NCBI GenBank assembly: GCA_022539475.1
Contig: VCMS01000003.1
Span: 270,983-334,982 of the forward strand
DNA from: Gracilaria domingensis
Lineage: Eukaryota; Rhodophyta; Florideophyceae; Gracilariales; Gracilariaceae
DNA length: 64,000 bases
Reading direction: 5' to 3'
The notes beneath the pieces are model-generated. The model was not told where the DNA came from, made no database searches, and saw only the letters and a list, made by a program, of their open reading frames with translations. Positions within the stretch are counted from its first letter, which is position 1. Each line of letters begins with the position of its first letter. Positions 1 through 64,000 of the stretch are shown one piece after another. The translations under genes were made by a program, and so were the position numbers.

Positions 1-1217
1 TAAGACCCTATTCTTGGTCGATTGTAACGCGTTCCACTGATATGTTCTGGGACCTTGACAATGCAACAATGCCGATCTCTCTAGCTCCATTCAGACCAGC
101 TGGGTGAGGGCTTGGAGGCTAAAGATACGAAAGAACGAAGAACTGTGCTCAGTTAAAATGTATGCTATCAGCACTGTGCCCTTCTTTTAATCAGTCTCTT
201 TGGTTTCTCATGTAGCACCACGTAAACGCCAACCTCAACCATCGAATAATTTTTCACGATACTATACCAGAAAGAACCTCAAAAGAACTTGTTTGTCGTT
301 TAGAGAAGGACATAAAGGAATTCACCTCGGTTCCGAAGAGAATGAAATGGCTTTGTAATCATGAGTTTTTTGAATCATCATGGGAATATAACCTCGAACA
401 AGCATCAGATGAACTCTGAACTGTCGTTTTCGATTTCAGCTTGAATGATGTCCACAACATGTTGACGAGACACATGCCATCCGCCTTCACGTGGTGTATC
501 TGTCTTCCCCCGGGAAGCGAAACGGATCTGCTGTCGGGTCTCCAACGGAGGTCCCACAACATGCTAACTATGGTGCCTCCAAAACAGAGTGAAGTAGGAC
601 CACTTTTAACTTATTCGCTGCCTATTTCACAAAAGTGAATATCGTTTTGATTATAAAACGCTGCACATCAGAAGACTCACCGTCGGATTACTACACAAAG
701 CTCCTTCGATGGCGACAGGGCGCTCTTTCTGTTAGTTCTATATAAGCTTCGTAGTCCTGGGACCCAATAATGGAAGATCGCACTTTTCGAAGCTTCTATG
801 TATCTTTTAGACCTACTGTTGGACAGCTCGAATGCTGCATGCCATGGATAACATCGAAAGAAGGTATATAATGATATGAGTCTGCTTGCATATTACTTCT
901 TCATTTCATAATGTCCTGGTCTCCTGTTACACATGGGTGCCCAAGTGCACTCCTACACCCGGTAATCAAATGTCGAATAGCAGCAGTAGAGGGAAATATG
1001 ATTCTTGGTAGAATGAGCGTAACATAAAGCGGCCTCCTGCAGGTGGTCCCTCATGAGTCTTCGCGGCTTGTCTTCTTGCAGCGGAAATCTTCTGAAATAA
1101 CGTCTGCAATAAGTTCACCGCATTCATAGCTAGAGAAGGCCCTTCTGAATCCTAGATGAAGATCATTCCAGTTCCGTGACTCATTCTGTTCCAACGCATT
1201 GGTCCTTTGAAACGCCT
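1..1217. other. Gene-poor left edge with one possible acyltransferase relic
   Basis: No convincing intact gene lies left of GET4. The only suggestive item is the minus-strand stretch 359-562, listed separately, which carries a wax-synthase-like HHxxxDG motif. The remainder shows only short unsupported reading frames and no obvious repeat. Confidence 0.5.
359..562 (-). pseudogene. Possible relic of a wax ester synthase/DGAT gene
   Basis: A 67-codon minus-strand frame carries LWDLRW followed about 22 residues later by IHHVKADGMCLV. In the intact paralogue of this window (8369-9811) the matching order is PLWRLHFF, then IHHVVADGIGLV, the HHxxxDG active-site motif of the WS/DGAT family. About nine of twelve residues agree around the motif. 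Nothing else of the domain is visible on either side, so if it is related it is a decayed fragment. The short length makes chance similarity possible. Confidence 0.35.
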
Positions 1218-2153
1218 TCAGTGTGCGCCCATCATGCCGCGTAACATAGAACTCATCATGCCCGCCATCCCACTTGGTTGAGGAGGTTGAATTCCAAAGT
1301 ATTTTGTACCAAGCTTTGTCAGAATAGGCGGTAAACTTTCATCCCTACTGAGCTCCGCTTTGTATACCTGACATATTTTCTGATACAGGGGTGCGGCTGA
1401 TCTTTCTAACTGACACATTTTCAGAAGGAGCTCGCAAAAGTTCCCTAACGGAGGATTGTTCGTTCCGTCACCTCCAGCCTCGATTGAGGTCCATCCCGCG
1501 AGCTGGGCAAACTTCTCCCGTACAACACGTGCGTCCTTGAGGTTCTCCGACCCCAGATATCTTACTATAACCCGCGTGAGAGCCAAACCATGCTCATCAA
1601 CATTTGTGTGGTCTGACGCATATTTGTACAGGAAAGTGGCGCTCTCCTCTGGTGCGTCTGAATAGATGTACAATTGTTGAGACAGCTCGTAGTTTTCTGC
1701 TTCTGCAGCAGCTCGAGCAGTCAAAGCGTTAAGCGTAGCATGGCCATTAGTGAAGCCCGAGCAATCCTCTCTTCCAGACCAAGCCAATGCAGCTTTCAGA
1801 AATCGTAACTTCTCGCGACGAACTTCAATGTCGTTTCCAGCGGTGGGATCAAAAGCATCAGCGATCTTGCGGAGTGCATCAACAGACTCATCTGTGACTT
1901 TTGTTTTGTACTCTACGTAATGCCGTACAGCTGCCAGTCCAAGCGCAGATCCCGCCTGGGCCTGTTTCTTTGAGAGCAAAGTAACAGACGCATCTAAGAG
2001 AATAGTGAGAGCCTTTTCAATGTCGCCAGGTGATTGATTCTTGCCCTGCGTTAGGCGATGATGCATCATCATACATGCCTGTTCGGCACCGTAGTAATCT
2101 TCATTCTCGAGGCTTCGGTTATATCGCTTCTGTAAACTCTTCAAGGAAGCCAT
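1218..2153 (-). CDS. GET4: GET4/TRC35-like factor of the tail-anchored protein insertion pathway
   Basis: An intronless 311-residue protein that resembles GET4 (TRC35) over its full length. GET4 is a cytosolic all-alpha repeat scaffold that with GET5 hands newly made tail-anchored membrane proteins from SGT2 to the GET3/TRC40 ATPase for insertion into the ER. The sequence shows the family's N-terminal start (LQKRYNRSLENEDYYGAEQ), helical-repeat spacing throughout and the typical C-terminus FGIQPPQPSGMAGMM, ending in a Met/Gly-rich tail. Length fits the family (about 300-330 residues). The start is the first in-frame ATG, at 2153. It is transcribed leftward, the same way as VDAC, and is probably constitutive. 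Confidence 0.85.
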   Translation of the reverse strand: MASLKSLQKRYNRSLENEDYYGAEQACMMMHHRLTQGKNQSPGDIEKALTILLDASVTLLSKKQAQAGSALGLAAVRHYVEYKTKVTDESVDALRKIADAFDPTAGNDIEVRREKLRFLKAALAWSGREDCSGFTNGHATLNALTARAAAEAENYELSQQLYIYSDAPEESATFLYKYASDHTNVDEHGLALTRVIVRYLGSENLKDARVVREKFAQLAGWTSIEAGGDGTNNPPLGNFCELLLKMCQLERSAAPLYQKICQVYKAELSRDESLPPILTKLGTKYFGIQPPQPSGMAGMMSSMLRGMMGAH

Positions 2154-2611
2154 CTTCAGAAGTTACGCTGTTTGAATCTTCTTTGGAAATGCTAGTGAAT
2201 GGCGTGGACCCGATCTTGAGCTAGAAAGATGAATCGCACGGAGCCTTTCACCTATAGTGTTCTCTGGCTCATGAGCTTCTTACCAAGAGAGAGGCTCGAG
2301 CCGCTCAACAGAGAGAGCATTGGCTCGTTCGTTAAATTAATTAATATTTTTTGTAAAAACACAACTTGTTGGCCTTCCAACTAGTGGGCCAAAGCCTTCC
2401 TTCCTCAGCTTCCTTCACAAGAATTGCCTTCGTAATTTTGTTTCGACAACTTAACATCAATTCCTGCATCAATTTCTCTTACGGATTCGCACCAGGCAAC
2501 CAGTATTGCGCTCCGCTTCTAGGAACAATCATGAAGAATAATGGTTGTTGTTGATCCAGCTTCAGATGATCCGCCGCAATCCAGGGGGAGCCTCTCGTCT
2601 TTCTGTCCAGA

Positions 2612-2872
2612 CTACCTTTTATGATGTCTCGAGCCCTGAGCTCTTCCAATGATGACTCTACGAATAGACCGGCTCACGACTGACGATCTCCGTGGGCATG
2701 TCGTTCTCCTGCTATTCGCAACCATTGGTTTGTTTATTTGTTCGCAACAATCTGCACACAATCTCCCATACTCTTCGCCGTTGATTGTCTCCTCCAAAGG
2801 CAGGTCGAATCTAGCGTGACACATTATACAAACGGAGGTCCAACGTTTCTCACGATTTGCAAGCTGCCACAT
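2612..2872 (-). CDS. Small zinc-binding hypothetical protein, 5' end uncertain
   Basis: An 86-codon ORF between GET4 and VDAC, all on the minus strand. It has CIMC (residues 15-18) and CADCC (39-43), spaced like a zinc ribbon, then a basic tail rich in Arg. The frame stays open for eleven codons upstream of the ATG and there encodes a further CTSC, giving three Cys pairs in order. This suggests that the real protein begins farther upstream, through an unidentified exon. I do not recognise the family. The ordered Cys pairs argue for coding, the short length against it. Confidence 0.35.
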   Translation of the reverse strand: MWQLANREKRWTSVCIMCHARFDLPLEETINGEEYGRLCADCCEQINKPMVANSRRTTCPRRSSVVSRSIRRVIIGRAQGSRHHKR

Positions 2873-3071
2873 CTTGTCACATGAGGTGCATGTGAGTGCA
2901 CTTCACGTGCGGAATGTTTCCCGCACACGCGTCGCAATGCGACCGAACGCATGATGCTACACAAGCTTGATCATCGCTCGCTACCCATAGGTTGAGCGGA
3001 GGCATTTATGAGTTGCACCGGCTTGGTTTACAGGGTCAAAATTTAAAGAAGGCGTAATCATGGTCAGACCT

Positions 3072-4024
3072 CTACTCGATGGCCAAGGAAACGCCTACCT
3101 TGGCGTTATCCAATTTGGTCGGGTCGAACTTGGACGACATGATGAGCTTGGCGTTTGGTCGAATGTCTTGCAAATACGTGAGCGCCACACAGCCATCCAT
3201 ATCAAGCTTTCCCTTGATGGTGGTGGCTCCATCCAGCCGATAGGCAGCACCCATGGCAATGCGAGTACTGTCTGCATTAAAACTGTGCGAAATCTGAGCC
3301 GCGGCAGAGAAGCCATGCCGTACATGATGCGAGTAGCTGAGCATGGTTGTCTGCATATTGTCAGCCACATGCAACGACACCTCGCTTTCCTTGCCATCAA
3401 ACAAGCTAACTGCGTAATTGGACTTGCCAAACTGACGCTTGCTGACGTTGTATTCCCCCTCAGCGCCCGCAATGATGAAGCCGTCATACTTGTCCGACGT
3501 GAGGGCGACGGCCAGCGAGGCGTACATGTCCTGCGTGATGGCATCGGCGACAAGCTTGACGCCGACCGGCCCTCCCAGGAACTCGGCGGTTCCCACGCGC
3601 AGCTGCTTGCCCGCCAGGGTGGTGAGCGTGGCCTTTCTACCCTGCGCATCGCATGACTCGTACTTGGCCTCTAAGGTGGGGAGCCTCCCGCCCGTGAACG
3701 CCTTGGCGGTGAAGGTGGCGCCCTTGATCTTGCACTTGGCGCTGATCTCCGCGGCCACGTCGTCACTCTTGGAGCTTTGCACGCCGGTGATGGTGTACGA
3801 CACGCCATCGGGCGTCTTTGACGTGAGCTTTAGTTTGTTCGCGTAGATGTAATCATCGGTGAGTAGCTCTAGCCGCGCGCAACACGGGCGCCAAAACGGG
3901 GGTTGTGCATGTTAGTCGAAAGCGCGCGGGGGATGGCAAACGTGGCGGGCAACAACGTACTCTTGGCGATCTTGCCAATGTCGCTATACTGCTTCATCTG
4001 GCGCTTGGACGGCGGCGCGGCCAT
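3072..4024 (-). CDS. VDAC: Mitochondrial outer-membrane porin VDAC, one intron
   Basis: This is the voltage-dependent anion channel, the beta-barrel through which metabolites cross the mitochondrial outer membrane. Exon 1 is 4024-3961, the intron 3960-3869 (92 nt, donor GTACGT, branch-like CTAAC, acceptor CTAG) and exon 2 3868-3072. The splice restores the classic VDAC start: YSDIGKIAKKLLTDDY, the N-terminal helix followed by strand 1. The product is 286 residues, normal for the family, with alternating beta-strand patterning and the C-terminal strand VGVSLAIE. Without splicing, exon 1 runs into a TAG at the acceptor, so the intron is well supported. The promoter side is very GC-rich. Confidence 0.92.
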
Positions 4025-4666
4025 GAGAAAGGGAGGGCGAGCGACAAGGAGGAGGCGGGCAAGCGCGGCGCAACGAATGGCAGCGCGGCGGCGACGGGCG
4101 GGGGAGGGGCGCGACGCGGCGGCACACACAAGGCAGGCAGCCGGCAGCAGCGGCGCACGCGCTCGCGGCGGCGGCAAGGGCGCGCGCGCATCGCAAGTGA
4201 AAACGCGACACTTGTTGGCGCCGCGGAACACGCTCGAAACAGCGAATTATTGTGTGTATGGTACAACGGAAAATCGCGGCGGCGCCGCGGACCGCGAGCG
4301 CCGCAGGAAAACAGCAGAAAGCATCACATTTCGCAGCACCGAGTTACATATTTCCACAAGTCTACTATACAGCGCCGACGCCACCCCCCCCCCCGCCCGT
4401 GCGTCCGCGCGCGCCCCCCACGCCCCCCGCGCCCCGCGGCTGCTGTCCAGCGCCGCGCGCTCCGACAGCAGTACAGCGCCCCGTCGGCACACGCCCACAC
4501 ACCTCCCTCCCCCTCCCGCCACCAGTCCGCCTCCAGCACAGCGCACGCCCCCCCCCCCCCCCCCCCGCCCCACCCGTCCACACCTCCGCTCACAAGTATC
4601 GATTGCCAAGTCGTCATGTCACGATTAAAAGAATAAACGGCGCGTCGGCCCACAGCCCCCACAGCC
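4025..4666. other. GC-rich spacer between VDAC start and bHLH gene end, with poly-C runs
   Basis: This 640-bp spacer should hold the VDAC promoter and the 3' end of the bHLH gene. It is C-rich on the plus strand, with uninterrupted runs C11 (4384-4394) and C19 (4548-4566). Long ORFs on both strands are by-products of the composition. I see no other gene. Confidence 0.6.
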
Positions 4667-6103
4667 TCATGTGCTGGAGATTCCCGACGTGGCACCAAAG
4701 TTACTCTTGGCGCGCTTTCCGCCCTCCGCGTTGCCCAGCGCCCACGCCAGGTTCATCGCCAGCTCCAGGCACTGCGTGTCGTACGCGCGGTGCTTGCTAT
4801 CGTAGAAGCACATCACCGCCTCTATCTTGCCAGTGATGGTCACCGGCACTGCCAGGCACACCTTGAGTCCGCACTTGCTCGCCAGCGCCGCGCGCTGGAA
4901 GTTCTTGGCGTCGCTCAACCCAGTCACCCACTCCGGTCGCATCGACGACCACACGCGCCCCGGCACGCCCTCCCTCGGTCTGAACACGTACGTCTCAGAC
5001 TCCTTGGAGAACGTCTCCAACGCCTTTCGGCCGCGCTCGTCGCCCTCGTTGCACACCGCGCGGCAGAACCTCAGAATCACGCTTTGTTCAGGCGGCGCGT
5101 TCGGCGCAGACGCCCTCCTGCTCGCCGTCCACAGCTCGGCGTGCTTCCACGACCGGCGTCTTGTGAACAGTCGCATCACCTCGTCCGCAGCGTCCGGAAA
5201 CGAATTTGCCCTGTCCACCAGTTTTGCAATCCATTCCATCGTTGCCTTGTTACTACTCACCGCCAGTTCAATCTCCAGTTGACTGGTGCGCTCGACCATG
5301 CTCTTGAGCACGTAGATGGCGTAATCCAGTACCTGCGCCTTGTGTTTCACTTCCATGTCCGACGGCGCCGGCGGCAACGTCTGTTTCAAACGCTCAAACA
5401 TGTTATTGAGCCGATCGCGACACATCTTAGTATGCGACAAGCCCGGGCCACTCTGGCCGGTGGAGGTGGCCGCCGTCGCGCTAGCGGACGCTGAGGCTGC
5501 CTGTGCAGCTCGCGACGACTTGCTGGCAGCAGCAGACCGTTTTCTGATGCTTTTCGCCGGTTTTGTCGGCGCGGGCTGTTTGAGCGGCGTACTGGTGGCC
5601 GAAGGCGGCAGCGGCGCAGCAGGCGATGAGGAGGACGCGCGATTGCGAGTTGTGCCAGGCTTGAGCGAAACGGTTGTCGATGGCGGCCGTCTCAAAACAC
5701 TCTCATTCTTTGTAGGCGCAGGCGACGACGACAAGTGCGCCGACTCGCGCGCCACAGGCGGCGGGTTGTCAAACGGGAGCGATGTGTCCTCGCTGGTGGC
5801 GGTGCCTCGCACGTCGGTGGAAGCGTCGTCGTCATCGAAGGCGCGAGAATGAGACGGCGACGCGTGTGCGTCGACAGAATCGGTGTCAAAGTCGGCGGCA
5901 TTGAGCGAGAACTCGTAGCGCGAATCAGAACGAAACGGGCGAGAGAGCGACGGCAGCGGCCATTCCGGCAGCTGCGCGGTTGTGGACGGCGTGAGAAACG
6001 AACTGACCAGCGGCGGAAAGTCCGGCGTGACCGGGTTGGCGGACGTGGTGAGGTCGTTGAGCAGCGTGTCGGCGTTGTCGTCGCGCGCGGGCACAAGGTC
6101 CAT
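4667..6103 (-). CDS. bHLH transcription factor with C-terminal GAF-like domain
   Basis: A probable nuclear regulator of 478 residues. The first ~220 residues are low complexity, rich in Ser, Thr, Pro and Ala. A basic helix-loop-helix begins near residue 224 (HTKMCRDRLNNMFERL, a Pro-rich loop, then a second helix through VLKSMVERTSQLE). The segment from about 330 to 450 looks like a GAF sensor fold (RAVCNEG, GVPGRVW, KCGLKVCLAVPV, GKIEAVMCFYD). The Glu that normally reads the E-box seems absent from the basic region, so target preference may be unusual. The start MDLVPARDD at 6103 was chosen because the open frame upstream is GC-driven low complexity. Ligand and targets are unknown. Confidence 0.75.
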   Translation of the reverse strand: MDLVPARDDNADTLLNDLTTSANPVTPDFPPLVSSFLTPSTTAQLPEWPLPSLSRPFRSDSRYEFSLNAADFDTDSVDAHASPSHSRAFDDDDASTDVRGTATSEDTSLPFDNPPPVARESAHLSSSPAPTKNESVLRRPPSTTVSLKPGTTRNRASSSSPAAPLPPSATSTPLKQPAPTKPAKSIRKRSAAASKSSRAAQAASASASATAATSTGQSGPGLSHTKMCRDRLNNMFERLKQTLPPAPSDMEVKHKAQVLDYAIYVLKSMVERTSQLEIELAVSSNKATMEWIAKLVDRANSFPDAADEVMRLFTRRRSWKHAELWTASRRASAPNAPPEQSVILRFCRAVCNEGDERGRKALETFSKESETYVFRPREGVPGRVWSSMRPEWVTGLSDAKNFQRAALASKCGLKVCLAVPVTITGKIEAVMCFYDSKHRAYDTQCLELAMNLAWALGNAEGGKRAKSNFGATSGISST

Positions 6104-6896
6104 TGCGACTGAACACGGGGGGGGGAGCAATGGGAGAGGTGGGTCACTACCAGACGGCGGGGATGGGTAGGAGACGAGGGGAAGATTGAGAAGGGCGAAA
6201 TTGAAGAAAGTGACAGTGGAAGATAGGGCAGCAGCAGCGCGGTGGGGAGCAGGGGAAGAAGGCGGAGCAGGCTGCGGTGGGAGGGGGAGGGGTTGGGTGG
6301 GGGGAGGGGTGGGGGAGGCGGGCGGCGGCGCGACGAAGCCAGCGACCGAGATGGCAGCGCGGCGGGGGGTGTGACATAGCCGGCGCGGCGCGCGCGCACG
6401 CACGCGCGCGCGCGCCGGGGCGCGCGCGAGCTCGAGCGGTCCGCGGCGCGTGCAGGGCGGGCCGCGGCAACGCGCGGCGCGCGTGTACGGATGAGCTGTC
6501 CACAAATATGCGCGCGCGCGCGGCGGCGCCGTTGAGGAACAACAGCGCGCCGCGCGGCCGTCAGCCAATTCAGCGCGCGCGCGCTTTACAGCGCGTGCGG
6601 CCCCGCGCGGGGCGCGCCGCGCGCGCGCCGCTGTACGTGCTGCGGCGTGCTGCGGCGTGCTGCGCCTGTCACGCGCGCGCGCAACAACTTTTTCCTCATA
6701 GCGCGCGCGCGTTTGGTGCGAGCTGCGGCCGGCGCGCCGCCGTTGCGCCTCCTTGGCGCGCTTTTACCGCACGGAGAGAGCGCGCCGCCGTATGTATACT
6801 ACCACAACTACATCCTCGTCGCGCCTGCTGCTAGATTCTCCCCGCGTAGTGATCTCTCACATACGGCAGATAGCTTTGGTACATACGCCGCGCGTC
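6104..6896. other. CpG-rich spacer upstream of the bHLH gene
   Basis: About 790 bp dominated by alternating GC runs (many GCGCGC blocks between 6380 and 6760), probably the bHLH promoter and 5' UTR. Alternating CG of this kind can form Z-DNA. No gene is supported; the overlapping ORFs on both strands follow from the lack of A/T-rich stops. Confidence 0.55.
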
Positions 6897-7397
6897 TCAC
6901 GGAGAGAGCGCTACAAAGTCTTGTATGAGCGCGCGCACCGCCTTCACGTCTGACACGATAGCCGCCGTGCGTTCCGCCCGCGCGTCGCCGTCCAGCCGTT
7001 TCAAAGCCGCCGTCGTCTGCGCGCAGATTTCAAGCGCCGCGGTTCGCTGTTCTCTATCGTCCAGCTTGCGCGCTACCTTCTGCATTCCCTCGCGCACCAC
7101 CGCGTCGTTGAACAGCCTGCTGAACGTCGCCACCCTCAGCAGCTCCCCATCCTCCACCAGCTTCTGCACGTCGTCCAACTGCTCACCCGCCTTTGCCACC
7201 GCCGCAAACGCCGCGCGCGTCGCCTGCTCTCGAGAGCGTCGTTCCTCCTCTTGTCGCCGCCTGTACAGCTCACGTTCTTCGTCCAACACGGAGCGCCGTG
7301 CACGTTCAGTCCCGTCCTGCGCCAAGCTTTTCTCGCTGCGTGTAGTGCTGTTAATGATCGGCATCATCATCAAAGTCATGCAGCGACGACGGCTCAT
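6897..7397 (-). CDS. Charged coiled-coil hypothetical protein
   Basis: A 166-residue protein starting at MSRRRCMTL. The middle (about residues 30-75) is strongly charged and helical, rich in Glu and Arg (ERELYRRRQEEERRSREQ), typical of a coiled coil. The C-terminal half is a helical Ala/Leu/Arg segment with VQKLVEDGELL and VRALIQDFVALSP. I do not recognise a family. The frame is open 55 codons upstream of this ATG, but that part lacks helical character, so the shorter form is preferred. The strong GC bias also allows a long antisense ORF, which lowers certainty. Confidence 0.5.
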   Translation of the reverse strand: MSRRRCMTLMMMPIINSTTRSEKSLAQDGTERARRSVLDEERELYRRRQEEERRSREQATRAAFAAVAKAGEQLDDVQKLVEDGELLRVATFSRLFNDAVVREGMQKVARKLDDREQRTAALEICAQTTAALKRLDGDARAERTAAIVSDVKAVRALIQDFVALSP

Positions 7398-8368
7398 CCT
7401 TGTCCTGTTTGGAGCCCTGGGGGCCGCTGTGTCCTGTGTGTCACGCGTGTGCCCCGCGCGCGGGCACTGCGGTACTGCTCGTCTATCATTCACCGTGCAC
7501 GAGTGTGTGCTGCGCACACAGCTTGCAACATGAACAAAGCCCGTTTCCGTACCAGTCGCCATTGGTTCGCTCGCTTCCTACGTCTAAATTGAACCCGCCG
7601 TCGCCGATAAACTCTCCATCGCCGATGAGTCCGCGTGAGTCAGTCGCTGCTTCTGCTTTTTCTGCTATGCTGACCATACACGTTTTCTTGCGCTGTAACC
7701 CGTCGTAAACAATCAAGTCCCTGTCTCCAACTCTCAACTTATGGGAGCAGTCAATCCCCCCCCAACGACCCCAATCGGTCCGCTATCCATTCTATCTGTA
7801 TCTATTGAAACAGTTTTAATCCACAGCGTTATCCAATGTTTTTTTGCGAAGACCAACTTCGTGGTCGCCTCAAGAATCTTGAGTCAGGATACTTGTCACG
7901 GAAACGCCCAACTCCTGTCCAGTCGTCACACTGCAAACCGCATCGCATCTAACCGGGGCGTCCCCCAGGGGCAGCTCCATGGACGTCATGCGCCCCCGCC
8001 CCCCCATCAACCTGCGCAGTGCCTCAGCCGCCCGAGACGGTACATATTACTAGTTTGGCATCCCACAAGTGAGCATTTGTCAAGAGGTTACACAGCACAT
8101 CAACACGTCATTTCATTTTCATTGGACCGCCCCAATCGCTTAGAGTAACACATCCATCACGGGCGCGATTTCATCGCTTTTGGCCCAGTTCTGTGCTCAC
8201 TGCTCAGCAAGCTAGACGAAGATTAGGTGATTAAAAAAAAGGATCCCGTAACGTGCCCGAACAATCCCCTCGGTGCTCCGCCGCACATTGCCAGACAAGT
8301 CCTTCAGCCAATTCGGTCCTCGCACGCCAAGGACATGATCCTTGCACGGCAGCCTTCAATTCACAGCT
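7398..8368. other. Intergenic, no gene seen
   Basis: Nearly 1 kb between the coiled-coil gene start and the end of the first wax synthase. A 135-codon plus-strand ORF (7741-8148) has no recognisable features and is discounted. Short C runs occur near 7758 and 7996. Confidence 0.5.
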
Positions 8369-9811
8369 CTACAGCTTCACATCACCGAAACGAATCAGCG
8401 CTTTGATCTCTTCATCCAGCAACTCAACAAATCGCTGAGGATTACTGATACGGCCCTCGTCCCCATACACCCCAATACATATCCGCCCGTTGTAGGAATG
8501 AATGCCAACCACAACCCCGCAGTGTCCGTCACTGGGTGCGAAAAAATGCAACCCCGACACTTCAATGCCCCCGATTGAGACTGCCTGTCGTGGCCCCGGT
8601 ACATTGGTGAACACCACAGATCCACTTCTTGTGACACGGCTCCATAATGCACGTCTCAACATAGTGGGCAATCTGGAAAGTACGTCCAGCAGCGTCATAA
8701 GCAGCACTGGAGTCGTTCCGGACTTGACAATGCGCATCGTTCGAACACAGCATCTCAATCGCTCGCGAAGTTGGCTGTGATGCACGTGAAGCGGTAGGGT
8801 CATAATTGCGAACCGGTTGGACACGTCTTGTGCTCCATTCTTTCCAATCGCATGGTTGTTGAATGGAATGCCCACTCGCAACCCAGTGAGCGCGTCGGCA
8901 TCGTCACCACTTTCGGTCAAGTATGCACGTGTAGCACCCGACACTGCCGTGTAAAGCATGTCATTAATAGTGATACCGAGCGATCGCGCAGCGTGCTTCA
9001 AAGCAGAAACAGTGTACACTGAGGGTGGTAACATGGCGCATACCTTCGTCGGTTGCAACGGTGATCGAACGAACGTGTTATCCTTCTCGGGGATGAGTGT
9101 ACCTATCACGGCGTTAACGTTGGTGCTGAAGGCAGCCCAATTGTCGACGACAGCATGTTGAAGACGCGTAAGCAGACCGCGAAATTGGTCTCGCGGAGCT
9201 CGGCGGGGCGGCGTTTTGAGTGCATTGTTGTGCTTATGTTGTTGTTCTCGCTGACGACTTGGGACGACTAATTGGTCTACAGTGTGTTCTGCACGGCTGT
9301 CAGTGATGTGTGACATGAAGTATTTGACGAGACCAATACCATCTGCGACGACATGATGGATTCGGAAGACGAGCGTTGCGCACTGTTTGCCTTGTGAATG
9401 CGGTTCTATGGACCACATGGGGAAGAAATGGAGACGCCATAGAGGTCGTTCGCGTGGGAAGGGCTCGGAGATGATTTGCGACAGACGTTGTTGAAAGAGG
9501 TGGTTGCGCTTCTCGTGGGGGAGGGAGAGATCGATGATGGGTTCTTGCACGACGTGGTGCTCTCGAAGCTGGTCGGACTGGGCGGTGAAATCGGGTATGG
9601 GTTGAAAGCACGCCTTTCCGTTGGGTGTGGCAATGCGGGCGGAAAATCGGGGGTGAGCGAGGAGCCTTGGGACAAGAGTGGAGTATATCCATTGCTCGGA
9701 GGGGCATTTGCTGAGGGTTGCAAAAGCGGTGATGATGACGGGGTTGTGCGGAACGGTCTCATCGACGAAAAAGCGCTCGATGGGGGCAAGGTTGGTCCAT
9801 GTGTCGGTCAT
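8369..9811 (-). CDS. Wax ester synthase / diacylglycerol acyltransferase (WS/DGAT)
   Basis: An O-acyltransferase of the bacterial/plant WSD1 type, which moves an acyl chain from acyl-CoA to a fatty alcohol or diacylglycerol to make neutral storage lipid. The 480-residue protein has the N-terminal landmark LAPIERFFVDE, PLWRLHFF, the catalytic IHHVVADGIG (HHxxxDG, near residue 155), LGITINDML, GIPFNNH and the C-terminal DUF1298-type motif VVFTNVPGP. No targeting peptide is evident. The start is the ATG at 9811; the frame also runs up to a GTG. A TATA box at 9891-9898 lies 80 bp upstream. It is divergent from a close but interrupted paralogue at 10378, implying a local duplication. Confidence 0.9.
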   Translation of the reverse strand: MTDTWTNLAPIERFFVDETVPHNPVIITAFATLSKCPSEQWIYSTLVPRLLAHPRFSARIATPNGKACFQPIPDFTAQSDQLREHHVVQEPIIDLSLPHEKRNHLFQQRLSQIISEPFPRERPLWRLHFFPMWSIEPHSQGKQCATLVFRIHHVVADGIGLVKYFMSHITDSRAEHTVDQLVVPSRQREQQHKHNNALKTPPRRAPRDQFRGLLTRLQHAVVDNWAAFSTNVNAVIGTLIPEKDNTFVRSPLQPTKVCAMLPPSVYTVSALKHAARSLGITINDMLYTAVSGATRAYLTESGDDADALTGLRVGIPFNNHAIGKNGAQDVSNRFAIMTLPLHVHHSQLRERLRCCVRTMRIVKSGTTPVLLMTLLDVLSRLPTMLRRALWSRVTRSGSVVFTNVPGPRQAVSIGGIEVSGLHFFAPSDGHCGVVVGIHSYNGRICIGVYGDEGRISNPQRFVELLDEEIKALIRFGDVKL

Positions 9812-10377
9812 CTCGTTGGGGCAGCGGGTTGTGAACGTGAGCACTGGGAGTGAGATTGTGCGTCGTGACGACGAGAGTTTTTGAGGGCGCTTTTTATAGT
9901 ATCGGGCGCTCAGTGCTCAGTGCGTCCGACGGGCGCTGCTCTCAACTTGGAACGGGGGCGTTTCGAAATGTGAAGTTGGGATTTGCGGCATGCTCAGCTG
10001 CGGTACGGCGAGGATAGCGTCCTCGCGAGCCAGATGGTTACGCTCTCTTCCGTTGGACTGTGCTGAGGTGCGAGCATCGCACATCTAAAAGACATTCGGT
10101 ATCGGTATGAGATATCCGACATGCAACGCCAGAGTGGCCGAACAGCCGCGCGGCGGGAAGAGGACGCACGCACGTCACACACGTGTGGCCAGTACCGCTG
10201 TAAGCGTGGCATGACACATGGCGCTGACGTGGCTGGATGGCATGATGCATCCATCACAATGTGCACCTCATCCGCGCGTAAAAGGTGCGCGATCTACCCG
10301 CCGGCACATCGTGTAGCACGAGCCCGTTGCCCGTCAACGAGCAGTCCCCGACGTGCGCGCAACGCACGCGCCCGGAA
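9812..10377. promoter_or_regulatory. Shared divergent promoter of two WS/DGAT paralogues
   Basis: A 566-bp gap separates the two acyltransferase starts, head to head. The leftward gene has a clear TATA box. For the rightward gene only a weak candidate (GCGTAAAAGG near 10276) is visible. Co-regulation would be natural but is an inference from spacing alone. Confidence 0.5.
9891..9898 (-). promoter_or_regulatory. TATA box of the leftward WS/DGAT gene
   Basis: On the minus strand the site reads TATAAAAA within ACTATAAAAAGC, 80 bp upstream of the ATG at 9811. The position fits a transcription start near 9865 and a short 5' UTR, and supports the ATG over the farther-upstream GTG. Confidence 0.7.
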
Positions 10378-11739
10378 ATGAGCGAACCGCAGCCACAGCC
10401 GCGGCGCCGCGCGAAATGGCGCAAGCTGGCGCCGCTCGAGCGCCTCATGCTCGACTAGCGCCTGCCCACCAAGCAGGACGTCATCACCGTCTGCGTCACG
10501 CTGTCGTCCTCGCTCCCCGTTCACTGCCTGCAGGCCGCCGTCCTGCCGCGCTTTCTCTCCCACCCGCGCTTCCGAAGCGTGCTGTCGAGCGGAGCGCGCC
10601 CGCGTCGCTTCCGCCTGGACCCCTCCTTCAGCGCCCATTCGCCGCACATCGCTTCGTACCACTTTGTTGTCGAGTCCGTTGTCGACTCCTCGCTGTCTGA
10701 GCGGCAGCAGCTCGCCGCGTTTAACACCCGTCTCAACCATATCCTCTCCACTGGCTTGCATCTCTCCCGCCCGCTCTGGAGGCTGCATGTATTTCCTGGC
10801 TGGTCTCTCCTTCCCGAAGCGCGAGCCACAAGCACCACGCTTATCCTGCGTGTACACCACGCCATCTCCGATGGTATCGGCCTCGTCAAGTATTTTCTCT
10901 CCCGTGTCGTTGACACCGACCCTTCGTCAGCTAACCCCGCACTCCGACGTTTCTCCCGCCCGCACCGCCCCTTTGTTCAGGCGTTCGTTGACACCATGGG
11001 CGACCTCAGAAAATCGCTAGTCGTTCCGTTCCGTTCCGACGCCAAAACCGCCTTCACGCAGCCCAAGCAGAACGATTTTAACCACTGCGCCTTGCTTTCT
11101 CCGTCACCTGCCAGTATTGCAGACCTGAAGCTTGCGGCCAAGAAAAGGAATGCCACCATCAACGACCTTCTCATGGCTGCATTTGCGGGCGCCGTGCGCA
11201 CGTATTTCATTCAAAGCGGTCAGCACGTGGACAAGCTGCGCAACTTTCATGTCGCTATGCCGTTCAACCGTCACGTGTTCGAAGAGTTTCGCGACGAGCA
11301 TGTGTGTAATCAGCTTGCAATGCTACCGGTGCGACTTCCGGTCCATATTGAACACCCTGAAGAACGACTGCAAGCTTGCGTACGCGAGATGAATCGCGTG
11401 AAACGAAGCGTGCAACCACAACTGGCGCTGGCTGCAATGAAGATGTTGGCTGCGCTTCCGCTGGCGTTGAGGCGTCTTGCTTGGCGTCGTCTTAGTAAAT
11501 CGGCCAGCGTTTTATTCTCCAATGTCCCGGGCCCAGTGTCCACCGTGTTTGTCGAAGGAGTTCCGGTGCAGAGTGTATATGTATTTCCGCCGATTGATTC
11601 GAATACCACGGTGAACATTGCCATGTTCTCGTACGATAATGCACTATATGTGGCTGTTTCCGGGGATTCGAATCGATTGTCTGATCCGCACGGCATGATC
11701 GAGCATTTTGGCGATCAGCTTAACCTGTATTTGTGCTGA
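10378..11739 (+). pseudogene. WS/DGAT paralogue with a single in-frame TAG at codon 27
   Basis: From the ATG at 10378 the frame runs to 11739 (454 codons including the final stop) and is broken only by TAG at 10456-10458. The prefix LAPLERLMLD aligns with LAPIERFFVD of the neighbouring gene and continues after the TAG without a gap (RLPTKQDVIT against TVPHNPVIIT). The stop therefore replaces the Glu codon by one G-to-T change. Downstream the protein is complete: PLWRLHVFP, VHHAISDGIG (catalytic HHxxxDG), NVPGPVSTV. No in-frame ATG lies between the stop and residue ~200, past the active site, so restarting would give an inactive product. It could be a young pseudogene, a polymorphism, a sequencing error or stop readthrough. 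Confidence 0.8.
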
Positions 11740-11749
11740 ATGTGTTCTA

Positions 11750-12060
11750 TCAATTGTTATGGTTTTGAAAAGGCATGCCAATCATGCCTGCGACTGGCTC
11801 AAATTTTGTCGTACACCAAGAAAGCAGACATTGTAATGGGTATCGGGGCGTTGAGAACGATGCAAACAAGAGAATTTCTGTTTTCTTGTCTAGTTTCGTT
11901 TTGACACGCCTGTGACAATGGGAACGAAGCAGGGGAAACTTTTTTTTTTGTGGCAGAAACTGCGTTGTACAGATGCGAGAGAAAACGGCCTCGTGATACA
12001 TTAGTTTGGACGCGGCAGCAGATTCATCTGAGATGGTAATACCAAGGGTACGAAGGGTAC
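11750..12060 (-). pseudogene. Possible second decayed WS/DGAT fragment
   Basis: One minus-strand frame encodes LRTLGITISDESAA and, later, VAGMIGMPFQNHNN. The intact paralogue has, in the same order, ARSLGITINDMLYTAV and LTGLRVGIPFNNHAIG. The two motifs lie about 37 residues apart in the intact protein but about 87 here, and the intervening sequence does not match, so any relationship implies decay with an insertion. It sits immediately 3' of the TAG-interrupted copy. Confidence 0.3.
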
Positions 12061-12726
12061 TATTGGTACCAATCACTGCCCTCGAGTGCAGATTTTCACG
12101 CTCACGCATTGGTTGTTGACTCCATATACTGTATGTAACCAACTGCAGTTTTTTGCCGTTGGCAGTTCGAAGTCTTTAAGTCCAGGTTTTTTTCCTGTTC
12201 TGAGTGAGGGATCTCTCAGAAAATCCGCCCATCTTTGGGATGTTCTCGTTCTGTTTGTCGTGGTGATTCGTCCTCCGATGAGGAGTCCACAAATAAAGGA
12301 AGCGAAGTGAGTTTGCGATCGGGTCTGTACAGGAATGTAGGCCTCCGTACCAACATGAATATTTTAGCTTACTTTAACTTCTCAGAGGCTCTTAAGGAGC
12401 CCATTTTCTCTTATCATGATAACCTACATCACCCATAGTAAAAAAGAACTAATGGTTCCGTTTGAAATCAGATTACTGTACGCTCGGCAAATAAACGTGA
12501 GGCCTTGGATCATCAGTGGAACAAAAGCTCTTCGTATGAAACAAGATCTTCCTTTCGAGTAGCTTTCTTTCTCGCATCCTTACTGTTTGGCACACCACAA
12601 GTGCCAGCTGTCGCTCGTAGACTTTTGACCTTCGTGCAAGAGGTAGAGAGCCACACGAATTTGATGGGGATTGAAGATGGAAGTATTAATGAACGAGGTA
12701 CGTACCTTTGGTACAGAAATTGCTGA

Positions 12727-12744
12727 TCTCTCTCTCTCTCTCTT
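12727..12744. repeat. CT microsatellite
   Basis: An uninterrupted (TC)9 run in non-coding DNA, the first of three similar CT tracts spaced 0.7-0.9 kb apart. Confidence 0.9.
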
Positions 12745-13453
12745 TTATGGGCACATTAGCTTAACGAGAACTAAATGCAGAGCGATCCTGAAAGAATCGC
12801 TCCCTCACCAGAAAGGCCAACACTTTGTCGGGCCACTTGGAAATAATATCACTAACAGACAGACCTCTACGACCGCTCAGGGGAGGCAGAGTAAGTCGTC
12901 TTGATAATGTTCTGATGCATTTGGTTGGGGCGATGATATGGAGGACAATTACACGGAAAGCAGACTTCCGGATAGTAGACGACACGAAACAACGCTCGCA
13001 GGCAGCACGTTTTGTCAGTCATTTCGAAGACTAAATAAAACACAGGATCCTGTCGTCTATTCATCCTCATCCGCAGTATGGGTAGCAGGCGCCGGATAAC
13101 GAGTTATCTAACCCTCTTACCAAGAAGAAGAAGAAGTAGTCAACAACTTCTATGTAACAGTCGCATTCAGTAGCAGCAAATGTATCATTCGTGGCTTCGG
13201 CATGAATCTGCATGGTTGTTAGCACGAAGTCGGACCCACAATGTCAGATAGTTCACAAGGAAACGAAACGAACCCCCATCTCTTTCACATCGTCCTGCGG
13301 TTGTTGGCTCCGGATTCCAAGTATCTGGATAGGTTTCGCTTTGCACCTCGGTTCATTCCAAAAAAGCGCCGCAAGCTGCCTAAAGTGCGTTTGAGAGCGA
13401 TACAGCACCTTGATGATATTGAAGAAAGCGAGAATAGTGTGTTTTTCGCTCTT

Positions 13454-13475
13454 TCTCTCTCTCTCTCTCTCTCTC
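13454..13475. repeat. CT microsatellite
   Basis: A CT run of about 22 nt, inside an ORF not accepted as coding. Confidence 0.9.
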
Positions 13476-14353
13476 ACTGTTACGGCTACAGTACGAAAGC
13501 GCTTCAATTTGCACTAGATGTACGTCTCTATGAAAGAAACCCGGTTCTCCAGAGAAAGACAACCGGTTTAAGTTTTAGATCCAGCATTCTTCGAGGCCGT
13601 TTCTATCAATTTCTGCTCCTCAGACCGATAATCTCTGGCAGAAGTCTGACTCGCTCACTTCATTCCCGTACGACAATTGCATTACAGAGAGTTGGGAACT
13701 ATCCGACATGACAGCAATGCTAATGCAACGCACGTGCATGGCACGTGCAGAGTGATCACTCCACTAGCTGAAGATCTGGCTTATTTTGGTGCACGTGCGC
13801 GACTACGCGTGCTTTGGTGTCGATTTCCCTGCGACAACGCACAGCAGCTTCACCTTCGGTAGAGCCGTCGATATTGTACTGAGCAAATGCGCCTCATACT
13901 AATATACCTTTTAAATCTTCCGCAGGCTACTTTTGAAAAGTATGTACACGTAGTTTGATTGTCCCAACTTGACTCACCTTCGAACGTCATTTTCATTCCC
14001 ACACCGAGCTTGTTGAACGCGATTACAACTTCTTCGCTACTGCTTATCATAGGCGTTCATGTCCAAGTTTCCATGTTTATTTGTCAGACAAAGGCAGCCT
14101 AAAAATTCAGTAATCTCCAAACTGGATCCACTGTTGCGTTCACTATATTAATGTGAAGAAATGGCAAATGCTTTAGATTGCCGTCTTGAAATCTAATTCA
14201 AACGTACAGTAGTGCCTCGCAAATGCGAATGAGAACCTTCACCTTCTACGAAGGTAGGAGACGTTCCATGCCTCTCCTTCAGTTTCTTTTTGGTCTCGAC
14301 GAAAACGAAGTCAGGAACGTTCATGCGGACATTATGAGAATGTGTGAAAACGG

Positions 14354-14373
14354 TCTCTCTCTCTCTCTCTCTC
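14354..14373. repeat. CT microsatellite
   Basis: A (TC)10 run, third of the set. Confidence 0.9.
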
Positions 14374-14523
14374 GCTCCATTTGTGAACGCGCAAATCAAC
14401 CAGCTGCTTCCGACGCAGAGATACACCTGAGAGATAAATCAGTGCATTTGGCCTACGTGCAGAATAGAACACACATCAACGTTTATTGGAGTCCACATCC
14501 TTGTTGGTAGAGCGTTACAGAAA

Positions 14524-14545
14524 GACAGTAGAATTTTCTACTGTC
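14524..14545. repeat. Perfect 10-bp inverted repeat with 2-nt centre
   Basis: GACAGTAGAA, then TT, then TTCTACTGTC. It is flanked by a further inverted pair, TCCTTG about 30 nt upstream and CAAGGA overlapping the 3' arm. As RNA it would fold into a stable hairpin; no neighbouring gene clearly owns it. Confidence 0.6.
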
Positions 14546-15026
14546 AAGGAATGAAAGTAGCGTATACGAGGTTCGATAATCTTCATAAAGAGCAGATTCT
14601 ACAAGCAGCTGAAAACATTCCACAAAAGAACAATCCACCAAAGAATTGTCGTTCATGTTCCATGAAAGAAGATTCAATGGATTCATTCCAGGATTGATTT
14701 GAGTAGAGCATGCAGATGCAAAAGATGTCGAATTATTAGGTTGCGACTGACTATAGTTTCCTCTTCAGGATGACGATGACGAGAGTCACAAAGGTAAATT
14801 TTCTTGTTGGGCATTACGTGGAGCGACAACACCGTCTGCAGAGTGTTTGGAGAGTGATTTTGGAGTGAAGAGTAATCCACAGTGAATCTTGGTGTGCGAT
14901 TTCTGCCGTTTCTGATGGAAGCTTTCGGTCATCAGTTTCCAGAAATGGGTGATTTGGAAGTAGATGTGACAGTGAAGGTGAAGAGTTGTGTTGGTCATAC
15001 CTCCGTCTTGGTGGACGATTTACTGG

Positions 15027-15034
15027 TATAAAAG
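15027..15034 (+). promoter_or_regulatory. TATA box of the 126-residue orphan gene
   Basis: The site reads TATAAAAG, 120 bp upstream of the ATG at 15148. Transcription would start near 15060, leaving a leader of about 90 nt. Confidence 0.7.
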
Positions 15035-15147
15035 GCGCGCACCATCTGGACTATCCAGACTCCGAATCATCTTCAGGAACTTCTGCTTCTCTGCACAAAC
15101 TTTGCAACATTGCACAACACAAGCAGTTCTCTACCAACCTCAACAAA

Positions 15148-15528
15148 ATGTTCCGCAAAATCCGCTCTTGCTTTGGAAAGGGAGAAACCTATATTCTTCT
15201 CGCCAACGAAGAAACTCTAAACAACCCGGAGACCTACATTGAGCGCGACGTCTATGGACGTAGTGCTCCTTTGGATATGCCAGAAGAGGAAGAGCTTATG
15301 GCTGTCTTAAATAGACCGGAGGGTGAACCACTACCCTCAAACATGAGGTCTGAAGGCGTTCCTAATTATCCACTACGGCCTCCGGAAAGAAGGCGGTTGT
15401 TTAGAAGAAGAAGCGGGGTCTTCCCCCTAATGATTGGGAAGCCGTTCAGGGCGGCAGGGGGCAGGATTGGGGAATTTGCTGTGAGGTTGTATTATTGGGA
15501 CTGGGTGGTGGATCCGATATTCGACTGA
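15148..15528 (+). CDS. Orphan 126-residue protein with TATA promoter
   Basis: An intronless gene starting at MFRKIRSCFGKGETYILL. A strong TATA box precedes it and the ATG context is good (CAACAAAATG). The protein has an N-terminal basic patch, an acidic stretch (MPEEEELM, near residue 50), an Arg-rich central segment (PPERRRLFRRRSG) and a C-terminus with aromatic residues (LYYWDWVVDPIFD). There is no signal peptide or membrane span, and I recognise no family. The frame is open upstream, but the TATA position places that part outside the transcript. It lies alone in a gene-poor region, so it may be lineage-specific. Confidence 0.6.
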   Translation: MFRKIRSCFGKGETYILLANEETLNNPETYIERDVYGRSAPLDMPEEEELMAVLNRPEGEPLPSNMRSEGVPNYPLRPPERRRLFRRRSGVFPLMIGKPFRAAGGRIGEFAVRLYYWDWVVDPIFD

Positions 15529-17007
15529 AGATAACGAATTAGAACACCGTGTGCTGTTGTAAACTTGTTGCATGCATTACCCTTGTACTCATATGTTCCT
15601 TCGAAGCGAGTTCTGAATTTATTGCAATGGTCTGCGCAATGCCTCGAACCCTATTCTTCCCAATTGCGAGAACAGTGAGGCTGCCCCTGTGGTCCACAGC
15701 GATATCACACGCAATTTCGTTATTATGAAATGCTAGCGTCTCAGAAAGTCTTGAACTCGAATCATATTATTACCTATTGCTCTGATGGTGGGGATATTTG
15801 CTCAGCCGGCAACCGTACTGTAAGTCACCTACGTTAGGTGTCTTCGGGAAATCCTTTATAGAACGGCCAACGAAGGCGTACAAGCAAGTGCAATACATGA
15901 AACCTTTTAGGTATTGCAGAAGCTCCCTGGCTTTCTTTCGGTTATTATCTCCGCGAGGCAAGATGCATGGAAGCCACATAAATTGGAATGTAGCAATCAT
16001 TGCTCTGCAAGTGCTCATCTTACGCTTCCGTCACTGTACGTAACGTTGCGTTTACTTACCAAATAGCTGAGGGCGCCACCGAGTCCCGTGGGTCTTCAAG
16101 CTCAAAGATTGAACTTTTGTTTTCTTCCACTCATTCTTGCGAATTTGTAGAACGTTCCAGGTTGGGGATGTTAATGAGATTGAGCAGAGGAACGACTTGG
16201 AAGCAAAGGAGGGAAACTGAGCAAAGAAGAGGTGATGGTTGTGGAGAGGGCGTTCTTGCTTCTCGAGCCTGTTCTCCAGATGACTAGAGAGCATGGACAT
16301 CCTCGAGATTCATTAGTCTTTTGGCGATGGTTCGAAAGTGGTGTCGGTGGATGCTGTGCCTGCACATAGCTGTGGGACAGGGCGCTTGGGAAAGGCTGAC
16401 ATGTGAAGGGAATGAGTAATCTGGGAGTGCTTCAGTTAATTTTGCTCAATGCATTACGATTGTAGCTGCTGCGATTGTCAACTTCAGTGAAACTCAAGAG
16501 GGCCTACAGAAAGAAGGATTGAAAGATGTAGATGCGATACAAACGTCAGGAAAGACCCACACCATCTAGTGCGGAGATGCCCTCTGACTAACGCCAGCTG
16601 AGCAGGCCTGCAGCTGAGAAACGCTTCCTCCATTAACTGCCCGACAAAATCTGAGTCTCCAAGAACTGATTAGGCAACACCCGCATAGATTGTCAGACTT
16701 TCTGACGGGAGAGAACTTTCTTTAAGAAAGGGGTACTTTGACCTAGGAATTATAGGTTGTCCGAAGTAAATAAGGATCTACAAAAATGAATTGATATCTC
16801 TTGAAGTGAAACTACGCGTTTCCTTTGTGTGCGAGAGCCGTCGCGAAAGAGCTGGCGTGCGAGAACATCGAAGCGGACATAGGACATAGTAGGGCGCGCA
16901 AGCTCTCGCTTTGATTCCGTTCAACATAACGTTGGTAAACGGTAAACAAAATTGAGTTCATTCGTTCATTCATACTTTGCTATCTACTCTACTGCTACTG
17001 TTTTGCA
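15529..17007. other. Intergenic, no gene seen
   Basis: About 1.5 kb with only short, feature-free frames. No RNA gene or repeat was recognised. Confidence 0.5.
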
Positions 17008-17664
17008 TCACACACGACGCCTCGAAGCACACCCTTGGGCCTTCTCCCATTCTGAGGGCCTACGTCGCTTTCTGCCACGACGTAGCTCCTCGCAAGCCCG
17101 TTCTACCATATGCCCGCGAACCTCTGCCATTAGAACTGACAACGTTTCCTCAAAGGAGGTAAGGGAATCACGCAGCTTCTTCACGCGACGATGTGTTCTC
17201 TTTGCCGAACATCCGGGACAACCCTCTTCGCAGTCCTCGCACCACGTGCTGACATGCAGCATTGCGCTTGATACAGCATCATCAAGTGACAATGACGATG
17301 GTCTCAGCGATCCAACTACCTCTGCCGCCGCCGCCTCCGCTCGCCGAAGGTGGGTCATCAAATGGCCTCCCTCCTTGCACAAGGCGCCAAAACTTGCAAA
17401 GCGCTTGAGGTGTTCAAGCTCTCCTGTGGCACTTAGCTTCGCCATCCAGGAGTACATGGCCGCCTGGCACGGATAAACAGCACCACCCCGGTCCAACTTA
17501 CGGAACCAGAAAAAGATGTCCGACAAATTTTGCAGGTCGTTCTGAAACCTCTCATGTGTACTACTGACACAGAAGCGAGAGGTGCTTTCGATGGCCATTA
17601 TCATCGATAATGTTAGCATGCGCATCGTCAGCATAAGGTTCATGGCGTATTCCAAGCCCTTCAT
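17008..17664 (-). CDS. Orphan helical, basic protein with TATA promoter
   Basis: A 218-residue protein starting with a Met/Leu-rich hydrophobic stretch (MKGLEYAMNLMLTMRM). The centre is helical, with an Ala/Glu stretch (RRAEAAAAEVV). A Cys cluster follows (CEDCEEGCPGC, near residue 142-152), possibly metal-binding, and the tail is very basic (RRGRKRRRPSEW), like a nuclear localisation signal. A TATA box at 17881-17888 lies about 220 bp upstream, so the leader would be near 190 nt. I do not recognise the family. Support comes from ORF length, promoter and biased composition; an opposite-strand ORF overlaps most of it. Confidence 0.5.
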   Translation of the reverse strand: MKGLEYAMNLMLTMRMLTLSMIMAIESTSRFCVSSTHERFQNDLQNLSDIFFWFRKLDRGGAVYPCQAAMYSWMAKLSATGELEHLKRFASFGALCKEGGHLMTHLRRAEAAAAEVVGSLRPSSLSLDDAVSSAMLHVSTWCEDCEEGCPGCSAKRTHRRVKKLRDSLTSFEETLSVLMAEVRGHMVERACEELRRGRKRRRPSEWEKAQGCASRRRV

Positions 17665-17880
17665 CTTCTCGTTATGTGGGGAGGACGTGAAGGTGAATGT
17701 AGGAAAGCGATTGGCCGGGGATGAAAGGAAGTGAGGGCGGATGGGGGTGGGAGTGGCGTGGCGGGGGTGAGGGTGTGGGGTGCGGTGGGAATGCCAGAGC
17801 GCGAGTGAATGAATGAGGGCGAGGATGAGGATGAGGAAAGAGTTGCAAGCAGGTGGAGCGGTTTGGGGGTGAGAGGCAGG

Positions 17881-17888
17881 TTTTTATA
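17881..17888 (-). promoter_or_regulatory. TATA box upstream of the 218-residue orphan gene
   Basis: The minus strand reads TATAAAAA within CTACTATAAAAACC, nearly the same context as the acyltransferase TATA at 9891-9898. Confidence 0.55.
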
Positions 17889-18490
17889 GTAGTAGGGGGT
17901 GGAGCGTGAATGGGGTCTGGGGTTGTTCTTTGCTGCTGATAATTACCATAGATTGCGAGAGTGTACTGAATGTGCTTTCACACTCTCGGCAAATGTCAGC
18001 AGCGATGAATGTAGAAACGTAATGATTAAAGCCTCTCGCTCAATTCGAGCTGAAGTTAATCGAAAAACCACGGCGCTCACAGCGAGAGACGATAGAATGC
18101 ATTCTGTAAAATCCCTCTCCTTTATCTCCCACTAATGAATGACTGACCACACTAGGCGAGAAGAAGAATGAGGAGACAAGGCAGACGAAGGAGGCGCCAG
18201 CATGCGAAGCAGATGGGGCAACAGGATGAGGGAGACATCAATACCGGTAGCCTTAAGGCGGCGGTGTCTAAACAGGCGCGAACAAGTCTAAGAACGTGTT
18301 AAAACCTCTAACGGCACGAATCCTCTATGCGCAAATTGACGATATCCGCCGAAGAGAGAAACATGTCTTCATAGTCATCGCACCAGACACTATGTAATAC
18401 AGAGTAGTGCATAGTTCACATAGTACATGTGTTGCGAGCAAGCAAAGAAAAACGCCTGTTCAATACCTGATTAAGCATAATCCACAGAAC

Positions 18491-18720
18491 TTCTTGGCCG
18501 TCCTAAAGAGAGAGAATTCTCTCTGAAGCTTTTCTGCAGGTTAGCAATAAGAAGCATCGTCCACAATAAAGAAGAAAAGAAGTACATATGTTACCGTTAC
18601 TCTTGGCCTTCTTAAGGAGAGAGAATTACGTTTAGAATACTATAGCGTACTTTTCCTGCTTCTTCGCAATAAGGAGTTGCAGACCATACTAAAAAAGAAG
18701 AAGAAGAAGTTACCGTTATT
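18491..18720. repeat. Diverged tandem duplication, ~110 and ~120 bp units
   Basis: Unit 1 (18491-18600) and unit 2 (18601-18720) align end to end. Both begin CTTGGCC, then TTAA/CTAA and GAGAGAGAATT, share GCAATAAG in the middle, then an AAGAAG run, and close with GTTACCGTTA. Indels and substitutions separate them, so this is an old duplication in non-coding DNA. Confidence 0.7.
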
Positions 18721-21095
18721 CAAAAGATTGCCCTTCACAGATGCAAGGACTGTGTCTTGTATTGCAGCCCCCCAAATACTTAAAGACTATCATGGCATAG
18801 ACTCGTATTGAAATCTCCGTCTCGTCTAAATAATATCGTCATGCTATGTGCAAACTTTGATGTCAGACAAAAGAGAGTTTGTTCCCCCATGGCAAGATTC
18901 GAGCCAATCCTCGGGTTCGTATTGTCGTCAGCAACGTACCGGAACTATTTTGGCGGATGATGGCCATTATTGTGATCGTCTTTCATTGACATCCGGAGGG
19001 GAGGTCATTTGAGCACCGGGCGAAAGAAAGGAACGGCGATCTCGACGCTATGCTTTCCGTAGAGATCTGGGAGTGATCTGAAGAATAAACTCTTCCTTAC
19101 AACTTCAAGGTTTCAATCAGAAACTCAAACGGGCTGCGAGTCTGGCCACAACGGATTTGCGAAACGAGCGGTTATTGGTGCATTGTGTTCCAAGATTGCC
19201 TTCAGGTCCACATTCGCCTGGCGACAATGGTATGTGTCTGTGTGGATTCAAAGAAACAGAGCTTTTTTTTCTGCTGAAGCATGCTGTAGATAGATACATG
19301 CTCATAGTAAGTCAGGCGGATTCATTCGTGTGTAATTTCACTAGCAGTCACAAGGGAGCGAAAGAAGCGCCGTCAGGAGTGTTTAGACGCGAAATGGAAT
19401 TGATGTTGCTTTGAGCTTACTATCATTTGCACAGGAGTCGGCTGCATAACCTCTTTGCATGACGCATGGTACTGAAGTGGTTCGGAGGTTGAAGTAGGTC
19501 AGACCGCGCCAAAGTGAACCAGAAACTGATGGAGATTGGTATGACTTGGCTTCGTGTTCTCAAGCTGTTAATGCTAGTTCTGCAGTTCATAAGTAGAAAA
19601 GCATCTTTCGGAGCTTTGCGAGTATCTTTTGTAAACTTTCAAGCTTTCTGTTATACTAGTTCTACTAAGAGTGGAGAGTAGTGAAAGAATCACCTTTTCT
19701 GACCGCAGTTTCCTATGGCGTCAAGCGTGAAGCCGATAAAGACTAGCGCGCAAATTATTGCAGTCTTTGCTGTCTCATCGTGTTACCCTTCTCCGACAAC
19801 CGCTTTGAGGCCGATTCGATGATAGCAGATCAAAATCGGACCCTTTTAGATTCGGAAAAGATTCCAACCCGAAGTCTCGCAACATGAACTGCTCGACAAC
19901 TTATTTGCACATATTCACCAAAACCAGGGCAGAAGAAGATCGTAGCCTGAATCGGCTAGAATTCTGTGAGACCAGAATTGTTGTGTTCGACCTATTATGC
20001 CCGTCTCCCATGCCTAACAATGATGACACGACACAAATGTAAATGAAGATTGGCGACCTAAGCGTACTAAGAGCAGATGTCTATACTAAAGGATACAAAG
20101 ACCTTTCATAAAAGTAATCGTGGAGGTGGCAAAAAAGGTTTTGTCATGGTACTCTCGCTTAGGTGGAGGAGCAACGAAGGATAGGCATAAGAATCAACTA
20201 CGGCAACACCTACCTCTCGGAAGTATACCATGGCGACGTCATTCTGCATCCTCGCATGATGACGATATATATAAGAAACGAACACCATAGACAAAACTAT
20301 ACACTACTTGACATTCTAGTTCTCTGCCCGATTGTTCTCGCGTAGCTGAACTTCCTTGCCCATGGATCATTCGGAATGTGGCCCGCGATCTTTCAAGAGC
20401 GATGTCGATGCTTGTAGCAGTCATTGAAACCGTTCACGCGCACTTCCTGAGTGTGTGCCTCCTGAGACATTCTCGAAATTGATGAGATGCAACTGCAAGT
20501 ATCGCTTCACTGGAGTGTGAACTAATAGTGGTTCATGGATAACTCGGTGAGCGACTGCTCGGTGGCACGGTTGAGTTCGATATCTCGGCACTACACGGCT
20601 CTGCACCTGCAGAGATTCGCTGCAGTGCATAGTGCCAGAGATCATCTCATGATGAAGGAACGGGCGAACGAACGAATGGCTTACAAGTGCCGTGGTTGAT
20701 CGTCGCGCACGTACGAATCGTGTACCACGATCATCATCATGATGGTCGACACGTATAGGCTCAACAGGTTTTTGGACAATTGCTGTTGCACAACGCTTGA
20801 CAGTTATCGTTCCCTGGACCAGCGGATTCCACTGGTCCACGGACGAGTGATGCAAAAACGGTTAATTTACGGCTTTCTTCAATCCATTTGGGCCCCTTTC
20901 TAACTGCCCAAGGAGGCAACGCCATCATTGCAAACATGCCGCATTGGCAATGGGCCGATTGAAACTTCGTTGCCTTATTCACACTACCTTTGGTATCCGT
21001 CATTCTTTCCATCTTCCTCGTCGGCCCGCTAACAGTAACGACCATTTTGAGAATCTTCACGAGGCCATTTCATCAGCTACAGGTAGTACGTACTG

Positions 21096-21104
21096 TATAT
21101 AAAT
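21096..21104 (+). promoter_or_regulatory. TATA box of the kelch-Hint gene
   Basis: TATATAAAT lies 109 bp upstream of the ATG at 21205, compatible with an 80-nt leader. Confidence 0.55.
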
Positions 21105-21204
21105 TATACACGCAGGTGTGTTTCGAAATCTATCTCTCGACGAGGCGAATAAACCATCGCTTCAAATCGGTGCTTTACTTTCATAGCGAACAATCGAGCT
21201 CACT

Positions 21205-23219
21205 ATGCGCTTCGAGTATCAGCTGCTGGTACTTCTGCTGTGTTTTTCGTCGGCCCTAGGCAGCATCTCCTGGAAAAAAGTACCGGTTTCCGGCAGTTAT
21301 CCAGGTCGCGGAGAAACATCTCTTTCTCTATGCGGTGGTAATAAAATATGCCTTCTTGGTGGACGTGGAACAAATCACGTTCACATTCTTGATACGCAAA
21401 CTCTGCAATGGACAGAGGGTCAATCCAATTCGTTGGAAATGCATCACTTCCAAGCCGTGCAGGGTCCTGACAACTGCGTTTGGGTAGTCGGTGCGTGGAC
21501 GGGTCCCTTCCCCGCCGAAGATACTGTGGACAACTTGTGGCGCTATTGCCCGGATTCCGACGAATGGTTTAAGGATGTTAACATTGCACGCCCAAGAGGT
21601 GCTGGCGGCACTTTCTTCTACAATGGAAAGCTCTATCTCGTCACTGGTAACGTTGGCGGCCACCGTGCTGGTGCTAAGGTTGTGCCTTGGTTCGACTCGT
21701 ACGACCCTACCACTGGCGAATGGGAAGAGCTTCCGGACATGCCCAACCGTAAGTTGCAGAACGAGTGCGTTGTTTCTTCGTATATCACCAAATCCGGTTT
21801 TACTAACCCATGATCCTTCCTCATACGACGCAGCGCGCGATCACTGCAATGCCGTTGTGCTTGGTAGCAAGGTGTACGTCACCGGTGGTCGTCGCTCGAC
21901 ATCAGACTTCCCAGAGTTCTTCGACGACACGGTTGCAGAGGTGGATGTCTTTGACTTTGCCACCAGCGAGTGGAGCACTCTTACAGAACTTTCGCGTCCG
22001 CGTGGCGGCACGGCTGCGGCGGTGCTCGGTGGTACGGTGTACGTGATGGGAGGTGAAGGCGACAACCGAGCATGGACTGAAGTTGATGTGCTCAAGGGCT
22101 CGTCTTTCGAACCAGGCCCTTCGCTGCCAGAACCAAGACACGGCACGGGAATTGTTTCATGCAGTGGAGCAATCTGGATTGCGGGCGGTGAGCGTGTCAT
22201 TGGCGCTGGTGACCCTGCGACGGACACATATGCTCTGTATGACGGAGACGAGTTGCCGGTATGTCGCGGCTCAGCACCCAGTGCACCAACAGCGTCCCCG
22301 AGCTCCTCGAGCAGTGAGGAGATTAGCCAAGAGATCAGTCAGGAGCCCTCTCCTGTTTCCTCGCCTTCACCTTCTCCAGATCCAACGCACGAGTCAAAAG
22401 AAACGCAGCAGTCAGCAGGGTCTTCTGCTCCCAATGATACTGCTAGCGGAGCCGTCGGAGCGGACGAAATCGATGCAAGCAGCACCCCTTCCAGCCGTAA
22501 GTTAATTCTCACGCACCTCACAGTTTTTGTGGGTCTAACTCAGCCCGTGTGCGCTGTTGTGATTGAGCGCCAGCAACCCTCTAACGATGTTCCTTTTGTT
22601 TTGCACAGCACCATCACCATCGGCGCAGGAAACCGTCTCCACAGAAAGCTCCTCTGAAAGCAGCAGCAGTGACCCTGCCTGCTTCCCGTCTGATGCCACA
22701 GTGGAGCTCGAGGATGGCTCCATCAAAGCTATGGTTTCGTTGCGCATCGGCGATCGTGTCAAAGTTGCTCATCCCAGCGAGTACAGTGAAGTGTATTTCT
22801 TTTCACACAACCATCCGGACAAACACTCTGAGTTTATCAACATCAAGACGGCAATTGATGGTGTGTCATTGACTCTATCAGCAGGACATTTGGTGCATGT
22901 TAACGGCGCTTTGTTGGAAGCGTCACGCGTGCGTGTTGGAGACAAGGTGTCCATCGCACATGACTCAAAGACTACAGCAGTGACCGAGGTGTCCAGGATG
23001 AAGGCAATGGGATTGCACAACCCGCACACTATGCATGGTGATATCGTTGTGAATGGAGTGATTGCCAGCACATATACTTCTGCACTTCACCCCACCGTCG
23101 CCAAGATGCTTCTATCGCCAATGAAGGTTGCTTACCGCATGTTGAGCACGCGTCAAAGTATGGAAGATGTGAACCGGGTGGTGCTCCACACCCTGGATGC
23201 GGCGTACTGGAGTAGTTGA
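21205..23219 (+). CDS. Secreted kelch-repeat protein with C-terminal hedgehog-type Hint domain
   Basis: Three exons: 21205-21748, 21834-22496 and 22609-23219. Both introns (85 and 112 nt) have GTAAGT donors and CTAAC-type branch sites, and both splices are phase 1 and in frame. The product is 605 residues. A signal peptide (LLVLLLCFSSALG) is followed by kelch beta-propeller repeats (GGRGTNHVHILD, VTGGRRSTSDF, VMGGEGDN), a Ser/Pro/Glu linker, then a Hint domain starting CFPSDATVELEDGSIKAM. Hint hallmarks are visible: the initial Cys, the SLRIGDRV turn, the LTLSAGHLVHVNG block with its TxxH-like His, and the DIVVNGVIASTYT end. Hint domains of this type cleave themselves at the Cys. The kelch part would then be released, perhaps with a C-terminal adduct. 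The partner is unknown. Confidence 0.88.
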
Positions 23220-23537
23220 AAGTTCTATGGTACGGCCCTTTTCCGTGGGCGCGTTTTGTACGTCGGCATGTGACTATAGAAGACATGCTGTGCTAACTGC
23301 AGACCACAGCTGTACGCTTCGTTTATTTTCGGATGAAATGAGAAGGGAAAGCGTTCCCTCTACAACCGAACTTGTTCTAAACAAGAGAGATACCTACGCT
23401 TTTTTGCTAAACATTAACTGCACAAAGCTTTTTGCGGAACAACCATGTTTGTCATGGCGGATGCCTGTGGTTGCACAACTCGGAAACACTAACAAGTTGA
23501 GAGTAGTACATATAATACGCGAATGCGCGAAAGGGCA
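23220..23537. other. Short convergent spacer
   Basis: About 320 bp between the ends of the kelch-Hint gene (plus) and the spondin-domain gene (minus), which converge tail to tail. Only 3' UTR sequence is expected. Confidence 0.6.
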
Positions 23538-24338
23538 TTACCATTCTGTTCCTTCCTGAGTGGTGAGAGGAATTTGGGCGGTCCTCTTCCTTCTCCGCCA
23601 CAAGGGGATGACAACGCAAATGACGGCAGCAAGAACAGCGACAGCCGCAAGCGCGCCCAATATGATCTTCCAAAAGCTAACGCCCAGTGTTCCTTGTTCG
23701 ATGGACAAAGATGCCAGGTTGGCATCTGTTTCCAATGCAGTGAGAGGCTCCACGGGCAGGGTATCTCCCTCATTGAAGGGATCAGACATATCAAACTCGC
23801 GGCTACTATCAAGCCCCGAGTTGAAATTCTTGACTCGAATGTTCTGACGTTCTACTATGAAGTCGGAGCGCTGACACAAATCCAAGGAATCTATGCCGAC
23901 AAACCAGGAGGGTGATGGGCTCAACTGCGCCATAAGCGAAATTCTGGAGGCGGAATCCTTGACCTTCAACTGCAACTGAGAAATATCATCGATTGGAATA
24001 TCGTGAAGAACACTGAACGAGTACACATCGCCGGAATCGCGGAGAGCATCGAACTGCTGTTTGATTTCATCAGCCTTGCCCGCCGACGCCACCTCCGCAG
24101 CAGCGTCACTCAACTTTTTCGATCGCTCAAACAAATGGTAGCTGGGCCTGTGTGACACGGCGACGAGCACGGGGATTCGCGCCTTTTCACGGGGCGGGAT
24201 TAAAGGGTTGATGTTTTGCGTAAAGGACATTTTGAGCGAGAGCACGTACGACTGTTCACCGGTGCAGGCGGCACGAACCGCAGCGGGGAGCAGCCATAGC
24301 AGCGGGAGCAGCGTCGGTACGAGCGACAATAGACGCAT
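23538..24338 (-). CDS. Type I membrane protein with Spondin_N domain
   Basis: A 266-residue protein with a signal peptide (residues 1-23, LLPLLWLLPAAVRA), an ectodomain, one membrane span near 223-247 (IILGALAAVAVLAAVICVV) and a short basic tail. The ectodomain matches Spondin_N, the F-spondin/mindin N-terminal fold. It has an early Cys, YVLSLKMSFTQNINPLIPP, VAVSHRPSYHLF, and the diagnostic LMAQLSPSPSWFVGIDSLDLC. F-spondin domains act in cell-matrix adhesion in animals; a role here is not known. It converges with the kelch-Hint gene, another surface-type protein. No intron is needed. Confidence 0.8.
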   Translation of the reverse strand: MRLLSLVPTLLPLLWLLPAAVRAACTGEQSYVLSLKMSFTQNINPLIPPREKARIPVLVAVSHRPSYHLFERSKKLSDAAAEVASAGKADEIKQQFDALRDSGDVYSFSVLHDIPIDDISQLQLKVKDSASRISLMAQLSPSPSWFVGIDSLDLCQRSDFIVERQNIRVKNFNSGLDSSREFDMSDPFNEGDTLPVEPLTALETDANLASLSIEQGTLGVSFWKIILGALAAVAVLAAVICVVIPLWRRRKRTAQIPLTTQEGTEW

Positions 24339-25467
24339 GGTGCGGTTGGAACTGGCGACGGGGACGGAGGCGTCGGCGCCTCTGGACTCGAGAGACGGCG
24401 CGGCGCGGCTGGCGCGTTTTGTTGTCCGCGTGGGGTGGGCTCCTTGTTTCGCCCGAGGCGCACCGCACGGCTCCCTCCCGTGCTGTCAGACCGGGGAATG
24501 GCGCTGTTCTGAATTGATGATTTGGAGCAGGCAATGATGCGCGAGCCACGCTGGCAACGTGGGGTGCGTGTACTCGGAACTGAATTGCGCGCCGCTCTGC
24601 TTCGTCATTGGCCGGTTGCTCGTACGCGTACCGTACCTCTACCGAAGCGGCGCTGCAGAAGCGCTCGGCGGTAGCAAACGCTGCACGGCGGTATCTTACC
24701 AGCGCGGCGGTAAGGTAGGACAAGGCTGGAGAGCGCTTCGCACGCCCCGGTATGATATGGGCGTCAGCGCGGCCAACACGGCGAACGAGGCAAACGAACG
24801 AACATGTATGTTTGCGCATCTTGTGTAATACAAATCGAACGAACACATTTACGCCGCGGATGGACGGGGAGCCGCGCACGCGCGTGGCGAGGCACAATTA
24901 CATCGGCGCCATGATTGGCGCACTTCAAAAGTCAAATTTGAAAAGCGCGCCTTGAGCGCATCATACACTGTATACAAGCGCACGCGTATTCGCTGCACGT
25001 CCACTGCATTGCACAGCCACGTCTCGCTGCATTCGTGCGCCGCTTTCCACACCCGCGCGCCCGCCAGCACAATCCGCCCGGAAGTCCGCGTCCGGTTCAA
25101 AACTGCCGCCCATGTGTCCGCCGTTCGACGGTTTAATCGCTCTGCCACGCGCCATCTGCTCTTCACTCGCCCTTCGCGCTGCCATGTTCGCCGCCGCCCG
25201 CGCCCCCACTTCGCCTCGTTCCTTCCTACTTGCTTGCGTGCCGCGCCGTTTTTGACTTTCCTATCTATCTGTTTCGCAACCCAACGTTTTGCAACGGCCT
25301 GTTTGTCCTTAGCCTACGTACCACCACGCAACCTCTCCAACACCGTTTCACAGCCGTTCCAACTGCTCCCCACATCTGCTCATCCCCGTCCGTTTAGCGT
25401 CGTCGTAACGCTTTTATAAACCGCTTCTTTTGTTTCCGTCGCCCCGCCGCCTCGCTCATCGCTCGCA
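24339..25467. promoter_or_regulatory. GC-rich divergent promoter region
   Basis: About 1.1 kb between the divergent starts of the spondin gene (minus) and an orphan gene (plus). It is GC-rich in its left two thirds and pyrimidine-rich toward the right. A TATA box at 25412-25420 serves the rightward gene. The many ORFs on both strands here show no coding features. Confidence 0.5.
25412..25420 (+). promoter_or_regulatory. TATA box of the 301-residue orphan gene
   Basis: TTTATAAAC lies about 50 bp upstream of the ATG at 25468, leaving a leader of only about 20-25 nt. Confidence 0.65.
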
Positions 25468-26373
25468 ATGGACTCCAATCACTCGCTGCTCCACTCCCCG
25501 TTGCCGGACGTAGCTACCCCGCATCCCGGCGAGTCCCTCAATTTCCCATTTCAGGACTCGCAGAACATCGGTCAAATCTGGACCGAACTCGCTAGCATCA
25601 CCGTGTCCGCCTTCACGCCGCAGCTCATCTCCCGTCTCCGTAACTTCATCTCGCACACGCCATGCTTCGAGCTAGACAACCATCTTCAAATGCTCGGTTC
25701 CATCGTCGTGCGTCACGTCACCTTATGTCTGTCCGACCCTGGTCGACCGTGCAATTCGCCTCCTCGTAACCATTCACAGCCGTCTTTATCCCGCCCGCAA
25801 GTGCGTGCGAAGCGACGCAGTTACAGGGATCTTGCGTATCATGCTGTTCGTATCAATCGAATTGTGCCGCAGTCTCAACCTCTTGAAATGGAGCCCACTT
25901 CGACGTCATGTTCGTCGTCAACCACAAAAATGCCTCGCCGACTGTCCATTCAAAAGGCGAGCAGTCTGTTGGACGTTGCGAACAAACGACCGTCAACTAC
26001 CATTCGCCCGCGTCCAATCTCCAACCCGTCCACCAAAGAGAACGATAATATTGCTCCCAACCAAACCTCAAATCAATCAACCCCACCCCCGAAAAGCTCT
26101 CATTCAGTGGCATTACGCGAAGAAACCTTCAACTCACGCTCTCAAGACCGGGCGCAACTCTTCCCGAGGGCCGACGTCACCACATTTATCGAAAGTGCTT
26201 CAATGCGCAACGTCAACTCTCCAACATCGCGTCACAAGGTGGTCGCGCAACCTCAGAATCTCTCCGAATATGCCAGCCGATTTAAAAACGATTCAAAGAC
26301 TACAGCACCTATAAGTCGCCTGGTTCAAATGCGGAAGCAGCGAGCTGAGAAGAAGAGACATAATCTCAAATAG
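25468..26373 (+). CDS. Orphan Ser/Pro-rich protein with basic C-terminus
   Basis: A 301-residue intronless gene with its own TATA box. The first ~85 residues look folded and helical (IGQIWTELASITVSAFTPQLISR, shown only in part: IWTELASITVSAF). The rest is disordered, rich in Ser, Thr, Pro, Asn and basic residues, and ends QMRKQRAEKKRHNLK, like a nuclear or RNA-binding tail. I do not recognise a family. Codon use and length support a real gene. It is divergent from the spondin gene. Confidence 0.6.
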   Translation: MDSNHSLLHSPLPDVATPHPGESLNFPFQDSQNIGQIWTELASITVSAFTPQLISRLRNFISHTPCFELDNHLQMLGSIVVRHVTLCLSDPGRPCNSPPRNHSQPSLSRPQVRAKRRSYRDLAYHAVRINRIVPQSQPLEMEPTSTSCSSSTTKMPRRLSIQKASSLLDVANKRPSTTIRPRPISNPSTKENDNIAPNQTSNQSTPPPKSSHSVALREETFNSRSQDRAQLFPRADVTTFIESASMRNVNSPTSRHKVVAQPQNLSEYASRFKNDSKTTAPISRLVQMRKQRAEKKRHNLK

Positions 26374-26643
26374 TTCTTGTAACTTTTCTAACCGCCGTCA
26401 CATGTCTTACTCCTCACTGTTTTACTCGTCTTAACTTGCGCACCTTCCAAGTGCTCGTGCTTCTGCTTCGTATTCTTTACATAATTTCCAAGCTTGAACG
26501 TAATAGTGTTTTTGACCGCTCTTATATCCTCTCTGCTTGTTGACTTGTCGAACTCTGTGTTGCTTTCTAATGAAACTACTTTAATATGCTGTTCTTCACC
26601 GGAGGGAACATGCTCTTTGACTGTGCCATTTTACCCAACAACT

Positions 26644-29172
26644 CTATAGAACGTTCTCGTTCGCAGTGCGTTCGATGAGCCCTTTTGCAAGTCTGGACCA
26701 TCCCTCCACAACTCGCGGCTCAAAGTGTGCGCCTTCGTCCAGAGCGTTCACCATAGCGTCAAGCAACATAATTCTGGCCCTTTTGTTTGCTACTGGTCGC
26801 GGTGAAGCCAGCAGTCCGCTCTTGGTCGTACTACGAACCATAGCGTGTTGGAATCTCTTCGTGTCATCTTTGGACACCGGGAAGGGCCAAAACTCTGGCA
26901 GATATTCGTCGCCATGATGCCGCTCGCACCACGCCCGCATCGCAAGAAGGTAAGACGCCTTCCTGTGATAAAGAATCGAAGCCACATCTCCTGACCACAT
27001 GTTCAACTCAAGAGAGTTTGGGTCGATGAATAAGTCCCCATCCACGGTTAAGAGCACTTTCTTTCCCACGTGAACATACCCAACCTTCGGCAACTTTGCC
27101 ACAACATCTGGTCCGACTACAATGCGCCAATGAATTGGAACATTCTCGTCATAAATGTTCCAGAAGTACCAGTTTCCAACTCGTGGCGCTCCAAAAGTAG
27201 ATACAAAAATCTCTTTCCTGGTAAGTCCAAGGCGGAGAAACAAGTCCAGACTGCAGATAGTTGCCAGAGCTCCACCGAGTGAATGGCCCGTCAGAAACAC
27301 TGGTCTTCGCTTCTCGTCTTGCAGCCTCTTCACGATGGACAGAAGACGAGAAGACACTGCACTGTATGCCACTGCGAAACCTTTGTGGATCTTAGCCTTA
27401 CGCCAATTTCTTGTCTTCAGTATGGGGTTGTCGCAGGCTTGTTCATCCCCTTGTGGATCTTCTTCACCCAGTTTAGTAGGCAACAGGGCTCGTGCAGTTG
27501 CATAAAACATGTTCACATCGGTCTTCAAGTTCTTTGTGGACGTGGTCCCCTTAAATACGATCACAATCCGATCCTGACCATCCACAACGAGAACATGAGT
27601 GTCTGTTTCCTTGTCCTTGATGTACTCTGCTATTGTAAACTGGAACACATCCTGAGTCAACTTGAAGTTTTCCACCTTTGGAGTGTCCCAGTAGTACACC
27701 AGCCATGCAAAATTAAACAATGTGACGTGAGTCTGCATCACAAAGCAATTCACTCTCAAGTCTGAAACTACTCCGTGTAGGGACGGGGGCTCCCGCTTCC
27801 TATACGTAATTGGTTCTAGTTCAGATGTTTCTGCGCCTTGACCCCTTGGTAACTGAGGAGCAAACCAGCCCTTGAAGCCAACTGCATCGGCTGGTAAATT
27901 CACGTAGGCCTCTACAGTGCAATACGCCAACAAAGGGATATGTATACCCAGCAGCAAGTCATGAATCTCGAAGTGCGATGCTATATTCCTCAACAGAAGA
28001 GAAAAAACGTTTGTCCCGTTGGGCAGTCCAAGAAGAAGAATCATGTACAATATCATAAAGGTCGTGAAGAAAGTTATATTGTGATACACGAAGAATCGGA
28101 ATCCAATCTGTTTGCTTCGATACTTCAAATAGTCTGCCTTCTTGAGCTTTCGCTTGGTCTTGACATACTCTACGAACACACAAATACCAATGCCGAGCTC
28201 GAATACAAACAATAAGGAAGCAAATATTACACCTGGGGTGTACCACCGTTGTGCCGTACTATACACCGATATCATGCCAAAGAAGCTGACAAATATCAAC
28301 TCTGATGACTCTATGTTGTGCGTGAATAGCACCACAATCTTTGCGGCAACATAAATGGCCAAGACGATAATCTTTGGTAAGTAGAACATTATGTTGATAT
28401 CTGACTCAAGAATGCGATACGAGTGCATACTTGCCCAAACATAAAAGATGGTGCTCCCAGCAAAGCCACTTGACCTCAGCACTCTAGAAATTGTCTGTAC
28501 CCATTGAAACCAATGATGATTGGACCACCGTTTCCAAGGCTCATTGCGATGTATCAGGAGGTCATTGATCTTGGTCATAGCAAATATGGGATTCAGATAA
28601 AGTACCATGGCTAACAGCAGAAACACAACCCAATACTGTTCCTTAGTGCGCGCAGTAGGTTTCATAGTAAAAATCCTTGTGGAGAACACCAGACAAAGCG
28701 TCAAAACATAGCAAAACATGGGCAAGACAAGCACCTGATTGAACCAAATTATTCCTAAAGGCGGTCTGTAAAAGCGAATATCATGGGTCCATCCCTGATG
28801 CTTTGGGGTGACGAAAATCTCAAGATAAGCGGTGTTGGCAAGAATGACAAAAATCAAAGTGAAAAGCGCTCCAGTGGCCACAAGGACGTGATGCCATCGC
28901 AAAATGGTTTCAATCTCTCTCGCGGTGACGACTTCGAGCTTGGTAAATTGCCTGAGAGGAAGGGCAAAAGAAAAGTTCTCAGCATTGGTCATAAGCGTGA
29001 GGCCGACATCATCATAGTCTGGGTCGGAGGAATGGGCCGAGAAACGCTCTTCACTGTTGAGCTTGACGGCGGCCGCAGTAACCTCGGATACATCACGATA
29101 TCTATCCGACGAACGATGCTCTTGGTGCAGTGGGTGGTTGCGCGTTCCGTTCTGGTTGTTCTCGTTACTCAT
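26644..29172 (-). CDS. Polytopic (Wntless-like) membrane protein fused to class 3 lipase
   Basis: An 842-residue intronless protein. After a polar N-terminus come about nine hydrophobic spans between residues 93 and 430, resembling the Wntless (MIG-14) transmembrane domain found joined to lipases in some protists. The assignment to Wntless is tentative. From about 480 to the end is a class 3 (alpha/beta) lipase: VFKGTTS oxyanion segment near 540, GHSLGG at 629-634 with nucleophile Ser631, FGAPRVGN, the Asp of GPDVV near 689 and a candidate catalytic His in YVHVG near 701. It probably hydrolyses acylglycerols or phospholipids at a membrane. The start is the ATG at 29172; the frame is open farther upstream but only to a GTG. 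Confidence 0.85.
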   Translation of the reverse strand: MSNENNQNGTRNHPLHQEHRSSDRYRDVSEVTAAAVKLNSEERFSAHSSDPDYDDVGLTLMTNAENFSFALPLRQFTKLEVVTAREIETILRWHHVLVATGALFTLIFVILANTAYLEIFVTPKHQGWTHDIRFYRPPLGIIWFNQVLVLPMFCYVLTLCLVFSTRIFTMKPTARTKEQYWVVFLLLAMVLYLNPIFAMTKINDLLIHRNEPWKRWSNHHWFQWVQTISRVLRSSGFAGSTIFYVWASMHSYRILESDINIMFYLPKIIVLAIYVAAKIVVLFTHNIESSELIFVSFFGMISVYSTAQRWYTPGVIFASLLFVFELGIGICVFVEYVKTKRKLKKADYLKYRSKQIGFRFFVYHNITFFTTFMILYMILLLGLPNGTNVFSLLLRNIASHFEIHDLLLGIHIPLLAYCTVEAYVNLPADAVGFKGWFAPQLPRGQGAETSELEPITYRKREPPSLHGVVSDLRVNCFVMQTHVTLFNFAWLVYYWDTPKVENFKLTQDVFQFTIAEYIKDKETDTHVLVVDGQDRIVIVFKGTTSTKNLKTDVNMFYATARALLPTKLGEEDPQGDEQACDNPILKTRNWRKAKIHKGFAVAYSAVSSRLLSIVKRLQDEKRRPVFLTGHSLGGALATICSLDLFLRLGLTRKEIFVSTFGAPRVGNWYFWNIYDENVPIHWRIVVGPDVVAKLPKVGYVHVGKKVLLTVDGDLFIDPNSLELNMWSGDVASILYHRKASYLLAMRAWCERHHGDEYLPEFWPFPVSKDDTKRFQHAMVRSTTKSGLLASPRPVANKRARIMLLDAMVNALDEGAHFEPRVVEGWSRLAKGLIERTANENVL

Positions 29173-29735
29173 GCTACTTTTGCGTGAAATGTGCGCAACG
29201 ACAGAGCGAGCACTGGAGATGAGCGACGAGTTTGGGGCGTCATCAAGACGCGTGCGCCTGTGGTGAACGGCCGTGGGTTGCTGAGCGTGCACATGTTGCG
29301 GCTGATTTGATTATGTGGGAGCACGATATGATGGGTAAAGATGGGGATGAATGAAATGAATGAAGTGTGAGAGATGCCGACGGGTGAGGCGAGTGCGAAG
29401 TGACGTGTTCAGCAGGCATTCGCGGTGGGCAGAGAGCACAACACGTACGAAAAAGGGCTGCTTCCCAGAGCGGCTCACGCCGTGCGGAACAATCGATCAA
29501 GGATCACGGATCAAACTTTGAACATTTTCTTCTCTTTTCAAAGAAAATTTGTTCCCCAGCTTACATTCTGCATTACAGACGCCAGGAGGCGATGCCACTT
29601 CTGCCCGCAGCTGCGAGCGGTTTGTGGTCATCGCCCGTCCATCGCTCCGCATCGCGACCCCGCCCGCGGCAGAGCCTTCCCATCTTCGCACTCCCCCCAC
29701 CTTCCGTGCGCCCCCGCAACCCGTGCAAACTCCCC
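29173..29735. other. Divergent promoter region
   Basis: About 560 bp between the lipase start (minus) and the small gene at 29736 (plus). The plus frame stays open from 29400, so the small gene might start earlier, at the ATG at 29592. Confidence 0.45.
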
Positions 29736-29972
29736 ATGAGCGGCGAAACAAAGGTGACCGACGTCGCCGCACAGCTCCGTGAGCGAATCCCCGTCAATCG
29801 CAGTCAGTTCATGAGGCTCTACGAGTGGTACCAAAGAACGTATTTCAGGGGCAATAGCTTTGCGCCCGTCGTACACGCCATGATCGCCATTGGTGTTATC
29901 GGATACACCATTGAATACCCTCACATCAAGCACGAGTTGGAGGAGCAAAAGAAGCATGCCAACGATGTTTAA
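29736..29972 (+). CDS. Probable mitochondrial ATP synthase subunit f
   Basis: A 78-residue protein with one membrane span (VVHAMIAIGVIGYTI) followed at once by EYPHIKHE. This layout matches F1Fo ATP synthase subunit f, in which a tyrosine-rich stretch (here LYEWYQRTYFRGN), a single span and a terminal H-(I/L)-K-H-E motif are conserved. Subunit f sits in the membrane part of the enzyme near the proton channel. The start MSGETKVTD was chosen by length; an in-frame ATG at 29592 would add 48 Pro/Arg/Ser-rich residues that could be a presequence. The C-terminus is short and charged. Confidence 0.6.
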   Translation: MSGETKVTDVAAQLRERIPVNRSQFMRLYEWYQRTYFRGNSFAPVVHAMIAIGVIGYTIEYPHIKHELEEQKKHANDV

Positions 29973-30271
29973 TCGCTTCGCGGTTTGAGTTCACACGCCT
30001 CGCTTCGCGCCCGATCCGCTTCGCACCGTGTTTTTGACTTCCACAACTTCAACTTTGCAAGCTACCGAGTCGCATGCCCCCCCGTCTTGATAGAGCAGTT
30101 TGAGTTTTATGGTTACAGCTACAACAAAAAACTAAAAAAAAAACGAGGAACTCGACCGATACTCCCAATACTTTTCGCACTTGTTCCACAAACCCGTCTA
30201 CATCCCTTTTAACTCTTGTGACCGGTCATGTACAGTTAGGAACAAGCACATCTCCCTCATCCGCGCAGCAC
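29973..30271. other. Convergent 3' spacer
   Basis: About 300 bp between the convergent ends of the subunit f gene and the EEP gene. It contains an A-rich run near 30130. Confidence 0.5.
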
Positions 30272-31684
30272 TCAAGATCCGTCCTGAGAGGCCTCAGCGC
30301 CTACGCTAGCTTTTTCCCTTTGCACCTGGCGGGACGCCGCGGGTAGTCTCAGCGTAGCGCCGATCATCACATGGTCAGATGGTTCCGTCGCATCGGGATA
30401 CGGACCCTGTACTGCGTCTCTCTTCGGCAGCCGAATCACGTCCACCACGTCCACATCCGACGTGCAGAACAGGTAGTCCAGCGTTTCGATAAACGTTGGT
30501 TGACTGTCTACCTTGGCATAGTTTGTAAAATCTGGTTCATCTCCAAGAACCTCCCGATAAGCACTCTTCATCGGTGCCAACAATTTTGGGAACCACGAGG
30601 ACGCAGGAGATCCATCTGGAGCATTTGGAGGAAAGTCGCGATGCTCCTCATCAACCGTGCCGCGTAGAATCATTGCATACGTTTCATCGGTTGGCTTGAT
30701 GTTGAAGTCACCCGCCAGCACACCGTAGTCCTCGCCGCACAGTTTCTGGAATCGACTGACGACCAACGCAGAATGTATCATCATCACGGGTGGCGACCAG
30801 TAAATGCACGGCATGTGATACGTCCCCACGCAGATCTTCGCGCCGTTGGTGCGCGAGCGCAAGCGGGCAAAGATGAAGCGGTTTTGTCGACCTCTTGCGT
30901 GTGCCCATGGCTCTCGCTTCGAGTATCGAGAGGGCCTTGGGAGACCGGCCAACGCTTGCACGGCCCTTACGAGTCGCGCACGCACTTCTGAAAACAGAGC
31001 CGGCACGCCGACGAGTTTTGGCACCTGTGGCCAGCGAATAAAGTCTGTGAGTCGTTCAATGTGAAGATCGACAGCCTCGTATAAATCCAACGGGAAGGCC
31101 AAGCCCTCTCCCATGTAGCCATTGAAATAAGATCCGTGAGAGGCAAGCAAGAGGTGAAAGCCGCGGTTTGCGAAAAAGGTATGCAACGGACCACTCCAGG
31201 CGAGTGAAACCTCCTGCAAGCAGATTATAGACCTGGAGGCGACCGGTCCTTCCAGCTTGATTAGAAGGCGTTTGAGGCGGGTGCTCGCTTTCAGATTGGC
31301 AGGATCACAGTCCGGAAAATGAGAGTCAGCTGCCAGCGACGACGAAAGCACGTTGTACGACACGATGCGGGTGAGAATGGGGGCGTCTGAGGACTTCATA
31401 GCCAGTTGCTCCAGCTCTGGAGAGGAGGCAAACAGCTCGCCGTCGCCGAATTCAGAAGGGCCGTTTCCTTTTGACGGTCCGTTATTACCAGGCGCGCCGC
31501 GCTGCGGTTTGGGCGACGTGGAAAGAGAGGGCGCGCGCGGGAACGGACGCAGGTTGGAAAATGGGCGCCATGGGGTAGGCTTCCACTGCGGAAACGCTGG
31601 AGCAGCGGCGTGCAAGGTGCCGCGGGAGAAGGGCAGCGAAGGCGGAGACAGCGCGAAGGCGGCTCTAGCGCGCGCGGTGAGCAT
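30272..31684 (-). CDS. Endonuclease/exonuclease/phosphatase (EEP) family protein, probably organellar
   Basis: A 470-residue protein of the EEP fold (DNase I, CCR4, APE1, inositol phosphatases), which cuts phosphodiester or phosphate bonds using Mg2+. Landmarks in order: IVSYNVLSS (metal-site Asn), IICLQEVSLA (catalytic Glu), GTYHMPCIYW, VLAGDFNIKPTD (Asp and Asn of the active site), ETLDYLFC and EPSDHVMIGA (terminal Asp-His pair). The first ~70 residues are rich in Ala, Ser, Arg and Pro, like a mitochondrial or plastid targeting peptide. The start at 31684 gives such a peptide; a farther ATG at 31861 is also in frame. The substrate cannot be told from sequence alone. Confidence 0.8.
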   Translation of the reverse strand: MLTARARAAFALSPPSLPFSRGTLHAAAPAFPQWKPTPWRPFSNLRPFPRAPSLSTSPKPQRGAPGNNGPSKGNGPSEFGDGELFASSPELEQLAMKSSDAPILTRIVSYNVLSSSLAADSHFPDCDPANLKASTRLKRLLIKLEGPVASRSIICLQEVSLAWSGPLHTFFANRGFHLLLASHGSYFNGYMGEGLAFPLDLYEAVDLHIERLTDFIRWPQVPKLVGVPALFSEVRARLVRAVQALAGLPRPSRYSKREPWAHARGRQNRFIFARLRSRTNGAKICVGTYHMPCIYWSPPVMMIHSALVVSRFQKLCGEDYGVLAGDFNIKPTDETYAMILRGTVDEEHRDFPPNAPDGSPASSWFPKLLAPMKSAYREVLGDEPDFTNYAKVDSQPTFIETLDYLFCTSDVDVVDVIRLPKRDAVQGPYPDATEPSDHVMIGATLRLPAASRQVQREKASVGAEASQDGS

Positions 31685-33457
31685 GGCTGTGCAGCTGGAA
31701 GCGACGTGGGACGTCGCTGAGCAACGAACGCGATCGGGGAACAAGGCGTGCGACTGATGAGCAAACACGAGCGGCTTGGGGCGCTTGAAGGCTAGCGAGG
31801 AGCGCTTGTTGGTGGTGGCGGGCAAGGGAAGACCGTTTGGGCGCGTGGCATGGGTGTGCATCGGGGAGGGAGGGCGGCGGGCTGCGGGCTGCGGGTCACC
31901 CAGGGCGCGAAGAACGCACGCGAGCGGAGAGCTTCTCGACGCAAGCGGGCGCGGCGCGGGTGCTGCGCGGCAGGCGGCGCCGGAGCTCGAGAGCCGCGGG
32001 CGGCGGGGGGCGGAGCTGCGTGCGCGCGGGAGGCGGAGCTGCGAGGTGGCGGCGCGCCGCGGCGGCGGCAGAGCGGCGCGGCGGGCACGGCGCAAATTGC
32101 GCATTTTGACAGGCGCGGTTCACGGCCGCCGCGCGGGCTGCGGTGGGGGGGTCCCGCGCGCAGGGGCGCCACGGCGTTTCGGTTGGCGCTGCTAACTTGG
32201 CAGCCGCGCGTCGCGCCGCGGCTCGCCGCCTGCGCCCAGCAGCGGCCGTCGACTGGCGCGTGGCGCTGTCCCCCGTACCTTCGGTAGCAGTCGCTGCCAT
32301 CTCTAGAGCGCGCCCGATCTGCAGTGCCGGTTCTGCACCCAATGCGCGCGATCGAGCGCACTGCTGCACCACCAGCGCCTGCCCCTCGGCAGCACGGCAG
32401 AGCGCGCGAGCGCGCGCTCGCCGGCAAACAACATTGAATTGCGTGCGCGTCTGCTTGCTCGTCACGTGGCGCGAGACCGCATCGCACATCACGCTGCCGC
32501 AGATATTTGTGCAGCGGACAGACGCAAGCACAACTCAACTACAAGCGACCTCAAGAGCACAATGTGAAACCACTGCGCAACGGCGCGACATGATGTCGTC
32601 GTGCGCGCCTCTGCCAACGAGAGCAGCTCGGCAGCGCGTTGAACCTTTTTTAACGGCAGCGGTGTTCGTTGCATGCATGGACGCGTCCAAAATATCAGAC
32701 AGATACCGCCGCCGTCGCGCGCCCAATCAGCCCGCATCAAACGGCGCACCGCAGGCGCACCACTCACTGCCGAGTTGCTAGCGTATTGGGGGGGGGACGT
32801 CATGCACGCGTGCAAGCTGCTGGAAAACGCTTCAAGCGCTGATGCGTCCCGAGTGTGCGCCAGCACAAAAAAGTTCTTCTGCTTCCACTGTGGTCCACCA
32901 GCCAAATTCAGTTGCCGAGCAGACAGCTCCGACGGGCGCGCAGGCAGCAGCCCTTTTTGGTCGGCGCCCAACTCGGCCGTTTTGCGGATCATTCAGGCGC
33001 TATGCCTTTACATAGATCGAAGCAATCGGCGCGGTTGAAGCTGCACAAGACGCAGAGACGTGCGACAGCAAAGCAGCGCTTGCGATTAGCAAGCAATTTC
33101 GCAGGGGGGGATGAGGCGAAGCGCGCCACTCGAGAGCTTCGAAGCAGGGTTTGACGGGTAGAAGCGAGGCGGGGAGACGCTGCATACAGCACACTGTGCT
33201 GAGCACAGTTGCCGATACAGCAGCGCGCCGGGATGCCAACGCAGATATTGCAGATTGCATTCGCCTCCCACGGCGCGCATCTCCCGTGTGTCGTCTAACA
33301 CGAGGTCGCCTTGCGTGCTTGTAGTGCTTAAGTAGCGCGTGCGGCGTTGCCTGTGGAAGGCTGCGTGGCGTGCAAGTTCCGTGGCGGCGCGTATCTCGCA
33401 GGTAGCCCGGCCATCCGCAGTCAATCTAGCCGCGCATCAATCTCGCCACCCACCATC
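31685..33457. other. CpG-rich divergent promoter region
   Basis: About 1.8 kb between the EEP start (minus) and the glyoxalase-fold gene (plus). It is extremely GC-rich from 31860 to 32450. Long ORFs on both strands are compositional; none has protein-like features. No RNA gene was recognised. Confidence 0.5.
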
Positions 33458-33958
33458 ATGGCGCGCATGGAAACAGGCTCCAACACGGCGTCCAAGCTAC
33501 ACGGCTACCTGCGGCGACAGCTGCCCGTGCTGGCGGTGAACCACATCTCGTTCGCGGTGCCCGATCCGCAGCAAACGGCCGCGTTCTTCGAGGCGGTGCT
33601 GGGCTTCAAGCGCATCAAGCGGCCATCGTCGCTGGCCGAGAGCGGCGACGGCGCGTGGCTGTGCGGCATGGGGCTGGAGATGCACTTCCTGGAGCGGTGC
33701 GAGAACTCGCTGACGCAGCGCGCGCCGGCGCCCAAGGCGCGCCGCCGCATCGACCCGCGCGACGACCACGTCTCCTTCCTGTGCGAGGACCGCGCCGGCG
33801 ACTCGGACTTCGAGCGCATCGTGCAGACGCTGCGGCAGTGCGGCGTGGACTTCCTGGCGCGCGAGCTGGACGAGGACGGGCTGCCGCTCAAGCAGGTGTT
33901 TTTCCGCGACCCCACCAGCGGCATTCTGCTGGAGGTGAGCACTAACATGCGGTGCTGA
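33458..33958 (+). CDS. Glyoxalase/VOC-superfamily protein
   Basis: A 166-residue protein with one vicinal-oxygen-chelate fold. The paired beta-alpha-beta-beta-beta modules are visible: VNHISFAVPDPQQTAAFFEAVLGF, given here as NHISFAVPD, then GAWLCGMGLEMHFLE, DPRDDHVSFLCED and VFFRDPTSGILLEV. Metal-ligand positions are filled: His29, the Glu/His of LEMHF, His of DDHVSF and Glu of LLEV. It most resembles the plant glyoxalase I-like group (GAW..G.G...H pattern) rather than classic lactoylglutathione lyase, so the substrate is uncertain. The ATG at 33458 has a good context (CCACCATCATGG). The gene is very GC-rich at third positions. Confidence 0.82.
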   Translation: MARMETGSNTASKLHGYLRRQLPVLAVNHISFAVPDPQQTAAFFEAVLGFKRIKRPSSLAESGDGAWLCGMGLEMHFLERCENSLTQRAPAPKARRRIDPRDDHVSFLCEDRAGDSDFERIVQTLRQCGVDFLARELDEDGLPLKQVFFRDPTSGILLEVSTNMRC

Positions 33959-34321
33959 GTCACAGCGTAATCCAACCGCGCCCCCCCTGACAGTGTAAAC
34001 CAACCCCCCTGTAAACGCGCACACGTGGCGCGCTCGCTCGCCGCGCCGCGCCGCGCGCCGCTGTTACCAGGCGCCCCCTCCGCCACGTGTTGCGCCGCGC
34101 GCCGCTGCATTGTTTGTCCTCGTCGCGCGCGCATCGTTCATCAGCCGCGCCGCGACACCGCGCTCCCCAGCGCCGCGCCCATCGCGCGACGCCGTAGCCG
34201 CCCGCCCCGCCGCGCCGTCCCTGCGCCGCCGCCGCCGCTGCCGCCGCCGCCGCCGCCACCGCCGCCGCCGCCCCCGCGCCCCAGCCTCGCCGCGCCGCGA
34301 GCCGCCCCCCCCCCGCCCCGC
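33959..34321. other. GC-rich spacer with CCG triplet repeat
   Basis: About 360 bp between the glyoxalase-fold gene and VPS23, presumably the VPS23 promoter and leader. An imperfect (CCG)n array covers 34222-34275. Confidence 0.6.
34222..34275. repeat. Imperfect CCG trinucleotide repeat
   Basis: Roughly 17 CCG/CGC units with single interruptions, just upstream of the VPS23 start; potentially unstable and structure-forming. Confidence 0.8.
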
Positions 34322-35484
34322 ATGCCGTGCCCGCCGCGCGCGCCGGTGCCGCTGCAGATTCCCCAGCACATCAGGGCCTGCATCGTAAGTGCGTCCCTTC
34401 CTGCCCCCCCGCGCCCGCCCGCTCACCGCCCGCTGACCTCCCTTCTTGCCGCCTTCAGCAACAGTCGCGCGCGTACCAGCCGCAGAATGAGCCGCGAGTC
34501 ATTCACGACCTTGTGCAATGCTGCATTCAGTACCCCACCCTGCGCGCCAGCATCGCCAACTTCCGCCCGGAGCGCAGCGCGCAGCGACTGGTCGCCCTGC
34601 GTGGAACCATTCCAATTGTGTACAAGGGCGCGCCGTACAAGATTCCCGTGCACATCTGGGTCATGGCCTATCACCCGCTCGGCCCGCCCTACATCTACGT
34701 CGTGCCCACCAACTCCATGGTGCTGCGCCAGCGTCACCCGCACGTCGCCCACAACGGCTTCGTGCATCTGCCGTACCTCTCGCATTGGGACCCGCTCACC
34801 AGCTCGCTCAAGGACTGCGTTGACGCCATGAGGCAAGCCTTCTCCTTCAAGCCGCCCGTCTACTCGCGTGACGCTGCGTCACAGACTGCATCGCAGCAAT
34901 CTCAACACCAACATCAAAAGCACGCGCTAGTCCGCACGCTTTCTGCCCGCCTTACTTCCGCGTCAGAAGTCCACCGCCGAGGTGCTGCAGAGAAGTTACG
35001 GAAACTGTACTTGAGAAGGAGTGACATTGTTGCCGAAGAAAATACGACGCATGCGCTTCATCAGCACAAGAATAAGCAATATCTAACTCTACTGCATCAT
35101 CATAAACGCCTCACCGCCAGACAATCCGCGCTCAAACAGTGGGCCTTGCAAAATCCGCCTCCCCCGCTGCGCGCATCCATCGACGACGTCACCCTACCTC
35201 CAACCATGCTCAGTGAACAAAGTTTAAAAGCCAAGGCAGCCGATGCTGCCCTGGCTGACGCTCTGGATCAGGTGGACGAAGCCATTGACAAGGGCGTTAT
35301 TGACACAGACACGTACATGAGAGAGGTTCGAAAGTTGGCTCGTCTGCAGTTCTTCCACCGTGCCATGTTGCGAAAGATTCAGGTCTTGCTGGCTGCTACA
35401 GAATCCCATCAAGAGCGTCACTCTGTCATGCCTAATGCTTCGCCTCGACTGCAACGAGTTCCTCATGCCGCTTTCAAAATCTAA
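34322..35484 (+). CDS. VPS23: ESCRT-I subunit VPS23/TSG101, one intron
   Basis: ESCRT-I component that binds ubiquitinated cargo on endosomes for multivesicular body sorting. Exon 1 is 34322-34384, the intron 34385-34458 (74 nt, GTAAGT donor, TTCAG acceptor, phase 0) and exon 2 34459-35484, for 362 residues. The N-terminal UEV domain (about 15-155) shows LRGTIPIVYKGAPYKIPVHIW (cited as GTIPIVYKG), GPPYIYVVPT and HVAHNGFVHLPYL, with no catalytic Cys, as expected. A Gln/His-rich linker follows, then a helical core. The C-terminal steadiness-box-like segment is AIDKGVIDTDTYMREVRKLAR. No PTAP-type motif is seen. The short first exon is supported by the exact splice. Confidence 0.9.
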
Positions 35485-35706
35485 CCTGCACAGCGCTCAA
35501 TTCTTCTCTGCTCTCAACTCTTTCTGCTGTACCCTTGGTACCCTTGTATTTTTCTTTTTTCGTGAGTGCTTTATTCTTGTTTGCACAGACTCTCCGCTAA
35601 CCACACAACCCATCTCAAGAGAACCCAACCATTTGTTGTAACGTGACATTATTTCTACGAACTCAAGTTCTCTTTTTTTTTTTTTCCTTTCTTCCCTCTT
35701 TTCTAC

Positions 35707-36861
35707 TCATAAGCCCCGCTCTTCTTCAAACGCTGGCTCCAGCAGAAAGGGTACTAACAACTTGTTAACAGCTTCAGGGCATTCGTCGTGAATGCAATGC
35801 CCTGCATTTGGGATTACTTCGAGGTCTAGGCCAGGGTGATACTTGGGGAAATCAATGCCAGGATGAAAGCCTTTGTCTAGAGGCGTCCATGGGTCCTTGT
35901 CGCCCCAGAACACTAAAATCGGGCACCACGTCAAGTCTGGTAAAAGCTCTTCCGGTGAAGGTCCCGGATCTGCATTCAGAATTGCAAGAAAAACGTCGCA
36001 CGCACCGTCATCCATGGCAGGCTCGCACAAAATATCCAGCAAATCGCCGGTTATCGCCTTTTCTTCAATGTACACTTGCTTGAGAATGTTGGCGATTGTT
36101 GAACGCTTGCGGAAGTTTTCGAACAGATAAGGTCCCACAATTGGGTTGAATAGAATTCTGTTGAACAGCCATAGCAACCCTGATTGAAGGGGATTTAGTT
36201 CTGAATATCGGAAGCTGACTAGTCCTCCGGCACAATTCATTAATGCGCAGGCGCGGATTCTGTCTGGACCGAGCTCTTTTGCCGCCATGAGGCATACAAG
36301 CGACCCGATTGAATTTCCAATTAAAGACCACTGCTCTTTGGCATTCATAGCTTCCATGAAGTCACAGACTAGTTCCTTCCATAGCGGCAACCCGTATTCC
36401 ACTTGCTTTGGGCTTGCCTTGTCCGAACCTCCAAAGCCCAGCAAATCAATAGCGTATACTCGTAGTTGCCCTGTTTCTACCATGGACGGAATGTTCTTGC
36501 GCCAATGGTTGATGGACGCTCCGAATCCATGAACGATGAGAACTGGGTGGTCACAGGTTTCAGAACCCTCTACCCGATAATTAATTGAATATCCTCGCCA
36601 AGTGAAGGTTTCGAAATACCTTTGCAAACTTGGAGGCTGTTGAGTTTCGTAGCTTACTTGTTCTGTCGTCGAAGCACAAGGCACTGCTCTTCGCACACGT
36701 TTCACAACTATTCTGTCTCCGCGTGTGCGCCGGGTGGTTAGAAATGAACGAGAGTTACATCGCGGAGTAAACAACGAAGAGCGGAAAGGCGGGTGCGAAA
36801 ACGAAGAGATTGTCGCTGCTTGTTGAAAACAAAGTGGATTCAGCTTCTCACGGCGACACAT
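35707..36861 (-). CDS. Plastid alpha/beta hydrolase, pheophytinase-like
   Basis: A 384-residue alpha/beta hydrolase with a Ser/Arg-rich N-terminus (about 65 residues) typical of a plastid transit peptide. Visible motifs: VLIVHGFGASINHW (oxyanion, near 111), DLLGFGGSDK, the nucleophile elbow IGNSIGS with Ser184, FWGDKDPW (Asp) and NAGHCIHDE (His), completing the triad. The GNSxG elbow and the motif order resemble pheophytinase and related plastid hydrolases that remove phytol from chlorophyll derivatives. The elbow has Ser where pheophytinase usually has Gly, so the substrate is uncertain. The 3' ends of VPS23 and this gene converge with 222 bp between. The start is the ATG at 36861. Confidence 0.82.
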   Translation of the reverse strand: MCRREKLNPLCFQQAATISSFSHPPFRSSLFTPRCNSRSFLTTRRTRGDRIVVKRVRRAVPCASTTEQVSYETQQPPSLQRYFETFTWRGYSINYRVEGSETCDHPVLIVHGFGASINHWRKNIPSMVETGQLRVYAIDLLGFGGSDKASPKQVEYGLPLWKELVCDFMEAMNAKEQWSLIGNSIGSLVCLMAAKELGPDRIRACALMNCAGGLVSFRYSELNPLQSGLLWLFNRILFNPIVGPYLFENFRKRSTIANILKQVYIEEKAITGDLLDILCEPAMDDGACDVFLAILNADPGPSPEELLPDLTWCPILVFWGDKDPWTPLDKGFHPGIDFPKYHPGLDLEVIPNAGHCIHDECPEAVNKLLVPFLLEPAFEEERGL

Positions 36862-38339
36862 GACTGCTGTTCACGATAGGCGGTGGAGATCTGTGAAAAG
36901 TGCTTCAAACGTTCTTGCTGAGCTCCCGGTTGTAATGTTGCTCACGTCTTCGAGAACGCAGAGTTGGATGACATCCCCACGAGGTCCGAATGACGAACTC
37001 CTTCGCCGGAATTGTAACTTTGGGGACAGTATGTAGACAATAATGTCCTCCGGTTGGTGTCGACGGAGGCTTCGCTGCAGGAACTTGAAAGGAAGTCGCA
37101 GCGGAAGACGAGGAACTAAACGAGGTACAAGCTGTGGATACTGATCGGTGTGAGGCGATGCCACTCGGACGCACGAGCAGATATTTCTGAGATCAACTCT
37201 ACACTTTGCATTCGTGTCAATTTCCCGTTAGGGCTGCCAGTACCGACGGTAGATACAGTCAACGCTTGTTAAATGTTAACAGCGGGTACGACGGTACAGT
37301 AGATACCCAAGGGTAATGGGGCACACTCTGCAAATGGCGGGGCGTGATATCTCTCAAACGCTTTTCGGCAGTTGTGCTGCGTCCCCTGTTGTTCACTACT
37401 TCATTGCTATTCATAGCGATATTCCGCAGCGAACAGAAGCAAGAAACCCCTTAAAGGAGCGCTCCTACCGTCATGGAACAGGGGAAAAGAGCAAATTCAC
37501 CGATTTTATCCTTCAAGAGGGTTGGGGAACGACTGCTTCAAATGCTTCATGTCATCGACGAACATAACTACTAGTAGAGTCAGGCCCACCCGAATTAGGA
37601 ACTTTATTCGCAGCCTCTCATTCCGAGGTTCAAAATGTTGTGTGAGCATCCATTGTCCCCTCGTCATCTCTGGAAGGTTCAGAAAACTAATGTTCGTGGT
37701 TTGATACCAGACGGGACCGCTACATGATGAGAATGTTGTAGCACAATGTGAGACGGATTTTTTAGCTCTTGATGATCTTGAGGAGCAGTTCAGAAAGTCA
37801 AGTCTACGCTTATCGACGAAAGTATTAGAATCATGTTTCAAACGTGTTGAGTAGAACACATGTTGATTCATAAATGGCATTGTCCATGGTCTCGAGCTCA
37901 GCACAGAGATCTTTATTGTTGAGAAAGTAGGCGGCAGCAATCAGAACCTCAGTACGCCAGCTACTTGCACCTACAAGTAGCGCACAGTTGCGCTTTCGCC
38001 AAACACATTCTTCCGAAGAGCAAAGAAAGAGATTTAAAGAGGACGGATATCTCTTTTGAATGGTTTACATGTTTGTCTAAAAGATGTATCAGTTTCTTGA
38101 GGTGGAACTAATGAACCAAACCGGACTTTTGGCACAGTCGGTAACATGGCCATAACCACGTAAGAGCATCATTGAACAGGACATGAACGTTGAAGTTCAT
38201 CAATGATTTAGCTGCACATGCTCGCATCGTCATGTGGCTCTTGCTTCAAAACCTGAATGTGCTAAGGCAGAAGTGCTTTTAGTCGTTTTAACTTTTGATT
38301 GCATGTCTTAGGCTTGTCTGACTTTTGGCCCGTTCCAAG
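36862..38339. other. Intergenic, no gene seen
   Basis: About 1.5 kb. Two overlapping minus-strand frames just upstream of the hydrolase (36871-37174) lack any ATG and are not called. Near 37235-37315 there is a cluster of GGTAC/GTACC-type words. Confidence 0.5.
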
Positions 38340-39056
38340 TCAGTAATTGCTTGCACTATAGTCTGAGACATCCTTGTGTCGAAGTCCCATACTTGCTGCT
38401 ATACAAGACAGCACTCCTGCCAGCAGGCTTATTGGCCATGCCGCGATGACCAGCTTAAAACTGTACCCTAGGTCTCCAATTGATGGAAGTGTTGTCTTAG
38501 CCCAGTTCTCACTATAGAAGACAGAGAATGCCGTCATTGTGATTAGGCCGGACACGAAGAGAATGACGCCGGCGAGCATTGCCAAAGACCGATTGATGGA
38601 TATCAAACTCACTAACTGTATGGAGAACCCAGTGACAGAGAAAAGCAATGCTATTATGAGCAAACCCCGCACCGCCTGATACGCGGTACAGTTCACCAAC
38701 GGATTAATTCGTTCTTTCGCACACGTCTTTGTACTAGATTCACTCGTCTTTCTTATCCAGCACACATTAGAAAGGCAACGGAACCCAATGTATGCGCAGG
38801 AAACCGCATTCTTTCGCTCTTTGTGGCATCCAATCCACAAACCATAGTTTGCCACACTGTATGTTATTTCAGTGAGGTCGTTCGGTAAGCCTACTCCGAT
38901 TTCCGCTGCACTCAGTTTTGTGTTCTTCATTCGAGGGTTCAAGTGACCATCTACTTTATGTAATACAACCCATGAGTTCGTCGCGACACCGACAGCGAGT
39001 AATACAAGGGAGACAAGAGATAAGCATGCTCCTAAAACGGGGTACAGTTTGACCAT
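38340..39056 (-). CDS. Claudin/PMP22-like four-span membrane protein
   Basis: A 238-residue protein with four membrane spans (about 5-27, 131-152, 157-179 and 201-223) and a long first extracellular loop. That loop carries a Trp soon after span 1 (NSWVVL), then NYGLWIGC and a second Cys about ten residues on. This is the W-GLW-C-C signature of the claudin/PMP22/EMP superfamily. In animals these proteins shape tight junctions and myelin; related four-span proteins in fungi (Sur7) organise plasma-membrane domains. A function in an alga is not known. Extra Cys in the loop (CAYIGFRC, NVCW, KTC) suggest more disulphides. The start is the ATG at 39056. Confidence 0.65.
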   Translation of the reverse strand: MVKLYPVLGACLSLVSLVLLAVGVATNSWVVLHKVDGHLNPRMKNTKLSAAEIGVGLPNDLTEITYSVANYGLWIGCHKERKNAVSCAYIGFRCLSNVCWIRKTSESSTKTCAKERINPLVNCTAYQAVRGLLIIALLFSVTGFSIQLVSLISINRSLAMLAGVILFVSGLITMTAFSVFYSENWAKTTLPSIGDLGYSFKLVIAAWPISLLAGVLSCIAASMGLRHKDVSDYSASNY

Positions 39057-41181
39057 TTCCAAGATATGGAGGTGACGAAGAGAGGTTGTTGACTTTCACA
39101 GAGATATGAGATGTCTCAATTGATTCAAGAAGAACTGGAGGATTTAATTGAGCGACACGACTGTGGAAGAGGGAAGCTGCTAGTTAGAACGGAGCAGCAA
39201 GAGAGCAGCAAAGCACACCAAACGCATATCACTCAAAACGGCGATGCTTTCCTCAGAAGTGGCTTGCAAGCTGAATGCAAAAGCTCTTTTGTCACTCTGA
39301 GGGCAGCCAGTAGCAGCCTTTGCTCGCTCCTTGAATATGAGGAGGTTACGAGAATTAAGAAAGGCGCTGTCGCGATCTTCAACTTACTTCATTCTGGGTT
39401 GACCAGTTCAAATAAACGCAGTTTCCGGGCGCTTCAGTGCGTGAATGCATTTGAAGAAGGTGTACCGTTGAAGGTGACCGTAGATATTTGGATGCCAACG
39501 TTTGTTAAAGGAAATACCCGCTTATCTTTGAACATGAAATATCTCGTGACCTTTCGATTATCATAAGCACTCATGTGAACTTCGAAAGATTTCCTTTTCA
39601 AGGCATCCTCATCATTTGGTCAATGGGCGTTAAACCAGCGGCAATTTATCTTTCAAAACTGCTCTAGAACTAGGAGAAAGCACAGTCTTTCTTAGCATTA
39701 AACATTTCATGCAGAACTTGCATTCTGCTTTGTCTCTGCGATAAAGCAATCTACTTGTATCTAGCAGACTTCCCTATCTTCGAAATATAAAGCTGCGCTG
39801 TTCTCTCTTGTAGGCTCTGGCGCGTTAGTTCATCATGACGTATGTCGTCTAAGGTCTATAACGACAAAGACATTCTCAAAGCCTCGCACCTTTGCTCTTG
39901 GCTGAAATGCTGTGCTTTGCGCGATAACTCAGGTCCTGTACAGAAGCTGTAACTTTCATATTTGCTTCGCTCTACGTGCAATATGTTCTGCAGCTGACCG
40001 TAAACAAGAGGATATGAATTATGTTCAGTTTCTTGTTCTTTGTTTCTGCTTTTGCGAGTAACGCGTCGCTTCACTTTCGAAGGACGAGTACTTCTCTTCG
40101 AGAAACAATTTATTTCAGTAAGAAGCATTCGTCTTCCGTACATGTTCGTCGCTCTTCCGTACATGTTAGTCGCTCTTCTGATAATATTCGAGAGTGTCCT
40201 CGTATGGGATGAGAATTTGCCGTGGAAGTCTCTCTCTCCCTGTTTATGCAAAAAAGTGAAGCTAATTCCGCTGCCACGCATGGTTTTGCTCAAGACCCAA
40301 CGACCCATAATACCCTTATGTCGCAGCCACTGACCACTACTCAGTGGCCGTACTGCGGTAAATACTGAGCTAGGACGAGGAAGCTGAGGTGTTTCCGATC
40401 GCGAAGCGTTTCGTCACCGACGCTTATATCCTTCGTCTTTCCCTCTTCATTCAACCTCTAAAGACCGCCGGCTCAGGGGCACAACACCACGACAAGTCGC
40501 TTCACATGTACCACGTTTGCCACTCAAGAAACCATGAGGGACGTCCTTTCCACCTAATCCTTATATCTATCGGCGAAGCCAGGTGCAAGAACCAGCCCGT
40601 AGCCTTCCACCGTCCTCCAGCTCCAGTGTAGTCCGTACGAGAAAACCCCGGAAAACCCACATCCAACGCTCCATTGGAGCTTTCCTTCAGTGGGAAAAAG
40701 TCAGGGAAACGGCGATAGGATCTTCCTTCAGTGACCTGCTAGTGACCTACTGCTTACGTGCAATTAGACGGGGGAAATTCAGCGACGTAGCGCCCCAGTC
40801 CATGAGGACGAGTTGCAACTGACCGATCGCCTGGACGACCTCTAGGGTAGCTGAAAATTGTGCGAAGCGTACATTTCGAGCTGGCCTATTCCAAGTGAAA
40901 TGGATTACGTCAAAGAGGGCATCTACCCGATAGCCATCCCTGGGGCAGAGGCTACAGCGATTGCAGAGAGCTCACAGCGTAAGCTTTTTGGCCCGAGTAC
41001 TAAAGGGGCATTCTAAAGTCTTTCAACATTAGAATGCTGAACAATCAAACTAAGAATATGTGCCTTCTTCCCTTCGGGCAGTTGACACGGACGGAGGTTG
41101 AACTCACGAATTGGAGGTGGTTTCGAATACAGGAAGATCTGCTCTCATGTTTCTCACGCCATTGCGAACACGCAAACTTCG
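39057..41181. other. Gene-poor stretch
   Basis: About 2.1 kb. A plus-strand 151-codon ORF starts at 39111, only 54 bp from the claudin-like start, but has no recognisable feature. A 21-bp tandem doublet lies at 40131-40172. The block at 40338-40372 shares words with 59231-59257. No gene is called. Confidence 0.45.
40131..40172. repeat. 21-bp tandem doublet
   Basis: Two copies of a unit close to CGCTCTTCCGTACATGTTMGT in tandem, with one or two mismatches and a partial third copy. Confidence 0.6.
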
Positions 41182-43554
41182 ATGTGCAGCTTCTGCATGA
41201 CGGTTATTTCTTCCTTGCGTTGGTTTTTCGTCTTCTTGTTTTGCACTCTGCATTCTACCAGTGCTCAACATCGATTTTCTCTTACGCTCTTGGATACTGC
41301 GACTCCGAGGCGTCCCTCTCCTCGCAGCGATCATCTTTCGGTAGTTGTAAACTCCGGGAGCGGCCCTTTGCTTATCATTCACGGTGGTAGAGATGCACAT
41401 GGTGCGAAGTCTGACACCTGGACTTACATCGTCGCCCAGAATAAATGGGGACTTCTTGCCGGCGATGCTCTCGGCTCAAATGAACGACCTCCTCCCCTTT
41501 ACGGCGCGGTTGGTGGTTATCGTTTTGTGGATGGAGAAAACTCTCCATTTCTCTACGTTGCGCTAGGAACGAGTGATGGAATGAGGTCTTTGAATACTGA
41601 AATGTGGGTTATGGAATTTAAGAACTTCACGTGGCGGCGCGTAGCCGTCGATGGGGAGAAACCAGAGCCCCGTTTTGGCGCTATCGGTAGTTTGGAGAGG
41701 TTCAGTAAACCGGATGGAACTGTCCAACCAGCTCTCATTATCAGTCATGGGTACGGCAGAAGCGGTCCTCTGAGCGACACTTATAAATGTACTTTCGATG
41801 AAAAGGATCCGTATCGAGCGTCATGGACGAGATTACGTAGACCTGTCTCACAATATTCAACACGAAACCCACACTCCATGTGGTATCAAGCAAGTTCTTT
41901 CACTGCCAATCGCGACATTGTCGTCTTCGGTGGATGTTACGCTAGTGAAGGAACGGGAGGAATATGTCCTAACAACGATGTTTGGCTTCTCGAGTACAAA
42001 CAAGAAGAAAGTAATGCTGTGGCTGCTCTCCAAACTCTTCCAGAATCAAATTCTAGTTCCTTCAGAGAAGAAGCTATCCGGTGGCAGATCCTACCAAGAG
42101 GACCGGCTCCTAGGGTTGGCGCAGCAATGGCACAGGGTCTTAATTCTTTCGAGGGTGCTTACGAAAGCCGGTTGGGTATCGCTGTTTTATACAGTGGTTC
42201 TCAGGATACAACCAGCTTGCCTTCTGATCACATCATTTCTGCTCATAAGGTTGACGGCAGCGAAATTGATCTCGTCTCCACTCAAGCTCGTACCTGGCTG
42301 AGAGAACGAATTAACTTCGATGGGCCTAAAGAATTAGAGAAGAAAGCGTTCATGCCGCGAAAGGGAGCATCTTTGGATATCGTTAGAAATAGAACCGAAG
42401 ATGATGATCTTGATGTACCAAACGAGTTCTTTCTGTTCTTCGGCGGAGAACTCGAGAACGGGCAGTTTTCCAATGAATTGATGAGAATATCGTTCGATGG
42501 TTTCCTGGAATCAGATTTGATCGAGGGCTCAGCAAGATATATATCCCGCCCGTTTGTTCATGGTTTGCTGATGTTTACTGCGTGGGGAGTGCTGATGAGC
42601 GCAGGTTCGTTCGTTGCAAGATATCTGAAGCAGCCAAATGGGCGACCTAAGTACTTCATGGTTCATCTTCTTCTTCAAACGCTTGGGCTCATTCTTACTT
42701 GGATAGGCGTTGCACTTGCGATTCAGGGTAGACGGAATACCTCTACTCCATTTCTACATGCTCGATTGGGAATTGCCTTGATTATTCTTGCCTCTTTGCA
42801 ACCTGTGGTCGCATCCGTGGGAATAGTTGCCCAAATGCGTGTTAATCCCGTGCTGTTATTTGTCAGCAAGCCAGATGCTCCCAAACTGGTACTCAGTCGA
42901 TGTCGTTTGTTACATCGAATCATCGGCGTGGTCGTCCTCGCAATGGGGTGGCTGAATATTACTCTGGGTTTGTTTTTAATCGTTGCTCCCACAATTCTTT
43001 GGGTGCACTGGCTAGTATTCGCGATCATGATGGTTGTTACCGCCGGCTGGTTGGAACTAATGAGACGCAAGGGCAGCGCAAGGATTATCACGAGAGCAAT
43101 TTCAAACAACAGAGCAAGTGTCGAAAGACCTTCATCTGTTCTCGGGAGAGTCATGCGATCTATACGAGGGGACTCGACAGCAAAGCTGGGAATGGATGAA
43201 GATATTAATGGAATCGCGGGAAGGATATCGCAATCTGATAGCATAAAGGAGGCCAGGCCGGAGGATGAAATAGCCCCAGATAGCACCGTAACAAAGAATC
43301 GGGCGCGGGCTGGAAGATACGTGGTTATTGAGGATTTTGTAGAGTCGGACGTTGTCCGTCAGCTTGTCGAACAAGAGAGAGCTCAGCAACGTACAGAGAA
43401 AGAAAAGGAAGAGCAACTTGCAGAGGAACGCAGAGAAAGAGAGAGTGCTAATGGGCTCGATAGAGATCAGGAAGATTTTGATATCTTTGGTTTCCAAAGA
43501 TCAATATCGGAAGCAACCTCAATGTATACCTATCGCGATCCTGACGCGTATTAG
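41182..43554 (+). CDS. Secreted/membrane kelch-cytochrome b561 fusion protein
   Basis: A 790-residue intronless protein. A signal peptide (SLRWFFVFLFCTLHSTSA) leads into a kelch-type propeller of about 5-6 blades (residues ~45-445; motifs LLIIHGGRDAHG, LIISHGYGRSG, IVVFGGCYASEG, FFLFFGGELENG). Then comes a six-helix cytochrome b561 domain (~450-630). Four His stand in the right helices: His460 (FVHGLLMF), His495 (FMVHLLLQ), His526 (LHARLG) and His578 (LLHRIIG), enough for two b-type haems. Such domains pass electrons across a membrane, usually from ascorbate to ferric iron. A charged cytosolic tail with a Glu/Arg coiled coil ends the protein. The ATG at 41182 is the first in frame; 41197 is possible. 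Confidence 0.85.
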   Translation: MCSFCMTVISSLRWFFVFLFCTLHSTSAQHRFSLTLLDTATPRRPSPRSDHLSVVVNSGSGPLLIIHGGRDAHGAKSDTWTYIVAQNKWGLLAGDALGSNERPPPLYGAVGGYRFVDGENSPFLYVALGTSDGMRSLNTEMWVMEFKNFTWRRVAVDGEKPEPRFGAIGSLERFSKPDGTVQPALIISHGYGRSGPLSDTYKCTFDEKDPYRASWTRLRRPVSQYSTRNPHSMWYQASSFTANRDIVVFGGCYASEGTGGICPNNDVWLLEYKQEESNAVAALQTLPESNSSSFREEAIRWQILPRGPAPRVGAAMAQGLNSFEGAYESRLGIAVLYSGSQDTTSLPSDHIISAHKVDGSEIDLVSTQARTWLRERINFDGPKELEKKAFMPRKGASLDIVRNRTEDDDLDVPNEFFLFFGGELENGQFSNELMRISFDGFLESDLIEGSARYISRPFVHGLLMFTAWGVLMSAGSFVARYLKQPNGRPKYFMVHLLLQTLGLILTWIGVALAIQGRRNTSTPFLHARLGIALIILASLQPVVASVGIVAQMRVNPVLLFVSKPDAPKLVLSRCRLLHRIIGVVVLAMGWLNITLGLFLIVAPTILWVHWLVFAIMMVVTAGWLELMRRKGSARIITRAISNNRASVERPSSVLGRVMRSIRGDSTAKLGMDEDINGIAGRISQSDSIKEARPEDEIAPDSTVTKNRARAGRYVVIEDFVESDVVRQLVEQERAQQRTEKEKEEQLAEERRERESANGLDRDQEDFDIFGFQRSISEATSMYTYRDPDAY

Positions 43555-44478
43555 ATGTACACTCAGTAGCAATATGAGCTTCGAAGGGACTATGTATATA
43601 TATTGCTCCACGACCCCAGTCCACAACAAACTTACTTTCAAGGTCATGGGAAACACTTGAAATAGAGGAGAATTGGCTGCATCCTTGGTACTCTTGCATT
43701 GAAATTGGCCAGGTACATTATTATATGTAAACCAGAAGGACGGGATCGACAATCGCGTGTAAGCAGGTCTTCTGCATCATGAGCAAATGGTGTCCCGTGA
43801 ACAACGGCTCTTTCAAGCGTTTTACACGGGCATGAACACAGAATTCGCTATTAACGCTGCTGACATTTCAAGTCTGATCATCATCTCCCTTTGCACATGG
43901 GCAAGGCCGTGGCCCTCTGCAAACTCCGCATGACTATTCAGCAGAAAGTCTTCATCCGTGACCTCCTAACTGCACATAGGCTTCTTCCGTTCTTTGCTCG
44001 ATCATGGATGACAGATGACGATGACAGGCAATAATCGTTTTCAATTTTCAATTGAGTTTGGGTCTGGTCTCAAGATGTGGCCTTTTCAAACTACAGAAGT
44101 GGACTGGCTGACATCAACGAGGGAAAGTATGAAAGTGAGCAGCGGCTGAGCTGCTGCTTGTTTGGCCAATTCAAATCTTTGTCCAAGATTGCCAAAAAAA
44201 GAAGTGATGCATTTTCTGCTCTTCTGCGTAGCAAGCCTTGGTGAGCGTGACTAGTTATGAAGGGCACTGCCCCGCCAAAGGTGCTCTTCTGCGCCGCACC
44301 TCCCTCTTCAGACATCGATTGGAATGTTGGAACGAGAGTCACCCAGCTATCATAAGCGCAACGCCAGCATAGCACAAACCGTATCGCACCATCTGCAAGC
44401 GCTACAATTTGTTTCTAATCTGCCAAAAAGTGCCACCGCAAGAAAGCACTTTTGAGTCTCCATATCCAAACTTCCGAC
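43555..44478. other. Intergenic, no gene seen
   Basis: About 0.9 kb between the kelch-b561 gene and PEX3, both plus strand. Only short frames without features. Confidence 0.5.
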
Positions 44479-45576
44479 ATGCAGCCCGCACCGGCAGGCC
44501 AGTTTGGTGCGCTGATGCGTTTTGTGCGAAGAAACTCTGGGCGCCTCACTGCCCTCACCCTTACCGCCGGCGGTTTGGTCGCCGCTTACACATATTTCAG
44601 AAGGCAGATGAACACGGTGAATTCAAGTATCGAAGCCGAGAGAGCTGCCGGCGCTCGAAGTCTTCGAGCAATATTTCTCTCAAACAAGAGTACGATCCGA
44701 ACAGCGTATGTAGCTTTATTACCAGAGCTGGGTGCCATTCTTGCCGCCTGTGAAAACATTGAATGTTCTGCTGTGCTAGGGAGGCTAAGGGAACGGCCTG
44801 GGTTGGAGGAGAAAGCTTTGCTTTGGGAAAAACTTAAGATTGCAAGCACAACTCATCTAGTAACTGCCATATATCTTGTTTCTGTCGTATACGCCACAGT
44901 TTCGCTGCAGATTAATCTACTTGCCCGTTACACCGGCTATTACGGTGACGCTCCTGTTCAAAACTTGCCTTTTGGGGATTTACAATCTAGCACCTCAAGA
45001 AGATTTCTAGATTTATGTCGCTGCGTTCTGAATGATATCAACATTGAAGAAATAGCGAAACAAGTGGAGCGAGCAGTGTTGGAAACAATCAAGGACGTTA
45101 GGCTTACTGCCGTTTATGATGCGCAGAAGGTAGAATGCTTACTGGCGAATTGCATAACCGCCATGCGTGACGGCGAAGGAAAGACATCCACGGCGCGGTT
45201 ACCTGAGGACTGGTTTCGAGCAGAGATCGATTCGGATGAAGAAACCGATAACAATCTACGCTGGCTCCATGAAGAGTCTTTAGACTTATGCGAATGCTTG
45301 GATGTTTCTGGGGTCGTAGAAAACTATTGCTTTGATGCTGTTCGATATGTTCGTGAAAAACTATCAGACGAAATGTCGCCAGGAAGTGCAAAAGGATTGC
45401 CTTTCGCTCACTTGCTTGCAAGGTTTGAAAAAGCCACCAAGGCTTTGTTTGCGGGAGGAGTAGAATCTACACTGCGGAGCAACGAATCAGGAGTCCACTT
45501 TTCTGCATGCGTCTTCTTGTCAGGCGAGAAAGAAGTGCACCGACCGACAAGTTCGGTCACATCTGAAAGATCATAG
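44479..45576 (+). CDS. PEX3: Peroxisome biogenesis factor PEX3
   Basis: A 365-residue homologue of peroxin-3, the peroxisomal membrane protein that docks PEX19 and inserts other membrane proteins. The N-terminus has a basic patch and one membrane anchor (LTALTLTAGGLVAAYTYF, about 21-38), followed by the cytosolic helical domain. Family landmarks are FLSNKSTIRTAYVALLPEL, ALLWEKLKIASTTHLVTAIY and SLQINLLARYTGYYG (the PEX19-binding side). The C-terminus is less conserved. Length matches the family (about 370). The start MQPAPAGQF at 44479 is the first ATG; the frame also extends to an upstream TTG. Confidence 0.85.
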   Translation: MQPAPAGQFGALMRFVRRNSGRLTALTLTAGGLVAAYTYFRRQMNTVNSSIEAERAAGARSLRAIFLSNKSTIRTAYVALLPELGAILAACENIECSAVLGRLRERPGLEEKALLWEKLKIASTTHLVTAIYLVSVVYATVSLQINLLARYTGYYGDAPVQNLPFGDLQSSTSRRFLDLCRCVLNDINIEEIAKQVERAVLETIKDVRLTAVYDAQKVECLLANCITAMRDGEGKTSTARLPEDWFRAEIDSDEETDNNLRWLHEESLDLCECLDVSGVVENYCFDAVRYVREKLSDEMSPGSAKGLPFAHLLARFEKATKALFAGGVESTLRSNESGVHFSACVFLSGEKEVHRPTSSVTSERS

Positions 45577-46860
45577 AACTTGCTCATACACTGAACTAAC
45601 TCATTCTTCGAAACTGGATACAAAGTCGTTAGACAAAAAGACAGGAAACGGATAACGTCGCGGGTTGAAGCGAAGCAATGTGGGAAACCTTGACATGTAT
45701 CATTCGGGCACGCAACATATCGGCTGGGTATTCAAATGGAAAATAGGACGTTCTCCTAATAACTCCCACAAATGAACCAAGCTTCAAGTTCTCGCCCGTG
45801 AATGCTGCATTGGAAGATCACTGCTTTGGGGGCGGAGAGACAGACAGAGAGTGATCCAACTATTGCTGTACTTGGTGATAATCTTTTCTATTCCACCTTT
45901 GCCAACTGTGATATGAGTCCCATATGTCAGCCAAAGAAACAGCAGCGGCGACGGTTCGCGAAATGCTCCTGCCTTGTTGTTCTTGTTGTCAGGGCTTCGG
46001 TCAGCGTCACGTGTGACGTTGACAAGCGGTACCTTAATAAACCATACCATCCTTTTCCGTACTCAATAAGCATTGAATCAGGATCTTACTGATCCCATAA
46101 TCGCGCAATAACGCCACCCTAAAGTACGTGTAGCCCTGCAATTAATGAAAGTGCATGAGTCTAATAACTTGCTTTACCCCATGACATGAGGGTGCGAACT
46201 TTTGGTCGTTGCGCTGTTCGAACCTTCTCGAACCTTCTCGACAAAGATACAGCGAGAGAGACGTCTGTTTATTGCGTGCTTGGCACACCCTGATGACCCA
46301 AATCGACCTTGAGTGTAGCCCCTGTGAAGGGTTAACGAAATGGCGCGAACTTTGTGCTTGTGCATCATTGTCATTGCTGAGAGCCCCCCCGAAGGTAAAA
46401 TTTGTGACCAATGCTGTGAAGCCAGCTGTACATCGTTCATGTCTTCCACCTTTGCTCTGTCAGAAAGTCGTAATCTGCGGGCCAAACTTTGCGTGCTTGC
46501 CATCCTGTTTGGCCGCTCGCCGACGCTGCATCTCTCCGCGGGCGGGCTAGCAAGTCACCCGAGGCTTATTCAACCAGAACGCAATTCGGGTTGTACATCG
46601 GACTGAGGAAGAGCTTAGAAGAAACCGACAATTTCGACGTGATGGTTTATTCGAGGCGACGATTATCGTGAGGGTACATGGCTGTCTACTTTGCATACCT
46701 CCGACGTCGAGCGCGCCAAATTTCAAAGACCTAGAGCAGATTCCAACTCAAGGAGAGGACGCTGCTCACCATATGTACATGGTGACAAAGGGGGCTTGTG
46801 AGATGTAGTTACACATTTGTTGTCAGTTGCAATCCCAGCTACGTGGTACTGGCCACACTC
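45577..46860. other. Intergenic, no gene seen
   Basis: About 1.3 kb between the convergent ends of PEX3 and the KH gene. A 10-bp direct repeat (TTCTCGAACC twice, near 46216-46235) is the only structure seen. Confidence 0.5.
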
Positions 46861-49215
46861 TTATCGGTCTGGCTGTTCTATCTCACTCGGTATCGGTGCT
46901 GAATTTTGGACTGTATCGTTTGGTTGTTGATCAAGGTGAGAGCTCACTTCCGCGTTTTCGTTCGGTGGCACCGAACCCAAAGGCTGCACTTGGGCAAATG
47001 GTTGCGTGTGCATTTGAGCCTGCGCTTGTGCTTGTGCCTGGGCGTGAGCAAACATCTGGGCTTGTGCATGTGCTTCACGAGGGAACACTCGCGTGTTCGC
47101 CATTCCCGGATAAATGTGCTGATGCTGCATCTGAGACGCCATCGGGTGGAACGGTGAAGGAAACATGACAAACCCGGGATTAGCTTCGCCTCCCACCATG
47201 TTTACTGGAGGAGCTAGACCATCCAATTGTTGCTGTGCTTGGCCAACCATGGGAGCTGCTAATTGGGATTCTTGTTCCGCCTGTGGCTGGCCTGGTGGAG
47301 GGGTTTGATCATGAAGAACTTGCTGTTGTGAAGACGGAGGCTGCTGAGATTGGTGCAACGCGGGGTTGAAAGGGATCTGAGCGGCCTGCTGTGCAAACTG
47401 GCGATGTTGTTGCAATGGTGCGACATTGTTATATCCAAAATATGGCATGTAAGCCATTGGTGGATGGCGACTATGGGAGTTATTGGGGTCAGTAAGGTCA
47501 ACGACTGGAGAAAACGTATGCATTTGGCCATTGGAGTACTCCGCCTCGTAGACGTTTGGCATGACGTACTGCAGACCAGGCGGCTGGCCCGGTGCTAGCG
47601 GCATGCCATGCGTGCTGACCAGTGGAGATTGAAAAGTAGTAGGGGGATGTATGGTAGTAAGCATGTTGACGTTGATCTTGTTGGCGATCATGGCCTTGGC
47701 ATCCTCCACTTGAGCCCTGGAACCTGTTATGGTAATGGGGCGACTGCCGTCGCTACGTACGCTGTTGTCGTCCTTGGCAACTTGAATGCCCGCTCCTGAC
47801 TTCATTTGCAACTCTCGTATGGTAATTCCCTTCTTGCCTATGATTAGACCCACCTTTTCGTTTGGAACGGCCAATGTCTCCATGAAGAACGGCTGACCTT
47901 TGTACGTAGAGCCTGGCGGCAAGCCTCCATGGTGCGAGGGACGTCTTGAACGAGCATCGTTAACAATCTCCGATACAAGCTGATGGGCTGTAGCAATGGC
48001 TTCCTCTGTTCCAGAGATAAGAATGGAACGGTCATCTGAACCTGGAGCGGCCTTTCTGTCCGGGGTGACTTTGATCTCAGCACCTGATCTATCTTGCAAA
48101 CTCTTTATAGTTTCCCCATTGCGACCTATTACAAGACCGACACAAGATGTGGGCACGTAGACAGTTTTACACATGTCAGAGGTAGAAGACTTGGTTGACA
48201 TGTGATTGCTAGACTGTATTGAGGATGAGAAATGAGAACGGGGGTCCATGGAGGTGCTGTGATGAGAAGGATAATGCGACGATGGACGAGGCCGTTCCAC
48301 AATTTCATTGACAAGTTGAGCTGCGGTCTCGTACTGGGCTCGGGTGCCAAAAATAGTGAAAAGCTTGCGATCTTCACGAACAGTGTCGTTGTGTACTTGA
48401 ATAGCAGCGCCGGACTTTTCTTGCAGAGAGCGTATGACGGCACCGTGGCCGCCAATAACGGCTCCTACGCGCTCCTGCGGAACCCACAGCTGGAAAGTGT
48501 GCTGCTGGTTATGGTTGTGTAACAGGGGATGTTGATGGTGGCGACGATTTTGTTGAGCTACTTGAGCGACATGCTGCGGACTGATCGGAATGATTTGCTG
48601 GTGCGGAATGGGCATGATAGGTAACGTAGATGGATATTCCATGGCAGCGTTGAGAGAGAGGTCGCTAAAGGAAGACACCATGTTGAAAGGTGGAGGATGG
48701 TGTGACGGGCGAGAGGTCTCGAGCGGCGCAGACTCGATAATAGATTGCGGGGGTTGAGTGCGCGCATTGGAAGGCTCGGACGAAGAAAGCGGTTTAGACG
48801 CGGGGCGTTGCTGCAGCGAGTGCGAGTCAGACGATTGATGGAGATTAGATTGCAGCTGTGCGGCGACGTGGTTGGCGTCGGGCGCTTGAAGGATGTGTTC
48901 GGCGGGCGTGACGACGGGAGTGTCAGACTGCGCGACGCGCAGAGAGTCGTGCATGGCGGAGGCGTGCGCGTGTGACGAGGAGCCGTTGGGATGGATGGTT
49001 GAGGAATGGGACTGGGTTTGAGGGGGTGGCGGGATGACGGAGGTGTCGAGGTCGAGATGGGCGGGCTTCGCGGGGGGTTGTGCGGCGGGGTCGCGATCCA
49101 TGGGGCGGAGCGAGAGTGCGGGGTGCTTTGCGGAGGGGGGATCGGAGGCAGTGGCGGTGTCGTGGAGAGTGGTGTTGGCGGTGGTGGTGGCCTCGTCAGC
49201 AGCAACTTGAGCCAT
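46861..49215 (-). CDS. Three-KH-domain RNA-binding protein (FUBP/PCBP-like)
   Basis: A 784-residue protein with three KH domains at about 240-306, 348-420 and 443-515. Each keeps the nucleic-acid-binding GxxG loop: GGHG (255-258), GRNG (364-367) and GKKG (460-463). The VG(A/L)(V/I)IG and I(R/K)xLQ framework is clear in all. The first 235 residues are disordered (Thr, Pro, His, Ser). The tail beyond 515 is rich in Gln, His and Pro and includes an Ala-Gln repeat (AQAQAQAQAQ). Relatives bind C-rich or AU-rich single-stranded RNA or DNA and control mRNA stability, splicing or translation. Here the nearby long G/C homopolymers are a curious coincidence. The start is the ATG at 49215. No intron is required. 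Confidence 0.85.
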   Translation of the reverse strand: MAQVAADEATTTANTTLHDTATASDPPSAKHPALSLRPMDRDPAAQPPAKPAHLDLDTSVIPPPPQTQSHSSTIHPNGSSSHAHASAMHDSLRVAQSDTPVVTPAEHILQAPDANHVAAQLQSNLHQSSDSHSLQQRPASKPLSSSEPSNARTQPPQSIIESAPLETSRPSHHPPPFNMVSSFSDLSLNAAMEYPSTLPIMPIPHQQIIPISPQHVAQVAQQNRRHHQHPLLHNHNQQHTFQLWVPQERVGAVIGGHGAVIRSLQEKSGAAIQVHNDTVREDRKLFTIFGTRAQYETAAQLVNEIVERPRPSSHYPSHHSTSMDPRSHFSSSIQSSNHMSTKSSTSDMCKTVYVPTSCVGLVIGRNGETIKSLQDRSGAEIKVTPDRKAAPGSDDRSILISGTEEAIATAHQLVSEIVNDARSRRPSHHGGLPPGSTYKGQPFFMETLAVPNEKVGLIIGKKGITIRELQMKSGAGIQVAKDDNSVRSDGSRPITITGSRAQVEDAKAMIANKINVNMLTTIHPPTTFQSPLVSTHGMPLAPGQPPGLQYVMPNVYEAEYSNGQMHTFSPVVDLTDPNNSHSRHPPMAYMPYFGYNNVAPLQQHRQFAQQAAQIPFNPALHQSQQPPSSQQQVLHDQTPPPGQPQAEQESQLAAPMVGQAQQQLDGLAPPVNMVGGEANPGFVMFPSPFHPMASQMQHQHIYPGMANTRVFPREAHAQAQMFAHAQAQAQAQAQMHTQPFAQVQPLGSVPPNENAEVSSHLDQQPNDTVQNSAPIPSEIEQPDR

Positions 49216-49879
49216 AGGTAGTTAGATGGAGGCAGAGTGGTGTGCGGGTTGGCGGATTAGGCACGCAGATGGGCAAGGGCGATGGCAGGAGACAGCGAAG
49301 GGGGCGAAAAGATCATGCGTTGGGTGCGCGCGACGGGGAGGAGTGAGTGCAGACAGCAGCGGGGGGGGGGGGGGGGGGTGATGGAGTGGGGGTTGAGGCG
49401 GGCGCGGTGGGAGGGGGGTGATGGTAGAAGGGGTGCGAAATTTGCCAAGGAGGTAAATGTACGGTAAGCTTGGGAGAGGGGCCGGAGGGGGGGTGCAGGG
49501 GGGCGGGGGAGAAGAAGCACGGGTGGTTGGGGAATGAGGGGCGGCAGCGGCGGAGGGGGGACGAGCGGACGGTGCGGGCAAGCGCGCGGCGCGGGCGTGC
49601 TGTTGGAGCGTCGGTGGGGGGGAGCTGTGCTTGACGGTGAGCGATTGGGGCGGAGCAGGCGCGGCGGGCGGCGCGGCGCATGGGGCGCCAAGAAAAGGCG
49701 CCTGGCGCGCGCCAAAACAGCGCCCACCACCGCGCTGTATGCGCCCGCCGCGCGCCCGCTACTGTACCGCTTCGGACGTGCGCGCCCACCCCCGTCGCGC
49801 CGTTATTACGCGCGTATTAGACGCTGCGCGCCACCTCTCCCCCCACCCCCCCGTACGCCCTTCCGCGTCCCCCTTCGAT
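49216..49879. promoter_or_regulatory. G-rich divergent promoter region with G18 run
   Basis: About 660 bp between the KH gene start (minus) and the SDR start (plus). It is purine-rich with many G runs, including an uninterrupted G18 (49361-49378), and could form G-quadruplexes. ORFs on both strands are compositional. Confidence 0.55.
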
Positions 49880-50842
49880 ATGCGCTCGGCGTTCGCGGCG
49901 GCGGCGCCTGTGTGGGGAGCGCGCGCGCGAGGCGCGCCGCGGCGCGACGGTCGGCGTCGCGCGGCCAGCATGAGCGGTTCGTTTGGCGTGGTGATCACCG
50001 GCTCTACTAAAGGCGTGGGGCGCGCGCTGGCGCGGCAGTTTGTGGGCGAGAACGACGCGGTGGTGGTGTCGTCGCGCACGGCCGATGCGGTGCGGCAGAC
50101 GGTGGAGACGTTGCGCGCGGAGAACCCGGGCGCGGCGGTGTTCGGCTGCGTGGCGGACGTGAGCGACGAGCAGCAGGTGGCCGAGCTGGGGCGGTTTGCG
50201 CGGCAGCACCTGCCATCGGTGGACGCGTTCATCTGCAACGCCGGCACGGTGGGCAAGCGCGCGGCGCTGCGCGACGCGCACGCGGACGACCTGCGCCGCG
50301 TGGTGAACACCAACCTGCTGGGGCCGCTGCTGTGCGCGCGGGAGGCGGTGCGCATTGCGGACGCGCAGCAGCGGCGCGTTCACGTGTTTGTGATGGACGG
50401 CAGCGGCACGATTGGCAACGCGACGGCGACGTACGCGGCGTACGGCGCGACGAAACGTAGCGTGCCGCAGCTGGTCAAGTCGCTCAACAAGGAGTGCGCG
50501 CGCGGCTGGTGCCGCTTCCACTGCCTGTCGCCGGGCATGGTGCTGACGGAGCTGCTGCTGGGCGAGAACCGCGAGCCGGCGGCGCGGCGCGTGTTCAACC
50601 TGCTGGCGGAGGAGCCGCGCACGGTGGCGGCGGAGCTGGTGCCGCGCGTGCGCGCCGTGCTGCGGCGCGACGCGCGCAGCACGTACATCCGCTTCCTGAC
50701 GGCGCCGCGCGCGGCGTGGCGGCTGGCGACGGGCTTCGCGCTGGGCTGGCGGCGCCACCGCTTCTTCGACGAGCGCACGGGCGCGCGCGTGGACGCGCGC
50801 GCCGGGCGCTACAGCGCGAGCGGCGTGCGCCGCAGCGAGTAG
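49880..50842 (+). CDS. Chlorophyll b reductase-like (NYC1/NOL-type) short-chain dehydrogenase
   Basis: A 320-residue SDR. The NAD(P) motif is TGSTKGVG (40-47), the structural motif CNAGT (119-123), and the catalytic set Ser175 (MDGSGT), Tyr188 and Lys192 (YAAYGATKR). Several blocks go beyond generic SDR and match NYC1/NOL chlorophyll(ide) b reductase: VFVMDGSGTIGN, SLNKE, HCLSPGMVLTELLLG, FNLLAEEPRTVA, and a C-terminal STYIRFLTAP segment. NYC1/NOL turn chlorophyll b into 7-hydroxymethyl chlorophyll a in the plastid. The first ~30 residues are Ala/Arg-rich, like a transit peptide. If the host is a red alga it should lack chlorophyll b, so the substrate would differ. Start ATG 49880; 49970 is a shorter option. 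Confidence 0.8.
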   Translation: MRSAFAAAAPVWGARARGAPRRDGRRRAASMSGSFGVVITGSTKGVGRALARQFVGENDAVVVSSRTADAVRQTVETLRAENPGAAVFGCVADVSDEQQVAELGRFARQHLPSVDAFICNAGTVGKRAALRDAHADDLRRVVNTNLLGPLLCAREAVRIADAQQRRVHVFVMDGSGTIGNATATYAAYGATKRSVPQLVKSLNKECARGWCRFHCLSPGMVLTELLLGENREPAARRVFNLLAEEPRTVAAELVPRVRAVLRRDARSTYIRFLTAPRAAWRLATGFALGWRRHRFFDERTGARVDARAGRYSASGVRRSE

Positions 50843-51577
50843 CGCGTGGCCGCTGGCCAGCCAATGGGCGCGGCTGTATTTTGCCAGTCATTCATGGAGC
50901 GCCCGCAGCCGCGGCGCGCAGTTCATGCCCGTCGGCCTGACGTCACCGTCACGCGCGCGCCGCCGCCGCCGCCTCTCGAGTGAGCGCCTTCGCGCTCAAT
51001 TCAACGCGCGGTGGAACCACCGACGTACTCGTGCATGCTCTGCATTCTGCGCGCCGCAACGCGCGCCGCGCGCCGCGCGCCGCGCTTTCCACCCGCGCGC
51101 CACTTGACACCAGGCGCGCATGGATGTGCCAACAACCGCGCCGCGCGCCGCCCTGTTTGACGCATCACGCCATCATGTCCAGATGCCGCCGCCAGCAACG
51201 TGGCGCCCGCCGCAATTACTGCTTCTCGGATCAACTTACTTGCCGCCCCGCGCGCCAGCTTGCCAACAGCCTACCACAGCGGCGCTTGCGTGCGTACCGT
51301 TGGTACCGCCTCGCGTGCGTTTCACGCGCAATGTCTTACGGTAACACTCTCACCCCCGGCCCCCCCCCCCCCCCCGCCCCGTTAGCAAAGCAAGCGCACT
51401 GCGCAGCCAGTGCCCACAGCCCGCGCGTGCTCGAATACAGCGCGAGCTGACGCGTGCGCGCAGCGCCGTGAAATTAGATCGCCGGCCCCCGCCAGTCTCT
51501 TCTCAAACAAAAGCCTCCAAGTTAGTTTAAACGCAAAAAAAAGGGGCGGAACAAGCCTCTCTACCAGTAAAAACCTC
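50843..51577. other. GC-rich convergent spacer with C16 run
   Basis: About 730 bp between the convergent SDR and zinc-finger genes. It contains C16 (51360-51375) and many GCGCGC blocks. No gene is supported. Confidence 0.5.
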
Positions 51578-51835
51578 TCACGCGTGCACCTGAAACAACG
51601 TCACATCCTCGTGCGCCGATCGGTTGTGCTTTTGTTGATGTCGCTTGAGGTGCGTCTTGTACCCGAATCTCGCCGAGCAAAACGTGCAAACGAACGGCTT
51701 CAGCTTGAGATGCACCGCCTGAATATGCCGGATCAGGTTGCCTCGCTTCTGGAAGCGGTGTCCGCACTTGCGACACGCGGGCACGTTCTGCCCGTCGCAC
51801 GTGATGTACCGTCTCACCTCCTTGTCCGTCGTCAT
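51578..51835 (-). CDS. Two-finger C2H2 zinc-finger segment overlapping the upstream ORF
   Basis: An 85-residue frame with two C2H2 fingers in tandem: CRKCGHRFQKRGNLIRHIQAVH, referred to as CRKC...HIQAVH, then LKPFVCTFC...HLKRHQQKH, joined by a TGEKP-like linker. The fingers are well formed and should bind DNA. Its ATG overlaps the stop of the 501-residue ORF (51832-53337) as ATGA, with the two in different frames. The finger frame stays open upstream as far as a TAG at about 51904-51906. I think that this is the C-terminal DNA-binding end of the same protein, joined by an unresolved intron or frameshift. It could also be a separate small protein. Confidence 0.75.
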   Translation of the reverse strand: MTTDKEVRRYITCDGQNVPACRKCGHRFQKRGNLIRHIQAVHLKLKPFVCTFCSARFGYKTHLKRHQQKHNRSAHEDVTLFQVHA

Positions 51836-53337
51836 TCGCCGTGACGCGTTCCCATCACCGTCCGCGCCACCCCCGCCGCCATCACGTCCGCGCCCACAGC
51901 AGCACTAGTCGTTGTCGCCGTCGTGGCCGCTATCTCATCGTTCCACTGCAGCACCTGCGCGCCCTCGTTCGCTGTCGATGCCACAATATCGCTGGCAGTT
52001 ATCGGCGGCGTCAATGCCGCCAGCAAGGCGCTGCTGACGTCTGTTTCGATGTTGTTCGCGCGAGCGCCCACATCATGTACGGATGACGTAGGCGAATTGC
52101 CTGTCACTGTCGTGCTCGGGCTTGGACTGCTGCCATCGTCCGATAGCCTTCCCAGCAGCGCGTCGGCTTCGAGCTGTATCAGAAACTGCTGTTCCAACTG
52201 GTGGCCCGCCATCGAAGGAACAACGCCGTGTGTGTCCGCGTGGCTGTACGGTGCGTTTGCTGCGTTGCCCGCCGGTACAAGATGGTCTTCGTCAAGCGTG
52301 GCGTTTTGTGACGGCTTGTCTGCGTATTGTACCAAATGTTGTTGAGCATTGTGTAGTCTGGATTCTGCCGTCAACAGTTTCTGACAAAGCTGTACGCGTC
52401 GCACGTACAGGCTGAGCAGCTGCATCGTTTCCGAGCGGTTGCCACACACAAACTGGTACGGGATTGGGTTGGGCGGGCTGTGGAACAGTTTGGTGCGCGC
52501 GTTTGGTAAGTGGCGGTACATTTCGACGAAAAACGAGCCGCTCTGAGCAAAGGTGAACAGCCGCTTACACAGCGCCAACCACGCCTCAATGAGGCGTTCA
52601 GAGCTCGGCGGGCGGTGCAGCGCCAAGTCGGATGACTTGTACAAGAAGGTGTGCTCGGCGTGCGCCGGCGCCCTGTTCTTGAAGGACGGCGGACAAGCGC
52701 ACAGCTCAATGCCTCGCACACCACAAAAGTGGCACACGGTGGGGCGCTCGCGCAGCACGATGGTGAGCAGCGGCGACGTGAGCGGCTGGTGCGGTGGCAG
52801 CACGTCGTAGCAGATGATATCAGTGGAAAGCACCAGGCGATTGTGGTGCGCAGCGGACGGCTTGTGCAGGCGTCTGCACGCGATGATGAGACTGTCGTCG
52901 TGCATCCATGCAAACTCGACGAGCTCGAGATGGTCGACGCGCAGGTCGGCGGCGAAGTTGCGCTTGCGGGGGCGGCTGGAAAGGCGGTGGGAATGCAGGA
53001 CGGAGTCGCGCACGCGGGCGAGCGCGTGGCGCTCCTTCTTGTTGTAGAGGTTTCCGACGGCGATGCCGTCGTAGACGTGCTGCCAGAGCAGCACGTCGCC
53101 AAAGTCGAGGTAGGGCTCGGGGAGGGCGTAGGGCGGGGGGGTGCGCTGGGCGGAGGCGGCAGAGTAGTACATGCAGGCGTAGCTGAAGGCGGTGGCGAGG
53201 GGGAGGGCGTTTGCGGACGGGGTGGGGTTGCGGTTGAAGAGCCAGTCCCTGACGCCGGGCACGGCGAGGTAGTGGGCGATCATGTGCGAGGCGAGGGAGG
53301 AGGAGGGGGGGGCGGGCGGGAGCGGCGGGAGCGCCAT
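51832..53337 (-). CDS. Hypothetical protein, probably the N-terminal part of a C2H2 factor
   Basis: A 501-residue frame starting MALPPLPPAPP. The section from about 20 to 360 looks like a globular domain: HMIAHYLAVPGVRDWLFNRN (cited as HYLAVPGVRDWL), ATAFSYACMYY, FGDVLLWQHVYDGIAVGNLY, DHLELVEFAWMHDD. A Cys cluster (CHFCGVRGIELCAC) may bind zinc. The last ~120 residues are Ser/Thr/Ala-rich and disordered. I do not recognise the family. It ends in TGA overlapping the ATG of the two-finger ORF, an arrangement rare in eukaryotes unless a splice or frameshift joins them. The start was chosen because upstream codons are Pro/Arg low complexity. Confidence 0.65.
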   Translation of the reverse strand: MALPPLPPAPPSSSLASHMIAHYLAVPGVRDWLFNRNPTPSANALPLATAFSYACMYYSAASAQRTPPPYALPEPYLDFGDVLLWQHVYDGIAVGNLYNKKERHALARVRDSVLHSHRLSSRPRKRNFAADLRVDHLELVEFAWMHDDSLIIACRRLHKPSAAHHNRLVLSTDIICYDVLPPHQPLTSPLLTIVLRERPTVCHFCGVRGIELCACPPSFKNRAPAHAEHTFLYKSSDLALHRPPSSERLIEAWLALCKRLFTFAQSGSFFVEMYRHLPNARTKLFHSPPNPIPYQFVCGNRSETMQLLSLYVRRVQLCQKLLTAESRLHNAQQHLVQYADKPSQNATLDEDHLVPAGNAANAPYSHADTHGVVPSMAGHQLEQQFLIQLEADALLGRLSDDGSSPSPSTTVTGNSPTSSVHDVGARANNIETDVSSALLAALTPPITASDIVASTANEGAQVLQWNDEIAATTATTTSAAVGADVMAAGVARTVMGTRHGE

Positions 53338-54367
53338 GTGGAGGCGGCAGGGGGGGAGGGGAGGGGAGGGACGGGCCGGGGTGGAGAGGGCGGGGGCGGG
53401 GGACAGAGGGCGGGGGGGGGGTGGTGGTGAGGGTAGGAGGACGGCGGCGGGGGGGGGGAGCGTCGGTGGCGGGGGAGCGTCGGTGGCGGGGAGCGGAGCG
53501 GCGCGCGGGTCGGGGTGGGGGCGCGCGGGGCGGCAGCACTTGGTGTTTAATATGGGGCAGGCGCGTGGAGCGGCGAGTGGCGTAGGAATACACGCGCGTT
53601 GCGTTTGAGAGCGAGCGCGGCGGCGGCGGCACGCGCGCGCCACGCGCGGCGCGCACACAAGCAGCGCTGGCGGCAGACGCAAGGCGCGCGCCAAAGCAGC
53701 AATGCATGGCGGCGGCGCCGCCGCGCGCTTACAGCGCGCCATGATGGGCGCGTCTCGCGCACGCGTACACGGCGCGCTGAATTGCGCGCGCGCGCGGCGC
53801 GCAATTACACCGGCGCGCGCGCGTGCCGCAGGCAGCGCGGCGCGTCACAGCGCGCGGCCGATCGGCGCGGCCGCGGCGCGCGCGCGCGCGCGCGGAAAGC
53901 AATTGCTGCATCGCGCCGTCGCGCTCGCTTTGCGCCGCGCGCTGCCGCCGCCGCGCGCCGCGCCGCGCGCACGCGCCGAAGGTACCTTCGTATCTTAGCG
54001 GAGCCCGTGCCGCCCCCCACCCGCCCGCGCCGCCGTGCGCGCTAATAACGTCACCGCGCGCGCGCACGTGTCGAGCGCGCTGCCCGTGGTGAGCGCTCTC
54101 GCGCCGCCCGCTATTTACACTCGCCTCATCCAACCGCAACCGCCCGCTCACGTTTACAGTCATGCAAATTAAAGCCTTAATCCTCATCCTCATCGCCCCC
54201 CCCCCCCCCCCCCACCCCCCCAACAAACCCCACCCGCTGCCATCCGCGATCCGCCGTGGCAAACGCGCCATGCCGCATTTCCCCGGCTAACCAAACCCCT
54301 CCCCACCAAAAATATCCCCCTTCCTCGTTGGCCGCACGCAATCTCCCCGTCACCGTCATTTGCCTGC
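53338..54367. other. Extreme CpG-rich spacer with C18 run and alternating GC
   Basis: About 1 kb. The left part is the promoter side of the zinc-finger gene. An alternating GC run covers 53876-53894 (Z-DNA-prone), and an uninterrupted C18 lies at 54196-54213, near the end of the zinc-knuckle gene. No gene is seen; ORFs on both strands are compositional. Confidence 0.55.
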
Positions 54368-55132
54368 CTACCGCTTGAAGCGGCGCTGCATGGCCAGTTC
54401 CATCAAGGTCTCCCGGAAGCGCTCGCATTCCTCCGCCTCCGCCTCCTCGCGCGTCATTCCATCGCCGTTACCCTCCCAATTCCCCTTCTTTTTCTTCCGC
54501 TCCGCCACCCGCTGCGCCCTCCGATTCTTCTCCATCTCCAGCACCACCGATATCATCTTGTCGGCCGACGGCATGTTACAGTTCGCGCCATTGTGCCCAG
54601 ACGCGCCGCAGTTGAGACACGACAGCGTGCCGCAAGCCATGCCCTCCACGCTGCAGTCCAGGTGCCCGTCCTTGCCGCACACGTAGCACGTCAGCATCAG
54701 ATCCCGCGGCGGCCCGCAGCGCCGACGCACCCTCCGTTTCATTCCCTTCATCGTACAATCTCGTGCGCGGTGTCCGGCCTTCTTGCACAAGTGACACGTT
54801 TCGTCCAGGCATTCACGACTGGAGTGGCCCTTGCCACCACACAGGTAGCACCTCAGCTCCTCTTCCTTTTCCGCACAATCATACGACATGTGCCCTTTCA
54901 ACCCGCAAAACGAGCATACCACGTTCGTCATTGTGAAATATCGAGCGTCCTTTTGTAGCACGTCAGCACTGCCCTGACTAATCTGTTTGCCCAATTGCGC
55001 CTGCTCCTCCTCACCCACTCCTTCCCCATCCCCGCTGCTGCTGGACCCTGCCGAGCAATCGTCCGTATCGCGTTCGCGCAAGCGCGCCGTCGTTCCAACA
55101 CCTGTCAGCTCCGCGTCTTGTGGTGAGCTCAT
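54368..55132 (-). CDS. CCHC zinc-knuckle protein of AIR/ZCCHC7 type
   Basis: A 254-residue protein with five zinc knuckles: CSFCGLKGHMSYDC (73-86), CYLCGGKGHSSREC (95-108), CHLCKKAGHRARDC (113-126), CYVCGKDGHLDC (149-160) and CLNCGASGHNGANC (172-185). The fourth is a shortened CX2CX4HX2C form. That variant in fourth place, followed by a Cys-poor insert and a normal fifth knuckle, is seen in plant and animal ZCCHC7-like proteins, relatives of yeast Air1/Air2. Those are the RNA-binding subunits of the nuclear TRAMP polyadenylation complex that feeds RNA to the exosome. The C-terminus is charged and basic (RKKKKGNW). The ATG at 55132 is the first in frame. Assignment to TRAMP is an inference. 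Confidence 0.75.
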   Translation of the reverse strand: MSSPQDAELTGVGTTARLRERDTDDCSAGSSSSGDGEGVGEEEQAQLGKQISQGSADVLQKDARYFTMTNVVCSFCGLKGHMSYDCAEKEEELRCYLCGGKGHSSRECLDETCHLCKKAGHRARDCTMKGMKRRVRRRCGPPRDLMLTCYVCGKDGHLDCSVEGMACGTLSCLNCGASGHNGANCNMPSADKMISVVLEMEKNRRAQRVAERKKKKGNWEGNGDGMTREEAEAEECERFRETLMELAMQRRFKR

Positions 55133-56014
55133 TCTTACTGTCAACAATCTCACTCAATCTTAATCAAAACGTCAATGATCTCGTCGCTGCGCGGCTACCT
55201 CCCAGCTTGTTGTCCTGATCCTGTTTGACTGCTTGAGAAGCCGTTGTTGCGTGCGTGTGATAAACCTTTTAGAGACAAAGATACCCTTGGTACTGCCAAA
55301 ACTCTCAGCAGATCTGCGCTTCTCAAGAGTCCACACTCGTTTCTGACAGCGCTTGTGTCAATTTGGCTGAGTTGGCGCGCACCGCTTTGCTATGCAAATG
55401 ACAGTGCCGCAGCGCGCTCCACCGTTCTATATTTGGGCGTGGCTGTACCTCTCCCACGTACAACTCAACGAAGCAGTCCCCGCGCTCGTTGCGTTGGCCG
55501 CTCCTCGCAAGCACTTCCAGGTACCGCCGTCGGTAAACGGGACAGCAGCGGTGAAAAATATGCAAACGGAAACGCCAGTATAACCTTCGTTTCTTGTAAG
55601 CTGCGGCGCGGCCTCAAGACAACTGCTGACGTCGGCAACGACGGTCCTTCTCGCCGCCGAGCCTGGAAGGCAGGTGGCCTCATCCAAGGAAGCATTGCAC
55701 ATTATTCTTCGACGAGTTCTCAGGCGTGTACTACGTGTGGTTCACCCAATCGTCGGCTACCCAGGAGATTTGACAAGATAGCCGGTTGGTATCCTGCACG
55801 TGTACCGAGAAATGTTCATGCGCCGGGAATTGACATATACCAAGGCAGAAGTTTACATCTTCAGCATGACATATCGTTTCATAGAACGGTAATCTTCCAT
55901 ACCGATACTCACGACGCTTCTCCGCCGCTAGTGCCACCGGTGGTTAAGGTACTCAGCCGCAGCACTTCATTTTCTCTCTTGCACGCAGCGCCTGGCTGCG
56001 TAGTCGATCTCTAC
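55133..56014. promoter_or_regulatory. Divergent promoter region; open frame without ATG upstream of ELP3
   Basis: About 880 bp between the zinc-knuckle gene start and ELP3. The ELP3 frame is open for 257 codons upstream of its ATG but contains no ATG itself, so translation should still begin at 56015 unless an unseen first exon joins. The word GATACCCTTGGTACT near 55270 matches a motif repeated elsewhere in the window. Confidence 0.5.
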
Positions 56015-57742
56015 ATGGCAATCGAAAGCTCAGCGAATGCACCGCAACACGCAGATCCCGGTCAAACAGGTCGTCGAAAACCTCCGCGGAGAAAGCTTCC
56101 AGCCCAAGATGTGGCCAAGAAAGCCGCCATTGCCGACATAGTCGCAGAACTCATTCGCCAGACCGATCTCAATCAGAACCCCTCGGTTACTGCCCTGAAG
56201 ACGGCGGCGGCGAAGCGTCATAGGCTCTCAGATTACCCTAAGCTTGTTGACATATTGGCGGCCGTCCCACCTTCACACCGTTCCCGACTGGCACCGCTGC
56301 TCAAAGCCAAACCCGTTCGTACAGCTAGTGGAATAGCCGTCGTTGCGGTTATGTCCAAACCTCACCGCTGCCCTCACATCGCCACAACCGGTAACATTTG
56401 CGTCTACTGCCCGGGCGGTCCGGATAGTGACTTTGAATATTCGACGCAGAGCTACACTGGTTATGAACCAACCTCAATGAGAGCCATACGCGCACGCTAC
56501 GATCCATATGTGCAAGTGCGTTCCAGGGTTGATCAGCTCCGAAGCCTTGGTCACGATGTGGACAAGGTCGAATTCATTCTCATGGGTGGCACCTTCATGT
56601 CTCTCGACAATGGCTACAGAGATTACTTTATTCGCAATCTGCATGATGCTTTAAGCGGTCATTCTTCCAAGGATGTCCTAGAAGCCGTACGCTATTCTGA
56701 ACATTCATACGCAAAATGTGTAGCCCTCACGATTGAAAGCCGTCCTGATCACTCTTCGCCGCACCACTTATCTGCCATGCTAGAGTACGGTTGCACACGT
56801 CTTGAAATTGGCGTCCAGAGCGTGTACGAGGACGTTGCACGAGACACCAATAGAGGCCATTCGGTTCAGGCAGTTTGTGATTGCTTTCGCCTCGCCAAGG
56901 ACGCTGGATTCAAGGTGGTTTCCCATATGATGCCGGATTTACCCAACATGGGCAAAGAGAGAGACATGGAATCGTTCAAGGAACTGTTCGAAAACCCGGC
57001 ATTCCGCCCAGACGGACTGAAGATTTACCCGACACTGGTTATTAGAGGAACGGGCTTATATGAACTGTGGAAGAATGGATTGTACAAAAACTATGCTCCT
57101 TCGGAGCTTATAGACCTGATTGCACGCATATTAGCACTTGTTCCCCCCTGGGTACGGGTGTATCGCATACAGCGTGATATTCCAATGCCCCTTGTTTCGT
57201 CAGGCGTTGAGCATGGAAACCTTCGTGAGCTTGCTCTGGCCAGAATGGCAGATCTTGGCCTTCCATGCAGAGACGTCCGAACCCGGGAAGTAGGAATACA
57301 AACAATCCATTTCCAAATCAACCCGGAACAAGTCGAGTTAATCCGTCGCGATTACGTTGCAAATGACGGCTGGGAAACATTCCTTTCATACGAAGATGCG
57401 GCTCAAGACATTTTGGTCGCACTGTTGCGGTTGAGGCAAGCTGGTCCTGGCGCAAAGGCCGTGCGCCCAGAGATGCGCGACGGCCCCTGTAGTATCGTTC
57501 GAGAGCTTCACGTTTATGGATCTGTTGTGCCAGTACACGAACGCGATCCGGCAAAGTTTCAGCACAAAGGGTTTGGTTCTCTTCTCATGGAGGAAGCCGA
57601 ACGCATAGCTCGTGTAGAACATGGCTCCTCGAAAATGGTCGTTATATCAGGCGTTGGTACTCGTCATTACTACCGGAAACTCGGATATCATCTAGAAGGT
57701 CCGTATATGGTAAAACTTTTACATGATACCGTTGTAAAATAA
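56015..57742 (+). CDS. ELP3: Elongator catalytic subunit ELP3
   Basis: A 575-residue catalytic subunit of Elongator, which starts the cm5U/mcm5U modification of wobble uridines in tRNA. The radical SAM domain shows the Elp3-type cluster motif CX9CX2C (Cys119, Cys129, Cys132) within [18 protein letters not shown]. It also has [44 protein letters not shown] and [10 protein letters not shown]. The C-terminal acetyltransferase domain (~420-575) carries [12 protein letters not shown], the acetyl-CoA loop [15 protein letters not shown] and HYYRKLGY. Length matches the family (about 550). The start was chosen as the only ATG in the N-terminal region; it follows a frame that is open far upstream. Intronless. 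Confidence 0.95.
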
Positions 57743-58066
57743 TACCGCGATGAAACCTGAGGGACGTACAGTATCCTTCACAAGACCAACGCACATCTAA
57801 AGACCGATACCACGATCTCACGAAAATTAAGACATCCCGCGTGTATCAACTGCTCTCGGTCAAAGAAGCTTTGTTTTGTTTGTCGGATTGTAACCGTCTT
57901 GAACAGAAAGCTTGTCATGGAGCAATATAGCCTTCATGCAACTAGTTTGGTGGCTTCAGTTGAAGAGCAGATCACGCTTGTCGATTACTAATTTCTTGGA
58001 AAGTGCAGCGCAGAATTCAAAAGTACCACTGGGTACAAGGTTTCAGGCGGCCCAGACATAATTCGT
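57743..58066. other. Convergent 3' spacer
   Basis: About 320 bp between the converging ends of ELP3 and the RG-rich gene; nothing recognised. Confidence 0.5.
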
Positions 58067-58465
58067 TCAATTGTTGTCGGGCGAGTCTTGTACCCTATCG
58101 CGTGCATTTGAAAGTTCTTCTTCGTTGTTTGGAAGATGTTGGTCGGTTTTATCGGCAACGTCTTGGGACTCGTCCATTTCAATCTGTATCTCTTCGTCTT
58201 TTGCTGTTGAGGCCAGCCTCTCTGCCTCTAGTTCAAGCCATGGATTCTCGATGAAACTTAGCTTAAAATACTTGAAACCCTTTTCCACTGGAGTGAAGGC
58301 AGTCCCAGAACCGCGATAGCCTCCCCGTTGTGAACGTGAGCGTCCCCTTTGGAACTGTCCACGGCGCGGTCTACCGGATATGTTTCTTGAATACGAGCGA
58401 GCACTTCCTTGACTGGTCTTGTGCATTTGGCGGGCCAATGGGCTTAAGAAGCCCAGCAAGTACAT
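58067..58465 (-). CDS. Small RG/RS-rich hypothetical protein
   Basis: A 132-residue protein with an RG/RS-rich stretch (RPRRGQFQRGRSRSQRGGYRG, shown in part as RGRSRSQRGGYRG), then a conserved-looking block (GFKYFKLSFIENPWLELE) and an acidic, disordered tail. The RG stretch suggests RNA binding; the F-x-E-N-P-W motif looks like a short linear binding site. I do not recognise the family. The ATG at 58465 is the first in frame; 58426 is an alternative just before the RG stretch. The frame is open farther upstream without an ATG. Confidence 0.55.
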   Translation of the reverse strand: MYLLGFLSPLARQMHKTSQGSARSYSRNISGRPRRGQFQRGRSRSQRGGYRGSGTAFTPVEKGFKYFKLSFIENPWLELEAERLASTAKDEEIQIEMDESQDVADKTDQHLPNNEEELSNARDRVQDSPDNN

Positions 58466-59261
58466 GGAATCCAATTCAGAGCAACGAATCGGAATCTTCG
58501 CGAGATATCTGCTATTGGCTAGGCCCTTGCCCTCTAGATCTAGCCAGTTCGTACAAAGATACACCGAAGTGTATGGCGGGAAGATTGGTCGAGCTTCTAG
58601 TGTCGACAACGGCTACACAGTGGCAGGTCAGGTGGTGGAGCAAATGATATGGAAATTGATTTTGCAGCACGACTCCGTTGCCACTGGCAATGCCAGCCAA
58701 CAGTGGCAGCAGCAAGCTTTCAACTTGCCTCGACAGCCGAACCAGTCTCTCCTCTCGCCCACCACATCTGCCGCCACTATTTCGAAGCCGCATAGTAATG
58801 CTTGAGCTATGCAGGCTCTCATTGCAATAGATCAAGGTCTCTCTCATGGTCGTCATTCCACACAAGGCGGGTTGTACGACTGATGTGAGAGTCTCACAGT
58901 GAGACGCGACCCGCATGAAATTTTTACCCCTTCTGTGGAAGATGAGGCATTGGACCATTATGAGAGCCTGTACCGGACCTAGAACATGTATCCTATATCC
59001 CAAGGGTACAGTAGCGCAGCTGGCATCTGTTCCGCAGAGGTTATCCTTCTATTCGAAGAGTATCAACCCCGTCCGAAGAGTAAGTGCGACGGTACTGCCA
59101 ACGGGTATAAGGACATCTCGAGGGAAGCCCTCTTCCGTCGGTACAATAAGGCTAGAAAAGTAGCGTCCAGCCAATCTGCGGTGAACAAAAGATACCCTAT
59201 GCAAGAAACATTTTTCGTATGAAGTACGACATACTCAATACGTTAAATACTGAGCGCTGCA

Positions 59262-59291
59262 GGTACCAACGTTAAGGCTACCGTTGGTACC
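59262..59291. repeat. Perfect 10-bp inverted repeat, 10-nt spacer
   Basis: GGTACCAACG and CGTTGGTACC flank a short spacer. The same GGTACC/CGTTGGTACC words recur elsewhere in the window. Confidence 0.7.
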
Positions 59292-59334
59292 GTCGTACAG
59301 TTGGGATTGTACCCTAGTACTGCGCTGTCGTCAG

Positions 59335-59483
59335 GGCTGCGTCAATCGAAGTTGCGTCAATCGAAGTTGCGTCAATCGAATTGGCGTCAGTCGAAGTTGC
59401 GTCAATACCCTTGGTAGAACTTGCGTCAATCGAACTTGCGTCATACTGTACTACCTCGCGTTATTCGAACTTGCCTCAATCGA
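59335..59483 (+). repeat. Tandem array of ~15-bp units
   Basis: Four or five tandem copies of a unit close to GTTGCGTCAATCGAA, followed by three or four more degenerate copies after interruptions (including one by ACCCTTGGTA). Copies differ by one or two bases, so the array is not recent. Confidence 0.8.
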
Positions 59484-59548
59484 ACAAACAGCGAAATGTG
59501 GAACGCAGATAAGGACTCCTTTCACGCAAACTCCCCTCATTGTGAAGA

Positions 59549-59636
59549 GGTAGCTCAGTGGTTACAACACGGCTAAGTTGGAAGCATATAGCTGTGTTGC
59601 CAAGAGAAGCCTTTTCGCTGGCCGAGGGTCCTTACC
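59549..59636 (+). pseudogene. tRNA-like relic
   Basis: The stretch has a perfect A-box-like TAGCTCAGTGGTTA and, ~80 nt on, GGGTCCTTACCGAATCCC. Without CTTA the latter would read GGGTCCGAATCCC, one base from the standard T-arm/B box. D-stem pairing is lost and no clear acceptor stem closes it. It is best read as a decayed tRNA gene or the head of a tRNA-derived short repeat. Confidence 0.35.
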
Positions 59637-60106
59637 GAATCCCCACGCGCCACGAGGAATACCAAGGGTAGCACAGCGCGCTCATACTAAACAGCAATAG
59701 CAACGAACCGCAATGCTCGCCACAAGTTAGCAACTTCCGTGAAGTTCATCACTGCCTTTCGTCATAACAAAATCTTCCCGTCTGCCGTCGCTCTCACATT
59801 AATTGTTCCATGCCTTGCCGCTTAGTTTCTGTTGAGCAATATGACCCCTAGCACACAATGTCACGTTATCTGTTGACGTGGAGTGAGCTGCCTCTAAACG
59901 ACGTGAGAGCGCTTGCTGTACTACTGGTCCATTTGATGGATAAGGACATGCGGATTGCTAACTGTCTAGACGTATACGCTCTGATGGCATCCATCTGCGC
60001 CTTGGGATGAGACGGTCAACTTAAATCCGATTGTGCTCTTCCCTGCAAGAAACTCAATCTTCCTCCAAACATGAGCTCGGCCCGAAGCTGGTATGGCTTG
60101 ACATAG

Positions 60107-61474
60107 TCACTGCTTCGATAGCAGCGTTGATGAGGACTTCAAAGTGTTGGAGTTTCTACTACTACCCTGGTCCTCCCCGGGTGCTTCGTAGTTTTCTCTC
60201 CCACTTACATCCTCTCCGTTTACAAAAACCCGCCATTCACCGGGACCTGGCCCCAGGAGCACGTACTCACGATTCCGAAATGTGCTGAAGTTCGACTTTC
60301 TCGCTGTAGCAGCATCATGGTTAAGTTCGACAGGGCTGCAACCTACAGGCTCGCGACCGGCGAGACTGGCTAACTGTCGTCGATATTCCCATTGCTTCAA
60401 ACCAAACTTGTGGAAATATCTATCCTCCACATCCGGTGGTCTGTCCTCCTCGTGTATCTCTTGGAGCTTCGAAATGGACACTTTTCTGCTGTATAACGCA
60501 ACCAAAAAGGCTATTTGGTCTTCAAACAAGGGAAAAGGAATCACGGACCAAGGAAGTCCCGGAAACGAAATTGTAAGGTCTTCTTCCGCGATAAGATGCT
60601 TAATTAGGCCACGAACGCAATGCCCGTTGTCCGAAACAGATACGCCAGCTACCCCTGGGTGTAAAAATGGAAAGCTGTAGTTGTATCCAGTACAACAGAG
60701 AATGTGGTCTATGTTTCGCAACACTTTGCCATCACGTAGTTCAATGTCTCTACCACCTATGAACTCCTTGACTTCCGTTACTTCCGAAAGCGACGTACCG
60801 ACATCAAATTTAAACACTTGTTGAGGCTGCCGATGTGACAGGTACACGTGAGAGGCGTAGCGTGATATCTCTAATCCAATATCTAGACCTGACGGACCGC
60901 TACCGATCACCAGTACGCGCTTATCCTTAAGGCTTTGTGGTTCTTTGTAAACTTTTGAATGACTAATGTTGCCCCCGCCTTGAATATAGTCTGTTAGCCC
61001 AGGAGCAGACCAAACATTTGGTACTCGGTAGTGTCCATTGCAAACGATAACTGCATCCGCATACAACGTGTTTGCTGGTTCACATTGAATCTTCCACCAC
61101 TTTCCATGTTTCATAACAGAAGTTACTCTTGTGTTGAAGCTAATGCTTCGGTATAGATCATACTTTCGAGCGAAGTCCTTCAAGTACTGCAAGACTTGCG
61201 TGTGTTGAGGGAAGGAAGATACTCCTTTGGGGAAAGGTTCATTCGTGTAACACATTATGGACGAAGGAATATTACATCGCAAAGATTTGTAGACAGCCGA
61301 GGATTCAGAAGATAAAGGAGAGTATGCCCACGTTCCGCCGACATCAGAAGTAGCTTCGAAGGCTTGCACACGAAACCCAGCATCTCGGAATGCACGCACC
61401 GCAGCCAGGCCGGCGGCTCCAGCCCCAATAACACAAATGCTTGAAACCTGGAGCTCAGCACACAGCGTTGCCAT
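60107..61474 (-). CDS. Flavin-containing monooxygenase (FMO) family protein
   Basis: A 455-residue flavoprotein that uses FAD, NADPH and O2 to oxygenate soft nucleophiles (N or S atoms) or related substrates. It shows the FAD motif GAGAAG (17-22), ATSDVGGTWAY, the NADPH motif GSGPSG near 191, and the FMO fingerprint as a variant GNISHSKVY before it. CCTGYNYSFPF marks the C-terminal part of the flavin site. Length is close to yeast and plant FMOs, with no membrane anchor or targeting signal obvious; the final ~60 residues are polar and probably disordered. The ATG at 61474 is 13 codons ahead of the beta strand SSICVIGAG, so the start is secure. Intronless. Confidence 0.88.
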   Translation of the reverse strand: MATLCAELQVSSICVIGAGAAGLAAVRAFRDAGFRVQAFEATSDVGGTWAYSPLSSESSAVYKSLRCNIPSSIMCYTNEPFPKGVSSFPQHTQVLQYLKDFARKYDLYRSISFNTRVTSVMKHGKWWKIQCEPANTLYADAVIVCNGHYRVPNVWSAPGLTDYIQGGGNISHSKVYKEPQSLKDKRVLVIGSGPSGLDIGLEISRYASHVYLSHRQPQQVFKFDVGTSLSEVTEVKEFIGGRDIELRDGKVLRNIDHILCCTGYNYSFPFLHPGVAGVSVSDNGHCVRGLIKHLIAEEDLTISFPGLPWSVIPFPLFEDQIAFLVALYSRKVSISKLQEIHEEDRPPDVEDRYFHKFGLKQWEYRRQLASLAGREPVGCSPVELNHDAATARKSNFSTFRNREYVLLGPGPGEWRVFVNGEDVSGRENYEAPGEDQGSSRNSNTLKSSSTLLSKQ

Positions 61475-62475
61475 TAAGACTCGAAGCAGAAACCAACCTC
61501 TATAGCGTGATATGTCGAGCTATAATCGTATTGACGCCCGCTCTAGTTCGGAAATGACAGAGCCAAATAGCACCTGAATGAGTTGCAGTCTGTTCGTAAC
61601 CTTCGCCACCGCAGAAGAAATGCTATTGTGGCTGATCTTTTGGAAACTGAGACACTCGGTTGCTCGGTACAACCGTAATGAGTTGCAAAGAGTAGAGCAA
61701 GACAAAGATAAGCTGAAATCGGATGCCAAGTTATCTGTCAGAGAAAAGGTTTATCCTCACCAAATAGCGCTCCTGGCACGCAGATACCCAATCAGAGCCG
61801 CGCTCTTTGCAACTACGTCAAACCGTCGATGTCGGGCCACCAGCCGAAGTATTGTGGAAGCTTTCGTTCGATCGTTCACTCGGGCAGAACTTCTGTCTGG
61901 CCTGTATGAATCACCAGCTACGCATGAAGCATCAGCCTTGATCACATGTATTCTCTGAACTTGTGACGAGACAATCAATGGCATACGTGAGCAATACAAT
62001 CTAAATAAGGCTGTCGTTTTCAACATAGTATGATGATGAAGCACACGAATCGTGGCCTGGAACTCATTTGAGCTAGATGCAACCTCCATTTCACGCGCAT
62101 TTGCGGATGACAGAGCATGAGGGAGGTGCAAACAATCTCAACCTCAGGTTAGGTGCTTATCTGGTTCATTGGCAAGGAACTCCGTTGCCAACATGTATCT
62201 ACCCCGTACATAGATGGGTGAAGTTTAGAAAGGTTCAATTCCTGGTTAACAAATTTTTGATTTCACGCAACAGCAACATACCTCGTTTGTTCGTACATAC
62301 CGAAGCAAATCATTTGGCTTCATCTCGACTCGAGTCTGAGAAGGAATAGGTTGTGTCCGTTTGTTTCACACGGAAGAGAAGCTTGTTCATCTCAATTTCT
62401 TGACGTATTGGAGCTTTTGGCAACCTTAATCATCACGATAATCTCAAAGTACTGTGCCCTTCTTTGTCCATCCTG
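61475..62475. other. Divergent promoter region
   Basis: About 1 kb between the FMO start (minus) and the SET gene (plus). Frames at 61578-61958 (plus) and 61757-62131 (minus) lack features. A B-box-like GGTTCAATTCC near 62234 was examined as a tRNA and rejected. Confidence 0.5.
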
Positions 62476-63903
62476 ATGTTGCCCACAAGTTTTGTATCTC
62501 CGATTCTCCTGCCACTTCATCGATCGTCTCCAAACCGATGTCCACGCAAGCGAGTAAGAGTCACCCTTGCCCTTCCATCTCCGTTCTCTTCCGCTCCATC
62601 TCCATTCTCTCCCACTCCAGTGAAAAGCCCAGTTGCAAAGAAATCAGCGAAATTCGTTGAATGGCTGCGTGAGAACGGAATGTACCTTTCCGAAGAAGCG
62701 ACATGGGGCAGGCCTAAGCATCCATTGGCTATTGCTGATGAGACGACTGACGATGGGGAAGTTTCTGGGAGAGGGTTGATAGCAGTCAAACCAATTCTAC
62801 AAGGGGAGGCAATTTTTGAAGTTCCTTATGAGCTTATTCTTACGAAGGAACTCGCTCTACAAAGCTTACCATTGGATGATGATGTAGACGAATATATCGC
62901 AATCGCTTGTTTTCTTATCTCCGAAAGAGCAAAAGGGGAAGACAGTTTCTGGAAACCTTACCTCGACATCCTACCGGTCGATGAGGACCTGATTCCTCTG
63001 TTTCGCTGGTCTGAAGATGATCTTGCGCTGCTGAAAGGGAGCCCTTGCCTATCAGCGTGCACAAGCCTTCGACTGAAACTTGAACAAGAGTTTGAGTCAG
63101 CACGTAACCAGCACTTTTCAAAAAACCCAGAGCACTTTCCTGGAGACGTGTTTTGTAAGGACGCATGGGAATGGGCTTTTGCAATCCTCTTTTCTCGGGC
63201 GATTATGTTGACGGCCGAGCAAAAGATTGCTCTCGTTCCGTATGCAGACCTCCTCAACCACAATCCTTTTTGTTCAAACTACATTGACGTCCAAAATAAA
63301 CTACTTCTGGATCGGAAAGTGGTTGCATTGTACACAGACAGGCCATACGGCAAGATGGATCAGGTATTCGTCACATATGGTCCCAAATCCAACTCGGACT
63401 TGCTACTCCTCTACGGGTTCGTTTCAGACCGAAACCCGTACGACTCTGTGGAAATTGTCGTTTCGCTTTCGGAATCCGATCCGCTCTACGATCGAAAAAT
63501 GGAATACATGCAGCTATCGGGCATTTCTGAAAGCACCCCATTTCCCCTTTACCGTGATCGCTATCCCATGGAACTCATAGAGTTTCTCCGGTTTTGTGTT
63601 GCTGACGAAGAAGAATTCAACAATGCTGATTTTGGCGACTTTATTAACGAAGTGAATGAGACGCTGGTCGCACAGGCACTGATAGATGCATGTCACGCAG
63701 CTCTAAAGAATTACCCCCAAAGCAGAGCGGACGACGACAAATTAATCGCAGATAGAAAGATGTTTCAGATGTTAAGCCTCAAGCAAAGATGGGCTGTGAG
63801 ACAGAGAAGGGCCGAAAAGCGAATCCTCGAACGCACCATAAATAATATTGAGCAAGAAATGTCAGAACCGACCTTCATGTTTACAGAGACGAATAATACT
63901 TAA
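62476..63903 (+). CDS. SET-domain methyltransferase, Rubisco LSMT-like, plastid-targeted
   Basis: A 475-residue protein-lysine methyltransferase of the Rubisco large-subunit methyltransferase (LSMT)/SETD3-like class. The N-terminus (about 45 residues) is rich in Ser, Pro, Arg and Leu, like a plastid transit peptide. The SET domain begins at GRGLIAVKPILQGEAIFEVP (cited as GRGLIAV) and is split by the i-SET insert, with SFWKPYLDILP, VPYADLLNHNP (cofactor-binding NH) and FVTYGPKSNSDLLLLYGFV (catalytic Tyr region). The C-terminal Rubisco-substrate-binding helical domain fills the rest. Substrates in plants include Rubisco and fructose-bisphosphate aldolase; which applies here is unknown. The start is the ATG at 62476. 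Confidence 0.88.
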   Translation: MLPTSFVSPILLPLHRSSPNRCPRKRVRVTLALPSPFSSAPSPFSPTPVKSPVAKKSAKFVEWLRENGMYLSEEATWGRPKHPLAIADETTDDGEVSGRGLIAVKPILQGEAIFEVPYELILTKELALQSLPLDDDVDEYIAIACFLISERAKGEDSFWKPYLDILPVDEDLIPLFRWSEDDLALLKGSPCLSACTSLRLKLEQEFESARNQHFSKNPEHFPGDVFCKDAWEWAFAILFSRAIMLTAEQKIALVPYADLLNHNPFCSNYIDVQNKLLLDRKVVALYTDRPYGKMDQVFVTYGPKSNSDLLLLYGFVSDRNPYDSVEIVVSLSESDPLYDRKMEYMQLSGISESTPFPLYRDRYPMELIEFLRFCVADEEEFNNADFGDFINEVNETLVAQALIDACHAALKNYPQSRADDDKLIADRKMFQMLSLKQRWAVRQRRAEKRILERTINNIEQEMSEPTFMFTETNNT

Positions 63904-64000
63904 CAACAGCAAAAACACGCACTCCGTCTCTCGGCTGCCACCCAGTAAAGCTTAGCATTCGTTTCATTTCATTCGAAACTCGCGGGCATAGAAGTGAAGT
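63904..64000. other. 3' flank of the SET gene, window edge
   Basis: Only 97 bp remain after the stop codon; nothing recognised. Confidence 0.5.

Follow-up and report, generated by a model that had tools for sequence, protein, structure and literature searches.

Proteins that join kelch repeats to a Hedgehog-type Hint (Hog) domain have been described in the Cyanidiophyceae, with three copies reported from Cyanidiococcus and 11 from Cyanidioschyzon (PMC9812998). A separate study counts 17 Hog genes in C. merolae and finds, backed by proteome data, that haploid cells are the main site of expression for eight of the 10 Cyanidiococcus Hog genes, while calling the function of Hog unknown (PMC13353863). 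Red-algal Hog domains as such were reported by Burglin in 2008 from Chondrus, Porphyra, Griffithsia, and Gracilaria; their motif-J cysteine is replaced by Ser, Thr, or Asp, and motifs J and K are retained unless the sequence is truncated (PMC2362128). The sole upstream region compared in that report, that of Porphyra Hog2, matched nothing in other organisms, and kelch goes unmentioned. Choanoflagellate Hoglet and the nematode warthog and groundhog proteins also combine an unrelated N-terminal domain with Hog, but these N-terminal domains differ from kelch (PMC2362128). Lipid modification is not a new idea in itself. Covalent protein-sterol ligation has been termed singular to Hedgehog proteins (PMC7242414).

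We analyzed a window of 64,000 nucleotides (the whole stretch of Gracilaria domingensis DNA under study, C3:270983-334982) that contains a gene of this type. Because K+Hog proteins have been described in Cyanidiophyceae and red-algal Hog domains have been known since 2008, it is a further K+Hog protein with an already known architecture. An earlier reading made from the letters alone (the sequence-only reading) had placed a secreted, nonanimal kelch-Hint fusion with a low-complexity linker at 21205..23219, and these two positions are exactly the limits of the start and stop codons. It had also posited two introns, and removal of both leaves a single continuous frame, whereas retention of either one breaks it (Table 1). 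The nearest paralog, locus L013 on contig C11, also needs two introns, the positions of which agree with those of the window copy. Together, the gene model and the intron match with the paralog support the presence of kelch and Hint in one predicted gene.

Table 1. Features of the kelch-Hint gene, in window coordinates
Feature	Position	Strand	Remarks
Coding sequence	join(21205-21748, 21834-22496, 22609-23219)	+	605 aa
Exon 1	21205..21748	+	Signal-peptide-like start (MRFEYQLLVLLLCFSSALG) and first portion of kelch propeller
Intron 1	21749..21833	+	85 nt, phase 1, GT-AG; L013 intron 1 splits the same kelch codon in the same phase
Exon 2	21834..22496	+	Remaining kelch propeller (until about 22270), then start of Ser/Pro-rich linker
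Intron 2	22497..22608	+	112 nt, phase 1, GT-AG, within linker; L013 linker likewise has a phase-1 intron
Exon 3	22609..23219	+	Final part of linker, then Hint (Hog) domain and stop codon
Cys427, predicted nucleophile (Hedgehog Cys258)	22680..22682	+	Predicted cut Ala426|Cys427; Cys in 37/37 rows
His at place of Hedgehog general base Asp303	22806..22808	+	Aligned to 6TYY (D303H crystal)
S-A-G-H, equivalent of TxxH block	22878..22889	+	Thr326 replaced by Ser; His329 retained
AKMLLSPMKVAYRML, counterpart of helix 1 of sterol (adduct) recognition region	23100..23144	+	Pro kept; Lys at SHH H374 and R381 places; Leu at F377

Pfam searches with the window protein recovered the Hint profile (PF01079) at residues 420 to 588, with 102.9 bits against a cutoff of 29.7 (E 2.3e-29), and N terminal to it Kelch_6, Kelch_1, and PF24681, all exceeding their cutoffs; the profile check proposed with the sequence-only reading therefore returned both partners. 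The Hedge signaling domain found at the N terminus of Hedgehog proteins is not among the 10 Pfam families listed for the protein, and kelch stands in its place. Among the best 60 of 92 matches to solved structures, kelch propellers match this part with E values down to 1.2e-45, the top rows being molecules named SAKe..., followed by, e.g., KLHL12 and KEAP1; as the best solved matches are kelch propellers, we do not claim galactose-oxidase activity for it. The linker of 100 aa is composed mainly of S (34), P (15), A (11), E (10), and T (7). The N terminus looks like a signal peptide both to the eye and in a crude hydrophobicity scan, and on this basis the protein would be secreted. Linker composition, Pfam matches, and this start are all in line with the fusion as originally proposed. 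The term "self-splicing" applied to it was wrong and should read cleavage, since the activity of such Hog domains is cleavage with transfer, not splicing. An intein is likewise ruled out, because the place equivalent to P379 is followed by 32 residues and a stop codon, with no further domain and hence no C-extein.

The cyanidiophycean proteins share with the window protein the order of kelch, low-complexity linker, and Hog (PMC9812998, PMC13353863), but their linker is Thr/Pro/Ala rich, whereas the present one is Ser/Pro/Ala/Glu rich; the likeness between the two is one of described architecture. In the paralogous kelch-Hint pair of this genome, kelch parts are 71.5% identical over 305 codons (pN 0.19, pS 0.84) and Hint parts 58.7% identical over 179 codons (pN 0.27, pS 0.81), with synonymous sites saturated in both, and the linkers are 39% identical over 100 alignable residues (pN 0.49). 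From these comparisons, kelch and Hint domains alike look to be under purifying selection inside one gene.

A search of the 77.9-Mb assembly with PF01079 yielded 44 matches, 42 of them above the cutoff; all 44 together make up 43 loci when two pieces on C40 are counted once, and Hint frames were read at the 42 loci besides the window gene. Active-site residues were tabulated for 37 of these Hint domains, the other six loci being a duplicate of the L027 row (L028), a broken frame (L042), and fragments (L047 to L050). The Hint rows of L027 (C218) and L028 (C468) are identical, representing either a duplicate or an alternative assembly of a single locus. A profile built from a 36-row Hint alignment found hedgehog chains as its best solved relatives (6TD6, 6TYY, 1AT0, and 7E2I; E 5.5e-26 to 6.7e-20), followed by inteins with E values of 1.3e-4 and weaker. 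The alignment with the Protein hedgehog chain 6TD6_B (E 5.5e-26) spans profile positions 5 to 169 of 183 and reaches the start of the sterol recognition region (AHWGLAPMRLL). The window copy has in common with the animal Hog domains (1AT0, 6TYY, and 6TD6) the Hint profile, Cys258, His329, and the start of that region; it differs in the absence of the Hedge domain, the replacement of Asp303 by His and of Cys400 by Thr, and the lack of an HWY string.

The catalytic cysteine recognized in the sequence-only reading by its motif CFPSDATV indeed lies at the start of the Hint domain, and the "TxxH-like" block named there keeps its histidine but has Ser at the Thr position, making it SxxH in the window copy. 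Across the 37 rows, Cys occupies the Cys258 place, His the Asp303 place, and His the His329 place without exception, and these three account for three of the five invariant columns of the 36-row alignment. The Thr326 place holds Thr in 20 rows and Ser in 17, and the Cys400 place holds Thr in 26 and Cys in only 5; the replacement of the motif-J cysteine known from other red algae recurs here. Preceding the nucleophile, the window copy has Ala, unlike animal Hedgehog, and among the 37 rows Ala (13), Val (9), and Ser (5) are found there, with Gly in a single one. One rival reading is that the Hint domain has lost catalytic activity and has been retained as a folding or binding module, in keeping with Ser at Thr326 in nearly half of the family, the window copy included, and a residue other than Cys at Cys400 in 32 of 37. 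We regard this as very improbable, because the Cys and both His residues are invariant in an alignment whose remaining 35 rows share just 26 to 57% identity with the window copy. Ser may be able to do the job of Thr326, and by its residues the window Hint domain is catalytically plausible. A single-sequence AlphaFold prediction of the domain was unusable (mean pLDDT 36.2), the two tail helices being drawn at a pLDDT of about 44 to 60.

The histidine at the Asp303 place has an experimental parallel. The D303H mutant of fly Hedgehog retains its structure, pKa, and efficiency, stays active, takes a wider range of sterols, and gains more than 200-fold in activity on coprostanol (PMC9163320). In our profile comparison, the mutant histidine of this protein (6TYY; E 9.4e-24) sits under the algal one. 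Given that report and the presence of His in all 37 rows, the algal family bears naturally the base that was engineered in the fly protein.

On the basis of these observations, the explanation that we favor, with moderate confidence, is a red-algal non-Hedgehog Hog protein that is secreted, cleaves itself, and leaves an adduct on its propeller. After entry into the secretory pathway, the C-terminal Hint domain would process its cargo, the kelch propeller with its flexible linker. Cys427 would attack the carbonyl of Ala426 in an N-S acyl shift assisted by the SxxH block. The invariant His that replaces Asp303 would then activate a nucleophile from outside, which would resolve the thioester. The propeller would thereby be freed from Hint with an adduct on its new C terminus, most likely a sterol ester holding it at the membrane, though water or another hydroxyl could take this role. 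The individual steps differ in strength: judged from the conserved residues, autoproteolysis at Ala426|Cys427 appears quite likely, whereas transfer to a sterol rather than to water is a tentative proposition that we would call conceivable but short of probable. Counted in favor of the overall explanation, besides the conserved catalytic residues and the retention of H374 and R381 in most of the family, is one match in the genome to the C-terminal part of squalene/oxidosqualene cyclase (PF13243), and cholesterol has been reported as the main sterol of red seaweeds (PMC5104453). Counted against it, among the residues of the window copy, are Ser326, Thr400, a Lys in place of both H374 and R381, and the absence of HWY and Phe377.

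Several of the latter differences concern the sterol (adduct) recognition region, for which the window copy has a diverged AKMLLSPMK in place of the family block AH..LAP.R. The H374 place is His in 25 of 37 rows, the R381 place Arg in 35, and the P379 place Pro in 35, with spacing retained in the algal rows, while Lys at both H374 and R381 is found in the window copy and L013. The F377 place is Leu or Met in every row and Phe in none. Beyond the P379 place, the tail comprises 10 to 64 residues across the 37 rows (32 in the window copy), and the HWY string is absent from all 39 Hint rows scanned for it. A shuffle test for an amphipathic helix 1 was mostly not significant (P = 0.20 for the window copy). 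In SHH, exchanging helix-1 residue H374, F377, or R381, or any of the HWY residues of helix 2, for Ala drastically reduces the production of cell-associated SHH-N, P379A leaves its proportion unchanged, and deletion of helix 2 or mutation of H433 or Y435 of HWY abolishes cholesterolysis in vitro (PMC7242414). The missing HWY and Phe377 count against a hedgehog-like sterol site. The loop between the two helices of SHH is dispensable (PMC7242414), so the short algal tail need not be fatal.

The same features would suit cleavage followed by plain hydrolysis of the thioester, with the Hint domain acting as a pro-piece that removes itself and leaves the kelch protein free to diffuse into the wall or medium. 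The lack of HWY in any row, the short tail, and the altered helix-1 positions of the window copy all point this way. Nevertheless, we consider such an outcome rather unlikely in view of the universal His at the general-base place and the nearly universal Arg at R381, even if this objection is tempered by the finding that thioester formation needs no general base, the D303A fly Hint being still cleaved with dithiothreitol (DTT; PMC9163320).

Hint domains of this genome are attached to a variety of ectodomains; in contrast to the cyanidiophycean K+Hog proteins, kelch is only one of many. A Pfam scan for partners covered 38 Hint frames (L027 and L047 to L050 lying outside it), eight of which have a known partner domain above the cutoff: kelch in the window gene and L013, fasciclin in L018, L019, and L023, Temptin_C in L031, Cu2_monoox_C in L010, and trypsin in L024 (E 1e-37, profile positions 2 to 220 of 220). 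The Hint domain of L024 could serve to release or to tether the trypsin-type protease to which it is fused. Three frames (L036, L043, and L044) gave pentapeptide matches below threshold and nothing else, and the other 27 of the 38 had no partner above the Pfam cutoff. Iterative profile searches started from L029 revealed an unnamed domain of 165 positions in 14 of the 38 Hint-linked N-terminal regions (L027 omitted), namely, those of L011, L014, L016, L017, L020, L021, L022, L028, L029, L034, L038, L041, L042, and L045; it had no Pfam match above the cutoff at any of these loci. By these profile matches, fasciclin, trypsin, temptin-like, copper monooxygenase-like, and unnamed Cys-containing domains would make up a varied set of Hint ectodomains besides kelch. 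A divergent subfamily (L043, L044, and L047 to L050) consists of near-identical copies and fragments across several contigs, and one member has a stop codon inside the PF01079 match; on sequence, this looks like recent copying and decay.

A signal-peptide-like start was found by the crude hydrophobicity scan in 30 of 39 Hint rows, some of the nine misses being frames that start inside a gene; the hit in L013 was spurious, falling in the linker, and the actual start of that protein is MALHILFLFVLIYKSFANA. In 26 of the 39 rows, D, E, S, T, and P make up 20 or more of the 40 residues upstream of the nucleophile, and in the remaining 13 they make up fewer. This composition, resembling that of extended linkers, is compatible with a different acceptor, such as a polysaccharide of the wall or some other hydroxyl of the matrix, to which Hint would covalently fix the ectodomains in the extracellular matrix. 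Matrix-type partner domains such as fasciclin are compatible with it as well, as is the term "adduct recognition region," which Burglin applies to the Hog tails of nematodes, the adduct of which is unknown (PMC2362128). The start of the recognition region, however, resembles that of Hedgehog. Animal Hog domains, moreover, act in the secretory pathway and use a small sterol as their substrate, and we judge a matrix acceptor to be improbable.

In a tree of the Hint domains, the window copy pairs with L013 at 100/99, but good support is confined to five of its 34 inner branches, too few to trace domain shuffling. The window propeller also matches one place on C116 and three on C171 at 32 to 37% identity; both contigs are absent among the PF01079 matches, and inspection by eye of three frames over the 1.4 kb downstream of the C116 kelch match revealed no Hint-like sequence. 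Fasciclin has four matches in the genome, two of them Hint genes (L018 and L023) and two outside Hint loci, the third fasciclin-Hint gene (L019) being identified by Pfam. A search for bacterial or viral relatives of the Hint domain, made with the window protein and of a kind that reaches close relatives only, confirmed none among viral contigs (17 pattern stretches) or genome contigs (142).

Biosynthesis of GPI anchors is apparently missing in Rhodophyta, for want of PIG-A (PMC3797821). The loss of GPI-anchor biosynthesis and the kelch-Hint genes are both listed in PMC9812998, apparently without being connected. Profiles for PIGA, PF05007, Gaa1, and Gpi16 had no match in the present genome, which are weak negatives, as introns can hide matches and three of the four profiles also matched no control genome, so that zero matches do not show absence. 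The Mannosyl_trans family PF05007 is one that we take to be PIG-M. Other families were matched in the same genome, with two hits for GT22 and four for Patched, in addition to the single cyclase hit. The two GT22 matches are consistent with ALG9 and ALG12 in the absence of PIG-B, if these provisional labels are correct.

Many land-plant fasciclin proteins are GPI anchored, and three fasciclin proteins of this genome end in Hint. In its broadest form, the preferred sterol-linked reading would make Hog domains the general substitute of red algae for the GPI anchor, dozens of ectodomains, many of them followed by a Ser/Pro/acidic linker, exchanging their Hint for a sterol anchor, with the His general base in place of the hedgehog Asp allowing a wider choice of sterols. 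We hold this extension to be doubtful. If true, covalent protein-sterol ligation would be a widespread means of anchoring surface proteins outside animals as well. Dozens of Hog loci, the invariant His, the cholesterol of red seaweeds, and the absence of a detected GPI pathway combine into a concrete prediction, namely that surface proteins of a photosynthetic lineage carry a sterol link, and the family opens to test the question of what nonanimal Hog domains are for. In the open-licence literature searched, as far as its accessible text extends, we found no paper proposing Hog as a GPI substitute, nor did we meet a His general base across a red-algal family, such a breadth of ectodomains, or a link to the missing GPI anchor.

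Convergent with the kelch-Hint gene, the adjoining minus-strand gene at window positions 23538 to 24485 encodes a Spondin_N domain (PF06468, E 4.4e-22) followed, by eye, by one apparent transmembrane segment and a tail that is short and basic. From its sequence, the product looks like a membrane protein bearing a matrix-type domain. Elsewhere in the window, a plus-strand frame (41086 to 43554) combines kelch repeats with a following cytochrome b561 domain (PF03188) and has, by eye, a signal-like start. A minus-strand frame (38340 to 39095) matches the Claudin/PMP22 family (PF13903, E 2.3e-13), here in a red alga, and adjacent divergent genes at 8369 to 9916 (minus) and 10459 to 11739 (plus) belong to the wax ester synthase/DGAT group (PF06974 and PF03007). 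The Cyanidiophyceae and glaucophytes are not known to have phycoerythrin, and phycoerythrin alpha of the red-algal type, as encoded here, indicates a red alga that is not cyanidiophycean. The phycobilisome family has 12 matches in the present genome, 10 of them on contig C680 (179,836 bases); the best match of one of these is R-phycoerythrin alpha (1EYX, E 8.5e-94), and that of another is the phycoerythrin-type beta chain 8U0F, followed by R- and B-phycoerythrin beta, with E values of about 1e-94 to 1e-92.
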